A DNA stretch of 64,000 nucleotides from an uncultured Bacteroidales bacterium (lineage in GTDB: Bacteria > Bacteroidota > Bacteroidia > Bacteroidales > UBA932). Below the pieces are notes generated by a model. It was not told the origin of the DNA and searched no databases. It worked only from the letters and a program-made list of their open reading frames with translations. Both the position numbers and the translations under genes were made by a program. Each line of letters starts with the position of its first letter. Positions within the stretch are counted from its first letter, which is position 1. The stretch spans positions 21,359 to 85,358 of the forward strand of contig ONJB01000003.1 in the NCBI GenBank assembly GCA_900318015.1, given 5' to 3'. Shown one piece after another: positions 1 through 64,000 of the stretch.

Positions 1-59
1 TGTTCTACAACATGAAGGAACTCAGCCGCTGCACCATGATTACCTCCATCAAGGAGTAA
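1..59 (+). CDS. C-terminal end of an unidentified protein (partial)
   Basis: Only the last 18 codons are in the window, read from base 3 and ending ...RCTMITSIKE before the TAA at 57-59. This is too little to assign a family. It lies 81 bases upstream of the wbpD-like gene in the same direction, so it is probably another gene of the polysaccharide locus. That is an inference from position only. Confidence 0.4.
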   Translation, partial: FYNMKELSRCTMITSIKE

Positions 60-91
60 TCACCTGGCCGACTGAAATCACTTTTACAGCG

Positions 92-118
92 TAGCCGGGG
101 CCTATTGTGCCCCGGCTA
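92..118. repeat. perfect 10-bp intergenic inverted repeat
   Basis: TAGCCGGGGC at 92-101 and GCCCCGGCTA at 109-118 form a perfect 10-bp stem around the loop CTATTGT. It sits in the 81-base gap between the truncated first gene and the wbpD-like gene. No T-run follows on either strand, so it is not a standard intrinsic terminator. It may be an RNA structure in the leader of the next gene or a REP-like unit. Confidence 0.5.
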
Positions 119-140
119 TGTTGGAAAAAAGAGCCTGGCA

Positions 141-701
141 ATGCAGGACTACTTCGTTCACGAAAGCAGTTATGTCGACGATGGCGTGACCATCGGCGCG
201 GGAACGAAGATTTGGCATTTCTGCCATATTCAACAAGGAGCCGTCATCGGGCGCAACTGTTCGTTGGGACAGAATGTCAATGTCGCGAACAACGTCCGGA
301 TCGGAGACGGCGTCCGTATCCAGAACAACGTATCCATCTACGAAGGCGTAGAGCTGGAGGATCACGTATTCTGCGGCCCGTCGTGCGTATTCACGAATGT
401 GAGTACCCCGAGGGCGCATTTTCCGGTGCATGGCGCGTACGTGCGTACGCGCGTACGCGAGGGAGCTTCCCTGGGCGCCAATTGCACTATCGTTTGCGGC
501 CATACTGTAGGCCGCGCGGCGATGATCGCCGCCGGTGCCGTGGTGACACGGGATGTGAAAGATTATGCTTTGATGGCCGGGGTACCGGCCAGGCAGATAG
601 GGTGGGTGTGCGAATGCGGCCGTCGTCTGGACGGATCTTACGCGTGCGCGTGCGGGAGAAAGTACCGGCTGGTCGGGGAAAACCTCGAGAAAGCCGAGTG
701 A
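141..701 (+). CDS. wbpD: WbpD-like UDP-3-amino-glucuronate N-acetyltransferase
   Basis: This 186-residue left-handed beta-helix acyltransferase has hexapeptide repeats from about residue 14 to 155 ([43 protein letters not shown]). The segment [19 protein letters not shown] is typical of WbpD proteins. The tail carries two Cys-x-Cys pairs (WVCECG and YACACG) that could bind zinc. Family members acetylate the 3-amino group of UDP-GlcNAc3NA using acetyl-CoA in the cytoplasm. The ATG at 141 is preferred because the frame upstream opens only with a TTG at 105 and the family starts near this Met. The next gene is the matching WbpE-like aminotransferase, which supports the assignment. Confidence 0.85.
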
Positions 702-702
702 T

Positions 703-741
703 GTCATTCTGAGGAGGCCGTGAGGCCGACGAAAGAATCTC
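703..741. repeat. short palindromic repeat with GTCATTCT and AGAATCTC ends
   Basis: The sequence begins GTCATTCT at 703 and ends AGAATCTC at 741, so its outer ends (ATTCT/AGAAT) pair. Inside is a second small hairpin, GGCC-GTGA-GGCC, at 716-727. It starts two bases after the stop of the wbpD-like gene and lies just upstream of the wbpE-like gene. Its GTCAT and AATCTC ends match those of the in-gene elements at 1307 and 1832, so it may be a single-hairpin relative. No function is evident. Confidence 0.55.
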
Positions 742-790
742 ACAATCAACGAGTTGCTTGCTTTTTAATAGGGCGAGCATTGGCGAAGCC

Positions 791-2029
791 ATGGAATTTA
801 GAGATCTCAAGAAGCAGTATCAGGTCCTCCGCGAGGAAATGGACCGGGCCGTCCTGGACGCGATGGCGTCCGGCGCCTATATCATGGGCCCGCAAGTTCG
901 GGCGTTAGAACAGCAGTTGGCGGAATACGTCGGGGTCAAGCATTGTCTGACCTGTGCGAACGGGACGGATGCCCTCACCCTGGCTCTCAAGGCTTGGGGC
1001 ATCGGACCCGGTGATGCCGTGTTCGTCCCGGACTTCACATTCTTCTCTTCGGCCGAGGTCGTGCCGCTTGAAGGCGCTGAGCCGGTTTTCGTAGATGTTT
1101 GCGAGGAGACGTTCACCATCGATGCCGCTGATTTGGAGCGTGCGGTGGAGGATGTCCTTTCGGAAGGAAGGCTGCGTCCCCGTGTGGTCGTCGCCGTGGA
1201 CCTGTTTGGCCTCCCGGCCGATTACCAGGCGATCCGGTCGGTGGCCGACCGTTATGGACTCCTGGTCCTGGAAGACGGGGCGCAGGGTTTCGGCGGAACT
1301 ATTCAGATGGCCGATCAGGTCGGCCATGACGGGAACGTCATTCCCGGCTTGACCGGGAATCTCAGAGCCTGCAGTTTCGGCGATATCGCGACGACATCCT
1401 TCTTCCCTGCCAAGCCTTTGGGCTGCTACGGAGACGGTGGCGCCGTGTTCACGGACAATGACGAATGGGCGGCGCTGATCGCGTCGTACCGGGTGCACGG
1501 GAAAGGGACGTTCAAGTACGACAACGTCCGTATTGGCCTGAACTCCCGGCTGGATACGGTCCAGGCGGCGGTCCTGCAGGTGAAGCTCAAAGCATTCGCA
1601 GAATACGAGCTGGACGCGGTGAACGAGGTTGCTGCCCGCTACACGGAACTCCTGCAAGGGCTGGCGACGCCGGTTATTCCGGCGGGTTACCGATCCAGTT
1701 GGGCGCAGTATACCGTCCGTTTCGCTTCTCGCGAGCAGCGCGATGCCGTCCAGGCCGCCCTCAAGGCCGATGGTATCCCGGCGATGGTCTATTACCCGAA
1801 GCCGCTGCACCGGCAGGCGGCGTTTGACAAGACCCCCGATCAGGTCGGGGGTGACGGAAAGAACGTCATTCAGGGTAACGGGAAGAACGTCATTCCCGGC
1901 TTGACCGGGAATCTCTGCCCCGTGGCAACGTCGTTGTGCGAGCGTGTGCTGTCGTTGCCTTTGCATCCGTATATGGGTCTCGAAGAAATCGAGACGGTGT
2001 GTAACGCAATTCGAAAAGCCCTTCGATGA
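791..2029 (+). CDS. wbpE: WbpE-like PLP aminotransferase with two in-frame repeat insertions
   Basis: This 412-residue DegT/DnrJ/EryC1/StrS aminotransferase is expected to place the 3-amino group on UDP-3-keto-GlcNAcA, using glutamate and PLP. It starts MEFRDLKKQYQ and has the substrate motif CANGTDAL. The PLP lysine is K208 in SFFPAKPLGCYGDGG. Compared with WbpE, two foreign segments are present: residues 173-191 (MADQVGHDGNVIPGLTGNL) and residues 348-375. Both derive from a palindromic DNA element, and native sequence resumes directly after each. ATG 791 is chosen over the in-frame TTG at 758, which lies beside the intergenic repeat. The stop overlaps the ATG of the next gene. Whether the enzyme is active with both inserts is unknown. 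Confidence 0.88.
   Translation: MEFRDLKKQYQVLREEMDRAVLDAMASGAYIMGPQVRALEQQLAEYVGVKHCLTCANGTDALTLALKAWGIGPGDAVFVPDFTFFSSAEVVPLEGAEPVFVDVCEETFTIDAADLERAVEDVLSEGRLRPRVVVAVDLFGLPADYQAIRSVADRYGLLVLEDGAQGFGGTIQMADQVGHDGNVIPGLTGNLRACSFGDIATTSFFPAKPLGCYGDGGAVFTDNDEWAALIASYRVHGKGTFKYDNVRIGLNSRLDTVQAAVLQVKLKAFAEYELDAVNEVAARYTELLQGLATPVIPAGYRSSWAQYTVRFASREQRDAVQAALKADGIPAMVYYPKPLHRQAAFDKTPDQVGGDGKNVIQGNGKNVIPGLTGNLCPVATSLCERVLSLPLHPYMGLEEIETVCNAIRKALR
1307..1363 (+). repeat. two-hairpin palindromic element, copy 1, in frame inside wbpE-like gene
   Basis: Hairpin 1 is ATGGCCGA (1307-1314), loop TCAGG, TCGGCCAT (1320-1327). A 12-base spacer GACGGGAACGTC follows. Hairpin 2 is ATTCCCGG (1340-1347), loop CTTGA, CCGGGAAT (1353-1360), then CTC. 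Read as units, each hairpin is GTCAT-stem-CYTGA-stem-AT. The two lie in inverted orientation, the layout of a REP doublet. The element is 57 bases, exactly 19 codons, and adds 19 residues between GGTIQ and RACSFGD of the aminotransferase. Confidence 0.85.
1832..1915 (+). repeat. two-hairpin palindromic element, copy 2, with internal 24-bp duplication
   Basis: Hairpin 1 is ACCCCCGA (1832-1839), loop TCAGG, TCGGGGGT (1845-1852). Its stem differs from copy 1 at three positions on each arm, and every change is matched by its partner. Hairpin 2, ATTCCCGG/CCGGGAAT (1892-1912), and the closing CTC are identical to copy 1. The spacer is longer because of an imperfect 24-base tandem duplication that encodes GDGKNVIQ and then GNGKNVIP. 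The whole element is 84 bases, or 28 codons, in the same reading frame as copy 1, 468 bases downstream in the same gene. Confidence 0.85.
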
Positions 2030-3207
2030 TCCTTTTCTGGCGCAAGAAACCCTGGGTCGATCTCCAGCATGAGGAGGAGTTCATTCCGAAGAACTACTCC
2101 GAGCGCGGGGTTGATACCGGCGCCAAGCTGGAGGATCAGTTGGTCGGGAACGTCGACCTGGAAAGGATCTTCTATGCCACGGAGTCCATGGACCTGAGGG
2201 CCAGCATGGCGTGGCTGGAGAAGCATCAGGAGGAGTTTGACGAGACAACGTTCATCGTCAATACGGATGACGGAAATGCCCTGGATGCACTCAAGGGGCA
2301 TCATCCTAGGCTGATTATCAACAAGATGGGCCTGACCCGCATCCGGCACTTGAACACCTTCCTGAACAAGGCGAACGAGGCGTTGGTGGATGGTGGCTAC
2401 CTGTTGTGCCACTCTCGGACTTCCAGCCTCAAGCGGGCGATTTTTATCAAGCGGCATCCTGGGCTTATCGGCAAGGTCCTCTATGCCTTCCATTACCTGT
2501 GGCACCGGATTATCGCCCGGCTGAAGTTGACCCGCTGGTTCTATATGTGGGTGACCAAGGGCAAGAACCGCAGTTATCCGCGCGTGGAGCTCCTGGGGCG
2601 CATGTACCGGGCCGGATTCGAGGTCGTGGACGAGCGCTTCCACCAGGGCGAGTTCTTCATCCTGGGCCAGAAGTTCCGCAAGCCCATCTGGGACGACGAT
2701 CCTACCTTCGGCGCCCTCGTCAAACTGAACCGCGTGGGATACAAGGGAAACATGATCGGCGTATACAAGTTCCGGACGATGTTTCCGTATTCCGAGTACC
2801 TGCAGCCGTATATCCTCGAGCACGAGGGCCTGCAGAAGGGCGGGAAGTTCGCGCATGATTATCGCGTGAATTTCTGGGGGCGGAAGCTCCGCTCCAGCTG
2901 GCTGGACGAACTGCCCATGTTCATCAACGTCCTGAAGGGGCAGATGAAACTCGTGGGCGTGCGGCCGCTCAGCCGGTCGTATTTCAAGCTCTATACGCCG
3001 GAGATGCAGGCGCTGCACATTAGCGTCAAGCCGGGACTCCTCCCGCCGTTCTATTACGACAAGAAGACCCCCGAGACCCTGGAGGAGATCCAGGAATCGG
3101 AAAAGAGATATATCGAAGCCTATCACCAGCACCCCTTCGCCACCGACTGGCGGTATTTCTGGGGGACGATCGGCAACATTTTGTTCAAGCATAAAAGATC
3201 ACATTAG
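2026..3207 (+). CDS. sugar-phosphate transferase (WcaJ/PglC-type domain) with an extra N-terminal domain
   Basis: The C-terminal part of this 393-residue protein matches bacterial sugar transferases that move a sugar phosphate from a nucleotide sugar to undecaprenyl phosphate and so start a repeat unit. KFRTM is followed by LDELPMFINVLKGQMKLVGVRPLS, with the catalytic Asp-Glu pair at about D294-E295. Residues 1 to about 225 are a separate soluble-looking domain that vaguely resembles a SAM-dependent methyltransferase. The membrane re-entrant helix that normally precedes the catalytic domain is not visible; only an amphipathic stretch (LWHRIIARLKLTRWFYMWV) is present. It is probably the initiating transferase, being the only one in the window. 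It overlaps the wbpE-like stop (ATGA). Confidence 0.75.
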   Translation: MILFWRKKPWVDLQHEEEFIPKNYSERGVDTGAKLEDQLVGNVDLERIFYATESMDLRASMAWLEKHQEEFDETTFIVNTDDGNALDALKGHHPRLIINKMGLTRIRHLNTFLNKANEALVDGGYLLCHSRTSSLKRAIFIKRHPGLIGKVLYAFHYLWHRIIARLKLTRWFYMWVTKGKNRSYPRVELLGRMYRAGFEVVDERFHQGEFFILGQKFRKPIWDDDPTFGALVKLNRVGYKGNMIGVYKFRTMFPYSEYLQPYILEHEGLQKGGKFAHDYRVNFWGRKLRSSWLDELPMFINVLKGQMKLVGVRPLSRSYFKLYTPEMQALHISVKPGLLPPFYYDKKTPETLEEIQESEKRYIEAYHQHPFATDWRYFWGTIGNILFKHKRSH

Positions 3208-3209
3208 AT

Positions 3210-4082
3210 ATGGCAGAAGAAAAGTGGGACGTTGTCATCAAACCGAAAGACAACCTCTTCTCGGTGGATTTCAGAGAGCTTTGGCGTTACCGTGACTTGT
3301 GTTCCCTGTTTGTCAAGCGTAACATCATCACCCAGTACAAGCAGACCATCCTGGGGCCGGCCTGGTTCGTCATCCAACCGGCTCTTACGGTCATCATGTA
3401 TATGATCGTATTCGGTGGTATCGCCGGGATCCCTACGGACGGAGTTCCCCGGCCATTGTTCTACCTGGCCGGTACTTGCATGTGGACCTATTTCTCCGGC
3501 TGCCTGACCAAGACTTCGAACACTTTCGTTTCGAATTCTGGCATTTTTGGAAAGGTGTATTTCCCGAGGATGATCATGCCGATCGCGGACGTGATCAGCA
3601 ATCTGCTTAAATTGGCGACCCAATTCGGTTTTTTCGTCATTGTGTACATCGTGTACGCGATTGTGGATTCTTCCTGTCAGGCCCACCTGACTTGGTATGC
3701 GTTGCTGTTCCCGCTGCTGATTGTCATGATGGCGGGCCTCGCCCTGGGTTTCGGTTTCATCATTTCCTCCATGACGACCAAGTACCGCGATCTCCAGGTC
3801 CTGTTTTCTTTCATCATTTCCCTGTGGATGTATGGGACCCCGATCGTGTATCCGCTCAGTCAGACGAATGGAATGGTGTGGTTGGGAATCCCGGTCCATA
3901 AGCTCATGTGCCTGAATCCCGTCACCCCCGTCATCGAGGCCTTCAAGTACGGTTTCCTCGGGGCCGGTGAATTCGTGGGCTGGCGCTGGCTCATCTACAG
4001 CTTCGTCTTCATGTGTGTGTTATTGACCTTCGGCATCGTGGTGTTCAACAAGGTGCAGAAGAGTTTCATGGATACGGTGTAA
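3210..4082 (+). CDS. wzm: Wzm-like polysaccharide ABC exporter permease
   Basis: This 290-residue ABC-2 permease has about six hydrophobic segments, beginning after the amphipathic LFVKRNIITQYKQTILGPAWFVIQP that is characteristic of Wzm/TagG proteins. The segment YFPRMIMPIADVISNLLK and the late MYGTPIVYPLSQ also fit the family. It should sit in the inner membrane and export a lipid-linked polysaccharide together with the ATPase encoded at 15195. The two partners are usually adjacent; here about 11 kb of glycosyltransferase and decoration genes lie between them. The gene starts two bases after the preceding stop. Confidence 0.92.
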   Translation: MAEEKWDVVIKPKDNLFSVDFRELWRYRDLCSLFVKRNIITQYKQTILGPAWFVIQPALTVIMYMIVFGGIAGIPTDGVPRPLFYLAGTCMWTYFSGCLTKTSNTFVSNSGIFGKVYFPRMIMPIADVISNLLKLATQFGFFVIVYIVYAIVDSSCQAHLTWYALLFPLLIVMMAGLALGFGFIISSMTTKYRDLQVLFSFIISLWMYGTPIVYPLSQTNGMVWLGIPVHKLMCLNPVTPVIEAFKYGFLGAGEFVGWRWLIYSFVFMCVLLTFGIVVFNKVQKSFMDTV

Positions 4083-4124
4083 ATGCTTCCGGATTAGCAG
4101 GTGGTGTCAATTGTGGCTGACGCA

Positions 4125-5048
4125 ATGGGTTTTGTCTATACGATTATCGTCCCGCATAAGAATATGCCGGACCTGTTGCAGCGTTGCTTGGATTCGATTC
4201 CCGAACGGGATGATATCCAGGTAATCGTTGTCGATGACGATAGCGACCCTTCCCGGGTGGATTTCGGCCATTTCCCCGGTGCAGGCAGGAAGAATCTGGA
4301 GGTTGTTTTCGACAAACAGGGGCGAGGTCTTGGGAATGTGAGAAATGTGGGACTGGATCATGCCCGGGGGAAATGGGTCCTCTTTTGTGATGCGGACGAT
4401 TTCTTCGCAGAAGATTTTCCCGCTATCTTGGATGAGATGGCCGAAGCGGAAGAGGATCTGGTCTTTTTCGGTGTCCGATCCGTTTTGTCAGAAAATCCGG
4501 CTATTCCCGCACCTCGGACGAAGTACGTGAATGAGTATATTTGGGGTTATCTGCACAATGATCACGATGAAAGTAACCTTCGTTACTGTTTCCCGATTGT
4601 GATGTGTAAATTATTCCGAAGGGAAATAATCGAGAGACATTCTATTCGTTGCAGTGAAACCCATTGGGGGAGCGATATTTATTTTTCGGCCCAATACGCG
4701 TGCGTATCCCCCCGGATCAGGGTGACAGAAAAGATCGGATACGTGATCACCGTCAGGCAGGGTTCGTTGATCTCCAATTTTTGCGGCACCCGGGCGGAAG
4801 TTGCGGACCGGTTGCAGGAGGCCTTGAAGGCAGAGCGGCTCTATGCCCAGTATCACCTTCCAAAACCAAAGTCAGGCTACCTGTCCAATCTGTTTCTGTG
4901 GATAACCTACAAAAAGCATGGTTTCCTGTGGTGTTTGAGGGCTTGTCTTTCGTTCTTGTTCCGGCCGTACTTGTTCAAGGCGATGTCCTTGTTCCTGATT
5001 AAGAGATTGGCGTACAAAACAGGCTTAAAAAAAAGCCACCGGAAATAG
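4125..5048 (+). CDS. GT2 family glycosyltransferase
   Basis: This 307-residue GT-A protein has the N-terminal fold YTIIVPHKNMPDLLQRCLDSI, the nucleotide-binding VIVVDDDSD and the metal-binding FCDADDFF. The region DHARGKWVLF fits GT2 enzymes of capsule loci. The C-terminus is basic with hydrophobic stretches (FLWCLRACLSFLFRPYLF) that could associate with the membrane. ATG 4125 is preferred to the in-frame GTG at 4101 because family members start just before the first beta strand. The donor and acceptor sugars cannot be read from the sequence. Confidence 0.85.
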   Translation: MGFVYTIIVPHKNMPDLLQRCLDSIPERDDIQVIVVDDDSDPSRVDFGHFPGAGRKNLEVVFDKQGRGLGNVRNVGLDHARGKWVLFCDADDFFAEDFPAILDEMAEAEEDLVFFGVRSVLSENPAIPAPRTKYVNEYIWGYLHNDHDESNLRYCFPIVMCKLFRREIIERHSIRCSETHWGSDIYFSAQYACVSPRIRVTEKIGYVITVRQGSLISNFCGTRAEVADRLQEALKAERLYAQYHLPKPKSGYLSNLFLWITYKKHGFLWCLRACLSFLFRPYLFKAMSLFLIKRLAYKTGLKKSHRK

Positions 5049-5066
5049 ACGATTAACTATTGTTTC

Positions 5067-5660
5067 ATGCGTTTGCTGCATCCCCGTCGAATTTGGAGAT
5101 CTTTCCTCCGCAAGCTGCGGAACGGGTTGTTTGTGCTTCGATGCCGGTTCAGACACGTGGATTGCCGGTTGGGGAAATATTGCAGGCTGGAAGGTTGCCG
5201 TGTTTTTGTCCGGGATAGTGGTGGCCGGATTGTCATAGCAGACAATTGCAACATTCGAAACTGCACTTTTGCTTTTTATGGAGAAGGTGGATCGATTGTC
5301 GTCGGAGAGTCTACGACGATCAATGCACGTCGGGATGCCAGGACAGGTCTTTGTGTCAAAGACGCTACCTCTATCCGTATCGGGGAGCGGGGACTCATTT
5401 CCAATTCCGTGGAGATAGCGACGACCGATTGGCATCGGATCGTGGATGAGAATGACAATATGCTGAATGTCAACCAGGATGTGCATATCGCAGAACATGT
5501 CTGGATTTGCAGGAGAGTGCTCATCGGGAAAGGTGTTTCCATCGGCAGCGATTCCGTTATCGGCGCCTGCAGCGTCGTGACGAAATCCGTTCCGGACAGT
5601 CATGTTCTCATCGCTGGAAATCCGGCGAGCGTAAAGAAGCCGATCCATAACTGGAAGTGA
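5067..5660 (+). CDS. hexapeptide-repeat acyltransferase
   Basis: The protein has 197 residues. An N-terminal basic stretch is followed by a left-handed beta-helix with imperfect hexapeptides (IVIADNCNIRNCTF, SIVVGESTTINA, SIRIGERGLISN, VLIGKGVSIGSDSVIGACSVVTKSV). It ends in the usual IAGNPASVKK. TTDWHRIVD corresponds to the catalytic-histidine region of sugar O-acetyltransferases of this group. It probably acetylates a sugar of the polysaccharide, but the substrate is not known. A gap of 101 bases (5661-5761) follows, in which I see no gene, promoter or terminator. Confidence 0.8.
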   Translation: MRLLHPRRIWRSFLRKLRNGLFVLRCRFRHVDCRLGKYCRLEGCRVFVRDSGGRIVIADNCNIRNCTFAFYGEGGSIVVGESTTINARRDARTGLCVKDATSIRIGERGLISNSVEIATTDWHRIVDENDNMLNVNQDVHIAEHVWICRRVLIGKGVSIGSDSVIGACSVVTKSVPDSHVLIAGNPASVKKPIHNWK

Positions 5661-5761
5661 TTATGGATAACTTCGGTTTTGAAGAGAGTACTTAAGTGGG
5701 AACAGTATCATTTCTGGGTGACTGACAAACCTTGCACGGTTTAGCGAGTTAAGAGATAGTT

Positions 5762-6217
5762 ATGTACAACAACAGAGTCGTAGTCTACACTTCCGGAACG
5801 TTCGACATGTTTCATTCCAATCATCTGAAGATGATCGAGTACGCCCGTGGACTGGGCGATACGCTCATCGTGGGCGTGAGTACCGACGAACTGGTGGCGA
5901 GCTACAAGAATCCGCCTATCATCCCGTTCGAGGAGCGGATCGCCATCATCAAGGCGCTCAAGTATCCGGACATTGTGATCCCGCAGCGGACGCTGGACCA
6001 TACCGAGGCAGTGAAGAAGATGAACATTGATGTGTTCGTCGTCGGGGACGACTGGGTCGGGAAGTATGACTACCTGAAGGAGCTCGGTGTGACTGTGTTT
6101 TACTTCCCGCGGGGCGAGGGTGCTTCGACAACTGAAATCAAGAAAACGATTCTGGAGCGGTATGAAGGGACCATCCGCGCAATCGATCATCAACCCAATC
6201 CGGATGTGGTGAAATGA
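5762..6217 (+). CDS. tagD: TagD-like glycerol-3-phosphate cytidylyltransferase
   Basis: This 151-residue nucleotidyltransferase has the family motif as TSGTFDMFHSNHLKMI (the HxxH of HxGH-type enzymes) and the signature RGEGASTTEIKK, close to the RTEGISTT of CTP:glycerol-3-phosphate cytidylyltransferases. It would make CDP-glycerol (or a related CDP-polyol) from CTP in the cytoplasm. Length matches TagD (about 130-150 residues). The context is decisive: a CDP-glycerol glycerophosphotransferase-like gene follows three genes later. The four genes overlap or nearly abut, suggesting one module for a glycerol-phosphate decoration or backbone. Confidence 0.85.
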   Translation: MYNNRVVVYTSGTFDMFHSNHLKMIEYARGLGDTLIVGVSTDELVASYKNPPIIPFEERIAIIKALKYPDIVIPQRTLDHTEAVKKMNIDVFVVGDDWVGKYDYLKELGVTVFYFPRGEGASTTEIKKTILERYEGTIRAIDHQPNPDVVK

Positions 6218-7203
6218 CCCTCTCCATCATCATACCTGTCTATAACACGGAAGCCACTCTTCCGCTCTGTATTGACAGTATCCTGTCCCAAAGTTTCACG
6301 GACTTCGAGCTCTTGCTGGTCGATGACGGAAGCAAGGATGGGAGCAGGGCCGTCTGTGACAGATATGCGGAGAAGGATTCCCGCGTCCGCGTTTTCCACC
6401 AAAAGAACGGCGGCTGTAGTTCGGCGAGGAATAAAGGGCTGGACCATGTATCGGGAGAATGGGTTTATTTTGTCGATTCCGATGATGTAGTCCTTCCCGG
6501 GGGACTGCAGACGCTTGTGGATTGTATCCGTGAAGATGTTGATATCGTGATGGCGGGTTTTGAGCGGTCCGATGAAGACGGAAACATATTCTATCGGGTG
6601 GAGGATCGGATTACGACACTGTTTGATAAGCGGGAATCATTGTCCACTTTGTATGAAAGGTATGAGAAGTATTATGATTACCTTGGCTACTGTTGGATGA
6701 GGTTGTTCCGGAACAGAATCATTCAGAAGTACCATCTCCGGTTCGATACGGATATCCGGATCAAGGAGGATTCTTTGTTTATAGTCCAGTATCTTTGCCG
6801 ATCCAACGGTGTCACGGTATTCACATTGACTCCGGTATATAAATACTGCATGCGGAAGGATAGCCTGATGGGTGAATACATGCGGGAAATCAATGATTCT
6901 TTCGTGGATCCTTTATTTTCGTTGCAGAAGATGAAACATGAGATTGCGTCCTGTTTTTCTCCTTGCAGCGAGTTGGTCTTTATCGCCAACGAAGGGATTT
7001 GGATCAGGTATCACAAGCTTCTGGCCAGGATGAGGAAACACGGGATCAGCGACGATGGGTTGCGTCGTAAGATGGAGAGCATCGTTAAAAAAGAGTTGAA
7101 GTTCGGTTTTTTTGTTAGAAAGAAACTGAAGAAAATTAAGCGGATCATGCAAGGCTGGTGTTCTGAGCGGAAGATTTGCAGGTTGTGCAGAACGGCAGCG
7201 TAG
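6214..7203 (+). CDS. GT2 family glycosyltransferase
   Basis: This 329-residue protein has the classic GT2 start LSIIIPVYNTEATLPLCIDSILSQSF, then LLLVDDGSKDGS and the metal site FVDSDDVVL. NGGCSSARNKGLD is the usual SSARN segment. The C-terminus is strongly basic (FFVRKKLKKIKR), as in many membrane-associated GT2 enzymes. Its ATG overlaps the stop of the cytidylyltransferase gene (ATGA), placing it in the glycerol-phosphate module. Base composition is visibly more A+T-rich than the flanking genes, which suggests separate acquisition. The sugar specificity is unknown. Confidence 0.88.
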   Translation: MTLSIIIPVYNTEATLPLCIDSILSQSFTDFELLLVDDGSKDGSRAVCDRYAEKDSRVRVFHQKNGGCSSARNKGLDHVSGEWVYFVDSDDVVLPGGLQTLVDCIREDVDIVMAGFERSDEDGNIFYRVEDRITTLFDKRESLSTLYERYEKYYDYLGYCWMRLFRNRIIQKYHLRFDTDIRIKEDSLFIVQYLCRSNGVTVFTLTPVYKYCMRKDSLMGEYMREINDSFVDPLFSLQKMKHEIASCFSPCSELVFIANEGIWIRYHKLLARMRKHGISDDGLRRKMESIVKKELKFGFFVRKKLKKIKRIMQGWCSERKICRLCRTAA

Positions 7204-7214
7204 TCACACGTGAA

Positions 7215-7940
7215 ATGAAGGCATTGGTAGTCGGAGGCAGTTCGGGAATTGGCCTGAGCATCGTGCTCAACCTGGTCGGCCGCGAGGCGTGCGACCGGGT
7301 GTTCGTGCTGGACAAGGCGGCCTTCCCGGAGGCGTACCGGTCGGATAAGATTGAGCCGGCCGTTTGCGACCTCTCCCTGGGCGACTACTCCTGCCTGGAG
7401 GGAATCGATGACATCGACGCGCTCTACATCACCGCCGGTTTCGGCCACTTGAAGTTCTTCCAGGAGTTGTCGGAGGAGTATATCGACAGCAGTTTTTCCG
7501 TCAATGCCGTGGCGCCGATCCAGATTATCCGGCACTATTACGATCGGATGCTTTCGGAGAAGGATTTCACCTGTGCCGTGATGGTGAGCATCGCCGGCCG
7601 GCTGTCTTCACCGCTGTTCAGCGTGTACAGCGCCACGAAGGCGGCCCTCAGCAAGTTCATCGAGGCTGTCAATGTGGAGTTGGATGTGCAGGGAAGCAAG
7701 AATCGGATCTTGGAAGTATCTCCGGGGTCTTTGAAGGGAACCGGGTTTTCGGGGGGTGCTTCCCGACCCGAAATGACTGCCCCCCTGGCGGATGAAATTA
7801 TCTGTCGGGCAGAGTGTCATGAGGAACTGTTCATCCCTCAATATGATGAAGTATTCAGAGACGTGATAGCCCGGTATTCTGCCAACGCCCATCAGTTTGG
7901 CGTCTCGAGCTATTGGTATAAAAAGAAAGGGAGAGAATGA
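7215..7940 (+). CDS. short-chain dehydrogenase/reductase
   Basis: This 241-residue Rossmann protein has VVGGSSGIGLSIVLNLVG at the N-terminus for NAD(P) binding, ITAGFG in the NAG position, and a catalytic Ser-Tyr-Lys set in VSIAGRLSSPLFSVYSATKAAL. The ATG at 7215 puts MKALVVGGSSGIG at the start; the open frame upstream overlaps the previous gene. It lies between a CDP-polyol-forming enzyme and a polyol-phosphate transferase, so it may supply or modify the polyol phosphate, as reductases do in CDP-ribitol pathways. That role is an inference. It overlaps the next gene (ATGA). Confidence 0.82.
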   Translation: MKALVVGGSSGIGLSIVLNLVGREACDRVFVLDKAAFPEAYRSDKIEPAVCDLSLGDYSCLEGIDDIDALYITAGFGHLKFFQELSEEYIDSSFSVNAVAPIQIIRHYYDRMLSEKDFTCAVMVSIAGRLSSPLFSVYSATKAALSKFIEAVNVELDVQGSKNRILEVSPGSLKGTGFSGGASRPEMTAPLADEIICRAECHEELFIPQYDEVFRDVIARYSANAHQFGVSSYWYKKKGRE

Positions 7941-9148
7941 AAAGGATTATTCAATTGCTTAAATGGCGGGCATATCATTTTTGGCTCGGGCTGAAGATGA
8001 TATCCATCCGTAAAAAGGACAGGATCCGCTTTCTCTTTATCCTTCAGGAACTGTCGCAGTGGAAGACCGAGTCTCTCTATAAGGCGATGCTGGATCACCC
8101 GAGATTCGAACCGATCCTGGGGATTACCCAGAATCCGGAGTATCCCGGTTCAGAAAAAACCGTTGCCAAGTATTGTTTGGAAAAAGGTTATCCAGTGGTT
8201 TCGCTGGATCCCCGGAAGACGATTTCCGAACAACTTGAGGTGGACATGTTAATGCATCAGAAGCCGTATTATATAGAGATTAATCCGGCTCATAGAATCG
8301 AATCCAATCCGGGTATTCCAACCGTTTATGTCCCTTATTATCTGTCTTTGATTACGGAAGAATGGACGGTCAATGCAAGGGCGACCCTTCTGGCCTGGCG
8401 ACTTTTTTTCGATAACGCCGAGGATAGCGATTCGTGGTCGAAGATGAATAAGCTGCATGGATTGAACTATTGCGTGACCGGTCTTCCGATGATGGATGAG
8501 ATGCTGATTCCCCAAGCGGACCTGGTCGACGACTGGCCGGTCAAGGATAACAGAAAGAGAATCATCTACGCCCCGCATCACACGATCGGCGACTATCATT
8601 GGGAAGGGATCGCATACTCCACCTTCCTGGATTATTGTCAATTCATGTTGGAGATGAGGGATAAATACAAGGAGCAGGTTTTCTTTGTTTTCAAACCCCA
8701 TCCGCATCTGTATTCCAACTTGGTAGACTATTGGGGAGAAGAAAAAGCCCGTAGCTATTATGCCGCATGGGCAGATGAAGACAGCAGCCAAGTCAGGGTC
8801 AATGACAAGTATTTGTCCTTGTTCAAGTATTCCGACGCGATGATCCATGATTGCAGCTCTTTTACTATCGAGTATATGTTTACCGGGAATCCCGTCCTTT
8901 ATTTGGAAAGGGACAGCCACCATGCAGACAATATGTCCGCGACGGCCGCCCGGGCATATGGCTTGCACTATAAGGCGTGGTCGGAAAAGGATATCGAGTC
9001 GTTCATCCAGCGGGTTATTGCCGGGGAAGATCCACTTGCAGGTGAAAGGCGGCAATTTGTAAATACGAATTTAAGGCCTCCTCATGGCAAGTCCGCTTGT
9101 GAGAATATCATCAATGCGATTTTGGGGAAGGAAGAATACCACCGTTAG
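7937..9148 (+). CDS. CDP-glycerol glycerophosphotransferase-like protein (TagB/TagF family)
   Basis: The C-terminal half of this 403-residue protein has the family motifs: IIYAPHHTIGDYHWEGIAYSTF, the FVFKPHPHL histidine motif, and DAMIHDCSSFTIEYMFTGNPVLYLE (the SSxxxEYMFTxNP signature). Such GT-B-like enzymes transfer glycerol phosphate or another polyol phosphate from a CDP donor. The N-terminus (RIRFLFILQELSQWKTESLYKAM) fits short Gram-negative members. With the TagD-like gene at 5762 it makes a donor-plus-transferase pair. There is no sign of the extra membrane-targeting N-terminal region of long TagF polymerases, so single additions may be more likely than a long chain. Confidence 0.82.
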   Translation: MKRIIQLLKWRAYHFWLGLKMISIRKKDRIRFLFILQELSQWKTESLYKAMLDHPRFEPILGITQNPEYPGSEKTVAKYCLEKGYPVVSLDPRKTISEQLEVDMLMHQKPYYIEINPAHRIESNPGIPTVYVPYYLSLITEEWTVNARATLLAWRLFFDNAEDSDSWSKMNKLHGLNYCVTGLPMMDEMLIPQADLVDDWPVKDNRKRIIYAPHHTIGDYHWEGIAYSTFLDYCQFMLEMRDKYKEQVFFVFKPHPHLYSNLVDYWGEEKARSYYAAWADEDSSQVRVNDKYLSLFKYSDAMIHDCSSFTIEYMFTGNPVLYLERDSHHADNMSATAARAYGLHYKAWSEKDIESFIQRVIAGEDPLAGERRQFVNTNLRPPHGKSACENIINAILGKEEYHR

Positions 9149-9150
9149 CA

Positions 9151-10107
9151 ATGCCTTTGGTATCCATCGTCATACCTGTTTATAATGTGGCTCCTTATCT
9201 GCAAACTTGCATTGAAAGTATCAGGAGTCAGGATTTCACTGATTTTGAACTTCTGCTGGTTGATGATGGCAGTACGGACGGGAGTGGCGGTATCTGTGAC
9301 CGGATAGCCGGGGAGGACTCCAGGATCCGTGTGTTCCATAAAGAAAACGGCGGCGTAAGTTCAGCCAGGAACCTGGGGATGCTGCATGCAAATGGAGAAT
9401 GGATAAGTTTCGCCGATGCCGACGATCATCTCCTGGAACGTGGTTTGCAACTTCTGGTTGACGGCATCTCTGATGATGTCGATATGGTTTGGGGCGGCTA
9501 TGTAGTATTTGATGAGCAGGGGGAGAAGACATATGCCATTTCCGCAAGGGAATCCGAGTTCCTGACAAATAAGGAGGGGCTTGAGATGCTGTATAATCCA
9601 CGGTACTATCGGTATCTCGGGTTTGTTTGGGGGCGGCTATTCCGGCGGGAAGTTCTGTGTTCTTCGCAGATTCGCTTTGATGAGGATATCAAATACAACG
9701 AAGATCGTCTCTTCTGTACTCGGTTTATGTGTGCGTCCAATGCCGGAATCCGTTATTTCACCACGCCGGTTTATGAATACTTGGAGCGGTCGGACAGTGC
9801 GATGGGATTAATAGAGAGAACTTTTCGGCCTGAATTCATTACGGATATGACGGCTTTCATCCGGATGAAGGATGTGATAGGCGCTGATTATCAAGAAGAT
9901 GATAGGATTCGTGAGATGACAGAAACCAGCTGTTATGAGAGTTGGAGGAGGATGGCCAGAATGAGAGGGTACTCGGATTCCACGTTTAGGACAAAGGCTG
10001 GTATCGTATTTCAATTAATCATGGGATTGGGCCTCAGGAGATTCCTCAATCTGGATTGGCCCCGAAACAGGAATCGTATCAAGATGTTTCTCAAAAAGCA
10101 TTTATGA
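9151..10107 (+). CDS. GT2 family glycosyltransferase
   Basis: This 318-residue GT2 protein is clearly related to the one at 6214: VSIVIPVYNVAPYLQTCIESIRSQDF, LLLVDDGSTDGS, NGGVSSARNLGML and the metal motif FADADDHLLE. It carries a late RYNEDRLF-type motif (IKYNEDRLFCTRFM), often seen in capsule GT2 enzymes. It starts two bases after the glycerophosphotransferase stop, and its own stop overlaps the next ATG. The nearby paralogue suggests that they add successive or alternative sugars around the polyol-phosphate group. Specificity is unknown. Confidence 0.88.
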   Translation: MPLVSIVIPVYNVAPYLQTCIESIRSQDFTDFELLLVDDGSTDGSGGICDRIAGEDSRIRVFHKENGGVSSARNLGMLHANGEWISFADADDHLLERGLQLLVDGISDDVDMVWGGYVVFDEQGEKTYAISARESEFLTNKEGLEMLYNPRYYRYLGFVWGRLFRREVLCSSQIRFDEDIKYNEDRLFCTRFMCASNAGIRYFTTPVYEYLERSDSAMGLIERTFRPEFITDMTAFIRMKDVIGADYQEDDRIREMTETSCYESWRRMARMRGYSDSTFRTKAGIVFQLIMGLGLRRFLNLDWPRNRNRIKMFLKKHL

Positions 10108-11093
10108 TGACCAGCAAACTGTTATCCATCATTATTCCGGTCTATAAGGTAGAGGCTTACATCAACAAGTGCCTCGATTCATTGCTGGTTTCTCCCGAAT
10201 GGATGGAGAAACTGGAAGTGGTCATCGTCAACGATGGTACGCCGGACAATTCGGCCGAGATGAGCCGGGAGTATGTGAAACGGTATCCGGGGACCTTCCG
10301 GCAGATCGACAAGGAGAACGGCGGCCATGGTTCCGCCTGGAATGTGGGATTGAAGGAAGCGACGGGGAAGTACCTCCGTTTCCTGGACTCGGATGACTGG
10401 TTCACGAACCTGGACCGTTTGATGAGTGATTTGCAGGAAAGTGATGCGGATGTCGTTTTCAACCCTTTTATCAAGGAATTCGCGTATGACAACAGGACCG
10501 AGACCGTGGAAGTCCCTCCTGTCCAAGGAACGGAACGTATAGACCCGGGCAATTGGGGAACCGCCCGAAGAGGGCTGAACAGCGTCAATTTCTGGAGCAC
10601 CACCTATAAAACAGAGATATTGAAGCCGCTTCAGCCGTTGTTTGCAGAGAAGACCATGTTCGATGATTACATCATCACTTGGGCTCCACTCGTTCACGGA
10701 CGGACCTATATGTCCCTGGATTATCCGGTTTATCATTATTTAATCGGCCGTCCCGGGCAGACCATGTCGTTGACCCAGCAGCGCAAAGGCGCCCTTTCGT
10801 ATGTGAAATGCTTCGACCAATATGAATCGGTGCGGTCGCGGATCGATGAGCAGGCCGTTCCCGCCGAATTGCTGGGTTGTATCGACGATGCCATTGCCGG
10901 GTATGCAAGTTATATCTTCGCGAGCATGATATACCTCCCGTTGAAGGACGCCCTGGAGAAGATTAAATATCTTTGGAAGAATTACCTTGCGGATGAGCCG
11001 GACAAGTCCAAGCTCCTGAAACGGTATGCGGCCCTGCCGGGAGTGGTTTTCTATTATGTCGAGCATTTACGCAGGAAGATTAGACATATCTGA
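10104..11093 (+). CDS. GT2 family glycosyltransferase, first of a tandem pair
   Basis: This 329-residue protein begins MMTSKLLSIIIPVYKVEAYINKC. It contains IVNDGTPDNSAEMSREYVKR, then ENGGHGSAWNVGLKEATGKYLRFLDSDDWF with the DSDD metal site. The NDGTPDNS/GGHGS subfamily differs from ordinary GT2 enzymes at 6214 and 9151. The next gene is a close paralogue, so the pair arose by tandem duplication. ATG 10104 gives the ATGA overlap common in this locus; 10107 is also possible. A hydrophobic C-terminal stretch (YASYIFASMIYLPL) may contact the membrane. Confidence 0.87.
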   Translation: MMTSKLLSIIIPVYKVEAYINKCLDSLLVSPEWMEKLEVVIVNDGTPDNSAEMSREYVKRYPGTFRQIDKENGGHGSAWNVGLKEATGKYLRFLDSDDWFTNLDRLMSDLQESDADVVFNPFIKEFAYDNRTETVEVPPVQGTERIDPGNWGTARRGLNSVNFWSTTYKTEILKPLQPLFAEKTMFDDYIITWAPLVHGRTYMSLDYPVYHYLIGRPGQTMSLTQQRKGALSYVKCFDQYESVRSRIDEQAVPAELLGCIDDAIAGYASYIFASMIYLPLKDALEKIKYLWKNYLADEPDKSKLLKRYAALPGVVFYYVEHLRRKIRHI

Positions 11094-11094
11094 T

Positions 11095-12105
11095 ATGCAA
11101 AAATTACTGACCGTCGTCATCCCTGTTTACAAGGTCGAGGCATATATCAACAAGTGCCTTGATTCCTTGATCATCGACCCGGAGCTGATGGAAAAGATGG
11201 ATGTCCTGATCGTCAACGACGGGACACCGGACAATTCCGCCGAGATGAGCCGGGAATATGTGAAACGATTCCCGGGTGTTTTCCGGCAGATCGACAAGGA
11301 GAACGGGGGCCATGGGAGCGTGTGGAACCTGGGTGTCAAGGAAGCCTATGGCAAATATGTCAAATTCCTCGATTCCGACGATTGGCTGGAGAACTTGGAT
11401 ACCATGGTCCGGAAACTGGAACAGACGGATGCGGACCTGATCATCACATCCTGCATCGCCCATTGCCCGGGTGACGTCCTCTGGAAGTTGGAAATCAAGG
11501 ATATGGAATTCGACCGGGTCTATGATGCCGACAAGTTCGACTGGCTGGGCAACCGGAGTCACTGGAATTATATCTTCCACCACTGCGCCATCTATAAGAC
11601 GGAGATGTTCCGCCAATATCTCCCTCTTTTCCTGGAAAAACAGCCCTACGATGACGTAATCCTGTGCGCGGCTCCCATCATCGGGGCTAGGACCCTTGTC
11701 GCTTGGGACCTTGAGGTTTACCATTACCTGATGGACCGGGAAGGCCAGAGCATTTCGGCTGAAGTCCAGAGGCGGAATGTCGGAGCCGGCGTCAAAGTCC
11801 ACAAGAGCACCATCGATTTCATCGAGTCGCACCCGGTTACGGATCCGGCGTCGACCAAGAAAGCCTATTTCGATGTCAAGCTGCCAAAACTCTATAACTG
11901 GGGGTATCGCACTTTCGGGGATTCCCGTCCTTATGGAGAGGCGAAACGGAAAGTGAAGGAGTGGGATGAATGGACTCGCAAACGGAATCCCGGCGTGAAC
12001 ACGTTGTGGATGAAGCTGTACCGCGCGTTGCCCTATCCTTTGTATCGGTTTGCCTATAAGAGCTTCTTGAAGTTGAGGAAACTCTACTTCAGAATCAAGA
12101 AATGA
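11095..12105 (+). CDS. GT2 family glycosyltransferase, second of a tandem pair
   Basis: This 336-residue protein is nearly the same as its upstream neighbour over the first 110 residues: VVIPVYKVEAYINKCLDSL, VNDGTPDNSAEMSREYVKR, QIDKENGGHGS.WN.G.KEA.GKY, FLDSDDW. The C-terminal half has diverged, as expected if the acceptor specificity changed after duplication. ATG 11095 is the first Met in register with the family start; the open frame upstream overlaps the previous gene. It ends in a basic tail (FLKLRKLYFRIKK). Confidence 0.88.
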   Translation: MQKLLTVVIPVYKVEAYINKCLDSLIIDPELMEKMDVLIVNDGTPDNSAEMSREYVKRFPGVFRQIDKENGGHGSVWNLGVKEAYGKYVKFLDSDDWLENLDTMVRKLEQTDADLIITSCIAHCPGDVLWKLEIKDMEFDRVYDADKFDWLGNRSHWNYIFHHCAIYKTEMFRQYLPLFLEKQPYDDVILCAAPIIGARTLVAWDLEVYHYLMDREGQSISAEVQRRNVGAGVKVHKSTIDFIESHPVTDPASTKKAYFDVKLPKLYNWGYRTFGDSRPYGEAKRKVKEWDEWTRKRNPGVNTLWMKLYRALPYPLYRFAYKSFLKLRKLYFRIKK

Positions 12106-12106
12106 T

Positions 12107-13246
12107 ATGTCGCGTATGTATGATTATCTGATTGTCGGTTCCGGCCTGTTCGGAGCGACGTTCGCACATCTCGCCCACAAGGCCGGCAAACGTTGCCTGG
12201 TCATCGAGAAACGCCCGCAGCTGGGCGGAAATGTCTATTGCGAGGACGTGGAGGGCATCCACGTGCACAAGTACGGGGCGCATATCTTCCATACGAACAA
12301 CAAGGAGATCTGGGATTTCGTCAATTCCATCGTCCCGTTCAACCGGTATACGAACTGCCCGGTCGCGAACTACAAGGGGAAGCTCTTCAACCTTCCGTTC
12401 AACATGAACACCTTCTACCAGATGTGGGGCGTAACCACGCCGGAGGAGGCGACGGCCCGGATCGACGGACAGAAAGCGGAGGCGCTCGCCTCCATGCAGG
12501 CGGCCGGGGTGAAGGAGCCCCGGAACCTGGAAGAGCAGGCCCTGCTGCTGGTGGGGCGGGATATCTATGAGAAGCTGATCAAGGGGTACACCGAGAAGCA
12601 GTGGGGGAGACCCTGCACGGAGCTTCCGGCCTTCATCATCAAGCGCCTGCCGGTCCGGCTGGTCTTCGACAACAACTATTTCAACGACGCCTACCAGGGC
12701 ATTCCCATCGGCGGATATAACAAATTGATCGACGGTCTTTTGGAAGGCGTCGAGTGCCGGGTGGATACCGATTTCTTCGCGGACCGCGCCCACTGGATGT
12801 CCGTCGCGGACAAGGTGGTCTTCACCGGCCCCATCGACGCGTTCTACGACTACCGGTTCGGCCAGCTGGAGTGGAGGACCGTCCGCTTCGAGCAGGAAGT
12901 GCTGGACAAGGCCAATTACCAGGGGAACGCCGTGGTGAATTACACCGACCGGGAGACCCCTTATACCCGCATCATCGAGCACAAGCATTTCGAGACGTTC
13001 GGCGCGGCGGTGTATGACAATCCGCACACGGTGATTTTCCGGGAATACAGCACGGAATGGAAGCCCGGGATGGAGCCGTTCTACACGGTCAATGACGAAA
13101 AGAACAATCAGTTGTATCTGAAATACAAGGCCTTGGCCGATCAGGAGTACAGAGTGATCTTCGGCGGCCGCCTGGCGGAGTATAAGTATTACGACATGGC
13201 GCCGGTCGTGGAAAGGGCGGTCAATGCTTTCAGGACGCAGAAATGA
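12107..13246 (+). CDS. glf: UDP-galactopyranose mutase
   Basis: This 379-residue FAD enzyme has the dinucleotide motif DYLIVGSGLFGATFAHLA near the N-terminus, IEKRPQLGGNVY, and the diagnostic HKYGAHIFHTNN. The region YTEKQWGRPCTELPAFIIKRLPVR and the late segments REYSTEW and IFGGRLAEYKYYDM are also typical. Glf converts UDP-galactopyranose to UDP-galactofuranose in the cytoplasm, so the polysaccharide probably contains galactofuranose. Length matches the family (about 370-390). The GH43 enzyme encoded 0.9 kb downstream belongs to a family that includes furanosidases. Confidence 0.95.
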   Translation: MSRMYDYLIVGSGLFGATFAHLAHKAGKRCLVIEKRPQLGGNVYCEDVEGIHVHKYGAHIFHTNNKEIWDFVNSIVPFNRYTNCPVANYKGKLFNLPFNMNTFYQMWGVTTPEEATARIDGQKAEALASMQAAGVKEPRNLEEQALLLVGRDIYEKLIKGYTEKQWGRPCTELPAFIIKRLPVRLVFDNNYFNDAYQGIPIGGYNKLIDGLLEGVECRVDTDFFADRAHWMSVADKVVFTGPIDAFYDYRFGQLEWRTVRFEQEVLDKANYQGNAVVNYTDRETPYTRIIEHKHFETFGAAVYDNPHTVIFREYSTEWKPGMEPFYTVNDEKNNQLYLKYKALADQEYRVIFGGRLAEYKYYDMAPVVERAVNAFRTQK

Positions 13247-14091
13247 TCATCGTCCACATTTCCCAGCAACTAGGCAATCAGATGTTCCAATATGCATTGG
13301 GACGGCAGTTGGAAATGCTCGGGAAGGAAGTTAAGTACTGTTTGAAATATTACGACAAGCATCCCGAGCACGACCTTGCCTTGTCCGGTTTTTTCCACCT
13401 GGATCTTCCCAAAGCGACGGAGGAAGAGATTCAAGCAGTGTGGGATGTCCGCAGCCGGATTGTCAACCGGGTTATAAAAAAGATTTCCGGCGTGGACAGG
13501 ATGCTTATCCAGGAACTGTCCATGGAGTGTATCGTCAGGCCGTTCAACCGCCGGGCCCTGACCATGAAACAGGGAATCCTGAACGGGTACTGGCAGTCGG
13601 AGAAGTATTTTTCGCAAATTGCGGACGTCATTTACAAGGATTTCAAGTTTCCGGAACCGTCACTCCGGAACAGGGAGTTGGGGAAAGAAATGTCGGATAA
13701 TCTGTCTGTGAGTATCCATGTCCGCAGAGGGGACTACAATGGATTGTACCCCTTGTTGACCGAGGAGTATTATGAGCCGGCGATGACTTACTTTCGCGAA
13801 AAATACGGCGATGTCCGTTTTTATGCTTTTTCGAATGACATCGCCTGGTGCCGGGAGCATCTGCAAGCGGAAAGGCTCACATACGTGGATTGGAACACCG
13901 GGACTGACAGCCCCTATGATATGTGGCTGATGACACAGTGTAAGCACAACATCATTGCGAACAGCACTTTCAGTTGGTGGGGGGCGTGGTTGAATCGCAA
14001 CGAGGGGAGAGAGGTCATCGCTCCCAAGAAGTGGGACTTCTATCTTGAGGAGCATCCAGATTTGTATTGCCCGGATTGGATTGTATTATAA
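13243..14091 (+). CDS. GT11 alpha-1,2-fucosyltransferase-like glycosyltransferase
   Basis: This 282-residue GT11 protein shows the N-terminal VHISQQLGNQMFQYALGRQL, the GDP-fucose motif VSIHVRRGDYNGLYP, and the C-terminal NIIANSTFSWWGAWLN followed by VIAPKKW. These are the standard motifs of bacterial alpha-1,2-fucosyltransferases, which use GDP-L-fucose. No GDP-fucose synthesis genes (gmd, fcl) are in the window, so the donor must come from elsewhere. It overlaps the glf stop (ATGA). A second, more divergent GT11 gene lies at 27369. Confidence 0.9.
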   Translation: MIIVHISQQLGNQMFQYALGRQLEMLGKEVKYCLKYYDKHPEHDLALSGFFHLDLPKATEEEIQAVWDVRSRIVNRVIKKISGVDRMLIQELSMECIVRPFNRRALTMKQGILNGYWQSEKYFSQIADVIYKDFKFPEPSLRNRELGKEMSDNLSVSIHVRRGDYNGLYPLLTEEYYEPAMTYFREKYGDVRFYAFSNDIAWCREHLQAERLTYVDWNTGTDSPYDMWLMTQCKHNIIANSTFSWWGAWLNRNEGREVIAPKKWDFYLEEHPDLYCPDWIVL

Positions 14092-14101
14092 GCAGGTTTC
14101 C

Positions 14102-15211
14102 ATGCGTCACTATTTCTGGATTGTATTGTGTATCGTCCTCTATTCCTGTACGAAGGAAGTGATCGTTGCGCAGGAGGTCCGTGTCGTCGATACGGTCTAT
14201 GTGGTCGGCTCCAGGATTTATTCCGATACCGTCTATGTGTCGGATACGCTTGTGAAATATGTCAAGAAGTTCGATAATCCCGTGATCCGACAGAGTGTAG
14301 CGGACCCGTCTGTCATCCGGGGAGATAACGGAATCTTCTATCTCTATTCGACGGAATCGTCGACTTTCCCGAATATCCCGATCTACAAGTCCATCGATCT
14401 GGTCAACTGGTATTATGCCGGTACCGCTTTCAACGATACGACCCGTCCGACCTCTTTCGACGGGAATCTGTGGGCACCGGATGTGAATTACATCGGTGGG
14501 AAGTATATTCTGTATTATTCCATGTCCCGATGGGGCGGGGAGTGGGATTGCGGAATCGGAGTGGCCGTTGCGGATCATCCTTGGGGGCCCTATGAAGATT
14601 TTTCCAAGTTGTTCGACAGCCGGCAGATCGGGGTGCAGAACAGTATTGACCCGTTCTTCATCGAAGATAATGGGGAGAAGTATCTTTTCTGGGGCAGTCA
14701 TCATGGGATCTATGGGATTCAGCTGTCTGATAGCGGACTTACCGTGAAAAAAGGCGCCGAAAAGTTCCAGATAGCCGGATCCGGCGGAGAAGGGACGTAT
14801 ATCCATAAACATGATGGGCAGTATTTCCTGTTTCAGTCAGTCGGATCCTGCTGCAACGGTCTGTCCAGCTCCTATAACATCCGGGTCGGGAGGGCTGACA
14901 ATCTCCGGGGGCCCTATTTCGACCGTCAGAACCAACCTATGATGGAGAACACCGGTACGCTGCTATTGAAGGGGAATGCCTTTGTTGCCGGACCGGGACA
15001 TAATGCCGAGATCATCACGGATGACGACGGAACGGACTGGATGATGTGCCATGGTTATCTGCATGACGATTCCGACATCGGGCGGGTTGCATTCCTGACC
15101 AAGGTTACCTGGGAAGGAGGATGGCCTTTCATTGAAGGATATGGCGTTCCGCGATCTTCCGAGATCCCTTTTTTGAATAGTTTTTATTTGATATATGGCA
15201 ACAGCTATTGA
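14102..15211 (+). CDS. GH43-family glycosidase lipoprotein
   Basis: This 369-residue protein has a lipoprotein signal peptide (MRHYFWIVLCIVLYSC, lipid cysteine C16), a Val/Thr/Asp-rich linker to about residue 55, then a five-bladed propeller. Likely catalytic residues by family position are D68 in VADPSVIRG, D183 in NSIDPFF and E230 in GSGGEGTYIHK. FDGNLWAPDV is also characteristic. GH43 enzymes cleave arabinofuranosides, xylosides or galactofuranosides. A periplasmic or surface hydrolase inside a synthesis locus, after glf and before wzt, could trim or release the polymer. The ATG at 14102 is set by the signal peptide. It overlaps wzt by 17 bases. Confidence 0.85.
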   Translation: MRHYFWIVLCIVLYSCTKEVIVAQEVRVVDTVYVVGSRIYSDTVYVSDTLVKYVKKFDNPVIRQSVADPSVIRGDNGIFYLYSTESSTFPNIPIYKSIDLVNWYYAGTAFNDTTRPTSFDGNLWAPDVNYIGGKYILYYSMSRWGGEWDCGIGVAVADHPWGPYEDFSKLFDSRQIGVQNSIDPFFIEDNGEKYLFWGSHHGIYGIQLSDSGLTVKKGAEKFQIAGSGGEGTYIHKHDGQYFLFQSVGSCCNGLSSSYNIRVGRADNLRGPYFDRQNQPMMENTGTLLLKGNAFVAGPGHNAEIITDDDGTDWMMCHGYLHDDSDIGRVAFLTKVTWEGGWPFIEGYGVPRSSEIPFLNSFYLIYGNSY

Positions 15212-16484
15212 ATTTGATCACGTTGGAAAACAGTATAGGTTGGGCCTGGTGTCCACCAAAACCTTGTCGCATGACCTCAACCGGTGGTGGCAGACGAGCG
15301 TCCTAGGCAAAGAGGACCCCTACCTGAAAATCGGTGAGACCAACGACCGGTCGACGGCGGGCAGCAGCGAGTATGTGTGGGCCCTCCGGGATATCGACTT
15401 CAAGGTCGAGCAGGGCGATGTCGTCGGCATCATCGGTAAGAACGGCGCCGGAAAGAGCACCCTGTTGAAGCTCTTGTCCAAGGTGACGGGACCGACGGTG
15501 GGAACCATCCGCGCCCGCGGGCGTATAGGCTCCCTGCTGGAAGTGGGTACGGGGTTCCATCCCGAGATGACCGGCCGCGAGAACATCTATATGAACGGGG
15601 CCATCATGGGCATGACCAAGCATGACATCGACCGGAAACTGGACGAGATCGTCGCATTCTCCGGTTGCGAGCGCTATATCGACACGCCGGTCAAGCGGTA
15701 CTCTTCCGGTATGACGGTGCGTCTCGGTTTCGCGGTGGCCGCCCATCTGGATCCAGAAATCCTGGTCGTTGACGAGGTGTTGGCCGTGGGCGATGCCGAG
15801 TTCCAGAAGAAAGCCATCGGCAAGATGCAGGAGGTGAGCCGCGGCGAAGGTCGGACGGTGCTGTTCGTCAGCCACAACATGACCAGTGTCAAGAACCTGT
15901 GCAAGACGGGGGTGGTCTTGGACCGGGGACGGACTGTTTTCATGGGTACGGCCGTCGACTGTGTCAACCATTACCTGGACCAGAACCGGGATGTATTTCT
16001 CCTCGATACGGTAATTACCGAGAAGCACAGGAAGTTTCTTCGCTATAAGCAGATTGAAATCCTATCCGTTAAACTGTTGAATAACGATCCCCATCTGGCC
16101 ATGGATGACGACATCGTTACAGAGATAACGATGCGGCGGAACGAACAGGGGATCGACCGGTTCACCATGGAAGTGATGGTGGAGGATATCATGGAGAGAA
16201 GGGTCGGATCCTACATCAGCCCAGTGATGGCTGTTGACAAGGATGACTTCAAGTGTATTGTCCGGTTGAAGAATCATAACCTTTCCAAAGGGAAGTATTA
16301 TTTGAACTTCAACGTCGGGATGAAGAAGAACGATGAGTCGCTCTTCATGGATTATGATATCGTGTTCGGTGTCCTCTCCTTCGAGATTTCCTATCTGTCG
16401 AAAGAAACGAAGGATCCCATCAAACTCTGGCGGGAGGATTGGGGTTTCTGCCAGTTCCAGGACGGGGAGACCGAGGTGATCTGA
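15195..16484 (+). CDS. wzt: Wzt-like polysaccharide ABC exporter ATPase with C-terminal domain
   Basis: This 429-residue protein has Walker A GKNGAGKST at residues 81-89, signature YSSGM at 169-173, Walker B ILVVDE at 189-194 and the H-loop His at 227 in FVSHNM. An extra domain of about 155 residues (from about residue 270) matches the beta-rich Wzt C-terminal region, which in some systems recognises a modified non-reducing end before export. It pairs with the Wzm-like permease at 3210. The export mode implied is ABC-dependent, with the chain completed in the cytoplasm. Confidence 0.93.
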   Translation: MATAIEFDHVGKQYRLGLVSTKTLSHDLNRWWQTSVLGKEDPYLKIGETNDRSTAGSSEYVWALRDIDFKVEQGDVVGIIGKNGAGKSTLLKLLSKVTGPTVGTIRARGRIGSLLEVGTGFHPEMTGRENIYMNGAIMGMTKHDIDRKLDEIVAFSGCERYIDTPVKRYSSGMTVRLGFAVAAHLDPEILVVDEVLAVGDAEFQKKAIGKMQEVSRGEGRTVLFVSHNMTSVKNLCKTGVVLDRGRTVFMGTAVDCVNHYLDQNRDVFLLDTVITEKHRKFLRYKQIEILSVKLLNNDPHLAMDDDIVTEITMRRNEQGIDRFTMEVMVEDIMERRVGSYISPVMAVDKDDFKCIVRLKNHNLSKGKYYLNFNVGMKKNDESLFMDYDIVFGVLSFEISYLSKETKDPIKLWREDWGFCQFQDGETEVI

Positions 16485-16506
16485 TTTGTTTCCGCCAGAC
16501 CGTAGC

Positions 16507-17415
16507 ATGAACAAGAGTCCGCTGTTCTCCGTCCTTATCGCCAATTACAATAACGGGCGTTTTTTGCAGGAGGCCATTGACAGTGTCCTGGGACAGACCT
16601 TTCCGGACTGGGAGGTCATCATCGTGGACGATGCGTCGACGGACGATTCTCCCTCCATCTACGAAAAGTATGCTTCGGATGGACGGTTCCGGATTTATCG
16701 GAACGAAAAGAACAGCGGTTGTGGTTTCACCAAGCGGAAATGCATCGAGTTGGCGGAGGGAGAGCTGTGCGGTTTCCTGGACTCGGATGACGCGTTGATG
16801 CCGAATGCCCTGGAAGTGATGGTCGGAGCCCATGCGGAGCATCCCGAATGCAGCCTAATCTATTCGACCTGCTACCGCTATTCCGGGGACAAGGACGCGG
16901 ATATGCCCATCTGGGATTTCATCGGCCCCATACCGGAAGCGTCCGATTTCCTGATATTCCGCAAGCGACTGGTCTCTCATTTCGTGTCTTTCAAGAAAGC
17001 GTATTACAATCGTACGGTCGGGATTGACCGGACTCTGCTTTGTGCGGAAGACCGTGATCTGTATTATAAGCTGGAAGAAGTCGGGAAACTGCTTCATCTG
17101 CCCGTCCCGTTGTATTATTACCGGGTGAACAATGTCAACTCGGTTTCCATCGGCACGGAAGAAAAGGATATCCGGGCGCACCACTACAGTGTATGTGCCG
17201 AACTGAATGCGATTTGTCGGCGGATGGGGGGACCGCTGTACAAAAGGAATAAGAAAGCCTATCTGGAATACATGCGGGTTCTCCTCAAAGTGTATTATCA
17301 TTCGACATTGTATAGACGTTCTGCTTTTATGAGATATTGTTGGTTCTATTTGAGAGGATATGCTTTCTCCCCTCATGCATGCAGCCATCTGTTGAAAATA
17401 GTCCGGGGGGTGTAA
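16507..17415 (+). CDS. GT2 family glycosyltransferase
   Basis: This 302-residue GT2 protein starts MNKSPLFSVLIANYNNGRFLQEAIDSVLGQTF, with VIIVDDASTDDSP and the metal site FLDSDDALM. ANYNNGRFL marks the subfamily seen in many Bacteroidales capsule loci. The ATG at 16507 is chosen over an in-frame TTG at 16486. It follows wzt by 22 bases and precedes a GT8 gene. The C-terminus is basic and aromatic (YHSTLYRRSAFMRYCWFYLRGYAF), suggesting peripheral membrane contact. Confidence 0.87.
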   Translation: MNKSPLFSVLIANYNNGRFLQEAIDSVLGQTFPDWEVIIVDDASTDDSPSIYEKYASDGRFRIYRNEKNSGCGFTKRKCIELAEGELCGFLDSDDALMPNALEVMVGAHAEHPECSLIYSTCYRYSGDKDADMPIWDFIGPIPEASDFLIFRKRLVSHFVSFKKAYYNRTVGIDRTLLCAEDRDLYYKLEEVGKLLHLPVPLYYYRVNNVNSVSIGTEEKDIRAHHYSVCAELNAICRRMGGPLYKRNKKAYLEYMRVLLKVYYHSTLYRRSAFMRYCWFYLRGYAFSPHACSHLLKIVRGV

Positions 17416-17418
17416 GTG

Positions 17419-18381
17419 ATGAGGAACAGGATACCGATTGTTTTTGCCATCGACAGGAATGTCATCGTTCCTTGTGCAGTGACGATTACGTCGCTGTTGG
17501 AAAACGCGGACAAGGATACGTTGTATGAGATTTTCATCCTTTGCGAGGAGAGTACGCTTCCGCAAGAGGACCGGATGATGCTGAGTGAGGCCTTTGCGGA
17601 TCATGGGCAGGCGGAGATCCATTTCGTGGATGTCGGAGATGCATACTCGGATGTCCCCGAAATGCAGCGGGTGACGAAAGCTACCTATTATCGACTGTTG
17701 ATTCCGGATCTGTTCCCGCAGTATGACAAGGTCATCTATTCGGACATCGATATCGTGTTCCAGCAGGATCTGGCCGATCTGTTCCGGACCTCGTTCCCGA
17801 ATGACGAATTGATTGCCGCCATCCTGGACCAGGCCATCAACCGGGAGTATTATTTCCAGTCCGACCTGCCGGAGAAGATCGGGAAAAGCGTCAGGGATTA
17901 TTTCAACGCCGGTTTCCTGTTGATGAACCTGAAGCAGCTCAGGGCGGAAAACAAGGTGGAAGAGTTCCGGAGTCTTTCCCGGAAGAAGTTCCCCCAGAAT
18001 GACCAGGATGTCCTGAATATCGTCTGTAACGGTCGGGTTCAGTGGCTGTCTTCGATGTATAACTTCCAGACGAACCACTATGCCAATTACATGTGGGGAA
18101 GAAGCGAGTCCGGGATAGACTTCACCGAGCTGGTCAAGAAGGCGACCTTGCATTATACATTCAGGAACAAGCCCTGGAATTCCCTCGATTGCTGCTTCGC
18201 AGATGCCTGGTGGCATTATTACCGGATTTCCCCCGTCTTTGACAATCAGTTCTATTTCATGCGTCAATACCAACAGATCGAGGCATATCGGAACGATTTC
18301 CATAACGCGCGCGTTAAAACATTGATCATCAATCTGTTGGGAAGAGCCAAGAAATCGGTTCTGAAACTCATCGGCAAGTAG
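17419..18381 (+). CDS. GT8 family glycosyltransferase
   Basis: This 320-residue protein has the GT8 layout: IPIVFAIDRNVIVPCAVTITSLLENA at the start, then TKATYYRLLIPDLFPQYDKVIYSDIDIVF with the DxD metal motif, YFNAGFLLMNLKQLR, and NDQDVLNIVCNG. The LHYTFRNKPW histidine motif near residue 250 completes the family pattern. Bacterial GT8 enzymes usually add galactose or glucose with retention. The ATG at 17419 is used; a GTG three bases earlier is also in frame. Confidence 0.9.
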   Translation: MRNRIPIVFAIDRNVIVPCAVTITSLLENADKDTLYEIFILCEESTLPQEDRMMLSEAFADHGQAEIHFVDVGDAYSDVPEMQRVTKATYYRLLIPDLFPQYDKVIYSDIDIVFQQDLADLFRTSFPNDELIAAILDQAINREYYFQSDLPEKIGKSVRDYFNAGFLLMNLKQLRAENKVEEFRSLSRKKFPQNDQDVLNIVCNGRVQWLSSMYNFQTNHYANYMWGRSESGIDFTELVKKATLHYTFRNKPWNSLDCCFADAWWHYYRISPVFDNQFYFMRQYQQIEAYRNDFHNARVKTLIINLLGRAKKSVLKLIGK

Positions 18382-18383
18382 AT

Positions 18384-19286
18384 ATGCGACTTTGGAAGAT
18401 ACTTACCCGCCCCTACTGGCATCGGAAATATGTCAAGTTCCTGGAGATGGTCCATGCAAAGGACCTGACGTTCGAGAACACCAAGGAACTCTACTATAAT
18501 GTGACGGGAAAATGGCTGGATTATTCGCACCCGAAAGATATCAACCAGAAACTCATGTGGCTGACACGTTATTGGCGGCATCCGCTGAAAACGAAGTGTG
18601 CCGACAAGTATCTGGTCCGGGATTATGTCAAGGAGAAGGGACTTGAAGGGATCCTGATCCCCCTGATCGGCGTGTGGGACCGGGCAGAGGATATCCCGTT
18701 CGAGACTTTGCCGGATCAGTTTGTCCTGAAGTGCAATCACGGATCCGGTTATAACGTCATTTGCCTGGACAAGGGCAAGCTGGACTGGGATGCGACCAAG
18801 AAGGTCCTGAATGAATGGCTGGATACGGATTACGCGGAACTCCTTTATGAGATTCATTACAAGGATATCCCGCGGAAGATCGTTTGCGAAAAGTTCATCG
18901 GAGAAGGCGGCGTCGCTCCGACCGAGTATCAGTTCTGGTGCCTCAACGGCACCCCGGAATCTATCCTGGCTTGCCGGAAGAATCTGGACATGACCTACGA
19001 TGCCGTTTCCTATTCCTTGGCTTGGGAGCGCCTGTTCGACCGCATCGGTGAGGATGCGGCCGTAGAGTTGGAAAAGCCCGCCTGTGGCCTGGAGCCGTTG
19101 ATTGAGTATGCAAAGAAGCTTGCGGCTCCTTTCCCATTCGTCCGGGTGGATTTCTATGTAGTAGGGACTGCTGTCTATCTGGCAGAGATGACATTCACTC
19201 CTTCTGCCAATCTTCTCACCAATTATAAGCAGAGTTTCCTGGACCGGCTGGGCGAAAAGTTGGTACTTCCCTCAAAGATGTTGTGA
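18384..19286 (+). CDS. TupA-like ATP-grasp protein
   Basis: This 300-residue protein resembles the TupA-like ATP-grasp family (PF14305): DINQKLMWLTRYWRHPLKTKCADKYLVRDYVKEKGLE, then LPDQFVLKCNHGSGYNVICLDK, IVCEKFIGE and a late PFPFVRVDFYVVGTAVYLAEMTFTPS in which Asp and Glu would hold magnesium-ATP. The family name comes from teichuronopeptide synthesis, where an amide bond to an acidic polysaccharide is made. Its role here is therefore likely to be ATP-dependent attachment of an amino compound, for example to the uronic acid, but no member is characterised well enough to be sure. A second copy is at 37066. Confidence 0.78.
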   Translation: MRLWKILTRPYWHRKYVKFLEMVHAKDLTFENTKELYYNVTGKWLDYSHPKDINQKLMWLTRYWRHPLKTKCADKYLVRDYVKEKGLEGILIPLIGVWDRAEDIPFETLPDQFVLKCNHGSGYNVICLDKGKLDWDATKKVLNEWLDTDYAELLYEIHYKDIPRKIVCEKFIGEGGVAPTEYQFWCLNGTPESILACRKNLDMTYDAVSYSLAWERLFDRIGEDAAVELEKPACGLEPLIEYAKKLAAPFPFVRVDFYVVGTAVYLAEMTFTPSANLLTNYKQSFLDRLGEKLVLPSKML

Positions 19287-20285
19287 ATGAAAAAGATATC
19301 GTTCATATTGCCTTGCTTTAACGTCGGCCGATACATAGCCGGCTGCCTGGACAGCATCTATGCCCAAGACATGCCGGAGGACGAGTACGAGGTCATCTGT
19401 GTCAATGACTGTTCCACGGACGATACGCGGGACGTCATCCTGTCCTATGCTGCCGGCCATCCGAATCTGTCCCTCATAGACCATACCGTGAACCTGACGG
19501 CCGGAGGGGCGCGGAATACCGGGATGAACGCGGCAAAGGGCGAGTATATCTGGTTTGTGGACCCGGATGACGCCATCAAGGAGAATTGCCTGCAGGAGTT
19601 ATATGCGACGGCGCGGGAGAAGGATGTGGATGTCATGTTCTTCAATTACGACGATGCCGATGTGAATCTGCAGGTGGTGAAGGAAGACCGGACCTATCCC
19701 GACAGCGCCGTGTGCAGCGGCCAGGAATTTGTCGCCACCTATTTCGAGAATAAGTTCGCGTCATTCGGCATCATCTGGCGGGAAGTTTACAAGACGGCTT
19801 TCCTCCGGGAAAAGGGCTTGCAGTATCCTGTCATGCGGAAAGCGCAGGATGTCGTGTTCCTCTGGAAGGTGATGCTGTGTGCCGAACGGGTTTGCTCTGT
19901 CTCCAAAGCCTATTATACCTATCGGAGCAATCCTTATTCGGTGACCAAGCATGAGACCCTTGCCAAGGTCGCCTTCTCGGACCGAGTCCTCCGTGGGAGC
20001 GAAATCGTCAAAATGTTGGAGAAAAAGGACATCCTGCCTGCCATTGCGGACGATATGGGGCGGAATATGCGTTGGTGTGCCAATTCGAGTATGGAGATGA
20101 TATCCCAGATGTCGATGGAAGAGCGGGAACGGTTTTATGATGAGATCGTCCTTCACCGGGATGCGCTGGCGGACCTCCGTCCCTATATGAACCGCAAACA
20201 CCGGATCTTATTCAACACGTCCCTGGGGAAACGGTGGTGGCTGGTCAAGGCCGGGCTGATGTGCCGGCTTGAACGGAAGAAGTAG
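19287..20285 (+). CDS. GT2 family glycosyltransferase
   Basis: This 332-residue protein starts directly after the preceding TGA. It has ISFILPCFNVGRYIAGCLDSIYAQDM, VICVNDCSTDDT, LTAGGARNTGMNAAKGEYIWFVDPDDAI and a late KAQDVVFLWKVML motif. FVDPDD is the metal site and GGARN replaces the common SSARN. The C-terminal 60 residues are basic. It is related to the protein encoded at 36058. Specificity is unknown. Confidence 0.87.
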   Translation: MKKISFILPCFNVGRYIAGCLDSIYAQDMPEDEYEVICVNDCSTDDTRDVILSYAAGHPNLSLIDHTVNLTAGGARNTGMNAAKGEYIWFVDPDDAIKENCLQELYATAREKDVDVMFFNYDDADVNLQVVKEDRTYPDSAVCSGQEFVATYFENKFASFGIIWREVYKTAFLREKGLQYPVMRKAQDVVFLWKVMLCAERVCSVSKAYYTYRSNPYSVTKHETLAKVAFSDRVLRGSEIVKMLEKKDILPAIADDMGRNMRWCANSSMEMISQMSMEERERFYDEIVLHRDALADLRPYMNRKHRILFNTSLGKRWWLVKAGLMCRLERKK

Positions 20286-20287
20286 TT

Positions 20288-20998
20288 ATGGGCAAACCTT
20301 TCTTGCAAAAGGTAAAACACCGTCTGGCCCGGATGCGCCTGCGTCCGATCCCGGTTTTCCTGTTCCACCAGGTCAGCGATGTCTTCGAGCCGGAGACCAT
20401 GTGGGATATCGACTGGACTCAGACGGATGCCTTCAAGCGGAACATCCTGGCCTTGAGAAAGAAGTATACGTTCATCCCGCTCACCGAGGTGAAGGAACAC
20501 TTGGCGAGAGACCGGTTTCGTTTCCGGAATTATGCCGCCTTGACCTCCGATGACGGATGGGCTTCTTTGAAAAGTATCCTGCCTTGGCTGGTTGAAAACA
20601 AGATACCGGTCACGCTGTTCCTGAACCCTTCCTGTCTGGACGGGAACCATCATAACAGCCGCAAGACCGACAAGCTTATGACGGAAGAGGAAGTAAGGCA
20701 GATTGTTAAAGAGGGAGCTCCATACATCTCCATCGCCTCCCACGGGTGGACTCATAAGAGTTGTACGGCGATGTCGATGGAAGAGTTCAAGGAGAGTGCA
20801 CAAAAATCGGAGGAGGCATTGGGGCGGCTGCCTGCTAAAGTGCCATATTATGCATTTGCGTCGGGATTGTATACCTCGGAACAGGTCGCTTTTCTGAGAG
20901 CGTCCGGGTTGGTTCCGGTGTTCGTGGACGGGATGACCAATGAGGATCCTGCCTCCATTCACAGGTATTGCATTGATGGGAAAACAATCCATGGATAA
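20288..20998 (+). CDS. polysaccharide deacetylase family (NodB fold) protein
   Basis: This 236-residue protein fits the carbohydrate esterase 4/NodB fold: PVFLFHQVSD near the N-terminus, the catalytic Asp pair in YAALTSDDGWASLKSILPWL, VTLFLNPSCLDG, and the metal-binding histidines in IASHGWTHKSC. A third histidine cluster (GNHHNSRKTDKLM) lies between. There is no signal peptide, so it would act in the cytoplasm on a lipid-linked or nucleotide sugar. Its 3' end overlaps the next gene by eight bases. A second NodB-like gene is at 46179. Confidence 0.8.
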   Translation: MGKPFLQKVKHRLARMRLRPIPVFLFHQVSDVFEPETMWDIDWTQTDAFKRNILALRKKYTFIPLTEVKEHLARDRFRFRNYAALTSDDGWASLKSILPWLVENKIPVTLFLNPSCLDGNHHNSRKTDKLMTEEEVRQIVKEGAPYISIASHGWTHKSCTAMSMEEFKESAQKSEEALGRLPAKVPYYAFASGLYTSEQVAFLRASGLVPVFVDGMTNEDPASIHRYCIDGKTIHG

Positions 20999-21389
20999 AG
21001 CAAGAATCATCAATCTCCCCAAGAACGGTGACCGGCGGGGGAATCTCTCGGTCATCGAGCAGTTGGACCGGATCCCGTTCAAGATCGAGCGGGCGTTCTG
21101 GATCTATGACGTTCCGGGCGGCGCGGCCCGGGGAGGACATGCCTACCGGGAATCGGAAGAGTTCATCGTGGCCCTGTCCGGCAGTTTCGACGTCGTCATC
21201 GACGACGGAAAGGAAAAGCAGGTGTTCTCCCTGAACCGGTCCTATTACGGATTGTATGTCCCGAAGATGATGTGGCGCGAGATGGTCAATTTCTCCACCA
21301 ATTCCGTAGCCTTGGTGCTTTCGTCCACGCCATATGATGCGGCCGATTATATCCGGGATTACGAAGAATTCAAGCAGATCAAGCGATGA
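20991..21389 (+). CDS. fdtA: FdtA-like sugar 3,4-ketoisomerase (variant active site)
   Basis: This 132-residue single-cupin protein resembles FdtA/QdtA: RRGNLSVIEQLDRIPFKIERAFWIYDVPGG, then ARGGHAYRESEEFIVALSGSFDVVIDDG and [17 protein letters not shown]. The family isomerises dTDP-4-keto-6-deoxyglucose to the 3-keto sugar on the way to Fuc3NAc or Qui3NAc. The usual HAH pair is HAY here, so one active-site histidine is replaced by tyrosine. The next gene is a second family member with the canonical pair. The ATG at 20991 aligns with the family; an in-frame ATG at 20976 lies inside the previous gene. Confidence 0.82.
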   Translation: MDKARIINLPKNGDRRGNLSVIEQLDRIPFKIERAFWIYDVPGGAARGGHAYRESEEFIVALSGSFDVVIDDGKEKQVFSLNRSYYGLYVPKMMWREMVNFSTNSVALVLSSTPYDAADYIRDYEEFKQIKR

Positions 21390-21799
21390 GAAAGCCTACT
21401 GTGGAGGATTGCCGGATCATCGATCTGGGCAAGATCGAGTTTGACCGGGGAAACCTGACCGTAGTCCAGGCCCGGGAGACGGTCCCCTTCGATATCAAGC
21501 GGGTGTTTTACCTGTATGACATCCCAGGCGGCGAAGCCCGCGGGGCCCATGCGCACAAGGAGTGCCATCAGTTCCTGGTGGCGGCCAGCGGCAGTTTCGA
21601 GGTGGTGCTGGATGACGGGCATGAAAAACGGACCGTGTACTTGAACCGGCCTTTCAAAGGCCTGCACATCCCGCCGGGCATCTGGGCTGCCGAACAGGAG
21701 TTCTCCTCCGGCGCCGTATGCCTGGTCCTGGCTTCCGAGCCGTATGACGAAGCGGATTACATCCGCGATTATGAAGAATATCTGGAATTTGTAAAATGA
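21386..21799 (+). CDS. fdtA: FdtA-like sugar 3,4-ketoisomerase (canonical active site)
   Basis: This 137-residue cupin shows [60 protein letters not shown] and [17 protein letters not shown]. The intact AHAH motif and the family-length domain make this the likely active dTDP-4-keto-6-deoxyglucose 3,4-ketoisomerase. It overlaps its paralogue upstream and the acetyltransferase gene downstream by four bases each, forming a compact cluster with the aminotransferase at 22248. The two cupins may form a heteromer or use different substrates. Confidence 0.88.
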
Positions 21800-22251
21800 T
21801 ACATCCTTTGGCTGACTGCCAGGCGTCCATACCGGAATCGACCCGGGTCTGGCAGTTCTGTGTGATCCTTCCCGGGGCGAAAATCGGGGAGAACGGCAAT
21901 GTCTGCAGTCATTGCTTCATCGAGAACGACGTGGAGGTCGGGAACAACGTCACCATCAAGTGCGGCGTCCAGCTCTGGGACGGCCTGCGGGTGGAGGACG
22001 ATGTTCTCATCGGCGCGAACGTGTCTTTCACGAATGACCGGTATCCGCGTTCCAAGCAGTATCCCGCCACGTTTGAAAAGACCATCATCCGCAAGGGGGC
22101 CAGCATCGGCGCCGGTTCCGTGGTCCTTTGCGGGGTCGAGATCGGGGAGAAGGCCATGGTCGGCGCGGGCAGCGTGGTGACCAAGGATGTCCCCGCCGGA
22201 GAGTTGTGGGTGGGCAATCCCGCCCGGTTCGTAAGAAAAATTGAAGAATGA
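21796..22251 (+). CDS. FdtC/QdtC-like dTDP-3-amino-sugar N-acetyltransferase
   Basis: This 151-residue left-handed beta-helix protein has repeats such as [51 protein letters not shown] and [31 protein letters not shown]. It ends [12 protein letters not shown]. The [10 protein letters not shown] insertion is characteristic of FdtC/WxcM-type acetyltransferases that acetylate the 3-amino group of dTDP-3-amino-3,6-dideoxyhexoses. It sits between the ketoisomerases and the aminotransferase, completing the pathway to dTDP-Fuc3NAc or dTDP-Qui3NAc. Confidence 0.87.
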
Positions 22252-23351
22252 TCCTTTATTCTGACCTAAAAAGAGTGACGGAACTGCATTCCGCCGAAAT
22301 CCATGAGGCGGTTCGCCGCGCTGTGGATTCCGGATGGTATCTCCAGGGAGAGGAGAACAAGCGCTTCGAAAAGGAATATGCCGATTATATCGGCACGGAA
22401 TACTGCATCGGGTGTGCCAACGGCCTCGACGCCCTGATCTGGATCCTCCGGGCTTATATCGAGATGGGCGTGATGCAGAAGGGGGACGAGGTCATCGTCC
22501 CGGCCAACACCTACATCGCTTCCATCCTGGCCATCACCGAGAACGGGCTGACGCCCGTCCTGGTGGAGCCGGACATCGACACGCTCGAGATCGACGACCG
22601 CCTGGTCGAGGAGGCGATTACGCCCCGCACCAAGGCCATCATGATCGTCCATCTGTACGGCCGGTGCGCCTACACGGAGCGGATCGGCGACCTGTGCAAG
22701 AAATACGGGCTGAAGCTCATCGAGGACAACGCCCAGGCCCATGGCTGCCTGTTCCAGGGCACCCGCCGGACCGGCTCCCTCGGCGACGCCGCCGGTCACA
22801 GTTTCTACCCGGGTAAGAACCTGGGCGCGTTGGGGGACGGCGGCGCCGTCACGACCGACGACCCGGAACTGGCCCAGGTTGTCCGGACCCTCGCGAACTA
22901 TGGTTCGTCCAAGAAATACGTGTTCGATTACCTGGGACGCAACAGCCGCCTGGATGAGATTCATGCCGCGGTCCTGTCCGCCAAGCTGGCGTTCCTGGAC
23001 GAGGATAATGACGCCCGCCGCCAGGTGGCGCGGTACTATCTGGAGCATATCGACAATCCCGCCATCACGCTGCCGCAGGTCACGGACTGGAACGCGAACG
23101 TGTTCCATATCTTCCCGATCCTGTGTGGACGCCGGGGCGAGCTGCAGCAGTACCTGAAGGACAACGGTGTCCAGACGATCATCCACTATCCGATCCCGCC
23201 GCACAAGCAGAAATGCTATCCGGACTGGAACGGATGGTCCTTCCCCGTGACGGAGAAGATCCATGCGGAGGAGCTGAGCCTGCCGATGAGCCCGGCCATG
23301 GCCCCGGACGAAGTGAAGACGGTCGTCGAAATCTTGAACCGATGGAAATGA
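22248..23351 (+). CDS. fdtB: FdtB/QdtB-like dTDP-3-amino-sugar aminotransferase
   Basis: This 367-residue DegT/DnrJ/EryC1 aminotransferase has [67 protein letters not shown] and the PLP lysine in [18 protein letters not shown]. These match the FdtB/QdtB subgroup rather than the WbpE subgroup encoded at 791. With the adjacent ketoisomerases and acetyltransferase it should make a dTDP-3-acetamido-3,6-dideoxyhexose. The rmlA/rmlB genes that supply the precursor are not in the window. The coding sequence is noticeably G+C-rich. Confidence 0.9.
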
Positions 23352-24331
23352 ACGGAACCCCGCTGGCGTCCATCGTCGTCATTACCTACAACCAGGAGGA
23401 CTCCCTCCCGGTGACGCTGGATTCGCTGCTGGCCCAGAAGACGTCTTTCCCCTTCGAGATCGTCGTCGGAGACGATTGCTCGAAGGATAGGACCCGTGCC
23501 GTAATCGCCGATTACGCGGAGCGGTTCCCGGATATCGTCCGGCCCATCTACAACGAGCGGAACCTGGGCATCCTGGGGAACTATGCATCGACCCTTTCCC
23601 AGTGCCGCGGGAAATACCGCTCGGCCTGCGCCGGCGACGACTTCTGGAACGACCCCGAGAAGCTGCAGTTGCAGGTGGACATCATGGAGAAGGATCCGGA
23701 GGTCGGCGTGGTTTACACGGACGTGCTCATGGACTCCGTCTCGACGGGGGAGAAGTTCGTGAAGACGTGCCTGGACCCGCAGGAAGATACCTTCACCCAG
23801 TTGCTTCACGGCTGTTTCATCACGGCTCCGACCGTCTGCTTCCGGGCGAGCCTCCTGGAGTATGTCGATTTCGACGAATTCCGCCGCCTGGGTTTCATCA
23901 TGGAAGACTATCCGATGTGGCTCACCTATAGCCTCCATGCGAAGTTCTACCATCTGAAGCGGCCTACCGTGACTTATCGGATCGACAGGAATTACATCAA
24001 TGACGCCAAGGCGGTCTGCCTGCACGCCTGCGAGTTCGACGCGGGAACGACGGCCGTCCGGCTCCATTTCCGGAACAAGTATCCGGACCGGACGCCGATG
24101 ACCGCGGAGGAAATCGAGGACGCGCATTCCAAGATCTGCTACATGGCCGGCCTGAACATGAACGACCGGAAGTTCGCCAAGGAGTACGTGGACAAAGTCC
24201 ACAACCGCACGCCTTACGTGAAACGCCTGTCCCGGATCTGTTCCTCGCCGGTCCTTTTCAAGGCTTACCAGGCCTATCGGCGGCTGACCGGAAAGACCCG
24301 GACGCCGCTGCAAATGTATTTCGGGCAATAA
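23348..24331 (+). CDS. GT2 family glycosyltransferase
   Basis: This GT2 protein of about 327 residues has PLASIVVITYNQEDSLPVTLDSLLAQKTSFPFEIVVGDDCSKDRT, NLGILGNYASTLSQCRGKY and CAGDDFWNDPEKLQ. GDDFW is the acidic metal motif of the subfamily that also includes many O-antigen transferases adding 6-deoxyamino sugars. It follows the dTDP-amino sugar genes directly, so it may transfer that sugar; this is inferred from position. ATG 23348 gives the usual ATGA overlap, while ATG 23342 would add two residues. Confidence 0.87.
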   Translation: MNGTPLASIVVITYNQEDSLPVTLDSLLAQKTSFPFEIVVGDDCSKDRTRAVIADYAERFPDIVRPIYNERNLGILGNYASTLSQCRGKYRSACAGDDFWNDPEKLQLQVDIMEKDPEVGVVYTDVLMDSVSTGEKFVKTCLDPQEDTFTQLLHGCFITAPTVCFRASLLEYVDFDEFRRLGFIMEDYPMWLTYSLHAKFYHLKRPTVTYRIDRNYINDAKAVCLHACEFDAGTTAVRLHFRNKYPDRTPMTAEEIEDAHSKICYMAGLNMNDRKFAKEYVDKVHNRTPYVKRLSRICSSPVLFKAYQAYRRLTGKTRTPLQMYFGQ

Positions 24332-24338
24332 AGAGACT

Positions 24339-24743
24339 ATGGACAAGGAGGCTCTGAAAGCCAGGTTCTGGGAATTCTTCCGTTTCTGCATCGTTGGTGT
24401 CCTTGCAACGGCGATCCACTACGGGGTATACCTGCTATTGATGCGCTTGTTCCCGGATAAAGGCGGCTGGTGGACCAATGCGGCATATACCATCGGTTAT
24501 TTGGTCGGCTTTGTGTTCAACTTTATCCTTTCGGCGCTGTTTACATTCCGTGAGCGGATGAGTGTCAAAAAAGGAATCGGATTCTCCTTGAGCAATCTGG
24601 TGAATTATGGCTTGCACATCCTGTTCCTGAACCTGTTCCTATGGATGGGCGTTCCTGACAAGTGGGCACCCTTGCCGGTGTATTGCATCGTCGTGCCCAT
24701 CAATTTCCTTCTGGTCCGTTTCGTTTTCAAAAAAGTCAAGTAA
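24339..24743 (+). CDS. gtrA: GtrA-like membrane protein
   Basis: This 134-residue protein has four predicted membrane segments, including FFRFCIVGVLATAIHYGVYLLL and YTIGYLVGFVFNFILSALFTF; the latter is the N-F-x-x-S-x-x-x-T-F pattern of the GtrA/PF04138 family. GtrA proteins are thought to flip undecaprenyl-phosphate-linked glucose or to assist such transfer. It is followed without a gap by a GtrB-like gene and then by a large membrane protein, reproducing the three-gene arrangement of O-antigen side-chain addition. Confidence 0.9.
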   Translation: MDKEALKARFWEFFRFCIVGVLATAIHYGVYLLLMRLFPDKGGWWTNAAYTIGYLVGFVFNFILSALFTFRERMSVKKGIGFSLSNLVNYGLHILFLNLFLWMGVPDKWAPLPVYCIVVPINFLLVRFVFKKVK

Positions 24744-25676
24744 ATGATACTGAACATCGTCATCCCTTGTTATAATGAAGAGGCCGTCCTTCCGGAGACG
24801 AACCGGCAGCTCACGGAGCTGATAGGCGAGTGGATTTCCAGAGATGTCCTGAACGACTGCCGGATCGTGTATGTGGACGACGGCAGCAAGGACCGGACCT
24901 GGGAAATCATCGAGGGGCTTCAGCAAGAGAGCCCTTATGCCCATGGGTTGAAACTGGCGCACAATGTGGGACACCAGCACGCGTTGTGGGCAGGTTTGAT
25001 GAATTCCGTCGGCAAGTGTGACGCCGTGGTCTCCATCGACGCGGACCTGCAGCACGATATCCATGCGATCGAGGAAATGGTCGATGCGTACAAAGACGGG
25101 TGTGAGGTGGTCTATGGCGTCCGCAATGACCGGGCGACGGATTCCGCGTTCAAGAAAAAGACCGCGCTCGGTTTTTACCGGCTGATGGGTAAGATGGGGG
25201 TCGACCTCATCCCCAACCATGCCGATTTTCGCCTACTCGGGTCGAAGGCGCTGGAGGCCCTGTCCCAGTATCCGGAAAGGAACCTGTTCCTGCGCGGAAT
25301 GGTCCGTTCCCTGGGATTCAAGGAGAAGATCGTCCATTTCGAGTGCCACGACCGTTTTGCCGGGGAGTCGAAATACACGCTGCGGAAGATGTTCAATTTC
25401 GCTGTCGACGGGATCACTTCTTTCTCTGTCCAGCCTTTAAGGATCATTTCGTTGATCGGACTGGTATGCGTGGGCATCTCGATCGTTGAGATGATCTACA
25501 TCCTGGTTGCGTATTTCAGGGGGGATGTCATCCGGGGCTGGGCGTCATTGTTGTTCTCCGTCTGGTTCTTGGGCGGATTGCTGCTGTTTTCCATGGGCGT
25601 GGTCGGAGAATACATCGGGAAGATTTACAAGGAAGTCAAACGCCGTCCGCGTTTTATCGTCGAAAAAGAAGTTTAG
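24744..25676 (+). CDS. gtrB: GtrB-like polyprenyl-phosphate glycosyltransferase
   Basis: This 310-residue GT2 protein has LNIVIPCYNEEAVLP, VDDGSKDRTWEII, ISIDADLQHDIHAIEEMV (with DxD), HADFRLLGSKALE, and two C-terminal membrane helices (SLIGLVCVGISIVEMIYILV and LLFSVWFLGGLLLFSMGVVGEYIG). This is the standard GtrB/dolichol-phosphate-glucosyltransferase-like layout. It would load a sugar onto undecaprenyl phosphate at the cytoplasmic side. Its start directly abuts the gtrA-like stop. Confidence 0.92.
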   Translation: MILNIVIPCYNEEAVLPETNRQLTELIGEWISRDVLNDCRIVYVDDGSKDRTWEIIEGLQQESPYAHGLKLAHNVGHQHALWAGLMNSVGKCDAVVSIDADLQHDIHAIEEMVDAYKDGCEVVYGVRNDRATDSAFKKKTALGFYRLMGKMGVDLIPNHADFRLLGSKALEALSQYPERNLFLRGMVRSLGFKEKIVHFECHDRFAGESKYTLRKMFNFAVDGITSFSVQPLRIISLIGLVCVGISIVEMIYILVAYFRGDVIRGWASLLFSVWFLGGLLLFSMGVVGEYIGKIYKEVKRRPRFIVEKEV

Positions 25677-25679
25677 CAT

Positions 25680-27335
25680 ATGAACGGTAAAGCTGCGAAT
25701 AAAACGGAAAAATGGCTTGCCGTTTTGGAATATGCGGCCATTTTCTTGATGGCCATCGCTTTCTTTGTCATCAGCAGATGCGGATTTCTCCGGGAAGATG
25801 ACTTGCTGACGAGATTTGAAGTGTCTTCCTTATCGGAGGTATTTCACTATACCAAGTTGTTTTACATGACCAAGGGCGGGCGCTGGTTTTCGGTTGCCTC
25901 CCAGTATTTGTTTGCCGGCGCCCTCGGAGACAGCAAGATATGGTTTGATATTGTCAATACCTTGTTTTTCTTATTGCTTATCCTTGTTTGTGTGGCATTG
26001 ATCCGCCCCGGAAAGGAAAGCAGACCCGGTATCGCATTGGTATTTACGTTGGCTTTCTGGTTCCTGTGCCCGGATCCCAGGGAGTCCGTTTTTTGGGTAG
26101 CCGGGGCCGTCACGTATCTCTGGGCGATTTCTATCACCTTCCTGTTTCTGGCCGTATTCTTCCATTGCCGGGATGAAAACTATGGTATAGGAGCCAAGAT
26201 AGGCTTGTTCCTCCTTTCCTTTGTCAGCGCGACGGAATTTGTATCCTGCGCCGCGATTTGTGGAGCATTTGCGGTGTATTATGTTTTCCACCTCAAGGAT
26301 TTCCGAAAGAATGCCGTCCCCATGGTGATTGGATTCGCCTTGGGATCTTTGGTCGTGTTGATGGCCCCGGGCAATTTCGCAAGAGCCGCATGGGAAGGCC
26401 AGTCATTCATGACCAAGTTGCATGATTTGGCGGAGCATCCCTTGCTTGAGATTAGCAAGTACAAGGCGTTGTGGCTGTTTGTCCTTTCTTTGGTTGTCGG
26501 CCGGATCAGGAATAAGGCAACCTTCAAGGCCTGGATGAAAGATAACAGCATCCTGTTGCTGTCGTTGGGATGGGGCGTTATCGCTTTCAGTATTGTTTTC
26601 CGTCCCTTGAATCGGGCGCTTTTCTTCCCCGAAGTCTTGTCGCTTGTCCTACTGATCAAATTCTGGTATGACAACTATCGGACCTTTGCATTCGGATTCA
26701 TGGACCGTTTGTCCGGCAGGAAAGGACTACTGATGCGGAGTGCCTGTCTGGTAATCCTTTTCGCCGTGTTTGTCGTCGATGCTGTCTTTGCGGTGAGAGA
26801 GACGGATAAACAAAGAAGGGATGATGACGCTTTACAGAACCGGATTGCAGCTTCAGGAGGAATCGTTGCCGTGGACAGGATGGTTTCATCCCATCGCATG
26901 GCTTATGTCGAGAGTTTCCCCGAATGGACTTGGGAACCGTTGGCGGACAAGTTTGCCTTGGATTCCGTGCATGTATATCCTTATTTCTGCCAGGACAAAT
27001 TTTATGCTCATGATAATCCGGGCTTGGAGAATACCTATGTCGAAGAAATCCATGTGGGGGATGACAGTTTCGGCAGGATGGTCCGTTTGATTGCGAGGAT
27101 TGAAACGGATGACCCCCTTCCGGATAGGCCTGTTGAGATTACGGTTGATTACACACGGCCGCACAAATGGTATAGAACCTTGCTGAACAAAGTTCGGGAT
27201 TATAAGTATGATCGGACCATATCGGTAGTATATCCACACCCCGAAGTGTGCTATAACGGGTATTGTTACTATGTCGTTTGGATGAAACGGGAGAATGCCG
27301 CGAATCTGAAGCACGTCACAATAACCGTATTATGA
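25680..27335 (+). CDS. multi-spanning membrane protein, probable GtrC-like periplasmic glycosyltransferase
   Basis: This 551-residue protein has about ten hydrophobic segments over residues 15-380 and a soluble C-terminal part of about 165 residues. An early acidic motif (FLREDDLLTRF) resembles the loop-1 Asp residues of GT-C enzymes. PRESVFWVAGAVTYLWAIS recalls the DUF6056 family of Bacteroidales and Gram-positive loci. Following gtrA and gtrB, it probably uses the polyprenyl-linked sugar to decorate the polymer outside the inner membrane. It is more A+T-rich than the genes on either side. The exact family is uncertain. Confidence 0.7.
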   Translation: MNGKAANKTEKWLAVLEYAAIFLMAIAFFVISRCGFLREDDLLTRFEVSSLSEVFHYTKLFYMTKGGRWFSVASQYLFAGALGDSKIWFDIVNTLFFLLLILVCVALIRPGKESRPGIALVFTLAFWFLCPDPRESVFWVAGAVTYLWAISITFLFLAVFFHCRDENYGIGAKIGLFLLSFVSATEFVSCAAICGAFAVYYVFHLKDFRKNAVPMVIGFALGSLVVLMAPGNFARAAWEGQSFMTKLHDLAEHPLLEISKYKALWLFVLSLVVGRIRNKATFKAWMKDNSILLLSLGWGVIAFSIVFRPLNRALFFPEVLSLVLLIKFWYDNYRTFAFGFMDRLSGRKGLLMRSACLVILFAVFVVDAVFAVRETDKQRRDDDALQNRIAASGGIVAVDRMVSSHRMAYVESFPEWTWEPLADKFALDSVHVYPYFCQDKFYAHDNPGLENTYVEEIHVGDDSFGRMVRLIARIETDDPLPDRPVEITVDYTRPHKWYRTLLNKVRDYKYDRTISVVYPHPEVCYNGYCYYVVWMKRENAANLKHVTITVL

Positions 27336-27368
27336 TTACCGGGCGTATCCGCAATTGTTCATCGGACA

Positions 27369-28292
27369 ATGGGACTGAGTAAAAATATCCGGCATCTCTT
27401 GCATGCTCTGAAATGCAAGGTCCTCTATGAAAACAAGGTAACCCCTTTCCTCTATGAATTGGGGTGTAAGATCCATTTGTTCAAACCCTATATCATCGTC
27501 TATGTCGATGGCGGCATCTGTTCCCAGATGCACCAGTACCTGCTGGGACGCTACTATGCGGAGCGGGGTTTTCATGTCTCCTACAGTATAGGGTGGTATG
27601 CCCGGAACGGGAAGGATAACGACGGCATCCATTCCCGGATTTTCGAATTCCCGGAATTATGGCCGTCCCTGCCAATGGAAATCGCTCCGGACAACCGCGC
27701 TTTTTTCTATGCCCGGGTTTTCCCGGTGACCCGTGAAGGCATGCATTTCCCTTTGCCCATCACCCCTCCCAAATATCTTCACGGGTATTATTTCTTCGAT
27801 GATGAGAAAGCGTATGGGGAAATCTTCCGGCGTTATTTCACCCTCCAGGGCACAGCGCCCTCGGACAAACTTCCGATAGTTGAGGATTGGACCGGTACCA
27901 AATGCGCCGTGCATGTCCGCCGGGGCGACCTGGCCAAGATGAATGACGCTTTCTACGGGAAGGTGACGGTGGATTATTTCCGCAAGGCTATGGAGTATGT
28001 CCGGGAACGGTATGAGAACGTCAAGTTCTTCTTCTTCTCCGATGAGATCGAATGGGTTGAAGAGAATCTGCAGGAGTTCTACCGGGACTGGCCGCATGAG
28101 CCGGTCCGCGGGAACCGGGCTTTCGAAGACTTGAACCTGATGGCCCACTGCGACTGCTTCATCGCCAGCCAGGGAAGTGCAGGAAAAACCGCGGCCTTGA
28201 TGAACGGAAAAGGCCTGCTGATCGTAAGCGATGATCCGCATGATACGGTGTGGAAGGAAAGATACGCTCAAACCGTAGTAATCGCCGGCTGA
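27369..28292 (+). CDS. GT11-like (fucosyltransferase-type) glycosyltransferase
   Basis: This 307-residue protein contains IIVYVDGGICSQMHQYLLGRYYAERGF, a variant of the GT11 GGLGNQMFQ motif, and CAVHVRRGDLAKMNDAFYGKVTVDYF with the conserved HxRRGD. The later FFFFSDEIEWVEENL and FEDLNLMAHCDCFIASQGS also follow the GT11 pattern. It is much more divergent than the GT11 protein encoded at 13243. The donor is probably GDP-fucose, with moderate certainty. A 33-base gap with no clear signal precedes it. Confidence 0.8.
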   Translation: MGLSKNIRHLLHALKCKVLYENKVTPFLYELGCKIHLFKPYIIVYVDGGICSQMHQYLLGRYYAERGFHVSYSIGWYARNGKDNDGIHSRIFEFPELWPSLPMEIAPDNRAFFYARVFPVTREGMHFPLPITPPKYLHGYYFFDDEKAYGEIFRRYFTLQGTAPSDKLPIVEDWTGTKCAVHVRRGDLAKMNDAFYGKVTVDYFRKAMEYVRERYENVKFFFFSDEIEWVEENLQEFYRDWPHEPVRGNRAFEDLNLMAHCDCFIASQGSAGKTAALMNGKGLLIVSDDPHDTVWKERYAQTVVIAG

Positions 28293-28293
28293 C

Positions 28294-29256
28294 ATGAAAA
28301 CGCCTGTCCTCCTCATTACTTTCAACCGCCCCGACCACGTCCGCCGGGTTCTGTCCGCCATCCGCGATGCGCAGCCGGACGCCCTGTATGTCTTCCGGGA
28401 CGGACCCCGGGAAGGGAATGACAACGATCTCGTAAAATGTGCCCAGGTCTGTGCCGTCGTCAAGGAGCTTGTCGATTGGGACTGTGACCTGCATACGAAC
28501 TATTCGGATGTCAATTACGGCTGCGGCGCCGGGCCGATGACCGGGATCAGCTGGTTCTTCAGCCAGGTGGAGGAAGGGATCGTGATGGAGGACGACTGCC
28601 TCCCGCATCCCGATTTCTTCGGCTATTGCGAGCAGCTGCTGGACCGCTATCGGGACTCGCAAGTCATGTATATCAGCAGTACACTCTATGATGACAGATG
28701 GCAGTGCGAGGCGTCCTATGACTTCTCCCACTACATGATAACCGGGGCCTGGGCATCCTGGGCGCGGGCCTGGAAGGGTTTCGACCTCGACCTCCTGACC
28801 CTGGATGCGAAGAAGTTCCGCCGGCATTGCAAGAAATTGCTCTACAGTGTCGTGGAGGCCGATTGGTGGTACTTCAAAGTGCTGGAAATCCAGCGCGACA
28901 AGGAAAAGAAGAGCTACTGGGACTTCCAGATGCAGATCCATCTGTTCAAGAACAGCGGCCTTACCATCCATCCCCGGGTGAACCTCGTCAGCAACATCGG
29001 CTTCGACGGGGAGGGGACCCATACGCTGGAGAACGACAGCGGGATGGGGAACCGTCCGACCTTCGGCATCCTGCCGTTGACACATCCGGAGTCGTCGATG
29101 GTGGATACCTATCGGGATTATGTCTGTTTTGCCAAATCCCATTCGCGGGGCTCTGTCAAGGATGTCATATCTCGGGTTTATAAATCGATGATGTATGACC
29201 GTGGCGCTCTCCATGGGGCGCTGATGGCTTACAAAAGGTTGAAGCATGGGGAATAA
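28294..29256 (+). CDS. GT-A fold glycosyltransferase (GT2-like)
   Basis: This 320-residue protein begins MKTPVLLITFNRPDHVRRVLSAIRDA. It has YVFRDGPREGNDND, NYGCGAGPMTGISWFF and VMEDDCLPHPDFFGYCEQLL (acidic metal site). TGAWASWARAWKGFDLD is typical of a group of nucleotide-diphospho-sugar transferases sometimes labelled hemolysin-activation or methyltransferase-linked proteins. It is likely a glycosyltransferase of this locus with unknown specificity. It overlaps the following GT4 gene by 11 bases. Confidence 0.75.
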   Translation: MKTPVLLITFNRPDHVRRVLSAIRDAQPDALYVFRDGPREGNDNDLVKCAQVCAVVKELVDWDCDLHTNYSDVNYGCGAGPMTGISWFFSQVEEGIVMEDDCLPHPDFFGYCEQLLDRYRDSQVMYISSTLYDDRWQCEASYDFSHYMITGAWASWARAWKGFDLDLLTLDAKKFRRHCKKLLYSVVEADWWYFKVLEIQRDKEKKSYWDFQMQIHLFKNSGLTIHPRVNLVSNIGFDGEGTHTLENDSGMGNRPTFGILPLTHPESSMVDTYRDYVCFAKSHSRGSVKDVISRVYKSMMYDRGALHGALMAYKRLKHGE

Positions 29257-30508
29257 GATCCGCGTCCTTTCCGTCTCAACGTCCGATTACTCCGGCGGCG
29301 CTGCCCGTGCGGCTTACCGCATCCATCTTGCCGTGCAGGAGTATGGCATCGATAGCCGGATGTTCGTCAAGGATAAGAAGACTTCGGATGACCGGGTGTT
29401 TTCCGTGCGTGATTTCGTGCCGCATAATGTCCTGTACAAGGCTTTTGACTGGGTGCGGAACAAGGTGAAGAACAAGTGGCAGCACTACCAGTGGGGGAAG
29501 TACCCTAAGCGTGGCCCTTATTTCATGTCGGACCTGCGGTCTACGGACATCGGCGGCGCACTTCGAAAGATCGATTACGAAATCCTTCACTTGCATTGGG
29601 TGAATCTCCGGTTCCTGCCTTTGGACAAGCTCCCGAAGGACAAACCGATTGTTTGGACCCTGCACGACAGTTGGCCTTTCTGCGGAGTGTGCCACCTGCC
29701 CATGGACTGCCATGGCTATGAGAAAGCATGTGGATGCTGCCCTTCGCTATTCTCCGGCGACCGGAAGGATTTGAGTCACCAGGTATGGAAAAAGAAGCAG
29801 GAATACTACCACGGCCTGGACTTGCATGTCGTAACACCGAGCCGATGGCTGGCGGACTGTGTACGGCAGAGTTCGCTTCTGGGAGCCTGTGACATCCGCG
29901 TCATTCCGAACTGTCTGGATACGGATGGTTTTTGCCCTGGGAGCAGGGAAGAAGCTTGTGCGCGTCTTGGACTTGACCCGCAAAAACGCCATATCCTGTT
30001 CGGCGCGATGAACGCGGTTGAAGACAGGAACAAGGGATTCGAAGAGCTGGTCGAGGCCTTGAAGCACATCTTCCCGAATCATCTGGAAGATACGGACCTG
30101 GTGGTTTTCGGCACTACCCGCTTAATCCCCGACCGGTTGGGGCAGCTGACCGTGCGTAGCCTGGGAATGCTCCGGAAGCCGGAAGACATCGTCGCCGCCT
30201 ATCGGGCCGCGGATGTGACCGTGGTCCCGTCCCTGAGCGAGAATCTCAGCTGTACCATCCAGGAAAGCCTCTCCTGCGGTACGCCGGTCACGGCTTTCGC
30301 CATCGGCGGGAATGGGGATCTGATCGACCACCGGGTCAATGGATATCTGGCCCGTGAGAAGGACTGCGAAGATCTGGCCCGGGGTATCCGCTGGTGTCTG
30401 GAGCAGGAGAACCTGTCGGCTCCGGCCCGGAAGAAAGTGTTGGAAAACTATACCCCGGAAGTCGTAGGGAAGAGGTACGCCGAACTCTATCAGTCTTTGA
30501 AAAAGTAG
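29246..30508 (+). CDS. GT4 family glycosyltransferase (WcaC-like)
   Basis: This 420-residue GT-B protein has SVSTSDYSGGAARAAYRIHLAV, IVWTLHDSWPFCGVCHLPMDCHGYEKACGCCPSL (a cysteine cluster typical of the WcaC/WbaZ-like subgroup), VVTPSRWLADCV, and the C-terminal VTVVPSLSENLSCTIQESLSCGTPVTAF. SENLSCTIQES corresponds to the EX7E motif that binds the donor nucleotide. The four-cysteine HDSWPF region may hold a metal. It lies immediately before the O-acyltransferase pair. Confidence 0.9.
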   Translation: MGNKIRVLSVSTSDYSGGAARAAYRIHLAVQEYGIDSRMFVKDKKTSDDRVFSVRDFVPHNVLYKAFDWVRNKVKNKWQHYQWGKYPKRGPYFMSDLRSTDIGGALRKIDYEILHLHWVNLRFLPLDKLPKDKPIVWTLHDSWPFCGVCHLPMDCHGYEKACGCCPSLFSGDRKDLSHQVWKKKQEYYHGLDLHVVTPSRWLADCVRQSSLLGACDIRVIPNCLDTDGFCPGSREEACARLGLDPQKRHILFGAMNAVEDRNKGFEELVEALKHIFPNHLEDTDLVVFGTTRLIPDRLGQLTVRSLGMLRKPEDIVAAYRAADVTVVPSLSENLSCTIQESLSCGTPVTAFAIGGNGDLIDHRVNGYLAREKDCEDLARGIRWCLEQENLSAPARKKVLENYTPEVVGKRYAELYQSLKK

Positions 30509-30511
30509 CGG

Positions 30512-31945
30512 ATGCTTTTCAACTCCATCGAATACGCCGTTTTTCTCCCGATCGTATTCCTGCTCTATTGGTTCGTATTCAACCGGAACCTGAAGTGGCA
30601 GAATCTCTTCATCGTGGCGGTGTCCTACCTCTTTTATGGCTGGTGGGACTGGCGGTTCCTGGGGCTGCTCGTATTCACTTCGCTGTGCACATACGCAAGC
30701 GGATTGTTGATTGAGAAGTATCGGGATACGCCCAGGAAGGCGAAGTTGTTCAGTGCGCTGAATATCGTCGTGAACCTGCTGATCCTGGGTGTTTTCAAAT
30801 ACTATAACTTCTTTGCGACATCGTTCGCCGATGTATTCCTGGGCGGAAAGACGGATGGATTGCTGCTGAAGGTCATCTTGCCCGTCGGCATCAGTTTTTA
30901 CACGTTCAAGGCCTTGAGCTACAGCATCGACGTGTATCGGGGAAAGTTGGAAGCTTCGCGGGATGTAATCTCGTTCCTGGCTTATGTGAGTTTTTTTCCG
31001 CAACTGTTGGCCGGCCCGATCGATCGGGCGACGAACTTGCTTCCGCAGTTCGGGAAGCCCCGGGTGTTCGAGTATGAGACGGGCGTAGACGGACTGCGTC
31101 AGATCCTGTGGGGACTGTTCAAGAAGGTGGTGGTGGCGGATAACTGCGCGGTGTTTGTCGATCAAGTGTTTTCGAACTATCAGGCGCAGAGCGGCAGCAC
31201 GCTTCTTTTGGCGGCCGTTTTCTATACTTTCCAGATTTACGGGGACTTCTCCGGGTATTCCGACATGGCCGTCGGCACCGGCAAGCTTTTCGGCTTCAAG
31301 ACGATGCGGAATTTCAGCGTACCGTATTTCAGCCGGGATATCGCCGAGTTCTGGCGGCGTTGGCACATCTCGCTGACTACCTGGTTCCGGGATTATGTTT
31401 ATATCCCGCTGGGCGGCAGCCGCTGCTCCAAGGTAAAGATTGTCCGGAATACGTTCGTGATTTTCCTTTTGAGCGGTCTCTGGCATGGCGCCAATTGGAC
31501 CTTCATCGTCTGGGGCGCTTATCACGCGCTGCTATTCCTTCCGCTGATTTTACTGGGGAAGAACCGGAAATACCGGGATGTGGTCGCCGAAGATCGTTTT
31601 CTCCCGAGTATCAAGGAACTGGGGCAGATGCTGCTGACTTTCTTCCTGGTAGTCATCGGCTGGATCATCTTCCGGGTGGACAGCATCGGCCAGGCGTGGG
31701 ATTATATCGGTCATATCTTCGACAGCAGCCTGTTCACCCGTCCGGATGCGGCCGGCGTGACGGGTTTTACCCTGGCCATCGTGCTGATGACCGTGGCCGA
31801 ATGGCTCCAGAGAAAGCGTGAACATGCGCTGGACCTTCGCACTCTTCGTCTGCCTGTTTTGCGATTTGCACTGGATGCCGCAGTCGTGTTCCTGGTGATT
31901 GTCCTGGGCGGGCATTCCGAGAATTTCATCTACTTCCAGTTCTGA
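30512..31945 (+). CDS. MBOAT family O-acyltransferase (AlgI-like)
   Basis: This 477-residue multi-spanning protein has the N-terminal MLFNSIEYAVFLPIVFLLYWFV of AlgI-type MBOATs, LPVGISFYTFKALSYSIDVYRG, LLAGPIDRA, GDFSGYSDMAVGTGKLFGF, FWRRWHISLTTWFRDYVYIPLGG and the active-site histidine at about H325 in LSGLWHGANWTFIVWGAYHAL. It moves an acyl group, usually acetyl, across the inner membrane for polysaccharide O-acylation. The next gene encodes a SGNH-like partner, as algI-algJ/X and dltB-dltD pairs do. Length is typical of the family. Confidence 0.93.
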   Translation: MLFNSIEYAVFLPIVFLLYWFVFNRNLKWQNLFIVAVSYLFYGWWDWRFLGLLVFTSLCTYASGLLIEKYRDTPRKAKLFSALNIVVNLLILGVFKYYNFFATSFADVFLGGKTDGLLLKVILPVGISFYTFKALSYSIDVYRGKLEASRDVISFLAYVSFFPQLLAGPIDRATNLLPQFGKPRVFEYETGVDGLRQILWGLFKKVVVADNCAVFVDQVFSNYQAQSGSTLLLAAVFYTFQIYGDFSGYSDMAVGTGKLFGFKTMRNFSVPYFSRDIAEFWRRWHISLTTWFRDYVYIPLGGSRCSKVKIVRNTFVIFLLSGLWHGANWTFIVWGAYHALLFLPLILLGKNRKYRDVVAEDRFLPSIKELGQMLLTFFLVVIGWIIFRVDSIGQAWDYIGHIFDSSLFTRPDAAGVTGFTLAIVLMTVAEWLQRKREHALDLRTLRLPVLRFALDAAVVFLVIVLGGHSENFIYFQF

Positions 31946-32889
31946 TGAAAAAGTTCCTGATTCGGCTCTTCGTCTCCGCGGTCGTGCTGTTTGTGCTGGC
32001 CAGGGTCCTGGACTTCGTTGTCTGCAAAGGACTGTTGAAGATGGAGGACTATCGTTTCCAGGATTATGCGGCGATGCTGGACGGCGGTATGGACCATGAC
32101 TTGCTGATCATGGGGAACTCGCGGGGAAAGGCGCATTACGACCCGCGGATCCTGGATTCCCTGCTCCATACGGACTCGTTCTGCATCGGCATCGGCGGCT
32201 ACCCCTTCAATGTGCAGCTGTTGAAATATAATCTCTATCGGGAGCATAACCGGAAGCCGAAGGTGATTATCCAGGATATCGATCACGGGACGGTATTCAA
32301 TTTCTTTTCCGACGTCCGTCATCAGCATCAGTCCGAGCAGTTCTTCCCGCTGGTTTATGACCGGGAGATGAGGAAGGAACTGAAACGGGTCGGCTATCGT
32401 TTCCCGGACTTGAACCTTCCTATGTACCGTCTTTTCGGTTATCAGCAGGTTATCAAGAACGGACTCCTGGAGGCTTTGCATGTCAAGCACTATGTATCGT
32501 TCCCGGCCTATAAAGGGCATCGGCCCGAGGACGGGGAATGGGACGGGACCGAATTGAGAAAGATGGAGCCTCAGAAACTCGTCATGGATGCGTCTCGGAA
32601 GGCGTTGTTCGAATCTTATCTGGCGCGGTGCCGGGAGGATTCGATCCAAGTCGTCCTGGTCTATTCCCCGATGTATGCCGGGGCGAGGGAGAAAATCCAG
32701 GGGCTGGAAGAAATCAGGGACTGCTTCTCCGAGATGGCCCGGCAGTATGGCTGCATCTATCTGGATTATCTGGATGATCCGGTCTGCCACGATTCGACCC
32801 ATTTCTGTGTCTCGGTCCATCTTAATCCGGCGGCGACGGCCGCTTTTACACGTCGCTTGGCACACGACGTGGATCCTTTATTGTATTGA
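31945..32889 (+). CDS. membrane-anchored SGNH-like acyl-transfer partner protein
   Basis: This 314-residue protein has one N-terminal membrane anchor (LIRLFVSAVVLFVLARVLDFVV) and a periplasmic domain. LLIMGNSRGKAHYDPRIL provides a GxSR serine-type block, VIIQDIDHGTVFNF a middle block, and HFCVSVHLNPAATAAFTRRL the late His (HLN). This resembles DltD and AlgJ/AlgX partners of MBOAT enzymes. It overlaps the MBOAT gene (ATGA), so the two probably form one O-acylation machine in the periplasm. The fold assignment rests on motifs only. Confidence 0.75.
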   Translation: MKKFLIRLFVSAVVLFVLARVLDFVVCKGLLKMEDYRFQDYAAMLDGGMDHDLLIMGNSRGKAHYDPRILDSLLHTDSFCIGIGGYPFNVQLLKYNLYREHNRKPKVIIQDIDHGTVFNFFSDVRHQHQSEQFFPLVYDREMRKELKRVGYRFPDLNLPMYRLFGYQQVIKNGLLEALHVKHYVSFPAYKGHRPEDGEWDGTELRKMEPQKLVMDASRKALFESYLARCREDSIQVVLVYSPMYAGAREKIQGLEEIRDCFSEMARQYGCIYLDYLDDPVCHDSTHFCVSVHLNPAATAAFTRRLAHDVDPLLY

Positions 32890-32894
32890 GTTAT

Positions 32895-34010
32895 ATGAAA
32901 GTCGCTTTTTTTATCGGCAGTTTGAGCAGGGGAGGAATGGAAACGCTTGTGCTCGATACATTCCGCAAGCGGGGCATCGCTCCGTTCGACTGTATCCTGA
33001 TTTATCGGAACGACGGAGATCTTTCTGATGATTATCGGGCGACAGGGGTTCCCATGTTCCGCATCAAACCTACCGGAAATCCTTTGGGCTACCTGTCCAG
33101 TCTTTGCCGGCTGCTGAAGCAAGAGAATGTGGATGTCTTTCATACACAGACCGTGATGAACGGATTGATCGGCGTTTTTTGCAAGTGCTTCACTCACGTC
33201 AGACTCGTCGCCTCGTTCCATGGTTTCTTATCGAAGCTGAAATACAAGATATACACTCATCTCGTCATGTGGAGTGCGGATGCTTCGGTATTCGTGAGCA
33301 GCTATGAACGGGAATGGTATGTGAACCATATCCTGTTTGCGTCGAAGAGACGCTGCCATGTGGTGTATAATGGAATTGACTTTTCGAAGTTCGACAATGA
33401 GACCCGGGTTCCGGATTTCTTGCGGGATAAGGATTCGTCCGACTCCGGCATCCTTCAAATGGCGATGGTCGGGAATTTTGTGAGTGGGCGGTCCCAGATT
33501 TTTCTCTGCCAGGCGCTCAAAACACTGAGAGACAGAGGAAAACATGATTTCCGTTTTTATTTCATCGGAAAGCGGTCTGCAAAAGAGCCGGAGCGATATG
33601 ACGCATGTGTCGGGTTCTGCGGGGAGAATCAGTTGCTGGATTCCCATATTTTCTTCCTGGGAGGCCGAGGCGACATCCCCGCGATCCTGCCTCATCTGGA
33701 TGCATTCGTCTACTCAACCGAATGTGACAGTTTTGGGATCGCGGTGGTGGAGGCCATGGCGGCAGGGATTCCTGTGATTGTGAATGATTGGGAGGTCATG
33801 AAAGAAATCAGTGACAACGGTGCTTTCGCCTCTCTTTACAAGACTCTTGACGCTGAGGATTGTGCGGACCGGATTGAGGAGTTGGCGGACAACCTCGCCG
33901 AAAGGAAGGCGGCCGCCAGGAACATGGCCGGAACCGTCAGGGACCGCTTCAGTATTGAGAATCACATTCTGAACCTGCATGCGGTGTATGAGTCAGCGAT
34001 GCTGAGATAA
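32895..34010 (+). CDS. GT4 family glycosyltransferase
   Basis: This 371-residue GT-B protein has MKVAFFIGSLSRGGMETLVLDTF, VDVFHTQTVMNGLIGVF, VRLVASFHGFLS, CHVVYNGIDFSKF, and LDAFVYSTECDSFGIAVVEAMAAGIPVIVND, whose E-F/S-G-x-x-x-x-E pattern is the GT4 EX7E motif. The ATG at 32895 is preferred to an in-frame TTG at 32886. Its TAA shares one base with the next ATG. Specificity is unknown. Confidence 0.9.
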   Translation: MKVAFFIGSLSRGGMETLVLDTFRKRGIAPFDCILIYRNDGDLSDDYRATGVPMFRIKPTGNPLGYLSSLCRLLKQENVDVFHTQTVMNGLIGVFCKCFTHVRLVASFHGFLSKLKYKIYTHLVMWSADASVFVSSYEREWYVNHILFASKRRCHVVYNGIDFSKFDNETRVPDFLRDKDSSDSGILQMAMVGNFVSGRSQIFLCQALKTLRDRGKHDFRFYFIGKRSAKEPERYDACVGFCGENQLLDSHIFFLGGRGDIPAILPHLDAFVYSTECDSFGIAVVEAMAAGIPVIVNDWEVMKEISDNGAFASLYKTLDAEDCADRIEELADNLAERKAAARNMAGTVRDRFSIENHILNLHAVYESAMLR

Positions 34011-35191
34011 TGCAATTCCAAGTTATGATCAAGCAGTATTTGAAGATACAGGCCGGCGATTGGATGGCCGATGCGAAGATGGCCCGGAGAAAGAAGAAGG
34101 AGATCCGTGCTTTCCGTGACAAGCGCAGGGTGGCCATCGCCGCCCAATTCCCTCTATCGCCGCAGCAGAAAGAGCAAGTGGATGAGTTGTTCCTGAACAA
34201 CTATGGGAAGAAGGTCGATTACGTTTGGCATCAAAATTATGCCGCCCATACGGGGCATTTTGATCACCGGTTCATTCCTGGGGTGCTTTACATACCGGAA
34301 TTCGAGGCTTTTGAGAACCAGGACAGGAGTTTTGTCGATGCGCTGAGCGATAAGAATTTTCTCGGACTGGTGGCGAAGGCAGTCGGGGTGAAGATGCCAG
34401 CGACCATCGTGTCCTGCGCAAATGGTGTTTTGCGGGACTGCGACAACCGTCTCATCTCTCCATCCACAGCCGAGGCTTTGGTTCATCGCTCAGGGCCGTG
34501 TTTTATGAAACCTACCTTGAACAGCAGTTCCGGCAACGGATGCCGGATTATCAGCGAGGATGATGCCGTCAGTTTTACCCGGAACACCCTGCAGTCAAAA
34601 GGGACCGATCCATTTGACGTCAAGCAGGATTTCGTGGTCCAGGAACTGATTGTCTGTCACGACAGTATCAGGGAACTGTATCCCGGAAGCGTGAATACGT
34701 TCCGGGTCATTACCTATCTGTGGAGGGGAGAAATCGAGGTGATGCCTGTTATCATCCGTATCGGACGTGGAGGAAAGTATCTGGACAATGCCCACCAGGG
34801 GGGTATGTTCTGTGCCGTTCACGAGGATGGTTCTATGGGAGAACTGGCGGTTACGGAGTTCAGCGAACGATTCAGCGAGCATCCGGATACGCATACGGTG
34901 TTCGCATCGCATCGGATCGATTGTATCGACAAGGTGATCTGGGCCGCGAAGCGGATGCATGCGGCGGTTCCCCAACTGGGTGTCGTGAATTGGGATTTCA
35001 CCATCGACCGGATGGGGGAACCCGTCTTGATCGAGGCCAACTGCGACAATGGAAGCGTTTGGCTGCCGCAGATGGCCCACGGTGTGGGAGCTTTCGGCGA
35101 ACGGACTGCCGAAGTGTTGCAATGGCTACGGTTCATGAAGACACTGAGACCGCACGAGCGCGTCCGTTTTGTGGGAGGCTATATGGAATAA
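34010..35191 (+). CDS. sugar-transfer associated ATP-grasp protein
   Basis: This 393-residue protein resembles the ATP-grasp family tied to sugar transfer (PF14397). CFMKPTLNSSSGNGCRII is the lysine/glycine-rich ATP loop, DFVVQELIVCHDSIRELYPGSVNTFRVITYL is the central region, and LGVVNWDFTIDRMGEPVLIEANCDNGSVWLPQ supplies the metal-binding Asp, Glu and Asn. The N-terminus is helical and basic. No member has a firm function that I know of. With the two TupA-like proteins this is the third ATP-grasp protein of the locus, suggesting amide-linked substituents. A promoter-like sequence follows the gene at 35196. Confidence 0.8.
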   Translation: MQFQVMIKQYLKIQAGDWMADAKMARRKKKEIRAFRDKRRVAIAAQFPLSPQQKEQVDELFLNNYGKKVDYVWHQNYAAHTGHFDHRFIPGVLYIPEFEAFENQDRSFVDALSDKNFLGLVAKAVGVKMPATIVSCANGVLRDCDNRLISPSTAEALVHRSGPCFMKPTLNSSSGNGCRIISEDDAVSFTRNTLQSKGTDPFDVKQDFVVQELIVCHDSIRELYPGSVNTFRVITYLWRGEIEVMPVIIRIGRGGKYLDNAHQGGMFCAVHEDGSMGELAVTEFSERFSEHPDTHTVFASHRIDCIDKVIWAAKRMHAAVPQLGVVNWDFTIDRMGEPVLIEANCDNGSVWLPQMAHGVGAFGERTAEVLQWLRFMKTLRPHERVRFVGGYME

Positions 35192-35195
35192 TTGC

Positions 35196-35203
35196 TATCT
35201 TTG
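35196..35203 (+). promoter_or_regulatory. candidate internal Bacteroidota promoter (-7 element)
   Basis: TATCTTTG matches the Bacteroidota -7 consensus TAnnTTTG and lies 21 bases before the ATG at 35225, in the 33-base gap after the ATP-grasp gene. A TTTTG ends at 35171, which would leave a 24-base spacer, longer than the usual 19 or so. It is one of only two such elements noticed ahead of a gene inside the locus. Confidence 0.4.
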
Positions 35204-35224
35204 TAAGATATTTCAAACCCGCCC

Positions 35225-36061
35225 ATGGTACTGACCATCATCACCATCAACCGCAACAATGCGGCCGGTCTGGAAAAGACGATGCAAAGCGTCCTTTCCC
35301 AGACCCGTAAGGACTATGAGTACATCGTCGTGGACGGTGCGAGTACGGACGGGAGCGTGGAGGTCATCGAGCGGCTTGCCGAGCGTTTCGGCGACCGCCT
35401 GAAATGGGTCTCCGAACCCGACAAGGGCATCTACAATGCCATGAACAAGGGCATCGGGATGGCGACGGGGGAGTATGTCCAGATCCTGAACAGCGGGGAC
35501 AGCCTCGCTGCGGAGGATGTGGTGGAGAAGATGTATGCCGCTGTGGAAAAGGAGGGGCGTCCGTCCATCCTGTACGGCAACATGCTCAAGGATTTCCCGG
35601 GCGGCCGTATCCATCGGGACAAAGGGTTTGCCGGAGAGGATATCACGCTGCTGAGCCTGTATATCGGCACCCTGAATCATTCTCCGGCCTATCTCCGGAG
35701 GTCCCTGTTCGACAGGTACGGCCTTTATGACGAGTCCCTGAAGATCGACTCCGACTGGAAATGGTACCTGCAGGCGATTGTATTCGGGGAGGAGAAGCCG
35801 GTTTACACCGACATAGACGTGACTCTCTTCGATATGGCTGGCATCAGCGAGACCAACAAGGAACTCGCTAAGGCGGAGCGGGAGCAGGTCCTGCGGGAAC
35901 TGGTCCCTCCCTGCGTCCTGGCGGATTATGACGCCTGGGTTCCGTCCATCCGCATGATGAAACGGATCAAGCGGCATCCCTGGGCGTACAAGATCGTGTG
36001 GTTCCTGGAACGGTGTCTGTTCAAGGCGGAAAAACGGAGGGATAAAAAGGTCAACGGATGA
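35225..36061 (+). CDS. GT2 family glycosyltransferase (WbbB/WcaA-like)
   Basis: This 278-residue GT2 protein has LTIITINRNNAAGLEKTMQSVLSQT, YIVVDGASTDGSVEVIE and SEPDKGIYNAMNKGIGMATGEYVQILNSGDSL. The DKGIYNAMNKG block with NSGD instead of DSDD marks the subgroup common near the ends of capsule loci. Late motifs NHSPAYLRRSLF and LKIDSDWKWYLQ also match. A promoter-like TATCTTTG lies 21 bases upstream. Its stop overlaps the next ATG. Confidence 0.9.
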   Translation: MVLTIITINRNNAAGLEKTMQSVLSQTRKDYEYIVVDGASTDGSVEVIERLAERFGDRLKWVSEPDKGIYNAMNKGIGMATGEYVQILNSGDSLAAEDVVEKMYAAVEKEGRPSILYGNMLKDFPGGRIHRDKGFAGEDITLLSLYIGTLNHSPAYLRRSLFDRYGLYDESLKIDSDWKWYLQAIVFGEEKPVYTDIDVTLFDMAGISETNKELAKAEREQVLRELVPPCVLADYDAWVPSIRMMKRIKRHPWAYKIVWFLERCLFKAEKRRDKKVNG

Positions 36062-37035
36062 AAGTATCGATTATCGTTCCGGTCTACAATGTCGAGGCGT
36101 ATTTGAAAAAATGCGTCCACAGCTTGCTTGCGCAGGACCTCCAGCAAGATGAGTACGAGATCATCCTGGTCGATGACGGGTCGACGGATTCCTGCGGCGC
36201 GATGTGCGACGCTTTCGCGGCGGCATACGGGAACATCCATGTCATCCATCAGCAGAACAAGGGTCTCAGCGGGGCCCGGAACACCGGCCTTGCCGCCGCG
36301 GCAGGGGAGTATATCCAGTTCGTCGATTCCGACGACTTCCTGAGTCCGGATGTTTTGGGAGCCCTGGTCGGGCAGATGGAGGATCAGAACCTGGACATCC
36401 TCCGGTTCAATTACCAGAATGTGAACATGGACGGTGAGGTCTTCGAGCCGAACAAGTATTCCAAGCCCTTCGTGGACTATTCTTCAGGAGTATGTGACGG
36501 AATCACTTTCCTCAACGAGCGTCTGGGATTCGCCTGCTATGCCTGCCAGTTTCTCGTTAAGGCTTCTCTTCTCCAACAGGAAGGGAATGGTTTCAAAGAA
36601 GGGATTTATTTCGAGGATGTTGAATGGACACCGAGGATCCTTCTCCTGGCCGGACGCGTCGCTTCTACAGAAACCGTAGTTTACAACTATCTGTTCCGTT
36701 CCGACTCAATCGCGAGGAATGTTGACCTGGATAAGAAAAGGAAGGCCATCCGGGATAAGCTTGCCATTCTAGCTGGCTTTGACAACCTGCGGCGGGAGAT
36801 TTGGGATGACAGATGGTTCAAGGGGATGGATTCACAGACCACATTATCCATCCTGGATTCCATCGGCCGCTATTTTTATCCTGAACGCAAGAGGTATATC
36901 AGGGCCTTGAAGGAGACGGTCGCTTTTCCACTCTCGACCTATCATGCCACCCCGTCCGCCAAGCGAAAGATCCGGCTGGCCAATGTGTCCCCCTACCTGG
37001 TTTGCATGCTTTACCACCGAAAAGCACATGTGTGA
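36058..37035 (+). CDS. GT2 family glycosyltransferase
   Basis: This 325-residue protein has VSIIVPVYNVEAYLKKCVHSLLAQDL, ILVDDGSTDSCGAMCD, NKGLSGARNTGLAAAAGEYIQFVDSDDFL, and later GIYFEDVEWTPRILLLA. It resembles the protein at 19287 in the acidic E-D-V/Q-D-V late motif. It overlaps the preceding GT2 gene by four bases. A 30-base gap with no obvious signal separates it from the TupA-like gene. The acceptor and donor are unknown. Confidence 0.88.
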   Translation: MKVSIIVPVYNVEAYLKKCVHSLLAQDLQQDEYEIILVDDGSTDSCGAMCDAFAAAYGNIHVIHQQNKGLSGARNTGLAAAAGEYIQFVDSDDFLSPDVLGALVGQMEDQNLDILRFNYQNVNMDGEVFEPNKYSKPFVDYSSGVCDGITFLNERLGFACYACQFLVKASLLQQEGNGFKEGIYFEDVEWTPRILLLAGRVASTETVVYNYLFRSDSIARNVDLDKKRKAIRDKLAILAGFDNLRREIWDDRWFKGMDSQTTLSILDSIGRYFYPERKRYIRALKETVAFPLSTYHATPSAKRKIRLANVSPYLVCMLYHRKAHV

Positions 37036-37065
37036 ACTCCATAATCTGTTTTCATCCTGTCACTG

Positions 37066-38010
37066 ATGAGGAATCCCTTGAAGAATGCGCTTTTTGCGCT
37101 CAAGCATAACCGGAAGCACTTGGTGTACGCCATGATCCATCGTTTTTCCTGGTTGTTCCGGGATGACGAGCGGTATCTGAAGCTGTATTACAAATACATC
37201 ATGGGCAGGCCCCTGGACTTGGAGAATCCTACGACTTTCAATGCCAAGCAGCAGTGGCTGAAGCTTTATAACCGCAAGGACATCTACACGACCATGGCAG
37301 ACAAGGTGGCGGTCAAAGACTATGTCGCGGGCCTCATCGGCCCCGAATATATCATCCCTACCCTGCAGGTTTGGAAGAACCCCGGAGACATCGATTTCGA
37401 CGTCCTGCCAGACCGGTTCGTGCTCAAGACCAACAATGACGGTGGCTGCAACGGGGTCGTGATTTGCAAGGATAAAGCGAGCCTGGACAGGAAGAAAGCC
37501 CTGAAGGAACTCCGGCATTCCTTCTATTTCAGGAATCCCTATCTGAAGGCGCGTGAATGGCCGTACAAGAACATCAAGAAACGCGTCTTCGCCGAGAAAT
37601 ATATGGAGGATTCCCGCCTGAAAGAACTTCGGGACTACAAGATCTACTGTTTTTCCGGAGTGCCGAAGATTTTCCTCGTTGTGTCCGGGAGAGGATTGCA
37701 GACCAAGGCGAATTTCGACTATTATGACGAGCATTTTCAGCATCTCGACCTTCAGCAGGGGAACACCCCGGCGGCGGTCCCTCCGGAGAAGCCGGAGAGT
37801 TTCGATGAGATGATGCGGCTTGCCGGAATCCTCTCACAGGATATTCCTTTCGCCCGGGTGGACTTCTATGAAGTGGACGGGCATCCCTATTTCGGCGAGT
37901 TTACTTTTTTTGACAGCGGAGGAACCGCCGCGTTCCAACCCGAAGAATGGGATGACATTCTCGGTTCCTGGATCCAGCTTCCACCCAAACAACAAGAGAC
38001 AGGCAAATGA
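37066..38010 (+). CDS. TupA-like ATP-grasp protein, second copy
   Basis: This 314-residue protein shares the plan of the one at 18384: PTTFNAKQQWLKLYNRKDIYTTMADKVAVKDYVAGLIG, LPDRFVLKTNNDGGCNGVVICKD, KRVFAEKYMED and IPFARVDFYEVDGHPYFGEFTFFDSGG. In the nucleotide loop NNDGGCNG replaces the NHGSGYN of the first copy. In the last metal-binding strand EFTFFDSGG replaces EMTFTPSAN. The two are therefore distinct paralogues, perhaps acting on different substituents. It overlaps the epimerase gene that follows. Confidence 0.8.
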   Translation: MRNPLKNALFALKHNRKHLVYAMIHRFSWLFRDDERYLKLYYKYIMGRPLDLENPTTFNAKQQWLKLYNRKDIYTTMADKVAVKDYVAGLIGPEYIIPTLQVWKNPGDIDFDVLPDRFVLKTNNDGGCNGVVICKDKASLDRKKALKELRHSFYFRNPYLKAREWPYKNIKKRVFAEKYMEDSRLKELRDYKIYCFSGVPKIFLVVSGRGLQTKANFDYYDEHFQHLDLQQGNTPAAVPPEKPESFDEMMRLAGILSQDIPFARVDFYEVDGHPYFGEFTFFDSGGTAAFQPEEWDDILGSWIQLPPKQQETGK

Positions 38011-39020
38011 AACTATTGATTACCGGCGGTGCCGGATTCATCGGCAGCAACCTGTGCGAGCACTTTGTCGGGAAAGGCCACGACGTGACCTGCCTGGACA
38101 ATCTCTCCACCGGCTTCCTGCATAATATCAAGCCCCTCGAGGCGGCTCCGAACTTCCGCTTCATCCAAGGCGACATCCGTGACCTGGACACCTGCCGCGA
38201 GGCGGTGAAGGGGTGCGACGTCGTGCTCCACGAGGCGGCGCTGGGTTCCGTGCCTCGCAGCATCAACGACCCGATCAACACCAACGCGAACAACATCGAC
38301 GGTTTCCTGAACATGCTGGTCGCGGCGCGGGACGAAGGCGTGAAGCGCTTTGTCTATGCCGCCAGTTCCTCCACGTACGGGGACAGCAAGGAACTGCCCA
38401 AGGTGGAGCACCACATCGGCCGGCCTCTGTCGCCGTATGCCATCACCAAGTTCGTCAACGAGCTGTATGCCAACGTGTTCTCCTCCCTGTATGGGCTGGA
38501 GACCATCGGCCTGCGCTACTTCAACGTATTTGGCCGCCGGCAGGATCCGAACGGAGCCTATGCGGCCGTGATTCCGCTCTGGGTGAAGGCGCTGATCCAT
38601 CATGAGTCTCCCTTCATCAACGGGGACGGTTCCTATTCGCGTGACTTCACGTACATCGACAATGTCATCCAGGCCAATGAACTCGCCGCTACGGTGTCCA
38701 AGGAGGAGATCGTCAAGCGCTCGACCCTGTACAACATGGACCTCCCGGCCAATGCGCCGCTGGACCTGGTGTTCAATGTCGCATATGGCGGGAATACGAC
38801 CTTGATCGACCTGTACAACTGCCTGCGGGAAAACCTTGCGAAGTTCGATCCGGAAATCGCCGGCATCGAGCCGACCTTCCGTGCGAACCGTGCCGGTGAC
38901 ATCCCGCACTCGCAGGCCTCCATCCTGAAGGCCCAGCGCGTGCTGGGCTATCAACCCAAGTTCGACGCCCGCGCCGGCTTTGCCGCCGCCTGTGAATGGT
39001 ATTGGAACAACATCCGATGA
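38007..39020 (+). CDS. wbpP: UDP-GlcNAc/GlcNAcA 4-epimerase (WbpP/TviC-like)
   Basis: This 337-residue extended SDR protein has LLITGGAGFIGSNLCEHFVGKGHDV, the subgroup-specific HEAALGSVPRSINDPINTNANNIDGFLNML, catalytic SSSTYG with SPYAITKFVNELY (Tyr and Lys), and RYFNVFGRRQDPNGAYAAVIPLW. This pattern belongs to WbpP and TviC, which epimerise UDP-GlcNAc or UDP-GlcNAcA at C4. With the wecC-like dehydrogenase in the same locus, either UDP-GalNAc or UDP-GalNAcA is a plausible product. Length is typical of the family. Confidence 0.9.
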   Translation: MKLLITGGAGFIGSNLCEHFVGKGHDVTCLDNLSTGFLHNIKPLEAAPNFRFIQGDIRDLDTCREAVKGCDVVLHEAALGSVPRSINDPINTNANNIDGFLNMLVAARDEGVKRFVYAASSSTYGDSKELPKVEHHIGRPLSPYAITKFVNELYANVFSSLYGLETIGLRYFNVFGRRQDPNGAYAAVIPLWVKALIHHESPFINGDGSYSRDFTYIDNVIQANELAATVSKEEIVKRSTLYNMDLPANAPLDLVFNVAYGGNTTLIDLYNCLRENLAKFDPEIAGIEPTFRANRAGDIPHSQASILKAQRVLGYQPKFDARAGFAAACEWYWNNIR

Positions 39021-39943
39021 AAGTCCTTTTCGTAGCCAGCGGGAACAAGTCGCACGGTCAGTTCAATGCGTTTGTGCAGTCCCAGTTCGACTCCTTGCAG
39101 AAGGAAGGACTGGACATGCTTGCATATCCCGTCGTCGGCCGCGGTTGGCGAGGCTACCTGGGTAATTTCCGAAAGCTTCGGAGGCTGATCCTGAAGGAGA
39201 AGCCCGACGTGGTTCACGCGCATTACTCCTCCTGCGGCTATCTGGCGGCTTTGGCCGCCATGGGCCAGAAGACGAAGAAGGTCGTGTCCATCCTGGGCAG
39301 TTTCCCGACGGAAAGCCGCAAACTCAAGTTCGTCCGTTTTTGCGTGGACCATGTCTGGCATGCCACCATCGTCAAGTCGGAACGGACGAGAGCCCAGTTG
39401 GATCGGGATCTGCCCGTCATTCCCAATGGGGTGGATCTTTCGCTTTTCCCGCTGGTGGATCGGGAAAAGGCGCGGGATGCCGTCGGATTTGACAAAGATG
39501 GGAAGTATGTCATCTTCGTCTCCAATCCGTCTCGCCCCGAAAAGCAGTTCAGCCTGGCCGAGGAGGCGGTGCGGATGCTTCACGACGATTCCGTTCACTT
39601 GGTCCCTGTTTTTGACAAGCCCCATCGGGAGATCGTTGATTACATGTGCGCGGCCGATGTGCTGATCATGACTTCCGCGAACGAAGGTTCCCCGAATGTC
39701 ATCAAGGAAGCCATGGCCTGCAATTGTCCCATCGTGGTGACCGATGTCGGTGATGTACGCTGGGTGACCGAAGGCGTGGACGGGACCTATGTCTCGAACA
39801 CGTTTAAGCCGGAAGAACTGGCCGTCCTGTTGAAAAAAGCCCTGGAGTTCGGCGCCAGAACCCAGGGGAGAAAACGGATTGTCGACCTGGGGTTGACTTC
39901 CGACCTGGTGGCGCAGAAGCTCATTCGAATTTATACTGCCTGA
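39017..39943 (+). CDS. GT4 family glycosyltransferase
   Basis: This 308-residue, fairly short GT-B protein starts MKVLFVASGNKSHGQFNAFVQSQF. It has PDVVHAHYSSCGYLAALAAMG, VVSILGSFPTES, LPVIPNGVDLSLF, VIFVSNPSRPEKQFSLAEEAV and ADVLIMTSANEGSPNVIKEAMACNCPIVVTDVGDVRWV, which contains the EX7E motif as EGSPNVIKE. ATG 39017 overlaps the epimerase stop by four bases and matches the family start. Confidence 0.9.
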   Translation: MKVLFVASGNKSHGQFNAFVQSQFDSLQKEGLDMLAYPVVGRGWRGYLGNFRKLRRLILKEKPDVVHAHYSSCGYLAALAAMGQKTKKVVSILGSFPTESRKLKFVRFCVDHVWHATIVKSERTRAQLDRDLPVIPNGVDLSLFPLVDREKARDAVGFDKDGKYVIFVSNPSRPEKQFSLAEEAVRMLHDDSVHLVPVFDKPHREIVDYMCAADVLIMTSANEGSPNVIKEAMACNCPIVVTDVGDVRWVTEGVDGTYVSNTFKPEELAVLLKKALEFGARTQGRKRIVDLGLTSDLVAQKLIRIYTA

Positions 39944-39947
39944 GGAT

Positions 39948-41354
39948 ATGGTCCCTTATTTCCCGAGAAGAATAGCGTCGAACGCCATCATCACGTATTT
40001 GATATCGCTGGCCATCGTATCGGTTGTTTTTTTCCAGTATATCATGTTGTGGGGCTATATCGTCCTGGGCATTACGTGGGTCACAGCTTTTTTTATCTTG
40101 ACGGAGAAATGGAGCAGGGAATGGAGAACGATTTCCGAGAAGAATTATCTCCGAAATCTAATCCGTGTGGCTGTGATCCTACGCTTGGCATGGGTCGTCA
40201 TCTCTTATTTCTACTACATTTCATGGACGGGCATTCCTTTCGAGTACGATGCGCGTGATTCCCTTGGATATCATGAGGAGGCGATGTGGTTTGCCGGATC
40301 GGATTGGGCGACCATCTGGGATGCTTATTTCGGAAGCGGTTTCCATGGTGTTGCGGATGTAGGATATCCTTTCTATCTGGGTATGATCTACCGGATATTC
40401 GGGCCGGTAGTTATTATTCCTCGCATTATCAAGGTCTTCATCAGCACATGGACCTGTGTCCTGATATACAGGGTCACCTCGCGGATGGTCGGTGAGGATA
40501 TGGGACGTCTGGCGGGTATCATCTGCGCTCTGATGCCCAATTTCGTCATCTATTGCGGCTATCATCTGAAAGAAACCGAAATGCTTTTCCTGGAAGTGCT
40601 TTTCCTGGAGCGGGCGGACCACTTGCTTCGCACCTCGAAAATGACTTTTTGGGATGTCCTCTGGCCTTCTCTTTTAGCGCTGAGCATGTTCTTCTTCAGA
40701 ACGGTTTTGGGAGCTACGGCTGGTTTTGCGCTGGCAACAGGTGTTCTTCTGGCAAATTACCCTTCCATGAAACGGGGATTGAGACGGGCCAGTCTGGTCG
40801 GATGGGGAGTCCTGTGTGTCGCTCTCGTAGGTGGAGGTGCGCTCATGACAGAGATCGAATCCTACTGGGAAGACAGGGAGGATAACGTTGTCAAACAGCG
40901 GTATCAGCAAACGGCTCGAGGTAACCAATGGGCCCAGTATGCGACGGGAGCGGTGATGGCGCCGATGGCATTTGTCCTTCCATTTTCCACGATGGTCAAT
41001 GTTGACGAGCAGTATGCCCAGCAAACGAAGCACTCCGGTAACTATGTCCGTAACTTCATGGGCTTTTTTGCGATACTGGCGGTTTATGAAGCTGTCAGGC
41101 GGAAGAAATGGAGGGATCTTGCGTTGCCGGTGGCTTTCGTTGCTTCGTATCTGGGTATTGTTGCCGTGAGCGGTTTCAGCAATTCGGAGCGGTTCCTGTT
41201 ACCGGGTCTTCCCCTTTTGATTCTTCTATGGACCTATGGCATCACAACGTTGCGGAAACAGACCTACAGGTTGTTTATGCCATGGTGTATAGTCGTTGTC
41301 TTAATGGAAGTCGGTTGGGCTTTCTTCAAACTGGGAAGCCGCGGCCTGTTTTAA
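39948..41354 (+). CDS. multi-spanning membrane protein, GT-C/ArnT-like
   Basis: This 468-residue protein has about ten hydrophobic segments. The first extracytoplasmic loop carries FEYDARDSLGYHEEAMWFAG, an Asp/Glu-rich motif like those of GT39/GT83-type transferases. VADVGYPFYLGMIYRIFGP and PNFVIYCGYHLKETEMLFLEVLFLERAD (a KE motif facing the lumen) also fit that group. It may transfer a sugar from a polyprenyl-phosphate donor in the periplasm. It is not a recognisable Wzy or Wzx, although a polymerase or ligase role cannot be excluded. Base composition is A+T-richer than its neighbours. Confidence 0.68.
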   Translation: MVPYFPRRIASNAIITYLISLAIVSVVFFQYIMLWGYIVLGITWVTAFFILTEKWSREWRTISEKNYLRNLIRVAVILRLAWVVISYFYYISWTGIPFEYDARDSLGYHEEAMWFAGSDWATIWDAYFGSGFHGVADVGYPFYLGMIYRIFGPVVIIPRIIKVFISTWTCVLIYRVTSRMVGEDMGRLAGIICALMPNFVIYCGYHLKETEMLFLEVLFLERADHLLRTSKMTFWDVLWPSLLALSMFFFRTVLGATAGFALATGVLLANYPSMKRGLRRASLVGWGVLCVALVGGGALMTEIESYWEDREDNVVKQRYQQTARGNQWAQYATGAVMAPMAFVLPFSTMVNVDEQYAQQTKHSGNYVRNFMGFFAILAVYEAVRRKKWRDLALPVAFVASYLGIVAVSGFSNSERFLLPGLPLLILLWTYGITTLRKQTYRLFMPWCIVVVLMEVGWAFFKLGSRGLF

Positions 41355-41363
41355 AGGAAGTTT

Positions 41364-42698
41364 ATGGGACGACTGAAAGAGTTTTTCCTGGTTAACGGGG
41401 TCTATCGGATATCGGACCTGCTGTTCCACACGCATGTGGCGGGATGGTATTCGGCCATTGGCAACATGTTGAAATGGACTCCGGACCAGATTTTACAGTG
41501 GCAGACCGCCAGGATGAAAGCGCTGGTTGCGGATGCATACCAGTATTCTCCCTATTACCGCCGGCTGTTCGATTCCCTGCCCCTGAAGCCTGAGGATATC
41601 CGGTCCTTTGAGGACCTGGAGAAAATACCTCCGCTCACGAAGGAAATCATCCGGGAGCATTATGACGAGATCCTCCTCCAGGGGAAGCCCGGCCTGCATT
41701 ATCGGCATACTTCCACCGGCGGATCCACAGGAAATCCTGTCCGGTATGTGAAGGACAATGATTCCTGGGGATTCGACAATGCCTTCAATTTCCGGATGTG
41801 GAAGCAGACCGGGTATCGACTCGGGGACCGGTTCCTGGCTTTGGGCAGTTCGTCGCTTTTCCCGACGAACAAGAAGTCCGTCCTGCACAACTTGTATTAC
41901 GGAATCCGGGGAAAGATGCCGTTCAATGCCATGAATCTGTCGGCGGAGCGGCTGGAGGAATGCGTCCGTCTCATCCAGCGGAAGAAGATCCATTATGTCT
42001 ATGGCTATGCCTCCTCCATTTTCCTGCTCGCCCGCTACGTGGAGGAGCATCATCTGGAGTCCAGCCTCCGCATCAAAGCCTGTTTCCCGACCTCGGAGAT
42101 CCTGACCGACGTGTACCGGAATACGATAGAGCGGGTATTCGGCTGCATCGTCTGCGATATGTACGGCGCCCATGACGGCGGCATCGTCGCCCATGCCATC
42201 CAAGGCGGTTACAAGGTCGGCTACAATTGCATCGTCCAAATCGAAGGGGGTGGAGACAAAGGGACGGCCTTGCTGACGGATGTGACCAGTACGGCGTTCC
42301 CTTTCATCCGGTACCGGCTTGGGGATGACCTGGAGATAGGAAAGGGTTATTCCGACTTCTTCAATGGCCAGGTCTTGGACAAAGTCGTCGGCAGGACGTC
42401 GGACCTGATAGAGTTGGAGAACGGCCGGGTGCTGACCGGCCCCGGATTTACGATCCTGTTCAGCAAACTGCATGCGGAGGGGTATCGGATCTACAAGAGC
42501 GGTTACCAGGAGATTACGGTGGAAATCGTCAAGGGCGAAGGTTTTACGGACGACGAAGAGAAACTCGTGATCGATACCATGCATAAGCACGCAGGCGAAG
42601 ATTGCACCATCCAGGTCCGGTATGCCGATCAGCTGGTGAACCGGGCGAACGGGAAGAACCTGTTCTTCCTGAACGAGAAGGTCAGCATTTCATCCTAG
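41364..42698 (+). CDS. CapK/PaaK-like adenylate-forming enzyme
   Basis: This 444-residue protein resembles phenylacetate-CoA ligase and CapK proteins of capsule loci. The phosphate loop is HTSTGGSTGNPVRYVK (about residues 116-130). Later blocks are DMYGAHDGGIVAHAIQGG, TSTAFPFIRYRLGDDLEIGKG and VVGRTSDLIELENGRVL, which correspond to the adenylation-core motifs. It should activate a carboxylic acid as an adenylate and pass it to a thiol. The FkbH-like and carrier-protein genes that follow at once make an acyl-carrier role likely. The acid activated is unknown. Confidence 0.82.
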   Translation: MGRLKEFFLVNGVYRISDLLFHTHVAGWYSAIGNMLKWTPDQILQWQTARMKALVADAYQYSPYYRRLFDSLPLKPEDIRSFEDLEKIPPLTKEIIREHYDEILLQGKPGLHYRHTSTGGSTGNPVRYVKDNDSWGFDNAFNFRMWKQTGYRLGDRFLALGSSSLFPTNKKSVLHNLYYGIRGKMPFNAMNLSAERLEECVRLIQRKKIHYVYGYASSIFLLARYVEEHHLESSLRIKACFPTSEILTDVYRNTIERVFGCIVCDMYGAHDGGIVAHAIQGGYKVGYNCIVQIEGGGDKGTALLTDVTSTAFPFIRYRLGDDLEIGKGYSDFFNGQVLDKVVGRTSDLIELENGRVLTGPGFTILFSKLHAEGYRIYKSGYQEITVEIVKGEGFTDDEEKLVIDTMHKHAGEDCTIQVRYADQLVNRANGKNLFFLNEKVSISS

Positions 42699-42708
42699 GA
42701 CATAGGAC

Positions 42709-44277
42709 ATGTTCGTATTCAGAAATCATACGGTGGAACGGTTTTTCCCGAAAGGCTATACCTTTTCGGGATATGATGACATATCTTTCATCCCGCAGGA
42801 TGCGGAAGGTTATGTCTGGTTCTATCAAGTCCCCGTCAAGAACGACAGGAAACTGCTGGCGGAGGAAGTAGAGAGCTATTCCGGGAAGGTGGAGTACCTC
42901 CTGGGGCGGATTGACCCGTCGAAAGCGTTTGTCGCCCTGACGCTGGTTCCTGTCTTTGAACCGGTGGTATCGGAGAGTGATTTCCAAATTGCCGCAGCCA
43001 TCGCCGGGTTCAATCTGGCGCTCTATCGCCTTGCTCAAGAGCATGCGAACCTGAAAGTCATCGATCTCCGCGACTTTACATCCCGGTATTCGGCCGCGGA
43101 GCTGATGGATTGGAAATTCTATTTCATCTCTCAGATGGGACTGAATCCCCGGCTTTCCGGCGATTTCATCCATTGGTGGGGGAAGAAGATGGACAGCGTG
43201 GCGCTCAAGCGGAAAAAGTGCATCGTCCTGGATCTGGACAATACGCTTTGGGGCGGAGTCCTGGGGGAAGACGGCCTGGACGGAATCAAGATCGGCGGTG
43301 ATTATCCGGGGAAAGCATTCGCTTTCTTCCAGGAAGCCTTGCTGGAACTGGAAAAGTCCGGTGTCATCCTGACGGTCTGTTCGAAGAATAATGAGGCCGA
43401 TGTCCTGGAAGCCTGGGAGAGAGTCCCTTCCATGATTCTCCGGAAAGAGCATTTTGCGGCCTGCCGGATCAACTGGCAGGACAAGGCGGCCAACATCCGG
43501 GAGATGGCCCAAGAATTGAATATCGGCCTGGACAGCATGGTCTTCCTGGACGACAATCCTTCCGAACGGGAGCTGGTCAGCCAGTTCTTGCCGGAGGTCG
43601 CCGTTCCCGCTTTCCCGGAACATCCGTATGAATTGCCGCTTTTCTTCCAGTCGTTGGTGGACAACTATTTCCAGGTCTATTCGGTGACGGAGGAGGACCG
43701 GAAAAAGACGACGCAGTATCAGGCGAATGCGGCCCGTGCCGAAGCGCAGAAGCAGTTTACGGATTATGCCTCTTTCCTGCGGAGCCTGCAGATCCATGTG
43801 ACAGTTTCGGAAGCCGATGAGGTCACGATTCCGCGCATCGCACAGATGACCCAGAAGACCAACCAGTTCAATCTGACGACCAGGAGGTATCAGGATTCGG
43901 ATATCCGGCAGTTCCTGCAGGATGGCTGGAGAATCTGGAGTGTCAGTGTCTCCGACCGGTTTGGAGACAGCGGCATCACCGGATGCGCCTTGGTCCATGG
44001 GACCGATATCGACTCCTTCCTGTTGAGTTGCCGCGTCCTCGGCAAAGGCATCGAATCCCTTTTCCTGAAAACGGTCCTGTCCGTGCTGAAAAAGGATGGA
44101 TGCCAGACGGTGACTGCCCACTATGTCCCGACCCAGAAGAATGCCCAGGTCGCCGAGTTCTATGAGAAATGCGGATTCTCCTGCGTGGGTGAATCTGCAT
44201 CAGGAAAGGACTATGTGCTTCAACTGGCGATGGCCGACTTGGCCGTGGAGGATTTTTACCAGATTACGATCAAATGA
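42709..44277 (+). CDS. FkbH-like HAD-IIIC protein with C-terminal acetyltransferase-like domain
   Basis: This 522-residue protein has an N-terminal region with FIHWWGKKM, then the HAD motif VLDLDNTLWGGVLGEDGLDGI (nucleophile D175, D177), VCSKNNEADV, and FLDDNPSERELV. A GNAT-like domain from about residue 345 follows (IPRIAQMTQKTNQFNLTTRRY, VLGKGIESLFLKTVL). FkbH proteins take the glyceryl group from 1,3-bisphosphoglycerate and load it as D-glyceryl thioester on an acyl carrier protein. The adjacent 80-residue carrier protein fits this exactly. The final use in this locus, perhaps a glyceryl or derived acyl substituent, is inferred. Confidence 0.87.
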   Translation: MFVFRNHTVERFFPKGYTFSGYDDISFIPQDAEGYVWFYQVPVKNDRKLLAEEVESYSGKVEYLLGRIDPSKAFVALTLVPVFEPVVSESDFQIAAAIAGFNLALYRLAQEHANLKVIDLRDFTSRYSAAELMDWKFYFISQMGLNPRLSGDFIHWWGKKMDSVALKRKKCIVLDLDNTLWGGVLGEDGLDGIKIGGDYPGKAFAFFQEALLELEKSGVILTVCSKNNEADVLEAWERVPSMILRKEHFAACRINWQDKAANIREMAQELNIGLDSMVFLDDNPSERELVSQFLPEVAVPAFPEHPYELPLFFQSLVDNYFQVYSVTEEDRKKTTQYQANAARAEAQKQFTDYASFLRSLQIHVTVSEADEVTIPRIAQMTQKTNQFNLTTRRYQDSDIRQFLQDGWRIWSVSVSDRFGDSGITGCALVHGTDIDSFLLSCRVLGKGIESLFLKTVLSVLKKDGCQTVTAHYVPTQKNAQVAEFYEKCGFSCVGESASGKDYVLQLAMADLAVEDFYQITIK

Positions 44278-44516
44278 ACAACCTTATGGAACAGAAGATT
44301 TTAGATATCCTTCGGAAGTTGTTCGAATCCGATTCCATCGATACGTCCTGCTCGCAGACAACCTGCTCAAAGTGGGACTCCATGAACCACCTGAATCTCA
44401 TCCTGGATTTGGAAGATGCCTTCGGGGTCTCTTTCGAGCCGGAGGAAATCTGGGAAATCAAGAGTTATGACGATATCGTCCGCCTGTTGACGAAAAAGGG
44501 GATTCCGTCGGCATGA
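44274..44516 (+). CDS. acyl carrier protein
   Basis: This 80-residue acidic helical protein has the phosphopantetheine site in KWDSMNHLNLILDLEDAFGV, with the serine at about S36 followed by Met-Asn-His-Leu. The LEDAFGVSF helix III and the length are typical for a discrete acyl carrier protein. It overlaps the FkbH-like gene by four bases and the DUF354 gene by four bases. It should carry the acyl group made by FkbH or the CapK-like ligase. A phosphopantetheinyl transferase would be needed from elsewhere in the genome. Confidence 0.9.
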   Translation: MNNLMEQKILDILRKLFESDSIDTSCSQTTCSKWDSMNHLNLILDLEDAFGVSFEPEEIWEIKSYDDIVRLLTKKGIPSA

Positions 44517-45559
44517 GGGTACTGGTCTATCTGGGGCATCCGGCCCACTTCCATAATTACAAGAACACCATCGCCCGGCTGAAGGCAGACGGGCATGAGG
44601 TGGCTGTCTTGATCAAGAAGAAAGATATCCTGGAGGAGCTGCTGAAAAACGCCGGGATTCCTTATCACAACATCCTGGAGGAGGGGAGGAAAGACAGCCA
44701 GTTAGGGATCGCCATCGGACTGTTGAAAAGGACGTGGCGGCTGGACCGGTTCTGCCGGGAATTCAGACCCGACATCCTGACCGGTTCCAGTGTCGAGAAC
44801 TCGCTGATCGGCCCTTTGCGCCATATCCCCGTCATCAACATCGGGGAAGACGATGCGGACGTCGTGCCCAAGTATGCAAGAACCGCCTACCCGGGCGCTT
44901 CGGTCATCCTGTGCCCGGACACCTGCGACTGCGGGAAATGGAACGCGAAGGCGGTCAAGTATCCCGGATATCAGGAACTGGGCTATCTTCATCCGGAGAA
45001 TTTTACGCCGAGCAAGGAGGTTGTCCAGCGTTATTTCGATCCGGACAAGCCTTATTTCCTGATGCGCTTTTCCGGACTCAATGCGCACCATGATGCCGGT
45101 ATCCGGGGAATCAACAACGAGATCGCCCGGCATCTCATCGAGATCCTGAAACCCCATGGGCGCGTTCTGATCACTTCGGAGCGGCCCTTGGATGCGGGCC
45201 TGGAGCCCTATCGGATTGCGATCAATCCCTTGGACATCCATCATGTCATGGCCTATGCCGACCTGTATCTCGGAGACAGCCAGACCATGGCGGCGGAGGC
45301 GGGCGTCCTGGGGGTTCCCTATGTGCGTTTCAACGATTTCGTCGGGAAGATCGGTTATCTGAAAGAACTGGAGGAAAAATACCAGTTGGGCTTCGGCATC
45401 ACGCCGGACCGCGAAGCGGACCTGTATGCTACGGTCCAATCCTTGTTGGAAATGCCGGACCGGAAGGCGGTGTTCCAGTCCCGGCGCCAGAGGATGCTGG
45501 GAGAAAAGATCAACTTCGCGACCTTCCTGACAGATTTTATAGAGCATTACAAGGCATGA
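44513..45559 (+). CDS. DUF354 family GT-B-like protein
   Basis: This 348-residue protein begins MRVLVYLGHPAHFHNYKNTIARLKADGHEV, a form found in DUF354 proteins (PF04007) related to GT-B glycosyltransferases and UDP-GlcNAc 2-epimerase. The C-terminal ADLYLGDSQTMAAEAGVLGVPYVRFNDFVGKIGYLKELEEKY is the diagnostic region. LPLDAGLEPYRIAI-type loops precede it. It may be a glycosyltransferase, but no biochemical role is known to me. It is embedded in the run of genes for acyl activation and transfer. Confidence 0.78.
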   Translation: MRVLVYLGHPAHFHNYKNTIARLKADGHEVAVLIKKKDILEELLKNAGIPYHNILEEGRKDSQLGIAIGLLKRTWRLDRFCREFRPDILTGSSVENSLIGPLRHIPVINIGEDDADVVPKYARTAYPGASVILCPDTCDCGKWNAKAVKYPGYQELGYLHPENFTPSKEVVQRYFDPDKPYFLMRFSGLNAHHDAGIRGINNEIARHLIEILKPHGRVLITSERPLDAGLEPYRIAINPLDIHHVMAYADLYLGDSQTMAAEAGVLGVPYVRFNDFVGKIGYLKELEEKYQLGFGITPDREADLYATVQSLLEMPDRKAVFQSRRQRMLGEKINFATFLTDFIEHYKA

Positions 45560-46179
45560 AAGATTACCTGCCGCTGGAACGGCAAAGAATCCCCAATTAC
45601 GAGGCGTCGGGCTTTCTGGGGACCATCAAGCGCTCGGCCCGGGAACACGGCTATCATTCGGCGCTCTGGTATGGGCTGGTCCGCTTGAAGGACCATCTGT
45701 TCGGAAGTTGGGCCATGCGTTTCCCCTGGGGAGGCGCCCGGAAATGGCTGCAGCGTCAGCGGGGCGTGAAAATCGGCAAGAAGGTCCATTGGGGGACCAA
45801 CAATGTCGTGGATAATGCCTTTCCGTATTTTGTCATCGTCGAAGACGGAGCTTCCATCTCCGGGAATGACTATTTCCTCGCGCACAGCAAGCCGATGGCT
45901 TACCATGCGTCGTGCATGCAGTCCTATGTCGCGCCGATCATCGTGCGTAAGCACGCCTGGCTGGCCGTCAATGTGACGGTGCTGCCCGGTGTCGAGATCG
46001 GCGAAGGAGCCATCGTCTCTGCTGGGAGTGTCGTCAATAAGGACGTCCCTCCGTTCACGATCGTCAGCGGCAATCCGGCCCAGGTTGTGACAGACATTTC
46101 CCGGTTGGTGCGCAGGAATTATACCCCGGAGGAATTCGAGCGCTTGCTGGCGGTAAGAAAAGAAAAGTATCAGATCTGA
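45556..46179 (+). CDS. hexapeptide-repeat acyltransferase
   Basis: The N-terminal 90 residues of this 207-residue protein are basic and helical. The C-terminal part is a left-handed beta-helix (VKIGKKVHWGTNNVV, VIVEDGASISGNDYFLAH, IIVRKHAWLAVNVTVLPGVEIGEGAIVSAGSVVNKDV) ending SGNPAQVVTD. The His of FLAHSKPM and the following loop fit O-acetyltransferases of the maltose/galactoside type. It directly follows the CapK, FkbH, carrier protein and DUF354 genes, so it is a candidate for passing the carried acyl group to a sugar; that is an inference. Confidence 0.8.
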   Translation: MKDYLPLERQRIPNYEASGFLGTIKRSAREHGYHSALWYGLVRLKDHLFGSWAMRFPWGGARKWLQRQRGVKIGKKVHWGTNNVVDNAFPYFVIVEDGASISGNDYFLAHSKPMAYHASCMQSYVAPIIVRKHAWLAVNVTVLPGVEIGEGAIVSAGSVVNKDVPPFTIVSGNPAQVVTDISRLVRRNYTPEEFERLLAVRKEKYQI

Positions 46180-46910
46180 TGGATTTCACCCTGTCGAAAT
46201 ATGGCGCCCTGCTGGATGCTTTGAAGGCTTATGGGTTCAACACCCTGGTCCTTCGCCACGACGTGGACCTGTTGCCTGGGAATTCCCTCCGGACGGCGCG
46301 CCTAGAGGCGGAAAAGGGCATGCTCGGCATCTACTATTTCAGGGCGGTCCCTGAAAGTTGGGACGAGGGAATCATCAAGGAAATCGCGGCCCTGGGCCAC
46401 GAGATCGGCTACCATTACGAGTCCCTGACCACCTGCGACGGGGATGTGGACGCCGCCTATGCCGATTTCTGCAAGAATCTGGAGGCGCTGCGGAAGCTCG
46501 TGCCGGTGAAGAGCATCTGCATGCACGGCAGCCCGCGGTCGCCTTATGACAGCAAGGATATCTGGAAGAAGTACGATTACCAGACCCTGGGCATCGAGAA
46601 CGAACCCTATCTGGACACGGATTTCTCGAAAGTCTTCTACCTCACCGACACCGGCCGCCGCTGGGACGGTTATAAGGTGAGCGTACGGGACAAGATTCCC
46701 CAGTACCAGGACGAATGGAATGCCCGGGGACTGACCTTCCACACCACGGACGACGTCATCGACGGTCTCCGGAAGGGCATCATCCCCAAGGACCTGATGG
46801 TCACGGTCCATCCCCAGCGCTGGAATCCTTTCGGCCTGAAGTGGGTGAAGGAACTGGTGCTGCAGCATATGAAGAATATTGTCAAGCGATTAATCATCAA
46901 GAAGAAATGA
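46179..46910 (+). CDS. NodB-fold polysaccharide deacetylase-like protein
   Basis: This 243-residue protein has NTLVLRHDVDLLPGNSLRTARLEAEKGM, with the Asp pair (HDVD) of carbohydrate esterase 4 enzymes, GHEIGYHYESLTTCDGD with metal histidines, and ICMHGSPRSPYDSKDIW. A late LMVTVHPQRWN supplies another conserved His. No signal peptide is present. It belongs to the branch in which the first motif reads RHDVD. The substrate is not known. It overlaps both neighbours by one and four bases. Confidence 0.78.
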   Translation: MDFTLSKYGALLDALKAYGFNTLVLRHDVDLLPGNSLRTARLEAEKGMLGIYYFRAVPESWDEGIIKEIAALGHEIGYHYESLTTCDGDVDAAYADFCKNLEALRKLVPVKSICMHGSPRSPYDSKDIWKKYDYQTLGIENEPYLDTDFSKVFYLTDTGRRWDGYKVSVRDKIPQYQDEWNARGLTFHTTDDVIDGLRKGIIPKDLMVTVHPQRWNPFGLKWVKELVLQHMKNIVKRLIIKKK

Positions 46911-48115
46911 TCAACGTTATCGGCCTGGGCTATATCGGCCTTCCTACGGCGCTGATGCTGGCTTCCCACGGACAGGAAGTCGTCGGGACGGATTACAATC
47001 CGGAACTGGTCGCCACGCTGAATGCGGGCAAGACGACCTTCAAGGAGGAGGGGCTGGACGACCTGTTCGCCGCCGCCGTGAAGGGCGGGATCCGGTTTAC
47101 GACGGAATACCAGCAGACGGACATGTACATCGTTTCCGTCCCTACTCCGTATGACAAGTTTTCCAAGAAGGTGGATCCCTGCTATGTGGTCGCTGCGGTG
47201 AAGCAGGTGTTGTCCGTGTGCCCGGACGGGGCTACGGTTGTGGTCGAGTCCACGATCTCTCCCGGCACCATCGACAAGTCCGTGCGGCCCGTGATCGCCG
47301 AGAGCGGCAAGCAGATCAATCTGGTCCATGCCCCCGAGCGCATCATCCCGGGCAACATGGTCTACGAGCTCCTGCACAACAACCGCACGATCGGCGCCGA
47401 CGACAAGTCGGTGGGGGAGAAGGTCAAGGCCTGCTACGCCAGTTTCTGCCAGGGCGAAATCGTCGTCACGGACATCCGGACGGCCGAAATGACCAAGGTC
47501 GTGGAAAACACTTTCCGGGCCGTGAACATCGCCTTTGCCAATGAGCTCGCCCGCATCTGCCGGCACGACAACATGGACGTGTACGAGATCATCCGCATCT
47601 GCAACATGCACCCGCGGGTGAATATCCTTCAGCCCGGCCCCGGCGTGGGCGGTCACTGCATTAGCGTGGACCCGTGGTTCCTGGTGGGGGACTATCCCAG
47701 CCTTGCCAAGGTCATCGACGAGTCCATGAAGACGAACGACGGTCAGCCCGCCTTCGTGCTGAACCGGATCCACGAGATCATGAAGGAGAACGGCATCACG
47801 GACACCCGCCGCGTGGGCCTGTACGGCCTCACCTACAAGGAGAATGTCGATGACGTCCGTGAAAGCCCGACGCTGCAGCTGCTTGAGTGCCAGGAGCGTC
47901 ATCTCGCCGAGCCGCTGAAGGTCTATGACCCGCTGATTGAAAAGGACCTCGTGAAGAACCAGTATCACGATTTCGACGCTTTCCTCGCTGACGTGGACAT
48001 GGTCGTCATCATGGTCAAGCACGACCAGGTCAAGGGCAGCTGGGACAAATTGAAAGGCAAGGTCATCCTGGATTGTCATAACATCTGCCTGCTGGAAGGC
48101 GTCTATCACATCTGA
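46907..48115 (+). CDS. wecC: UDP-N-acetyl-hexosamine 6-dehydrogenase (WecC/WbpA-like)
   Basis: This 402-residue protein starts MINVIGLGYIGLPTALMLASHG (Rossmann NAD site). It has VSVPTPYDK, VVESTISPGT, VHAPERIIPGNM, TAEMTKVVENTFRAVNIAFANEL and the catalytic cysteine in GVGGHCISVDPWFLV. VDPWF is more like WecC (UDP-ManNAc dehydrogenase) than WbpA or TviB, and the adjacent gene encodes WecB. The pair would make UDP-ManNAcA, or UDP-GlcNAcA if the enzyme oxidises UDP-GlcNAc. The latter product would feed the WbpB/WbpE/WbpD-like enzymes also encoded here. ATG 46907 overlaps the previous stop. Confidence 0.9.
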   Translation: MINVIGLGYIGLPTALMLASHGQEVVGTDYNPELVATLNAGKTTFKEEGLDDLFAAAVKGGIRFTTEYQQTDMYIVSVPTPYDKFSKKVDPCYVVAAVKQVLSVCPDGATVVVESTISPGTIDKSVRPVIAESGKQINLVHAPERIIPGNMVYELLHNNRTIGADDKSVGEKVKACYASFCQGEIVVTDIRTAEMTKVVENTFRAVNIAFANELARICRHDNMDVYEIIRICNMHPRVNILQPGPGVGGHCISVDPWFLVGDYPSLAKVIDESMKTNDGQPAFVLNRIHEIMKENGITDTRRVGLYGLTYKENVDDVRESPTLQLLECQERHLAEPLKVYDPLIEKDLVKNQYHDFDAFLADVDMVVIMVKHDQVKGSWDKLKGKVILDCHNICLLEGVYHI

Positions 48116-49275
48116 TGAAGAGAATCATGCTCGTGTTCGGAACCCGCCCGGAGGCCATCAAGATGTGCCCTCTGGTGAAGGAGTTCCAGAAATATCCGGA
48201 GGAGTTCGAGACGCTTGTCTGCGTGACGGGCCAGCATCGAGAGATGCTGGACCAGGTGCTGCAGATCTTCGGCGTGAAGCCGGATTTCGACCTGAACATC
48301 ATGAAACAGGGGCAGGACCTGTACGACGTGACGTCGCGGGTTCTTGTAGGGATGCGGGATGTGCTGGATGAGGCCAGGCCCGACGTGGTCCTGGTTCATG
48401 GCGACACGACCACCTCGATGGCGGCGGCGATGGCGGCTTTCTACCGCCAGATTCCCGTCGGCCATGTGGAGGCGGGCCTGCGGACGCACAACATCTACAG
48501 CCCCTGGCCGGAGGAGATGAACCGGCAGATCACCGGACGGATTGCAACCTATGACTTTGCGCCGACGCCATTGAGCCGCCAGAATCTCCTGGATGAAGGC
48601 GTTGATCCTGAGAAGATTACAGTGACAGGGAATACTGTAATCGATGCGCTCCACTGGGTCGTGGAGAATGTGATGGAAAAGGGCTATGTGCCGAAGGATT
48701 CGGCGGTCGCGGCGCTCCCTCGGGGAGACCGTCGGTTGGTATTGATTACCGGCCATCGGCGGGAAAACTTCGGAGAAGGTTTCATCAGCATGTGCACCGC
48801 CATCCGGGATTTGGCACTCAAGTATCCGGATGTGGATTTCGTGTATCCGATGCACTTGAACCCGAATGTACGGAAACCCATCCGCGAGGTGTTCGGGGAG
48901 ATGGCCGATCAGGTCGGCCATGACGGGCGCGTCATTCCCGGCTTGACCGGGAATCTCTTCTTCATCGAGCCGCTGGATTACCTGGATTTCGTGTATCTGA
49001 TGTCCCGGAGCTATTTGGTTCTTACCGATTCCGGCGGCATTCAGGAGGAGGCGCCAGGACTCGGGAAACCGGTTCTTGTGATGAGGGATACGACCGAACG
49101 GCCGGAAGCGCTGGAGGCCGGGACCGTGCGTCTGGTAGGTACCGATCACGGCCGGATCATGGCGGAGGTGTCTGCCCTCATGGACGATCCTGGGCATTAT
49201 CAGGCGATGAGCCAGGCTGTGAACCCCTACGGGGACGGCAAAGCTTGCCCCCGGATTGTGGTGAAATTCAAATAA
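48115..49275 (+). CDS. wecB: UDP-GlcNAc 2-epimerase with in-frame repeat insertion
   Basis: This 386-residue non-hydrolysing epimerase has FGTRPEAIKMCPLVKEF, GQHREMLDQVLQIFGV, VHGDTTTSMAAAMAAFY, HVEAGLRTHN, PEEMNRQITGRIATYDFAPT, ITGHRRENFGEG and DSGGIQEEAPGLGKPVLVMRDTTERPEAL, a complete set of family motifs. Residues 263-281 (MADQVGHDGRVIPGLTGNL) come from the same palindromic DNA element as in the wbpE-like gene. They sit between VFGE and FFIEPLDYLDF, where homologues have a short loop. The enzyme could act as WecB or as WbpI on the diacetamido-uronic acid. It is the last gene before the export genes. Confidence 0.92.
   Translation: MKRIMLVFGTRPEAIKMCPLVKEFQKYPEEFETLVCVTGQHREMLDQVLQIFGVKPDFDLNIMKQGQDLYDVTSRVLVGMRDVLDEARPDVVLVHGDTTTSMAAAMAAFYRQIPVGHVEAGLRTHNIYSPWPEEMNRQITGRIATYDFAPTPLSRQNLLDEGVDPEKITVTGNTVIDALHWVVENVMEKGYVPKDSAVAALPRGDRRLVLITGHRRENFGEGFISMCTAIRDLALKYPDVDFVYPMHLNPNVRKPIREVFGEMADQVGHDGRVIPGLTGNLFFIEPLDYLDFVYLMSRSYLVLTDSGGIQEEAPGLGKPVLVMRDTTERPEALEAGTVRLVGTDHGRIMAEVSALMDDPGHYQAMSQAVNPYGDGKACPRIVVKFK
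48901..48957 (+). repeat. two-hairpin palindromic element, copy 3, in frame inside wecB
   Basis: ATGGCCGA (48901-48908), loop TCAGG, TCGGCCAT (48914-48921), spacer GACGGGCGCGTC, then ATTCCCGG (48934-48941), loop CTTGA, CCGGGAAT (48947-48954) and CTC. It differs from copy 1 only at two adjacent spacer bases (AA to CG), although the copies lie 47.6 kb apart in unrelated genes. It occupies the same reading frame as copies 1 and 2 and adds 19 codons. Confidence 0.88.
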
Positions 49276-49289
49276 AATGCTTAATTTTG
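49256..49289 (+). promoter_or_regulatory. candidate promoter of the wza-wzc export genes
   Basis: TAATTTTG at 49282-49289 matches the Bacteroidota -7 consensus TAnnTTTG. A TTG at 49256-49258 could serve as the -33 element with a 23-base spacer, somewhat long. The element lies in the 47-base gap between wecB and the export lipoprotein gene, leaving a leader of about 27 bases before ATG 49323. It would let the export genes be expressed apart from the long upstream operon. Confidence 0.5.
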
Positions 49290-49322
49290 CAGGTTGAATA
49301 TTTGATTAAAACATTACGCCAT

Positions 49323-50126
49323 ATGGAAATGAAGAAATTGTTCCGGACGGGAATCGTCCTCGCGCTGGTCGCCCTGTCGGCCGTTTCCTGCGTTACGAAC
49401 CGGAAGATCGCTTATCTCCAGGACATGAAGCATGCGACCCAGATCGAGCTGGAAAACAAGTTCGAGGCGGTCATCAGTCCTTATGACGAACTGGATGTTG
49501 TCGTTTCCAGTTTTGACATGGATCTGGCACAACCTTTCAACTTGAGGAGCCAGATCAGCAGCACGGGAAATAACACGGCTACCAACCTGGGTTATCTCGT
49601 GGATCAATACGGGAACATTGAACTCCCGGTCCTTGGTACCATTCACGCTCAAGGCATGACTCGTCTCCAGCTGCAGGAGCATGTGAAGAAGATGCTTATC
49701 AACGGTGGCTATATCAGCGACCCGTACGTGATGGTGCGTTTCCGCAATTTCAAGATCTTCGTGCTGGGCTCCAATGGCGGCAAGGCCATTACCATCCCCG
49801 AGGAGCGTTGTACGTTTCTAGAGGCCCTGGCTTTGGCCGGAGACTTGAACGTCTATACGGACCGTACCAAGATTATGGTCATGCGCGAGGTCGACGGTAA
49901 GATGGTTTCCCGTTATCTGGATCCTCGGTCTTCCAAGGTCTTCAAGGATCCGTTTTTCATGATGCAGCAGAATGACTTTATCATCACCCGAAATACGGGC
50001 TACCGGAACTTCCAGGAGTCGTATTCCATGCTGGGGACTGTTTTCTCTGTCTTCTCTACCTTGACGGGGCTTGCATCGACGTACTTTGCCGTCCGGGCCT
50101 ATCTGAATTCGACCAACAATAAGTAA
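49323..50126 (+). CDS. wza: Wza-like polysaccharide export lipoprotein
   Basis: This 267-residue protein has a lipoprotein signal peptide (FRTGIVLALVALSAVSC, lipid cysteine C23). VTNRKIAYLQDM and the Poly_export domain VISPYDELDVVVSSFDMDLAQPFN follow, then LVDQYGNIELPVLGTIHAQGMTRLQLQEHV and an SLBB-like region with VLGSNGGKAITIPEERCTFLEALALAG. A hydrophobic C-terminal segment (VFSVFSTLTGLASTYFAV) is common in Bacteroidales versions. It should form the outer-membrane channel for the polysaccharide. ATG 49329 is an alternative start. A promoter-like TAATTTTG lies just upstream. Confidence 0.92.
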   Translation: MEMKKLFRTGIVLALVALSAVSCVTNRKIAYLQDMKHATQIELENKFEAVISPYDELDVVVSSFDMDLAQPFNLRSQISSTGNNTATNLGYLVDQYGNIELPVLGTIHAQGMTRLQLQEHVKKMLINGGYISDPYVMVRFRNFKIFVLGSNGGKAITIPEERCTFLEALALAGDLNVYTDRTKIMVMREVDGKMVSRYLDPRSSKVFKDPFFMMQQNDFIITRNTGYRNFQESYSMLGTVFSVFSTLTGLASTYFAVRAYLNSTNNK

Positions 50127-50140
50127 TCCAAGATCCAGCC

Positions 50141-52633
50141 ATGGCCATCAGACAGGATAACAACGATCTCTCCTTCCTCGAGAAAAAGGATGCGAATTCC
50201 CTTTCCGGGAAGGACATTTTCTATACAATCCTCCGGAACCTGCACTGGCTCGTTCTCTGCGCGGCCGTATGCGCCGGGGTTGCCTACTATCGGAGCGACC
50301 GGGCGGACCGCATTTATGAGAGCCACGCCAAGATTCGCCTGAATTCCGTTACCAGGAACCGTTTGGAGAGCGGGTCAACGACCCTCGAGAACATCACCGA
50401 CAGACGTGTCGCCATCACGATGAACGCCATCAACGACGAGATTATCGTGCTTAAGTCGGAAACGCCTATGCTGGAGGTAGCCAAGCGGCTTAATTTGGGC
50501 ACGTCTTATTTCTACCAGACCAAACTTGTCAAGCGGGTACGGGACCTGTACCGGGAGTCTCCGATCAATGTCCAGATGCTGGACATCAGTGAAACGGATT
50601 ATGCGACGGCCATCGTCACCGTGAGCAAAGATTCGACATTCGTCATCGAGATCGGTGATTTCGAGCCCGTGCCAGGGCATTTGGGAGATACGGTATCGAC
50701 CAGCCTCGGGCGGATCAGTGTCATGCCTACCTGGGCCCTCCGCGAGCTTTTCTATGACAACCCGATTACGGTGCGTCACAGCAATATCAACAGTGTGGCC
50801 GAATCTTACCGTAACCGGGTGGACGTCAGCCGCAACAGCACCTCTGACGGTATTATCAACCTCTCCCTCCACGACACTTCTCCTCAACGTGCGGCGGACA
50901 TCCTTAACGAAATGATTTCCGTCTATAACGAGAATACCATCGAGGAAAAGAAGGAAATCATCCGGCAGACATCCGAGTACATCAACTCCCGTATCTCCCA
51001 GCTGGACCGCGACTTGGGGGCTCAAGAATCCCAAATTGCCAGCTTTAAGCGCGAGAACCAGATTCTGAACCTGAACGATTACGGGCAGTCCTACTTGAGC
51101 CAGAGCATCGAGACTCAGGAGGAAATCAACCGCATAAACGCCCAGATATCCCATGCTCAGTACCTGCAGCAACTGACAGCCTCCAATACGGAGAACAAAT
51201 TGTTCCCGGTGACGGTTGACATCAAGGACGACCATATCAACAGTACGATCCGCCGGTTCAACGAACTCGTTCTTAAACTGGATAAATACAAGGAGACAGG
51301 TACGACCAACAACCCGGTCGTTCAAGATATGAATACCGAGCTGGCTTCGCTCAAGGCGAACCTCAATCAGCTGCTGACATCCTATATTGGAGCGATGCAG
51401 CAGCAGATCGGCGGTGTCCAGGCCCTCAGCCAGATGGCGGCCGACAAGGTCCGTCAGGTCCCGGGCGGGCAGTTGTATATCGACAACATCGCCCGTGTCC
51501 AGGGTATCAAGGAGCAGCTTTACATCACGCTTCTGAGCCGTCGCGAGGAGATGCTCATCAGCCAGCCTTCCCTGACCGGCAATGCCAAGGTCATCGACAA
51601 GGCCCGTGTCAATAACAACCCAATTTCCCCGAACACACGGCGGAGCGTCCTGATGGGCCTGCTGATCGGTCTCCTCATTCCGGTCGCCATCTTCCTCCTG
51701 CGCCGAATGCTGGACACCAAGGTCCGGGTCCGCAAGGATGTCGAGGCCTATACCGATATTCCCATTCTGGGCGAAATTCCTGCCAAGGACAAGAAGGATA
51801 CCCGCGAACTGGTCGTGACCGACCAGGGACGAGATACCATGACGGAAGCCTTCCGTATCCTGCGAAGCAACATCGAGTTTACACGAGTGCCCGGCCAGAA
51901 GGCTACTTCCTACCTGTTCCTCTCCCTGATGGAAGGATCCGGTAAGACGTTCCTCACCACCAACCTGGCTGCCAGCCTCGCGCAGGTGGAAAAGAAGGTC
52001 ATCCTGCTGGACCTCGACCTCCGCAAGGGTACGCTTACGCACAATATCGCCAGCCGGAAGCTTCCGGGCTTCTCCACATACCTTTCCGCGAAGACCGACG
52101 ATTTCGAAAGCATCATCAGCCATGATGTCGTAGCTCCGGGTGTGGACACCATCCTGTCCGGTTCCCTGCCGCCGAACCCGGCTGAACTCCTGTCCAGCAA
52201 GCGGCTGGATACCATCATGGATTACCTGAGGGAACGTTATGACTTCATCCTGATTGACGCCGTTCCGGCAGGTATCGTGGCCGATGCCACCATCCTCAGC
52301 CGTTTCGCCGACGTGAGTGTGTTCATCCTCCGCTCCAACCTGGTGGACAAGCGCATGCTGCCTGACCTGCAGGAGCTCAAGGACCAGAAGCGGTTCCCGA
52401 ACATGATGATCATCATGAATGACATCCAGTTCAAGAAGCATCGCGGCTACGGCGGATATGGCTATGGCTATGGCTATGGTTACGGCTATGGTTACGGCTA
52501 TGGTTATGGCTACGGCTACGGCTATGGTTATGGCTACGGAAATGGTGACGGGAAGTCTGATGGCAAGAAACACCATCACCACCATCATCACAAGAAGGAA
52601 GAATCTTCCTCCGATACCAAAGAAGAGGCATAA
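50141..52633 (+). CDS. wzc: Wzc-like chain-length regulator/tyrosine kinase with Gly-Tyr-repeat tail
   Basis: This 830-residue inner-membrane protein has a first membrane helix at about residues 33-50, a long periplasmic Wzz/GNVR domain with coiled-coil regions, and a second helix at about 502-523. The BY-kinase domain has Walker A EGSGKT (598-603), A' ILLDLDLRKG (from 621) and Walker B FILIDAVPAG (D706). The tail has 15 tyrosines in a near-perfect Gly-Tyr repeat (residues 770-799), then seven consecutive histidines and an acidic end. Tyrosine-rich tails of such kinases are autophosphorylated to control polymer length. It forms a pair with wza 14 bases upstream. Confidence 0.95.
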   Translation: MAIRQDNNDLSFLEKKDANSLSGKDIFYTILRNLHWLVLCAAVCAGVAYYRSDRADRIYESHAKIRLNSVTRNRLESGSTTLENITDRRVAITMNAINDEIIVLKSETPMLEVAKRLNLGTSYFYQTKLVKRVRDLYRESPINVQMLDISETDYATAIVTVSKDSTFVIEIGDFEPVPGHLGDTVSTSLGRISVMPTWALRELFYDNPITVRHSNINSVAESYRNRVDVSRNSTSDGIINLSLHDTSPQRAADILNEMISVYNENTIEEKKEIIRQTSEYINSRISQLDRDLGAQESQIASFKRENQILNLNDYGQSYLSQSIETQEEINRINAQISHAQYLQQLTASNTENKLFPVTVDIKDDHINSTIRRFNELVLKLDKYKETGTTNNPVVQDMNTELASLKANLNQLLTSYIGAMQQQIGGVQALSQMAADKVRQVPGGQLYIDNIARVQGIKEQLYITLLSRREEMLISQPSLTGNAKVIDKARVNNNPISPNTRRSVLMGLLIGLLIPVAIFLLRRMLDTKVRVRKDVEAYTDIPILGEIPAKDKKDTRELVVTDQGRDTMTEAFRILRSNIEFTRVPGQKATSYLFLSLMEGSGKTFLTTNLAASLAQVEKKVILLDLDLRKGTLTHNIASRKLPGFSTYLSAKTDDFESIISHDVVAPGVDTILSGSLPPNPAELLSSKRLDTIMDYLRERYDFILIDAVPAGIVADATILSRFADVSVFILRSNLVDKRMLPDLQELKDQKRFPNMMIIMNDIQFKKHRGYGGYGYGYGYGYGYGYGYGYGYGYGYGYGYGNGDGKSDGKKHHHHHHHKKEESSSDTKEEA
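52460..52537 (+). repeat. hexanucleotide tandem repeat encoding 13 Gly-Tyr units
   Basis: Thirteen consecutive six-base units of the form GGY-TAY (GGC or GGT, then TAT or TAC) encode residues 774-799 of the Wzc-like kinase. The units vary at third positions, so the tract is not a pure microsatellite. Gain or loss of a unit would change the number of tyrosines by one without a frameshift. Confidence 0.85.
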
Positions 52634-52636
52634 TCC

Positions 52637-53614
52637 ATGGCGAATTTCGCATTGATCGGGGCGGCGGGTTACATCGCCCCCCGTCATTTAAAGGCCATCA
52701 AGGATACGGGGAACAACCTCCTGGCCGCCTATGACAAGTTCGACAGTGTCGGACGGCTGGACAGTTTCTTCCCGGACTGCTCCTTCTTCACCGAGCACGA
52801 GTTGTTCGACCGGTTCTGCTCCAAGCAGAAGCAGTCGGCGGAGCCGCTGGACTGGATGAGCATCTGCACGCCCAACTATACGCACGACGCGTTCATCCGC
52901 TACGGACTGCGCCTGGGCTGTGACGTGATCTGTGAGAAGCCGGTGGTGCTGAATCCCTATAACATCGACGCCCTCCAGAAGGTGGAAGAGGAGACGGGGC
53001 ACAAAGCCTACAACATCCTCCAGCTCCGCCTGCATGATGCTATCGTCGCCCTCAAGAAGAAGGTGGACGAGGGCCCGGCGGACAAGGTGTATGACGTGGA
53101 CCTCACCTACATCACCTCCCGGGGCAAGTGGTACTATACCTCCTGGAAGGGAGATGTCCACAAGAGCGGCGGTATTGCCACCAACATCGGTGTGCATTTC
53201 TACGACATGCTCCAGTGGATCTTCGGTCCCGTTCAGGAGAATATCGTCCATGTGATGAGCTTCGACCGGGTGGCGGGTTACTTGGGCCTCAAGAAGGCCC
53301 GCGTCCGCTACTTCTTGAGCATCAATGCCGACTGCCTGCCGGAGAACGCCGTCCAGGGGGAGAAGCGCACGTATCGGACCCTGTCCATCGACGGCAGCGA
53401 ATTTGAGTTCTCCCAGGGATTTACCGAGCTCCATACCGAGAGTTACCGGCAAATCCTGGCGGGGAACGGCTTCCGCATCGGTGAAGCGCGTCCCTGCATC
53501 GAGATTGTCAGCCAGATCCGAAACGCGACGCCGGTGGGCCTGGTAGGGGATTATCATCCGCTGGCCAAACTACCGTTGTCCCACCATCCTTTCGGCTGGG
53601 ATGACCGGCGCTAA
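52637..53614 (+). CDS. wbpB: WbpB-like UDP-GlcNAcA 3-dehydrogenase (Gfo/Idh/MocA family)
   Basis: This 325-residue oxidoreductase begins MANFALIGAAGYIAPRHLKAIKDTGNNLLAAYDKFDSVGRLDSFFPDCSFF, the WbpB/WlbA form of the Gfo/Idh/MocA fold. CTPNYTHDAFIRYGLRLGCDVICEKPVVLNPYNID has the conserved EKP. KWYYTSWKGDVHKSGGIATNIGVHFYDMLQWIFG carries the Lys and His of the active site. It oxidises UDP-GlcNAcA at C3 with NAD so that WbpE can add an amine. Its partners WbpE and WbpD are encoded 51 kb upstream at the left end of the window. It starts four bases after wzc. Confidence 0.9.
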   Translation: MANFALIGAAGYIAPRHLKAIKDTGNNLLAAYDKFDSVGRLDSFFPDCSFFTEHELFDRFCSKQKQSAEPLDWMSICTPNYTHDAFIRYGLRLGCDVICEKPVVLNPYNIDALQKVEEETGHKAYNILQLRLHDAIVALKKKVDEGPADKVYDVDLTYITSRGKWYYTSWKGDVHKSGGIATNIGVHFYDMLQWIFGPVQENIVHVMSFDRVAGYLGLKKARVRYFLSINADCLPENAVQGEKRTYRTLSIDGSEFEFSQGFTELHTESYRQILAGNGFRIGEARPCIEIVSQIRNATPVGLVGDYHPLAKLPLSHHPFGWDDRR

Positions 53615-53620
53615 CGCTTC

Positions 53621-54673
53621 ATGCATCCTTTCAGAAACCTGCTTCTGATCTCCCTGGGCAGGGAATCTTCCTTCCGGAAGGACCCGACGCCCAAGGATTG
53701 GGCCGTCATGTTCCGGATGGCCCGCCAGCAGGCGCTAATCGGCGTCTGCTACGATGGCATCAGCCGTATCCCTGAGCATCAGCGCCCTCCGCAGGATATC
53801 CTGGATTCCTGGCATCGCCTGACAGAAAAGATCGCCGAGATTCACAGCCTGCATCTGAAACGGACGGAGGAGATGGTTCCCATCCTGGAAAAACTCGGGT
53901 TTTGCGGGTGCATCCTCAAGGGTACTGCCCTGTCCCGGCTCTATCCCATCCCGGAGCGGCGGATGTGCGGGGACATCGATGTATGGGTGGCGGGCACGCA
54001 CCGTTCCATCTTGAAGGCCCTGCGGACATCCTATCACCCTTTCGACATTGTCTACCAGGAGTGCAAGGCCGATTTCTTCCCGGACGTGGAAGTCGAGATC
54101 CATTTTCACCCGGGCAAGATGTACAATCCCTTCCTGAACGCCCGCCTGCAGCGGTATCTGGAAAAGGAAACCCCCATCCGCGACGGGGAGACCCTGACGA
54201 TGCCAGAACCCCGTTTTGATGCCGTCTATTGCATGGCGCACATGTTCCATCATTATCTGGAAGGGGGTATCGGCCTGAGGCAGATGATGGACTATTATTA
54301 CACCCTCCGGGTGCTGGATCCGGCCGACCGGAAACCGGTCATGGAAGCCCTCCGCCACCTGGGCATGGGCCGTTTCACGGCTGCGATGATGGAATCGCTC
54401 TGGTTCAATTTCGGCCTGGAGGAAGAGTATTTCCTTTGTCCGCGGGATCCCAAACTGGGACGGAAACTCATGGAAGAGACCATCAGCGGCGGCAATTTCG
54501 GCGTGGGGGATCGGCGCAACTACCAGAAAGCCGACGAGAGCCGGCTGCACCGGTATTTCCGGAAATCCTCCCGCGTCCTCTCCCATTTAAGCCAATATCC
54601 GCGCGAGGTGATCTGGGCGCCCTACGCCCGCCTCGAGCATTATTTCTGGCGGCTCTTCCTGGGGTATCTCTAG
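53621..54673 (+). CDS. NTP_transf_5 family nucleotidyltransferase-like protein
   Basis: This 350-residue protein matches the uncharacterised nucleotidyltransferase family PF14907. Its features are LEKLGFCGCILKGTALSRLYPIPERRMCGDIDVWV, with the G-x-x-L-x-x-x-x-x-P-x-x-R-x-x-x-D-I-D pattern, and EVEIHFHPG. MAHMFHHYLEGGIGLRQMMDYY is the distal family motif. It is probably a nucleotidyl-fold protein with Asp residues for metal, but its substrate is not known. Members often sit at the edge of Bacteroidales capsule loci. It is the last plus-strand gene of the locus, and its TAG shares the CTAG at 54670-54673 with the stop of the converging upxY-like gene. Confidence 0.85.
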   Translation: MHPFRNLLLISLGRESSFRKDPTPKDWAVMFRMARQQALIGVCYDGISRIPEHQRPPQDILDSWHRLTEKIAEIHSLHLKRTEEMVPILEKLGFCGCILKGTALSRLYPIPERRMCGDIDVWVAGTHRSILKALRTSYHPFDIVYQECKADFFPDVEVEIHFHPGKMYNPFLNARLQRYLEKETPIRDGETLTMPEPRFDAVYCMAHMFHHYLEGGIGLRQMMDYYYTLRVLDPADRKPVMEALRHLGMGRFTAAMMESLWFNFGLEEEYFLCPRDPKLGRKLMEETISGGNFGVGDRRNYQKADESRLHRYFRKSSRVLSHLSQYPREVIWAPYARLEHYFWRLFLGYL

Positions 54674-55143
54674 TCTTCCGGGAGCGGGATGACGTCCTCC
54701 CGCGCAATATTCACCCGGGCGCAGATCAGCGTCTTGACACGGACGAGGAGCTGGACGCCGCTCGGATGTTCCATCACTTCCCCTTCGACATCTTTCAGGG
54801 GCCCGCGGATTACTTTGACGCGGGTCCCTTTCTGTATCGGGACGTCGGTACTGGTAACGGCATAGGGACACTCGGTCGTTACCCGGATAAATGCTTCCAT
54901 CTGGGATTCCGGGATTTCCAGTACCGAATGTGTCTGGCGGTCGATCAGGAACCGTCCCTTGATTTCGCCTGCATTCACCAGATTCAGGGCCCTTTCCTTA
55001 CCGGTATGGAGGAAAACCAGCGTGTTATAGGAGGGCGGGATGAAACATCCGACTCCGAGTTCATGCAGCCGCTGCGGGATCTTCTTCCACTGCCCCCACC
55101 GTGTGATGAGGGCGAACCAGCCGATATGCTGTCCGGAGTCCAT
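54670..55143 (-). CDS. upxY: UpxY/NusG-like transcription antiterminator
   Basis: This 157-residue protein begins MDSGQHIGWFALITRWGQWKKIPQRLHELGVGCFIPPSY, the NusG N-terminal domain as seen in UpxY proteins. VPIQKGTRVKVIRGPLKDVEGEVM follows, a KOW motif at about residues 103-124. UpxY proteins bind RNA polymerase and let it read through long capsule operons. Normally they are the first gene of the operon; here the gene is at the far end and points towards it. It is divergent from the AraC-type gene, with TACCTTTG (55158 down to 55151 on the minus strand) eight bases before its start. Confidence 0.88.
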   Translation of the reverse strand: MDSGQHIGWFALITRWGQWKKIPQRLHELGVGCFIPPSYNTLVFLHTGKERALNLVNAGEIKGRFLIDRQTHSVLEIPESQMEAFIRVTTECPYAVTSTDVPIQKGTRVKVIRGPLKDVEGEVMEHPSGVQLLVRVKTLICARVNIAREDVIPLPED

Positions 55144-55150
55144 GCAGTGG

Positions 55151-55178
55151 CAAAGGTAGTCATTTTTTCGTATCTTTG
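55151..55178. promoter_or_regulatory. divergent promoter region between upxY-like and araC-type genes
   Basis: The 39-base gap holds a -7-like element on each strand: TACCTTTG on the minus strand (55158 to 55151) and TATCTTTG on the plus strand (55171-55178). Both fit TAnnTTTG. No clear TTTG at the correct upstream distance was found for either, and both would give very short leaders or none. The two promoters would overlap and could interfere. Confidence 0.45.
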
Positions 55179-55182
55179 CGAC

Positions 55183-56061
55183 ATGAGCGACGTACTGAAC
55201 GAAATCACCCCGCTGTCCGAGAAGGACTTCTTCTACATCGTAGAGCGGCACAAGACCGAATTTACCTATCCTGTGCACCAGCACAAGGAGTTCGAACTGA
55301 ATTTCATCGAGGGTGGCGCCGGGGTGCGCCGCATCGTGGGGGACAGCGTGGAAACGATCGGGGACTACGACCTTGTGCTCGTGGGCGGCGACGATCTGGA
55401 ACACGTGTGGGAGCAGGGAGACTGCCAATCCAAGGATATCCGGGAGATTACGATCCAGTTCCCGCGCGACATGTTCTCGCCGGAGCAACTGGCGAAGAAC
55501 CAGTTCGCCGCCATCCGGCGGATGCTGCAGCAGGCGGAGCACGGCCTGGCCTTCCCGGTGTCCAGCATCATGAAGGTGTACCATATCCTCGATACGCTCC
55601 CTTCCCAGAAGGACCGCTTCCGGCAGTTCCTGCAGTTTCTGCTGCTGCTCAACGAGCTGGCATCTTCCGAAGACGCCCGCGTGTTGGCCAGTACCTCTTT
55701 CGCGCACGCGGCGAAGAGTTCGGAAAGCCGGCGCATCCTGAAGGTGAAGCAGTACATTGACGAGCACTACACGGAAACGGTCCACCTGGCGGACCTCGCC
55801 GACATGGTGGGAATGAGTCCGTCGGCCTTCAGCCGGTTCTTCAAGCTCCGCACCGGGCGGACGCTGTCGGATTATCTGATCGACATCAAGCTGGGCAACG
55901 CCGCCCGCCTGCTTGTGGACACGGCTAGGAACATTTCCGAAATCTGCTACGAATGCGGCTTCAACAACCTGTCCAACTTCAACCGCATCTTCAAGGCTAA
56001 GCGCGGGGTGACGCCCCGGGAATTCCGGGCCCTGTACAAGAAGAACAAGGTGATTGTCTGA
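55183..56061 (+). CDS. AraC family transcriptional regulator
   Basis: The N-terminal 90 residues of this 292-residue protein form a cupin-like sensor domain (YPVHQHKEFELNFIEGGAGVRRIVGDSVETIGDYDLVLVGGDDLEHVW). The C-terminal 100 residues are a two-helix-turn-helix AraC DNA-binding domain (YIDEHYTETVHLADLADMVGMSPSAFSRFFKLRTGRTLSDYLIDIKLGNAARLL, then CGFNNLSNFNRIFKAKRGVTPREFR). It probably responds to a small molecule or sugar. It is divergent from the upxY-like gene and could regulate it and the locus; no binding site could be identified. Confidence 0.93.
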   Translation: MSDVLNEITPLSEKDFFYIVERHKTEFTYPVHQHKEFELNFIEGGAGVRRIVGDSVETIGDYDLVLVGGDDLEHVWEQGDCQSKDIREITIQFPRDMFSPEQLAKNQFAAIRRMLQQAEHGLAFPVSSIMKVYHILDTLPSQKDRFRQFLQFLLLLNELASSEDARVLASTSFAHAAKSSESRRILKVKQYIDEHYTETVHLADLADMVGMSPSAFSRFFKLRTGRTLSDYLIDIKLGNAARLLVDTARNISEICYECGFNNLSNFNRIFKAKRGVTPREFRALYKKNKVIV

Positions 56062-56070
56062 GAAATTTGC

Positions 56071-56078
56071 TATCTTTG
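56071..56078 (+). promoter_or_regulatory. candidate promoter (-7 element) for the lipoprotein-rpoN operon
   Basis: TATCTTTG matches TAnnTTTG and lies 23 bases before ATG 56102, in the short gap after the AraC-type gene. A TTG at 56054-56056 is 14 bases upstream, closer than usual. The position fits transcription of the lipoprotein, SPOR, rpoN, miaB, glpK and glpF genes from here. Confidence 0.5.
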
Positions 56079-56101
56079 TATATTATTGCAACGTGGAAGG
56101 A

Positions 56102-56575
56102 ATGAAGTTTTTTCGGAAAATCGGGATCGGAGCCTTGCTCCTCGGGGTCCTGGCGGGCCTCTGGGGCTGCGACGTCGCGAAGATCAAGGATCTGAGCGTG
56201 ACGTCGGTCGGTGTCAAGTACCTGGTTCCCACCTCCTCCCGGTCGATGGACGCGGTCCTGCTCCTCGGCCTGGACAATCCTTCCATCTCCTTCACGGTGC
56301 AGGATGTATCGGGTGTCGTCAAGCATTACGACCGGGAAATCGCCCGCTTCACGGCCGGCGAGCTGCCGGTCCAGGCACGGAGTGTGCAAGTGTATGAACT
56401 GCCTTGCACGGCCGTCCTGGCGGAGAAGGTCTCCTTGCTGGACCTGCTCGCCATCGCGGCGCGGCGGTCCATGGAAGGCATGACGGCCGATGTGAAACTA
56501 CGGGTGAGCCTGAAAGGCGGGAAGGGAACCGTCCTGACCTTCAACGGCATCGACCTGTCCCAGTTCAGTGATTAG
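56102..56575 (+). CDS. predicted lipoprotein, possibly LEA type 2-like
   Basis: This 157-residue protein has a lipoprotein signal (FRKIGIGALLLGVLAGLWGC, lipid cysteine C20). The mature part is mostly beta strand (VTSVGVKYLVPTSSRSMDAVLLLGLDNPSISFTVQDVSGVVKHYDREIARF), with the alternating pattern of LEA type 2/WHy-like domains. The function is not known. The ATG at 56102 is set by the signal peptide. It is the first gene after the AraC-type regulator and ends one base before the start of the SPOR gene. Confidence 0.7.
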   Translation: MKFFRKIGIGALLLGVLAGLWGCDVAKIKDLSVTSVGVKYLVPTSSRSMDAVLLLGLDNPSISFTVQDVSGVVKHYDREIARFTAGELPVQARSVQVYELPCTAVLAEKVSLLDLLAIAARRSMEGMTADVKLRVSLKGGKGTVLTFNGIDLSQFSD

Positions 56576-56576
56576 C

Positions 56577-57047
56577 ATGATGAAAAGATTATTGGTCCTT
56601 TTCCTTCTCGCCCTGCTTCCGTGCCTGACGCTTCGGGCGCAGGAATACCGGGTGGATAACGGCTCCGCGCAGGTGGACTCCACCCTCGTGGGACGGAGCA
56701 TCCTGTCGGTCCTGGGTTCCGGCGTCACCGTGAACCAGAGCCGGGCGATGCGCTCCGCCTTTGACAACTATGTCTCCAACAACGCGTCCAAGAAATTGAC
56801 GGGCTACCGCATCCGCGTCTATTTCGAGAATGGCCAGAACGCCCGCAACCGCTCCGAGGCGGTTGCCAGGTCCATCTCCGGCGCCTATCCGGGCATCGGT
56901 GTGTACCGGACATTCGAAAGCCCCAACTTCAAGGTCTGCGTGGGCGACTTCCGGACGAAGGACGAGGCCCTGAAGGTATACCACTCCCTCAAGGGAGCCT
57001 ATCCGACCGCCATCATCCTCAAGGAGACCATCAATTATCCGCGCTAG
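56577..57047 (+). CDS. secreted SPOR-domain-like protein
   Basis: This 156-residue protein has a signal peptide (KRLLVLFLLALLPCLTLRAQ) and a C-terminal SPOR-like domain: YRIRVYFENGQNARNRSEAVARSISGAYPGIGVYRTFESPNFKVCVGDFRTKDEALKVYHSLKGAYPTAIILKE. SPOR domains bind denuded peptidoglycan glycans at division sites. This short form is common in Bacteroidales. ATG 56580 is an alternative start. It ends three bases before rpoN. Confidence 0.8.
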   Translation: MMKRLLVLFLLALLPCLTLRAQEYRVDNGSAQVDSTLVGRSILSVLGSGVTVNQSRAMRSAFDNYVSNNASKKLTGYRIRVYFENGQNARNRSEAVARSISGAYPGIGVYRTFESPNFKVCVGDFRTKDEALKVYHSLKGAYPTAIILKETINYPR

Positions 57048-57050
57048 GTT

Positions 57051-58517
57051 ATGCCCACGGTCAAGCAGGGACTTGAACAGAAGCTTCAGCAGAAGCTCTC
57101 GCCGCTCCAGATCCAGACCATCAAGCTGATCGAGATGCCGGTGCAGGCCCTGGAGCAGCATGTCCGCGAGGTGCTGAACGACAATCCCGTCATTGACGAC
57201 ACGCCCGCTTCCGGCGGCGATTCGGACGAACCCCGCGACCTGTCCATCTCCGAGGTGGAGGACCGCGAGAACAGCGGCGGCTCCCTGGAGGAGAACTACA
57301 ACTCCTACTCGGACGACGACGATCCCACCCCGTACTACAACCGTTCCGTGAACAACTGGGGCAAGGACGAACGCCCCGAGTACAATACCTTCTCCGTCAA
57401 GCAAAGCTTCACCCAGAGCCTCCAGGAGCAGCTGGGCTACCGGAACCTGACCGAGCACCAGCGTTCCGTGGCCAACTTCATCATCGGCAGCCTGGACGAC
57501 GACGGCTACCTCCGCCGCGACATCGAATCGCTGGTGGACGACCTCGCATTCCGGGCAGGCATCACCACCAATGCGGATGAGGTGGAGGCGATGCTCAAGA
57601 TCATCCAGCAGTTCGAGCCCTCCGGCGTAGGTGCCCGCGACCTCCGCGAGTGCCTCCTCATCCAGCTCGAGGACAAGAAGCAGACCCCGGCCGTGGCCAA
57701 TGCCGTCCGCATCCTCCGCGACGGGTTCAACGAGTTCAAGGGCCGCCAGTTCCCGAAGCTGATGAACCGCTTCCACCTGGACGCGGACCAGCTCAAGGCC
57801 GTCCTGGATGAGATCAAGAAGCTCAATCCTTCCCCCGGCGGCCAGATCGACGACAGCTATGCCGACCAGGCCCAGCAGATCGTCCCCGACTTCCGACTGG
57901 ATTATGAAAACGGCGAGCTGATCCTGTCCATGCCGCGTTTCTCCATCCCGGAGCTCCGGATCAACCGCCGCTATGCGGAGATCATGGAGAACGGGAAGTA
58001 TTCCACGGACCGTTCCCAGAAGGACGCTGCTACGTTCGTGGGCCAGAAGATCGCCGCCGCGAAGTGGTTCATCGAGGCCCTCCGCCAGCGCCAGAATACC
58101 CTGGAGAGCACGATGCGGGCCATCATCGAGTACCAGCACGACTATTTCATCGACGGGGACGAATCCTCGCTGAAGCCGATGGTCCTGAAGGACATCGCCG
58201 AGCGTACCGGCTTCGATATCTCCACCATTTCCCGCGTGGTGAACAGCAAGTGGATCGAGACGCACTTCGGCGTGTTCCCGCTCAAGTACTTCTTCTCCGA
58301 AGGTCTGGAGAACAGCGAGGGAGAAGAGGTCTCCACCCGCGAGATCAAGAAGGTCCTCCGCGACCTGGTGGACAACGAGGACAAGCACAACCCTCTCACC
58401 GACGACGACCTGGTGGACGCTCTTACTGCCAAGGGCTACAAGGTCGCCCGCCGGACCATCGCGAAATACCGCGCCCAACTGGACATCCCCAAGGCCCGCC
58501 TGCGGAGGGAACTTTGA
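57051..58517 (+). CDS. rpoN: RNA polymerase sigma-54 factor RpoN
   Basis: The N-terminal region of this 488-residue sigma-54 is glutamine- and leucine-rich (QKLQQKLSPLQIQTIKLIEMP), the activator-interacting region I. An acidic linker rich in Asp and Ser spans about residues 45-100. The core-binding and DNA-binding domains follow, with FDISTISRVVNSKWIETHFG (helix-turn-helix). The RpoN box is ARRTIAKYR at about residues 466-474, near the C-terminus. Length and order match the family. It is co-directional with miaB, three bases apart. Confidence 0.96.
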   Translation: MPTVKQGLEQKLQQKLSPLQIQTIKLIEMPVQALEQHVREVLNDNPVIDDTPASGGDSDEPRDLSISEVEDRENSGGSLEENYNSYSDDDDPTPYYNRSVNNWGKDERPEYNTFSVKQSFTQSLQEQLGYRNLTEHQRSVANFIIGSLDDDGYLRRDIESLVDDLAFRAGITTNADEVEAMLKIIQQFEPSGVGARDLRECLLIQLEDKKQTPAVANAVRILRDGFNEFKGRQFPKLMNRFHLDADQLKAVLDEIKKLNPSPGGQIDDSYADQAQQIVPDFRLDYENGELILSMPRFSIPELRINRRYAEIMENGKYSTDRSQKDAATFVGQKIAAAKWFIEALRQRQNTLESTMRAIIEYQHDYFIDGDESSLKPMVLKDIAERTGFDISTISRVVNSKWIETHFGVFPLKYFFSEGLENSEGEEVSTREIKKVLRDLVDNEDKHNPLTDDDLVDALTAKGYKVARRTIAKYRAQLDIPKARLRREL

Positions 58518-58519
58518 AT

Positions 58520-59845
58520 ATGAAGAAAGCCTACATAGAGACATACGGTTGCCAGATGAACGTGAACGACACGGAGGTCATCTTCTCCATCCTGGCGGGA
58601 GAGGGATATGAGCGGACGGAGTCGATGGAGGAGGCGGACCTCGTCATGGCGAACACGTGTTCCGTCCGAGACAATGCGGAGCAGCGGATCTGGGGTCGGA
58701 TCGAGCAGTTCAACCTGCAGCGCAAGCGGCGCCCGGGCGTGGTCGTGGGCATCGTGGGCTGCATGGCGGAACGCCTGAAGGACAAACTGCTGGATACGCG
58801 GAAGGTGGACCTGGTCGTGGGCCCGGACGCCTATCGGTCGCTGCCGCGGCTGCTGAAGGCCCTCACGCCGGACCAGCCCCAGATCGACGTCCTCCTTTCC
58901 CGCGACGAGACCTATGCGGACATCACCCCGGTCCGGACGGACAAGAACGGCGTGAGCGCCTTCATCTCCATCATGCGTGGGTGCAATAACGTGTGTTCCT
59001 ACTGCGTGGTGCCCTACACCCGCGGGGCGGAACGCTCGCGCGACGCGCACTCCATCGTGCGCGAGGCGTGCGACGTGTTCCAGAAGGGCTACAAGGAAGT
59101 GACGCTGCTGGGCCAGAACGTGGACAGCTACCTGTGGAAGACGGCCGAAGAGACCGTGAACTTCGCGGAACTGCTCCGGCGTGTCGCGTCGGTGAGCCCC
59201 GAGCTGCGGGTCCGTTTCGCCACCTCCCATCCAAAGGACATCAGCGACGAAGTCATCGAAACGATGGCCGCGTACGACAATATCTGCAAGCACATCCATC
59301 TTCCCGTGCAGTCAGGCAGTTCCCGGATGCTGGAGAAGATGCGCCGGAAATACGACCGGGAATGGTACCTGGAGCGGGTCGCCAAGATCCGCAGCGTAAT
59401 GCCCGACTGCGGCCTCACGACCGATGTCATCGCCGGATTCTGCTCCGAGACGGAGGAGGACCACGCCGCGACGATGAGCCTCATGGAGGAAGTCGGCTTC
59501 GACTGGGCCTTCATGTTCGCCTACTCGGAGCGCCCCGGCACCCTTGCCGCCCGGAACTATCCCGACGACGTCCCTCCGGAAGTGAAGACACGTCGCCTGA
59601 ACGAGATCATCGACCTCCAGAACCGGAAGTCGCTGGAAAGCTACCGGAAAGACATCGGCAAGCGCTTCACCGTCCTCGTCGAAGGCCCTTCCAAGCGGAA
59701 TCCGGACGACCTGTGCGGCCGCGCCTCCAACAGCAAGATGTGCGTGTTCCCCGGCGGCGGCCACCGTACGGGCGAATATGTCGATGTCCAGGTGGTCGAC
59801 TGCACCAGCGCCACCCTCATCTGCCAATTGATCGAAACCACATAA
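58520..59845 (+). CDS. miaB: tRNA-2-methylthio-N6-dimethylallyladenosine synthase MiaB
   Basis: This 441-residue radical SAM methylthiotransferase has [29 protein letters not shown] and [10 protein letters not shown], which provide the three cysteines of the auxiliary cluster. [17 protein letters not shown] carries the radical SAM CxxxCxxC motif. [34 protein letters not shown] and a C-terminal TRAM domain complete it. It modifies A37 of tRNAs reading UNN codons. ATG 58520 gives the family start [11 protein letters not shown]; the long open frame upstream is a shadow of rpoN. Confidence 0.96.
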
Positions 59846-59847
59846 TT

Positions 59848-61320
59848 ATGGAACAATTCATTCTGGCCCTGGACCAGGGAACCAGCTCTTCCCGGGCCAT
59901 CGTCTTCGACCACGAAGGCAACATCCGCTCCACCGCCCAGATGGAGTTCACCCAGTATTTCCCGAAACCCGGCTGGGTTGAGCACAACCCCATGGAAATC
60001 TGGTCCTCCGAGGCCGCCGTCATCGCCGAGGCCATCACCAAGATCGGCATCAACGGCAAGGACATCGCCGGCATCGGCATCACCAACCAGCGCGAGACCA
60101 CCATCGTCTGGGATGCGGAAACGGGTGAACCGGTGTACAACGCCATTGTCTGGCAGGACCGCCGCACCTCCGAGTTCTGCGACACCCTCCGTGACAAGGC
60201 CGATTTCATCCGCGAGAAGACGGGCCTCATCATCGACGCCTACTTCTCCGGCACCAAGATCCGTTGGATCCTGGACAACGTTCCCGGCGCCCGGGAGAAG
60301 GCCGAGGCCGGCAAGCTCCGTTTCGGCACCGTGGACAGCTGGCTCGTCTGGCAGCTCACGCGGGGCGAAGTCCACGTGACCGACGTCTCCAACGCCTCCC
60401 GGACGATGCTTTTCAACATCAACACACTGGAATGGGACCAGGAACTCCTGGATCTTTTGGACGTTCCCGCGTCCATGATGCCGGAGGTCCGCTCCAGTTC
60501 CGAGGTGTACGGGGTCACCAAGACCACTCTCTTCGCCCATGAAGTGCCCATCGGCGGCATCGCCGGCGACCAGCAGGCCGCCCTCTTCGGCCAGATGTGC
60601 ACCGAGCCCGGCTCCGTGAAGAACACCTACGGAACAGGCTGTTTCCTCCTGATGAACACGGGCGAGAAGCCCATCCTTTCCCGCAACAACCTCCTCACCA
60701 CCGTCGCCTGGAAGATCGGGGACAAGGTCAATTACGCCCTGGAAGGCTCCATCTTCGTGGGCGGTTCCGTCGTCCAATGGCTCCGCGACGGCCTGGGCAT
60801 CATCCGGAGTTCTTCCGAGATCGAAGCCCTGGCATCGACGGTCGAGGACAACGGCGGCGTGTACTTCGTCCCGGCCCTCACCGGCATGGGCGCTCCCTAT
60901 TGGGACCAGTACGCCCATGGTACCATCTGCGGCATCACCCGCGGCACTACGGCGGCGCATATCGCCCGTGCGGCGCTCGAAGGCATCGCCTTCCAGACGA
61001 TGGACATCGTCGGGGCGATGGAGAAGGACGCCGGTGTGAAGCTCTCCGAGCTGAAAGTGGACGGCGGCGCGTCCCGGAACAACCTTATGATGCAGTTCCA
61101 GGCCGATGTCCTGGACACCTCGGTCATCCGACCGAAGGTCACCGAGACCACGGCGATGGGCGCCTGCTACCTCGCGGGCCTCGCCGTCGGCTTCTGGTCC
61201 TCCCTGGACGAGATCAAGGCCCAGTGGCAGGCGGAGCACGTCTTCACGCCCTCCGGCGCCGACACCGCCGCCCTCAAGGCCGGCTGGGCCGATGCGATCA
61301 GCCGCACCTTAAGCAAATAG
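59848..61320 (+). CDS. glpK: glycerol kinase
   Basis: The N-terminus of this 490-residue FGGY kinase is [22 protein letters not shown] (phosphate 1 loop). [91 protein letters not shown] and [21 protein letters not shown] follow. These are diagnostic for GlpK, which phosphorylates glycerol with ATP. It starts two bases after the miaB stop and is followed by the glycerol channel gene glpF. Its product glycerol-3-phosphate is the substrate of the TagD-like enzyme of the polysaccharide locus. Confidence 0.97.
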
Positions 61321-61323
61321 CTT

Positions 61324-61350
61324 GTCATTTCGAGCGAAGTCGAGAAATCT
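61324..61350. repeat. short palindromic repeat between glpK and glpF
   Basis: The sequence begins GTCATTTCGA (61324-61333) and ends TCGAGAAATCT (61340-61350) around a GCGAAG centre. ATTTC/GAAAT and GA/TC pair, with two unpaired bases. It fills most of the 43-base gap between glpK and glpF. The GTCATT...AATCT ends resemble those of the repeat at 703-741 and of the in-gene elements, although the stem sequence is different. Confidence 0.55.
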
Positions 61351-61363
61351 AAACTCATACACT

Positions 61364-62107
61364 ATGCACCTCAACCCGTATATCTTCGAATTCATCGGCA
61401 CCCTGGTCCTGGTGCTCTTCGGTGACGGCGTCTGCGCCGCCTGCTCCCTCAACAAGTCCAAGGCGAAAGGCGGCGGATGGGTCGTCATCGCCCTCGCGTG
61501 GGGCCTCGCTGTGATGATGGGCGTGCTCGTCGCCGGTCCCGTCTCCGGTGCCCACCTGAATCCGGCCGTCACCCTGGGCCTTGCCATCGCCGGCAAGTTC
61601 GCCTGGGGCCAGGTCCTCGGATACATCGTCGCCCAGATGCTGGGCGGTTTCGTGGGCGCCCTGCTGGTCTATGTCTTCTACAAGGACCACTACAAGGCCA
61701 CGTCCGACGAGCCCGACACCATGCTCGGCACCTTCTGCACGATGCCGGCCATCTGGAATCCCTGGCGGAACTTCCTCTCCGAGCTGATCGCCACCACCCT
61801 CCTGGTGTTCATCATCCTGGCCATCGGTTTCGAGGGCAACGCCTTCCAGGTAAGCGGGACGGCCGCATCCACCGGTGCCATCGGCGCCTGGCCGGTCACT
61901 TGCCTGATCATGGCCCTGGGCATGTCCTTGGGCGGAACCACCGGCTACGCGATGAATCCGGCGCGCGACCTCAGCCCGCGCTGCGCCCACGCCATCCTGC
62001 CCATCCCCGGTAAGCGCGACAGCGGCTGGAACTACAGTTGGGTCCCCGTCGCCGGCCCGATGCTGGGCGCCTGCATGGCCGCCGGCCTCTTCCTGCTAGT
62101 CTTCTAA
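61364..62107 (+). CDS. glpF: glycerol uptake facilitator (aquaglyceroporin)
   Basis: This 247-residue MIP-family channel has about six membrane helices and two NPA motifs: GPVSGAHLNPAVTLGLAIAGKF near residue 65 and TTGYAMNPARDLSPR near residue 200. The aspartate after the second NPA-R (NPARD) is the signature of glycerol facilitators rather than water-only channels. It lies downstream of glpK as in many genomes. The Met at 61364 is chosen because the frame upstream runs through the intergenic repeat. Confidence 0.95.
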   Translation: MHLNPYIFEFIGTLVLVLFGDGVCAACSLNKSKAKGGGWVVIALAWGLAVMMGVLVAGPVSGAHLNPAVTLGLAIAGKFAWGQVLGYIVAQMLGGFVGALLVYVFYKDHYKATSDEPDTMLGTFCTMPAIWNPWRNFLSELIATTLLVFIILAIGFEGNAFQVSGTAASTGAIGAWPVTCLIMALGMSLGGTTGYAMNPARDLSPRCAHAILPIPGKRDSGWNYSWVPVAGPMLGACMAAGLFLLVF

Positions 62108-62113
62108 GCAGAG

Positions 62114-62163
62114 GCATACGTACAAGAAGCCCGGGGCACATCTTGCTCCGGGCTTCTGTATGC
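62114..62163. terminator. hairpin between convergent glpF and upp
   Basis: AGAAGCCCGGGGCA (62125-62138) pairs with TGCTCCGGGCTTCT (62144-62157), 14 base pairs with one G-T, around the loop CATCT. Outside it, GCATAC (62114-62119) pairs with GTATGC (62158-62163). The structure sits between two converging genes, where a bidirectional terminator is expected. T-runs after the stem are weak on both strands, so termination strength is uncertain. Confidence 0.6.
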
Positions 62164-62181
62164 TTGCGGGAATCGCTGGAA

Positions 62182-62835
62182 TCAGAGCTTGTCGCCGAAG
62201 GCGAGGTCGCCGGCGTCGCCGAGGCCGGGGACGATGTAGCTGTGGCTGGTGAGTTCTTCGTCGACGGCGGCGACCCAGAGGGTGACCTCGTCGCCATAGA
62301 GCTTGGCGAGATGGTCCACGGCATAGGTGCTGGCGATGGGACAGACCAGATGGATGGCGATGGGTTCTCCGCCTTCCTGACGGAGCTTGTCGATGGCGAC
62401 CTCGATGGAGGAGCCGGTGGCGAGCATCGTGTCGGCCAGGACGAGGGTCTTGCCTTCCAGGGACGGGGTGGTGCAGTAGTCCGCCCGGATTTCGAAGTAG
62501 TCACCGGCGCCGTACTTGCGGAAGGCCGCGAGGAAGGCGGTCTCGGCGTGGTCGAAGAAGTTGAAGACACCCTTCTGGAGCGGCAGGCCGGCCCGGAGGA
62601 TCGTGGAGATCACGAGCGGGGTGTCGCAGGTCGCGACACGGGCGATACCGAGGGGGGTGACGACGTCTTTCTCGGTGTAGGTGAGTTCCTTGGAGAGTTC
62701 ATAGGCAAAGATCTCGCCGACGCGTTCGAGATTGGTCCGGAAACGGAGACGGTCTTTCTGGATGGTGGCATCCCGCATCTCTGCGATGAAATTGTTGAGA
62801 ACAGAAGGGTTCTCACCGAGATTGACAACTTTCAT
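62182..62835 (-). CDS. upp: uracil phosphoribosyltransferase
   Basis: This 217-residue type I phosphoribosyltransferase has the PRPP loop VLADTMLATGSSIEVAIDKL and the uracil-binding C-terminus YIVPGLGDAGDLAFGDKL, plus VISTILRAGLPLQKGV. It converts uracil and PRPP to UMP. Length is near the family norm of about 210. A well-formed Bacteroidota promoter lies upstream, within the 3' end of radC. It converges with glpF across a hairpin. Confidence 0.96.
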   Translation of the reverse strand: MKVVNLGENPSVLNNFIAEMRDATIQKDRLRFRTNLERVGEIFAYELSKELTYTEKDVVTPLGIARVATCDTPLVISTILRAGLPLQKGVFNFFDHAETAFLAAFRKYGAGDYFEIRADYCTTPSLEGKTLVLADTMLATGSSIEVAIDKLRQEGGEPIAIHLVCPIASTYAVDHLAKLYGDEVTLWVAAVDEELTSHSYIVPGLGDAGDLAFGDKL

Positions 62836-62864
62836 GGGGTTTCGAATATGGTTACTTCGAAGTA

Positions 62865-62894
62865 CAAATATAGGAATTTATTCCGATTTGCAAA
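62865..62894 (-). promoter_or_regulatory. promoter of upp
   Basis: Read on the minus strand, TTTG (62894 to 62891) is followed after 18 bases by TATATTTG (62872 to 62865). This is close to the Bacteroidota consensus TTTG-N19-TAnnTTTG and is the best promoter match in the window. The upp start codon is 29 bases downstream. The -33 element overlaps the last codons of radC. Confidence 0.75.
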
Positions 62895-63564
62895 CCCTTT
62901 CATCCTGGAATGAATAGTACGATCCATCCGCGATGATGACGTGGTCGAACAGCGCGACGTCGAAGGCCTTGAGCGCCAATTGCAGCCGCCGGGTGGCCTT
63001 CAGGTCGGATTCGCCGGGGAGGGGAGAACCGGACGGGTGGTTGTGCACGAGAATGACGGCTTTCGCCTGCTCGTCCAGCACCCGGCGGAGGACCTGCTTG
63101 CTGTCGATGAGCGTGCAGTCGGCCGTCCCGGAGGTGAGTCTTTCCCGTCCTGTTACCACATTCGCCCGGTTCAGGTACAGCGCCCAGCATTCTTCATGGT
63201 CCAGTCCCTTCAGCAGGGGCAGCATCATATCCACCACGTCCTCCGGCCCGTTCACCGTGGGCTTTCTTACGGCGGCCTCCGCCAGGTACCGCCGCCCCAG
63301 TTCCAGGGCTGCGGCGATGGCGACGGCCCGGGCCTGCCCCACACCCCGCTGCCGCATCAGCTGCTTCGCCGGGCGCCGGCACAGCTCCGAGAGCCGGCCG
63401 CCCGCCGACGAAAGCAGCTCCTGCGCAACGCTTACGGCGTTTGCCCCCGGCACGCCCGATCCGATGAAAATCGCCAGCAGTTCCGCATTTCCCAGCGCTC
63501 CGGGCCCCTTGCTGAGCAGTTTCTCGCGGGGCCGCTCTTCCGTATTCCAATCCTTCAGTCTCAT
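62878..63564 (-). CDS. radC: RadC family (JAB domain) protein
   Basis: The N-terminal helix-hairpin-helix region of this 228-residue protein is GNAELLAIFIGSGVPGANAVSVAQELL and LMRQRGVGQARAVAIAAALELGRRYL. The C-terminal JAB/MPN-like metalloprotease domain has the motif VILVHNHPSGSPLPGESDLKATRRL (HxH...D) and ends HVIIADGSYYSFQDE. The old DNA-repair assignment is doubtful, and the cellular role is unsettled. The Met at 63564 is favoured because the upstream extension would overlap the promoter. Confidence 0.93.
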   Translation of the reverse strand: MRLKDWNTEERPREKLLSKGPGALGNAELLAIFIGSGVPGANAVSVAQELLSSAGGRLSELCRRPAKQLMRQRGVGQARAVAIAAALELGRRYLAEAAVRKPTVNGPEDVVDMMLPLLKGLDHEECWALYLNRANVVTGRERLTSGTADCTLIDSKQVLRRVLDEQAKAVILVHNHPSGSPLPGESDLKATRRLQLALKAFDVALFDHVIIADGSYYSFQDERVCKSE

Positions 63565-63569
63565 GGCCC

Positions 63570-63598
63570 CAAAGATAGGACGCAAATAGAAAAAACAA
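63570..63598 (-). promoter_or_regulatory. promoter of radC
   Basis: On the minus strand, TTG (63598 to 63596) is followed after 18 bases by TATCTTTG (63577 to 63570). The radC ATG at 63564 lies five bases beyond, so the transcript would be nearly leaderless. The -33 element overlaps the base of the terminator hairpin of the gene to the right, so terminator and promoter are packed together. Confidence 0.6.
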
Positions 63599-63626
63599 CA
63601 CCAGTTGTGGATAACTGGTGTTGTTT
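63587..63626 (-). terminator. intrinsic terminator of the OadA-like gene
   Basis: A perfect 14-bp stem joins 63593-63606 (AAACAACACCAGTT) and 63613-63626 (AACTGGTGTTGTTT) around the loop GTGGAT. In the minus-strand direction the stem runs into a T-tract (TTTTTTCTATTT), so it has the shape of a standard rho-independent terminator. It lies 23 bases beyond the stop of the OadA-like gene. Confidence 0.85.
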
Positions 63627-63648
63627 CACTATGTATTTTATCGGTTTC

Positions 63649-64000
63649 TTACTGGACGAAGGCGATGATTTCGTTCTTCGCCACGTTGTCGCCCTGCTTG
63701 CCCACCACGGCGACGATGCGGCCGTCCACGGCGGAGACGACTTCTTCCATGCCGTACCAGGCCTGCACATGACCGATCACCTGGCCTGCCTTCACAGCCG
63801 TTCCCACGGCCGGGGCGGCGGAGGCGTCATCCACATCCACCTGCCACAGGAGCTGGCCCTTGACGGGAACCTGCACCGGGGTGGCCTTCGGATACTTGGC
63901 CACGTACTCGTCGACGGAGAACTTGGGCATCTCCACGACGGGACGGGTGACCACGATGGGCGCGTTGGCCTTGGCCTTCAGATCGGCCAGGTCCTTGTTG
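63649..64000 (-). CDS. OadA-type biotin/lipoyl-like C-terminal domain (partial)
   Basis: The last 116 residues of a larger protein are present; the 5' part lies beyond the window. VQVPVKGQLLWQVDVDDASAAPAVGTAVKAGQVIGHVQAWYGMEEVVSAVDGRIVAVVGKQGDNVAKNEIIAFVQ is a biotinyl/lipoyl-attachment fold like the C-terminus of oxaloacetate decarboxylase alpha or pyruvate carboxylase subunit B. At the tip of the hairpin, where other families have A-M-K-M with the biotinylated lysine, the sequence is WYGMEEV, with no lysine. The domain may be non-biotinylated. A strong terminator follows. Confidence 0.75.
   Translation of the reverse strand, partial: NKDLADLKAKANAPIVVTRPVVEMPKFSVDEYVAKYPKATPVQVPVKGQLLWQVDVDDASAAPAVGTAVKAGQVIGHVQAWYGMEEVVSAVDGRIVAVVGKQGDNVAKNEIIAFVQ

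Follow-up and report, generated by a model that had tools for sequence, protein, structure and literature searches.

CGTC-tagged REP hairpin dimers lie between genes and, in frame, within genes of a Bacteroidales-type genome

In the 64-kb window (the whole stretch of DNA that was analysed, 64,000 nucleotides), three pairs of short inverted hairpins interrupt two genes with the reading frame left open, and hairpins of the same family recur throughout the genome. Taken as a whole, it is very probable that the element pairs two CGTC-tagged REP hairpins, each with an 8-bp stem and a 5- or 6-nt loop, head-to-head in a non-autonomous dimer, which in this Bacteroidales-type lineage sits both between genes and, with the frame kept, inside them. 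Inside genes it would be read as a turn-rich peptide (VIPGLTGN, EIPGQAGND, DQVGHDG or RHSRLDRES). Such translation is possible since the main unit, as read from the sequence, has no stop in four of its six frames (giving RHSRLDRES, VIPGLTGN, IPGQAGND and RFPVKPGMT) and since the peptides fit loops and linkers. The inserted peptides are probably tolerated rather than useful, and the units may multiply by slippage and template switching at the hairpins. The genes and hairpins of the window are listed here, with scores from our covariance model R1.

794..2029, plus strand: WbpE-type DegT/DnrJ/EryC1/StrS aminotransferase gene with two in-frame REP insertions (Pfam PF01041, E 3.4e-92)
1305..1331, minus strand: site 1 in WbpE, left hairpin of the CGTC dimer (R1 45.4 bits, E 1.6e-9)
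1332..1335, no strand: site 1, 4-nt spacer GGAA between the two tags
1336..1362, plus strand: site 1 in WbpE, right hairpin of the CGTC dimer (R1 48.4 bits, E 2.7e-10)
1830..1856, minus strand: site 2 in the same WbpE gene, left hairpin (R1 39.1 bits)
1857..1887, no strand: site 2, 31-nt spacer
1888..1914, plus strand: site 2 in the same WbpE gene, right hairpin (R1 48.4 bits)
48115..49275, plus strand: wecB-type UDP-GlcNAc 2-epimerase gene with one in-frame insertion (ORF; Pfam PF02350, E 2.5e-118, for the same gene in locus L089)
48899..48925, minus strand: wecB dimer, left hairpin (R1 45.4 bits)
48930..48956, plus strand: wecB dimer, right hairpin (R1 48.4 bits)

These six units are the only R1 matches in the window (E up to 0.1, filters off), and both unit types of site 1 belonged to the training set of the model. 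The best PDB matches of the aminotransferase are 4qgr and WbpE (3nyu, 3nu7). Site 1 comprises two 27-nt hairpins placed head-to-head in the layout AGAT-stem-loop-stem-ATGACG, GGAA, CGTCAT-stem-loop-stem-ATCT, with the tag of the left hairpin appearing as GACG on the plus strand (1328-1331). Folded as RNA, the 59-nt site reaches -31.8 kcal/mol (z -5.41), and as DNA within a 91-nt stretch it gives z -3.42, with 0 of 200 shuffles as good in either case; the RNA folding z of the three window dimers runs from -4.41 to -5.41. The spacer of site 2 contains an apparent partial extra copy (GTCATTCAGGGTAACG), and GGTIQMADQVGHDGNVIPGLTGNLR is an example of the sequence around an insert junction. An Rfam search of window positions 600-2200 gave a single match, of 24.3 bits against a gathering score of 70, and none above threshold.

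A first-pass annotation of this DNA had described a single palindromic two-hairpin element, inserted in frame in the aminotransferase. The element is real, but the covariance model places it at 1305-1362 rather than 1307-1363, and a second in-frame copy in WbpE (1830-1914) and one in wecB (48899-48956) had been missed. The 12-base spacer that it gave is indeed 12 bases long, GACG-GGAA-CGTC, and can be refined to two inverted CGTC tags around 4 bases. The insert was said to add exactly 19 codons; against the empty allele of L118, however, the net gain is 51 nt or 17 codons (90 versus 39 nt), because it replaces a three-residue, DGK-like turn. The description as a REP doublet stands, being repeated genome-wide and in frame in WbpE, whereas the term REPIN in its RAYT-linked sense is not supported, as the type is CGTC, a class reported to lack a dedicated transposase, and neither Y1_Tnp gene found in this genome has a CGTC hairpin within about 1.5 kb.

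A genome-wide search bore out the repeat nature of the element, the right-hand hairpin giving 56 matches with up to 3 mismatches and its reversed control 0. The covariance model R1, built from 18 chosen unit variants, finds at least 107 CGTC hairpins (E up to 0.01) in the 3.2-Mb genome. With units at most 120 nt apart placed in one cluster these fall at 73 sites, namely 32 head-to-head dimers, 2 tail-to-tail dimers and 39 single units. The tag, unpaired and at one end, is CGTC in 17 of the 18 unit types chosen for the model and TGTC in the other. The stem has 8 bp with A-U as the first pair in 50 of 52 distinct units, and the loop has 5 nt in the 27-nt units and 6 nt in a minority of 28-nt units. 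Beyond the stem, the unit as provisionally delimited closes with CT. All 32 head-to-head spacers, of 4 to 47 nt, differ from one another. In an alignment fitted to the structure with R1 (52 distinct units from 108 matches in the retrieved loci), pairing is kept in 98.6% of stem cells, both-sided changes occur in 5 of the 8 pairs, and cells with both-sided changes number 63 against a shuffle mean of 20.3.

A codon score trained on 47 long ORFs of the window places 42 of the 73 elements in an open frame, with sequence that looks coding to either side; e36 (in WbpE), with a short right flank, was added to the 42 by hand. They occupy 38 distinct ORFs, and 31 of these ORFs, holding 35 elements, match Pfam (E up to 0.001; e7 and e18 below the gathering score only). 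The best Pfam stretch spans the insert in 17 of the 35. The remaining seven elements (e17, e39, e43, e50, e51, e54 and e60) lie in ORFs without a Pfam match and are excluded from the Pfam-supported counts; e39, e51 and e54 have an open frame in a sister. Host genes, named from Pfam and partly by eye, encode a MurE-type ligase, MurB, DapF, shikimate kinase, TruA, two UvrA-type ATPases, FtsK, superoxide dismutase, a FabA-like dehydratase, a SufE fusion, a P-type ATPase, an M20 peptidase and a DNA-alkylation repair protein; an NtrC-type regulator, a Glycos_transf_4 protein and an epimerase hold two elements each. Two distinct UvrA-type genes of the genome (L080, L093) each carry an in-frame CGTC dimer, and in-gene REPs in uvrA are known from other phyla too, according to passages of PMC3733652.

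The first-pass annotation had assumed that such doublets normally lie between genes, which is not so for the CGTC family here, with about half of its sites genic. Genes are hit less often than chance placement gives, 1136 of 1500 random spans from the same loci classing as coding against 42 of the 73 elements. Survival only of in-frame, stop-free insertions, which we estimate at about 2 in 9, would predict some 41% genic sites, and genes seem not to be avoided beyond this filter. Dimers make up 22 of the 35 elements in Pfam-supported genes but only 8 of the 31 outside ORFs (p 0.003), and unit intactness is alike in the two classes (means of 44.7 and 45.1 bits respectively, p 0.26). The 13 single units in Pfam-supported genes are read as IPGQAGND-type peptides in 8 cases, VIPGLTGN in 3 and RHSRLDRES in 2. 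Rich in Gly, Pro, Asn and Asp, the first-named of these peptides would suit turns; the placement of inserts in loops is taken from alignments and Pfam boundaries.

We then asked how these sites differ between species, and this frame test provides the main evidence for translation. When the sequences flanking the 73 elements were compared with loci of the sisters G087 and G172, 46 sites were located in at least one of them. Each species is represented by a single genome, in most cases incomplete and probably a metagenome bin, and the frame data are between-species. Loci of the sisters were retrieved solely from the surroundings of hairpins listed for these genomes (66 of 85 in G087, 77 of 100 in G172); hence the 46 include too large a share of shared sites and too small a share of empty ones. 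Pfam-supported sites allowed 32 comparisons, with a length difference in 24, and 22 of these are multiples of three. Of 20 comparisons outside ORFs, 11 showed a length difference, which was a multiple of three in only 2 (Fisher p 3.7e-5 for Pfam-supported genic against non-ORF sites, for comparisons that share ancestry and are not independent). For ORFs without a Pfam match all 8 comparisons differ in length, 7 of them by multiples of three. The genic length changes seen are 24, 33, 39, 48, 51 and 69 nt.

The DNA-level exceptions, e5 and e44, are both open in frame at the protein level and are hence taken as misplaced DNA gaps. One uninterrupted sister frame crosses the site in 36 of 40 protein-level comparisons, the failures being e17, e18 and e50 in G087 and e60 in G172. 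Of these, e60 resembles a promoter region; the strand used in scoring e17 runs opposite to the e18 ORF; and for e18 a single open frame is matched on either side, although the two flanks overlap. Collectively these comparisons of sequence indicate that the inserts are translated and that selection has kept the frame through repeated changes.

WbpE alleles with and without the insert exist, as the alignment of orthologues shows. From 199 relatives found, 80 orthologue loci were drawn; 39 were used in a protein-identity comparison and 25 for site 1, where they form 26 rows together with G022, which looks the same as L124. Site 1 is empty in 20 of the 26 rows, with a three-residue turn in its place, and is occupied by REP-like single hairpins in three (L120, L121 and L123) and by unrelated short inserts in three. 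L117, whose protein is 94% identical, is empty at site 1 and has the dimer at site 2. Something REP-like is present at site 2 in all ten nearest loci (L117-L126), of differing kinds: CGTC dimers in L117 and L118, as in the window; second-family hairpins of the TGTCATTYCGRGC...GARAAATCT or GAGGAATCT types in L119, L120, L121, L123 and L125; and shortened or decayed forms, REP-like by eye, in L122, L124 (the same as G022) and L126.

Other genes offer similar series. The G022 orthologue of wecB (82%) has a second-family hairpin at the place of the CGTC dimer in the window. MurE holds a dimer in G000, just one of these two hairpins in G087 (98%), a hairpin with one arm copied in tandem in G172 (95%), and a decayed half in G092 (89%). 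The M20 peptidase and a UDP-sugar dehydrogenase likewise show empty or single alleles beside double ones. Searches of the closest sisters, G087, G172 and G092, gave no close WbpE or WecB orthologue.

The changes are of three kinds. One hairpin may be gained or lost (MurE; the SufE fusion, e59), or half-hairpin units of 21-24 nt are gained or lost, often in tandem (e5, e14, e20, e22, e25 and MurE in G172); both would fit slippage at hairpins in replication. In the third, different REP families occupy the same place within a few codons (e4, e5, e44, e58, wecB, WbpE sites 1 and 2, L342_0 and L296_1). Six such sites are genic, namely WbpE 1, WbpE 2, wecB, truA (e44), OEP (e4) and the NtrC-type gene (e5), and at the intergenic site e58, G172 is empty, G000 has the CGTC dimer and G087 has another family. 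Whole insertions are missing in a sister at e61 (69 nt) and L317_2 (79 nt). Exchange between families could be either repeated insertion at one permissive spot or replacement in place, and template switching might be helped by the ends that the families share, AGAT/ATCT and ATGAC/GTCAT.

For replacement in place, we tentatively propose that in-gene REP sites are lasting landing pads, where a resident REP would be rewritten by other families through template switching or gene conversion over these shared ends, with selection keeping the frame; the proposal has rather less than an even chance of being right. If true, the hairpins in genes of this lineage would amount to translated cassettes that can be exchanged. 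Repeated insertion is of comparable standing, a possible account that we do not quite favour: independent transposition into a few permissive loops, by some transposase yet to be named, would fill each site, and species would thus differ in REP family. It is consistent with WbpE site 1, where most rows are empty and yet other hairpins appear in L120, L121 and L123, with the three states of e58, and with the whole insertions absent from a sister at e61 and L317_2. It sits less well with the re-use of the same short stretch in WbpE (two sites), wecB, truA, OEP and the NtrC-type gene, sometimes with the dimer oriented alike, a pattern hardly expected of free insertion, and with the lack of a common target motif. 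The tag itself was considered as the target, as hinted by CGTC or GACG at empty junctions (L334_0; the WbpE left hairpin against L118). It was rejected as a general rule: of the 73 units removed in silico (63 comparisons), 6 had an intact tag tetramer in the other allele, 5 a tag with one mismatch, 28 a gapped tag and 34 a tag changed in some other way.

Two further explanations concern why the hairpins are there at all. They might be kept for a role at the RNA or DNA level (translation pausing, mRNA stability or protein binding), with the peptide as a by-product, as the strong RNA folding of the three window dimers and the stem covariation would allow. Their patchy presence, in 23 of 37 genomes of the genus sample with 0 to 103 copies, the unrelated nature of the host genes and the absence of the hairpins at site 1 from most of the WbpE orthologues compared make this unlikely. 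That the insert is merely a protein loop specific to the lineage, or an artefact of assembly, is highly improbable. Loop length does vary in this enzyme family, and at site 1 three orthologues hold short inserts of an unrelated kind; however, the same DNA stands at 73 sites and at matching sites in separately assembled sister genomes, and this repetition at the DNA level already refutes both. The insert is thus neither common to all orthologues, as the empty rows show, nor free of likeness to other loci. Translated CGTC-tagged REP dimers, non-autonomous and kept in frame, remain our preferred reading.

Under stricter filters (E up to 1e-5), CGTC units occur in those 23 genomes of the genus sample at 1 to 103 each, and in 2 of 24 genomes from other families of the order. 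The sisters differ widely, with 85 units in G087, 100 in G172, one in G092 and eight in G189. The first-pass annotation had pointed to a RAYT/TnpA_REP gene as something to look for. The genome (92.5% complete) has two Y1_Tnp genes, neither with a CGTC hairpin within about 1.5 kb, and we found no RAYT flanked by CGTC units. The Y1-type gene of L032 (768-1937) has its own 37-nt palindromic inverted repeats (TGCTCGTACAGGTCCATG...), unlike CGTC units in sequence, and that of L031 has, by eye, other border repeats. An R1 scan of 32 Y1 loci marked one with CGTC-type units, L403 of genome G027; a cruder scan marked 2 of 33, the second being L406 with a poor hairpin. In L403 a Y1-like gene is flanked by inverted CGTC-type hairpins (1151-1178 and 2488-2515) outside its own 76-nt inverted repeats. 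This is suggestive, a lead rather than a link to a Y1 transposase.

Across the 37 genomes, Y1_Tnp matches and CGTC units occur together in 20, CGTC units alone in 3, Y1_Tnp alone in 7 and neither in 7 (p 0.023), and their counts give rho 0.25 (p 0.14). In G058, a 99% complete genome from another family, 25 hairpins occur and Y1_Tnp finds no match, and G005 has 6 Y1_Tnp matches and no hairpin. A link was not accepted; the weak association, which covers the Y1_Tnp family only, could come from incomplete genomes.

The closest known system is the class of CGTC-tagged REPs described by Di Nocera, De Gregorio and Rocco in 2013 (families CGTC-1 to 4; PMC3733652), and the tag, stem and loop, and head-to-head predominance seen here all fit that class (family 2-like). 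Passages of that paper report a CGTC tag, an 8-bp stem with AT as the first pair and a mostly 5-nt loop, together with head-to-head dimers, heterodimers, units in ORFs and two insertions in one gene, all as found here; uvrA and tRNA pseudouridine synthase genes are targets in common. The same passages give the class no dedicated transposase. Their tail is mostly CCA, and the unit here, as provisionally delimited, ends in CT; head-to-head spacers, as a rule of thumb conserved there, all differ here; about half of the sites here are genic, whereas theirs are mostly intergenic; and 6-nt loops are also present here.

The paper, in the same passages, equates RPE-6 and RPE-4 with CGTC-1 and CGTC-4 and records the class inside genes of several species besides Rickettsia, so that the tie of in-gene translation to Rickettsia drawn by the first-pass annotation is right for that genus and too narrow. 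The further remark of that annotation, that it knew of no described Bacteroidota equivalent, holds in part. CGTC repeats are reported in Bacteroidetes in PMC3733652, whose relevant passages name no in-gene Bacteroidetes case, and a search of the open-licence literature found no paper on in-gene REPs in Bacteroidales. RepRanger (2025) lists Bacteroidota genomes, with no mention of in-gene units in the passages concerned (PMC12306157).

The Rickettsia cases are summed up in a 2024 review, where the parts bearing on them describe RPE-1, RPE-4 and RPE-6 as palindromic repeats translated in frame in unrelated genes, as here (PMC10969869). Those elements are about 150 bp long, and are likened to ours by description, not sequence; the host here, in contrast, belongs to a Bacteroidales-type lineage whose genomes measure about 2-3 Mb. 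REPINs and RAYT-linked GTAG REPs share the doublet of two inverted REPs, but the tag here is CGTC, and this genome showed no RAYT flanked by CGTC units. The enterobacterial RU elements (Delihas 2007, PMC2759123) are likewise small mobile repeats fused in frame to genes, but, as described in part of that paper, are MITE-like units of 103-168 bp.

The CGTC REP class in genes and CGTC repeats in Bacteroidetes are thus already known from passages of PMC3733652, and the phylum is not wholly new. What is new is that about half of the sites are genic in a Bacteroidales-type genome, that the 32 spacers are unique, and that six genic sites hold another REP family in a relative. Translated palindromes would extend from Rickettsia and scattered cases to a Bacteroidales-type genus of more than 200 genomes, which offers empty, single, double, expanded, decayed and exchanged alleles that can be compared gene by gene. 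Two questions become testable, namely how CGTC repeats, for which no transposase is known, multiply and how often selfish repeats give housekeeping proteins new loops. For annotators, VIPGLTGN- or EIPGQAGND-like peptides in such proteins are to be taken as repeat-derived.

The window also contains palindromes of other kinds. A different REP-like palindrome (GTCATTCTGAGGAGGCCGTGAGGCCGACGAAAGAATCTC) lies at 701-743, between hexapeptide acetyltransferase-type and aminotransferase genes. A hairpin of a second REP family (TTGTCATTTCGAGCGAAGTCGAGAAATCT) lies at 61323-61352, between ORFs that by eye resemble glycerol kinase and aquaporin; a pattern related to it has 22 matches in the genome and 0 in the reversed control. 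At 52442-52620 an ORF that by eye is chain-length/tyrosine-kinase-like ends C-terminally in a long Gly-Tyr repeat followed by a His run.
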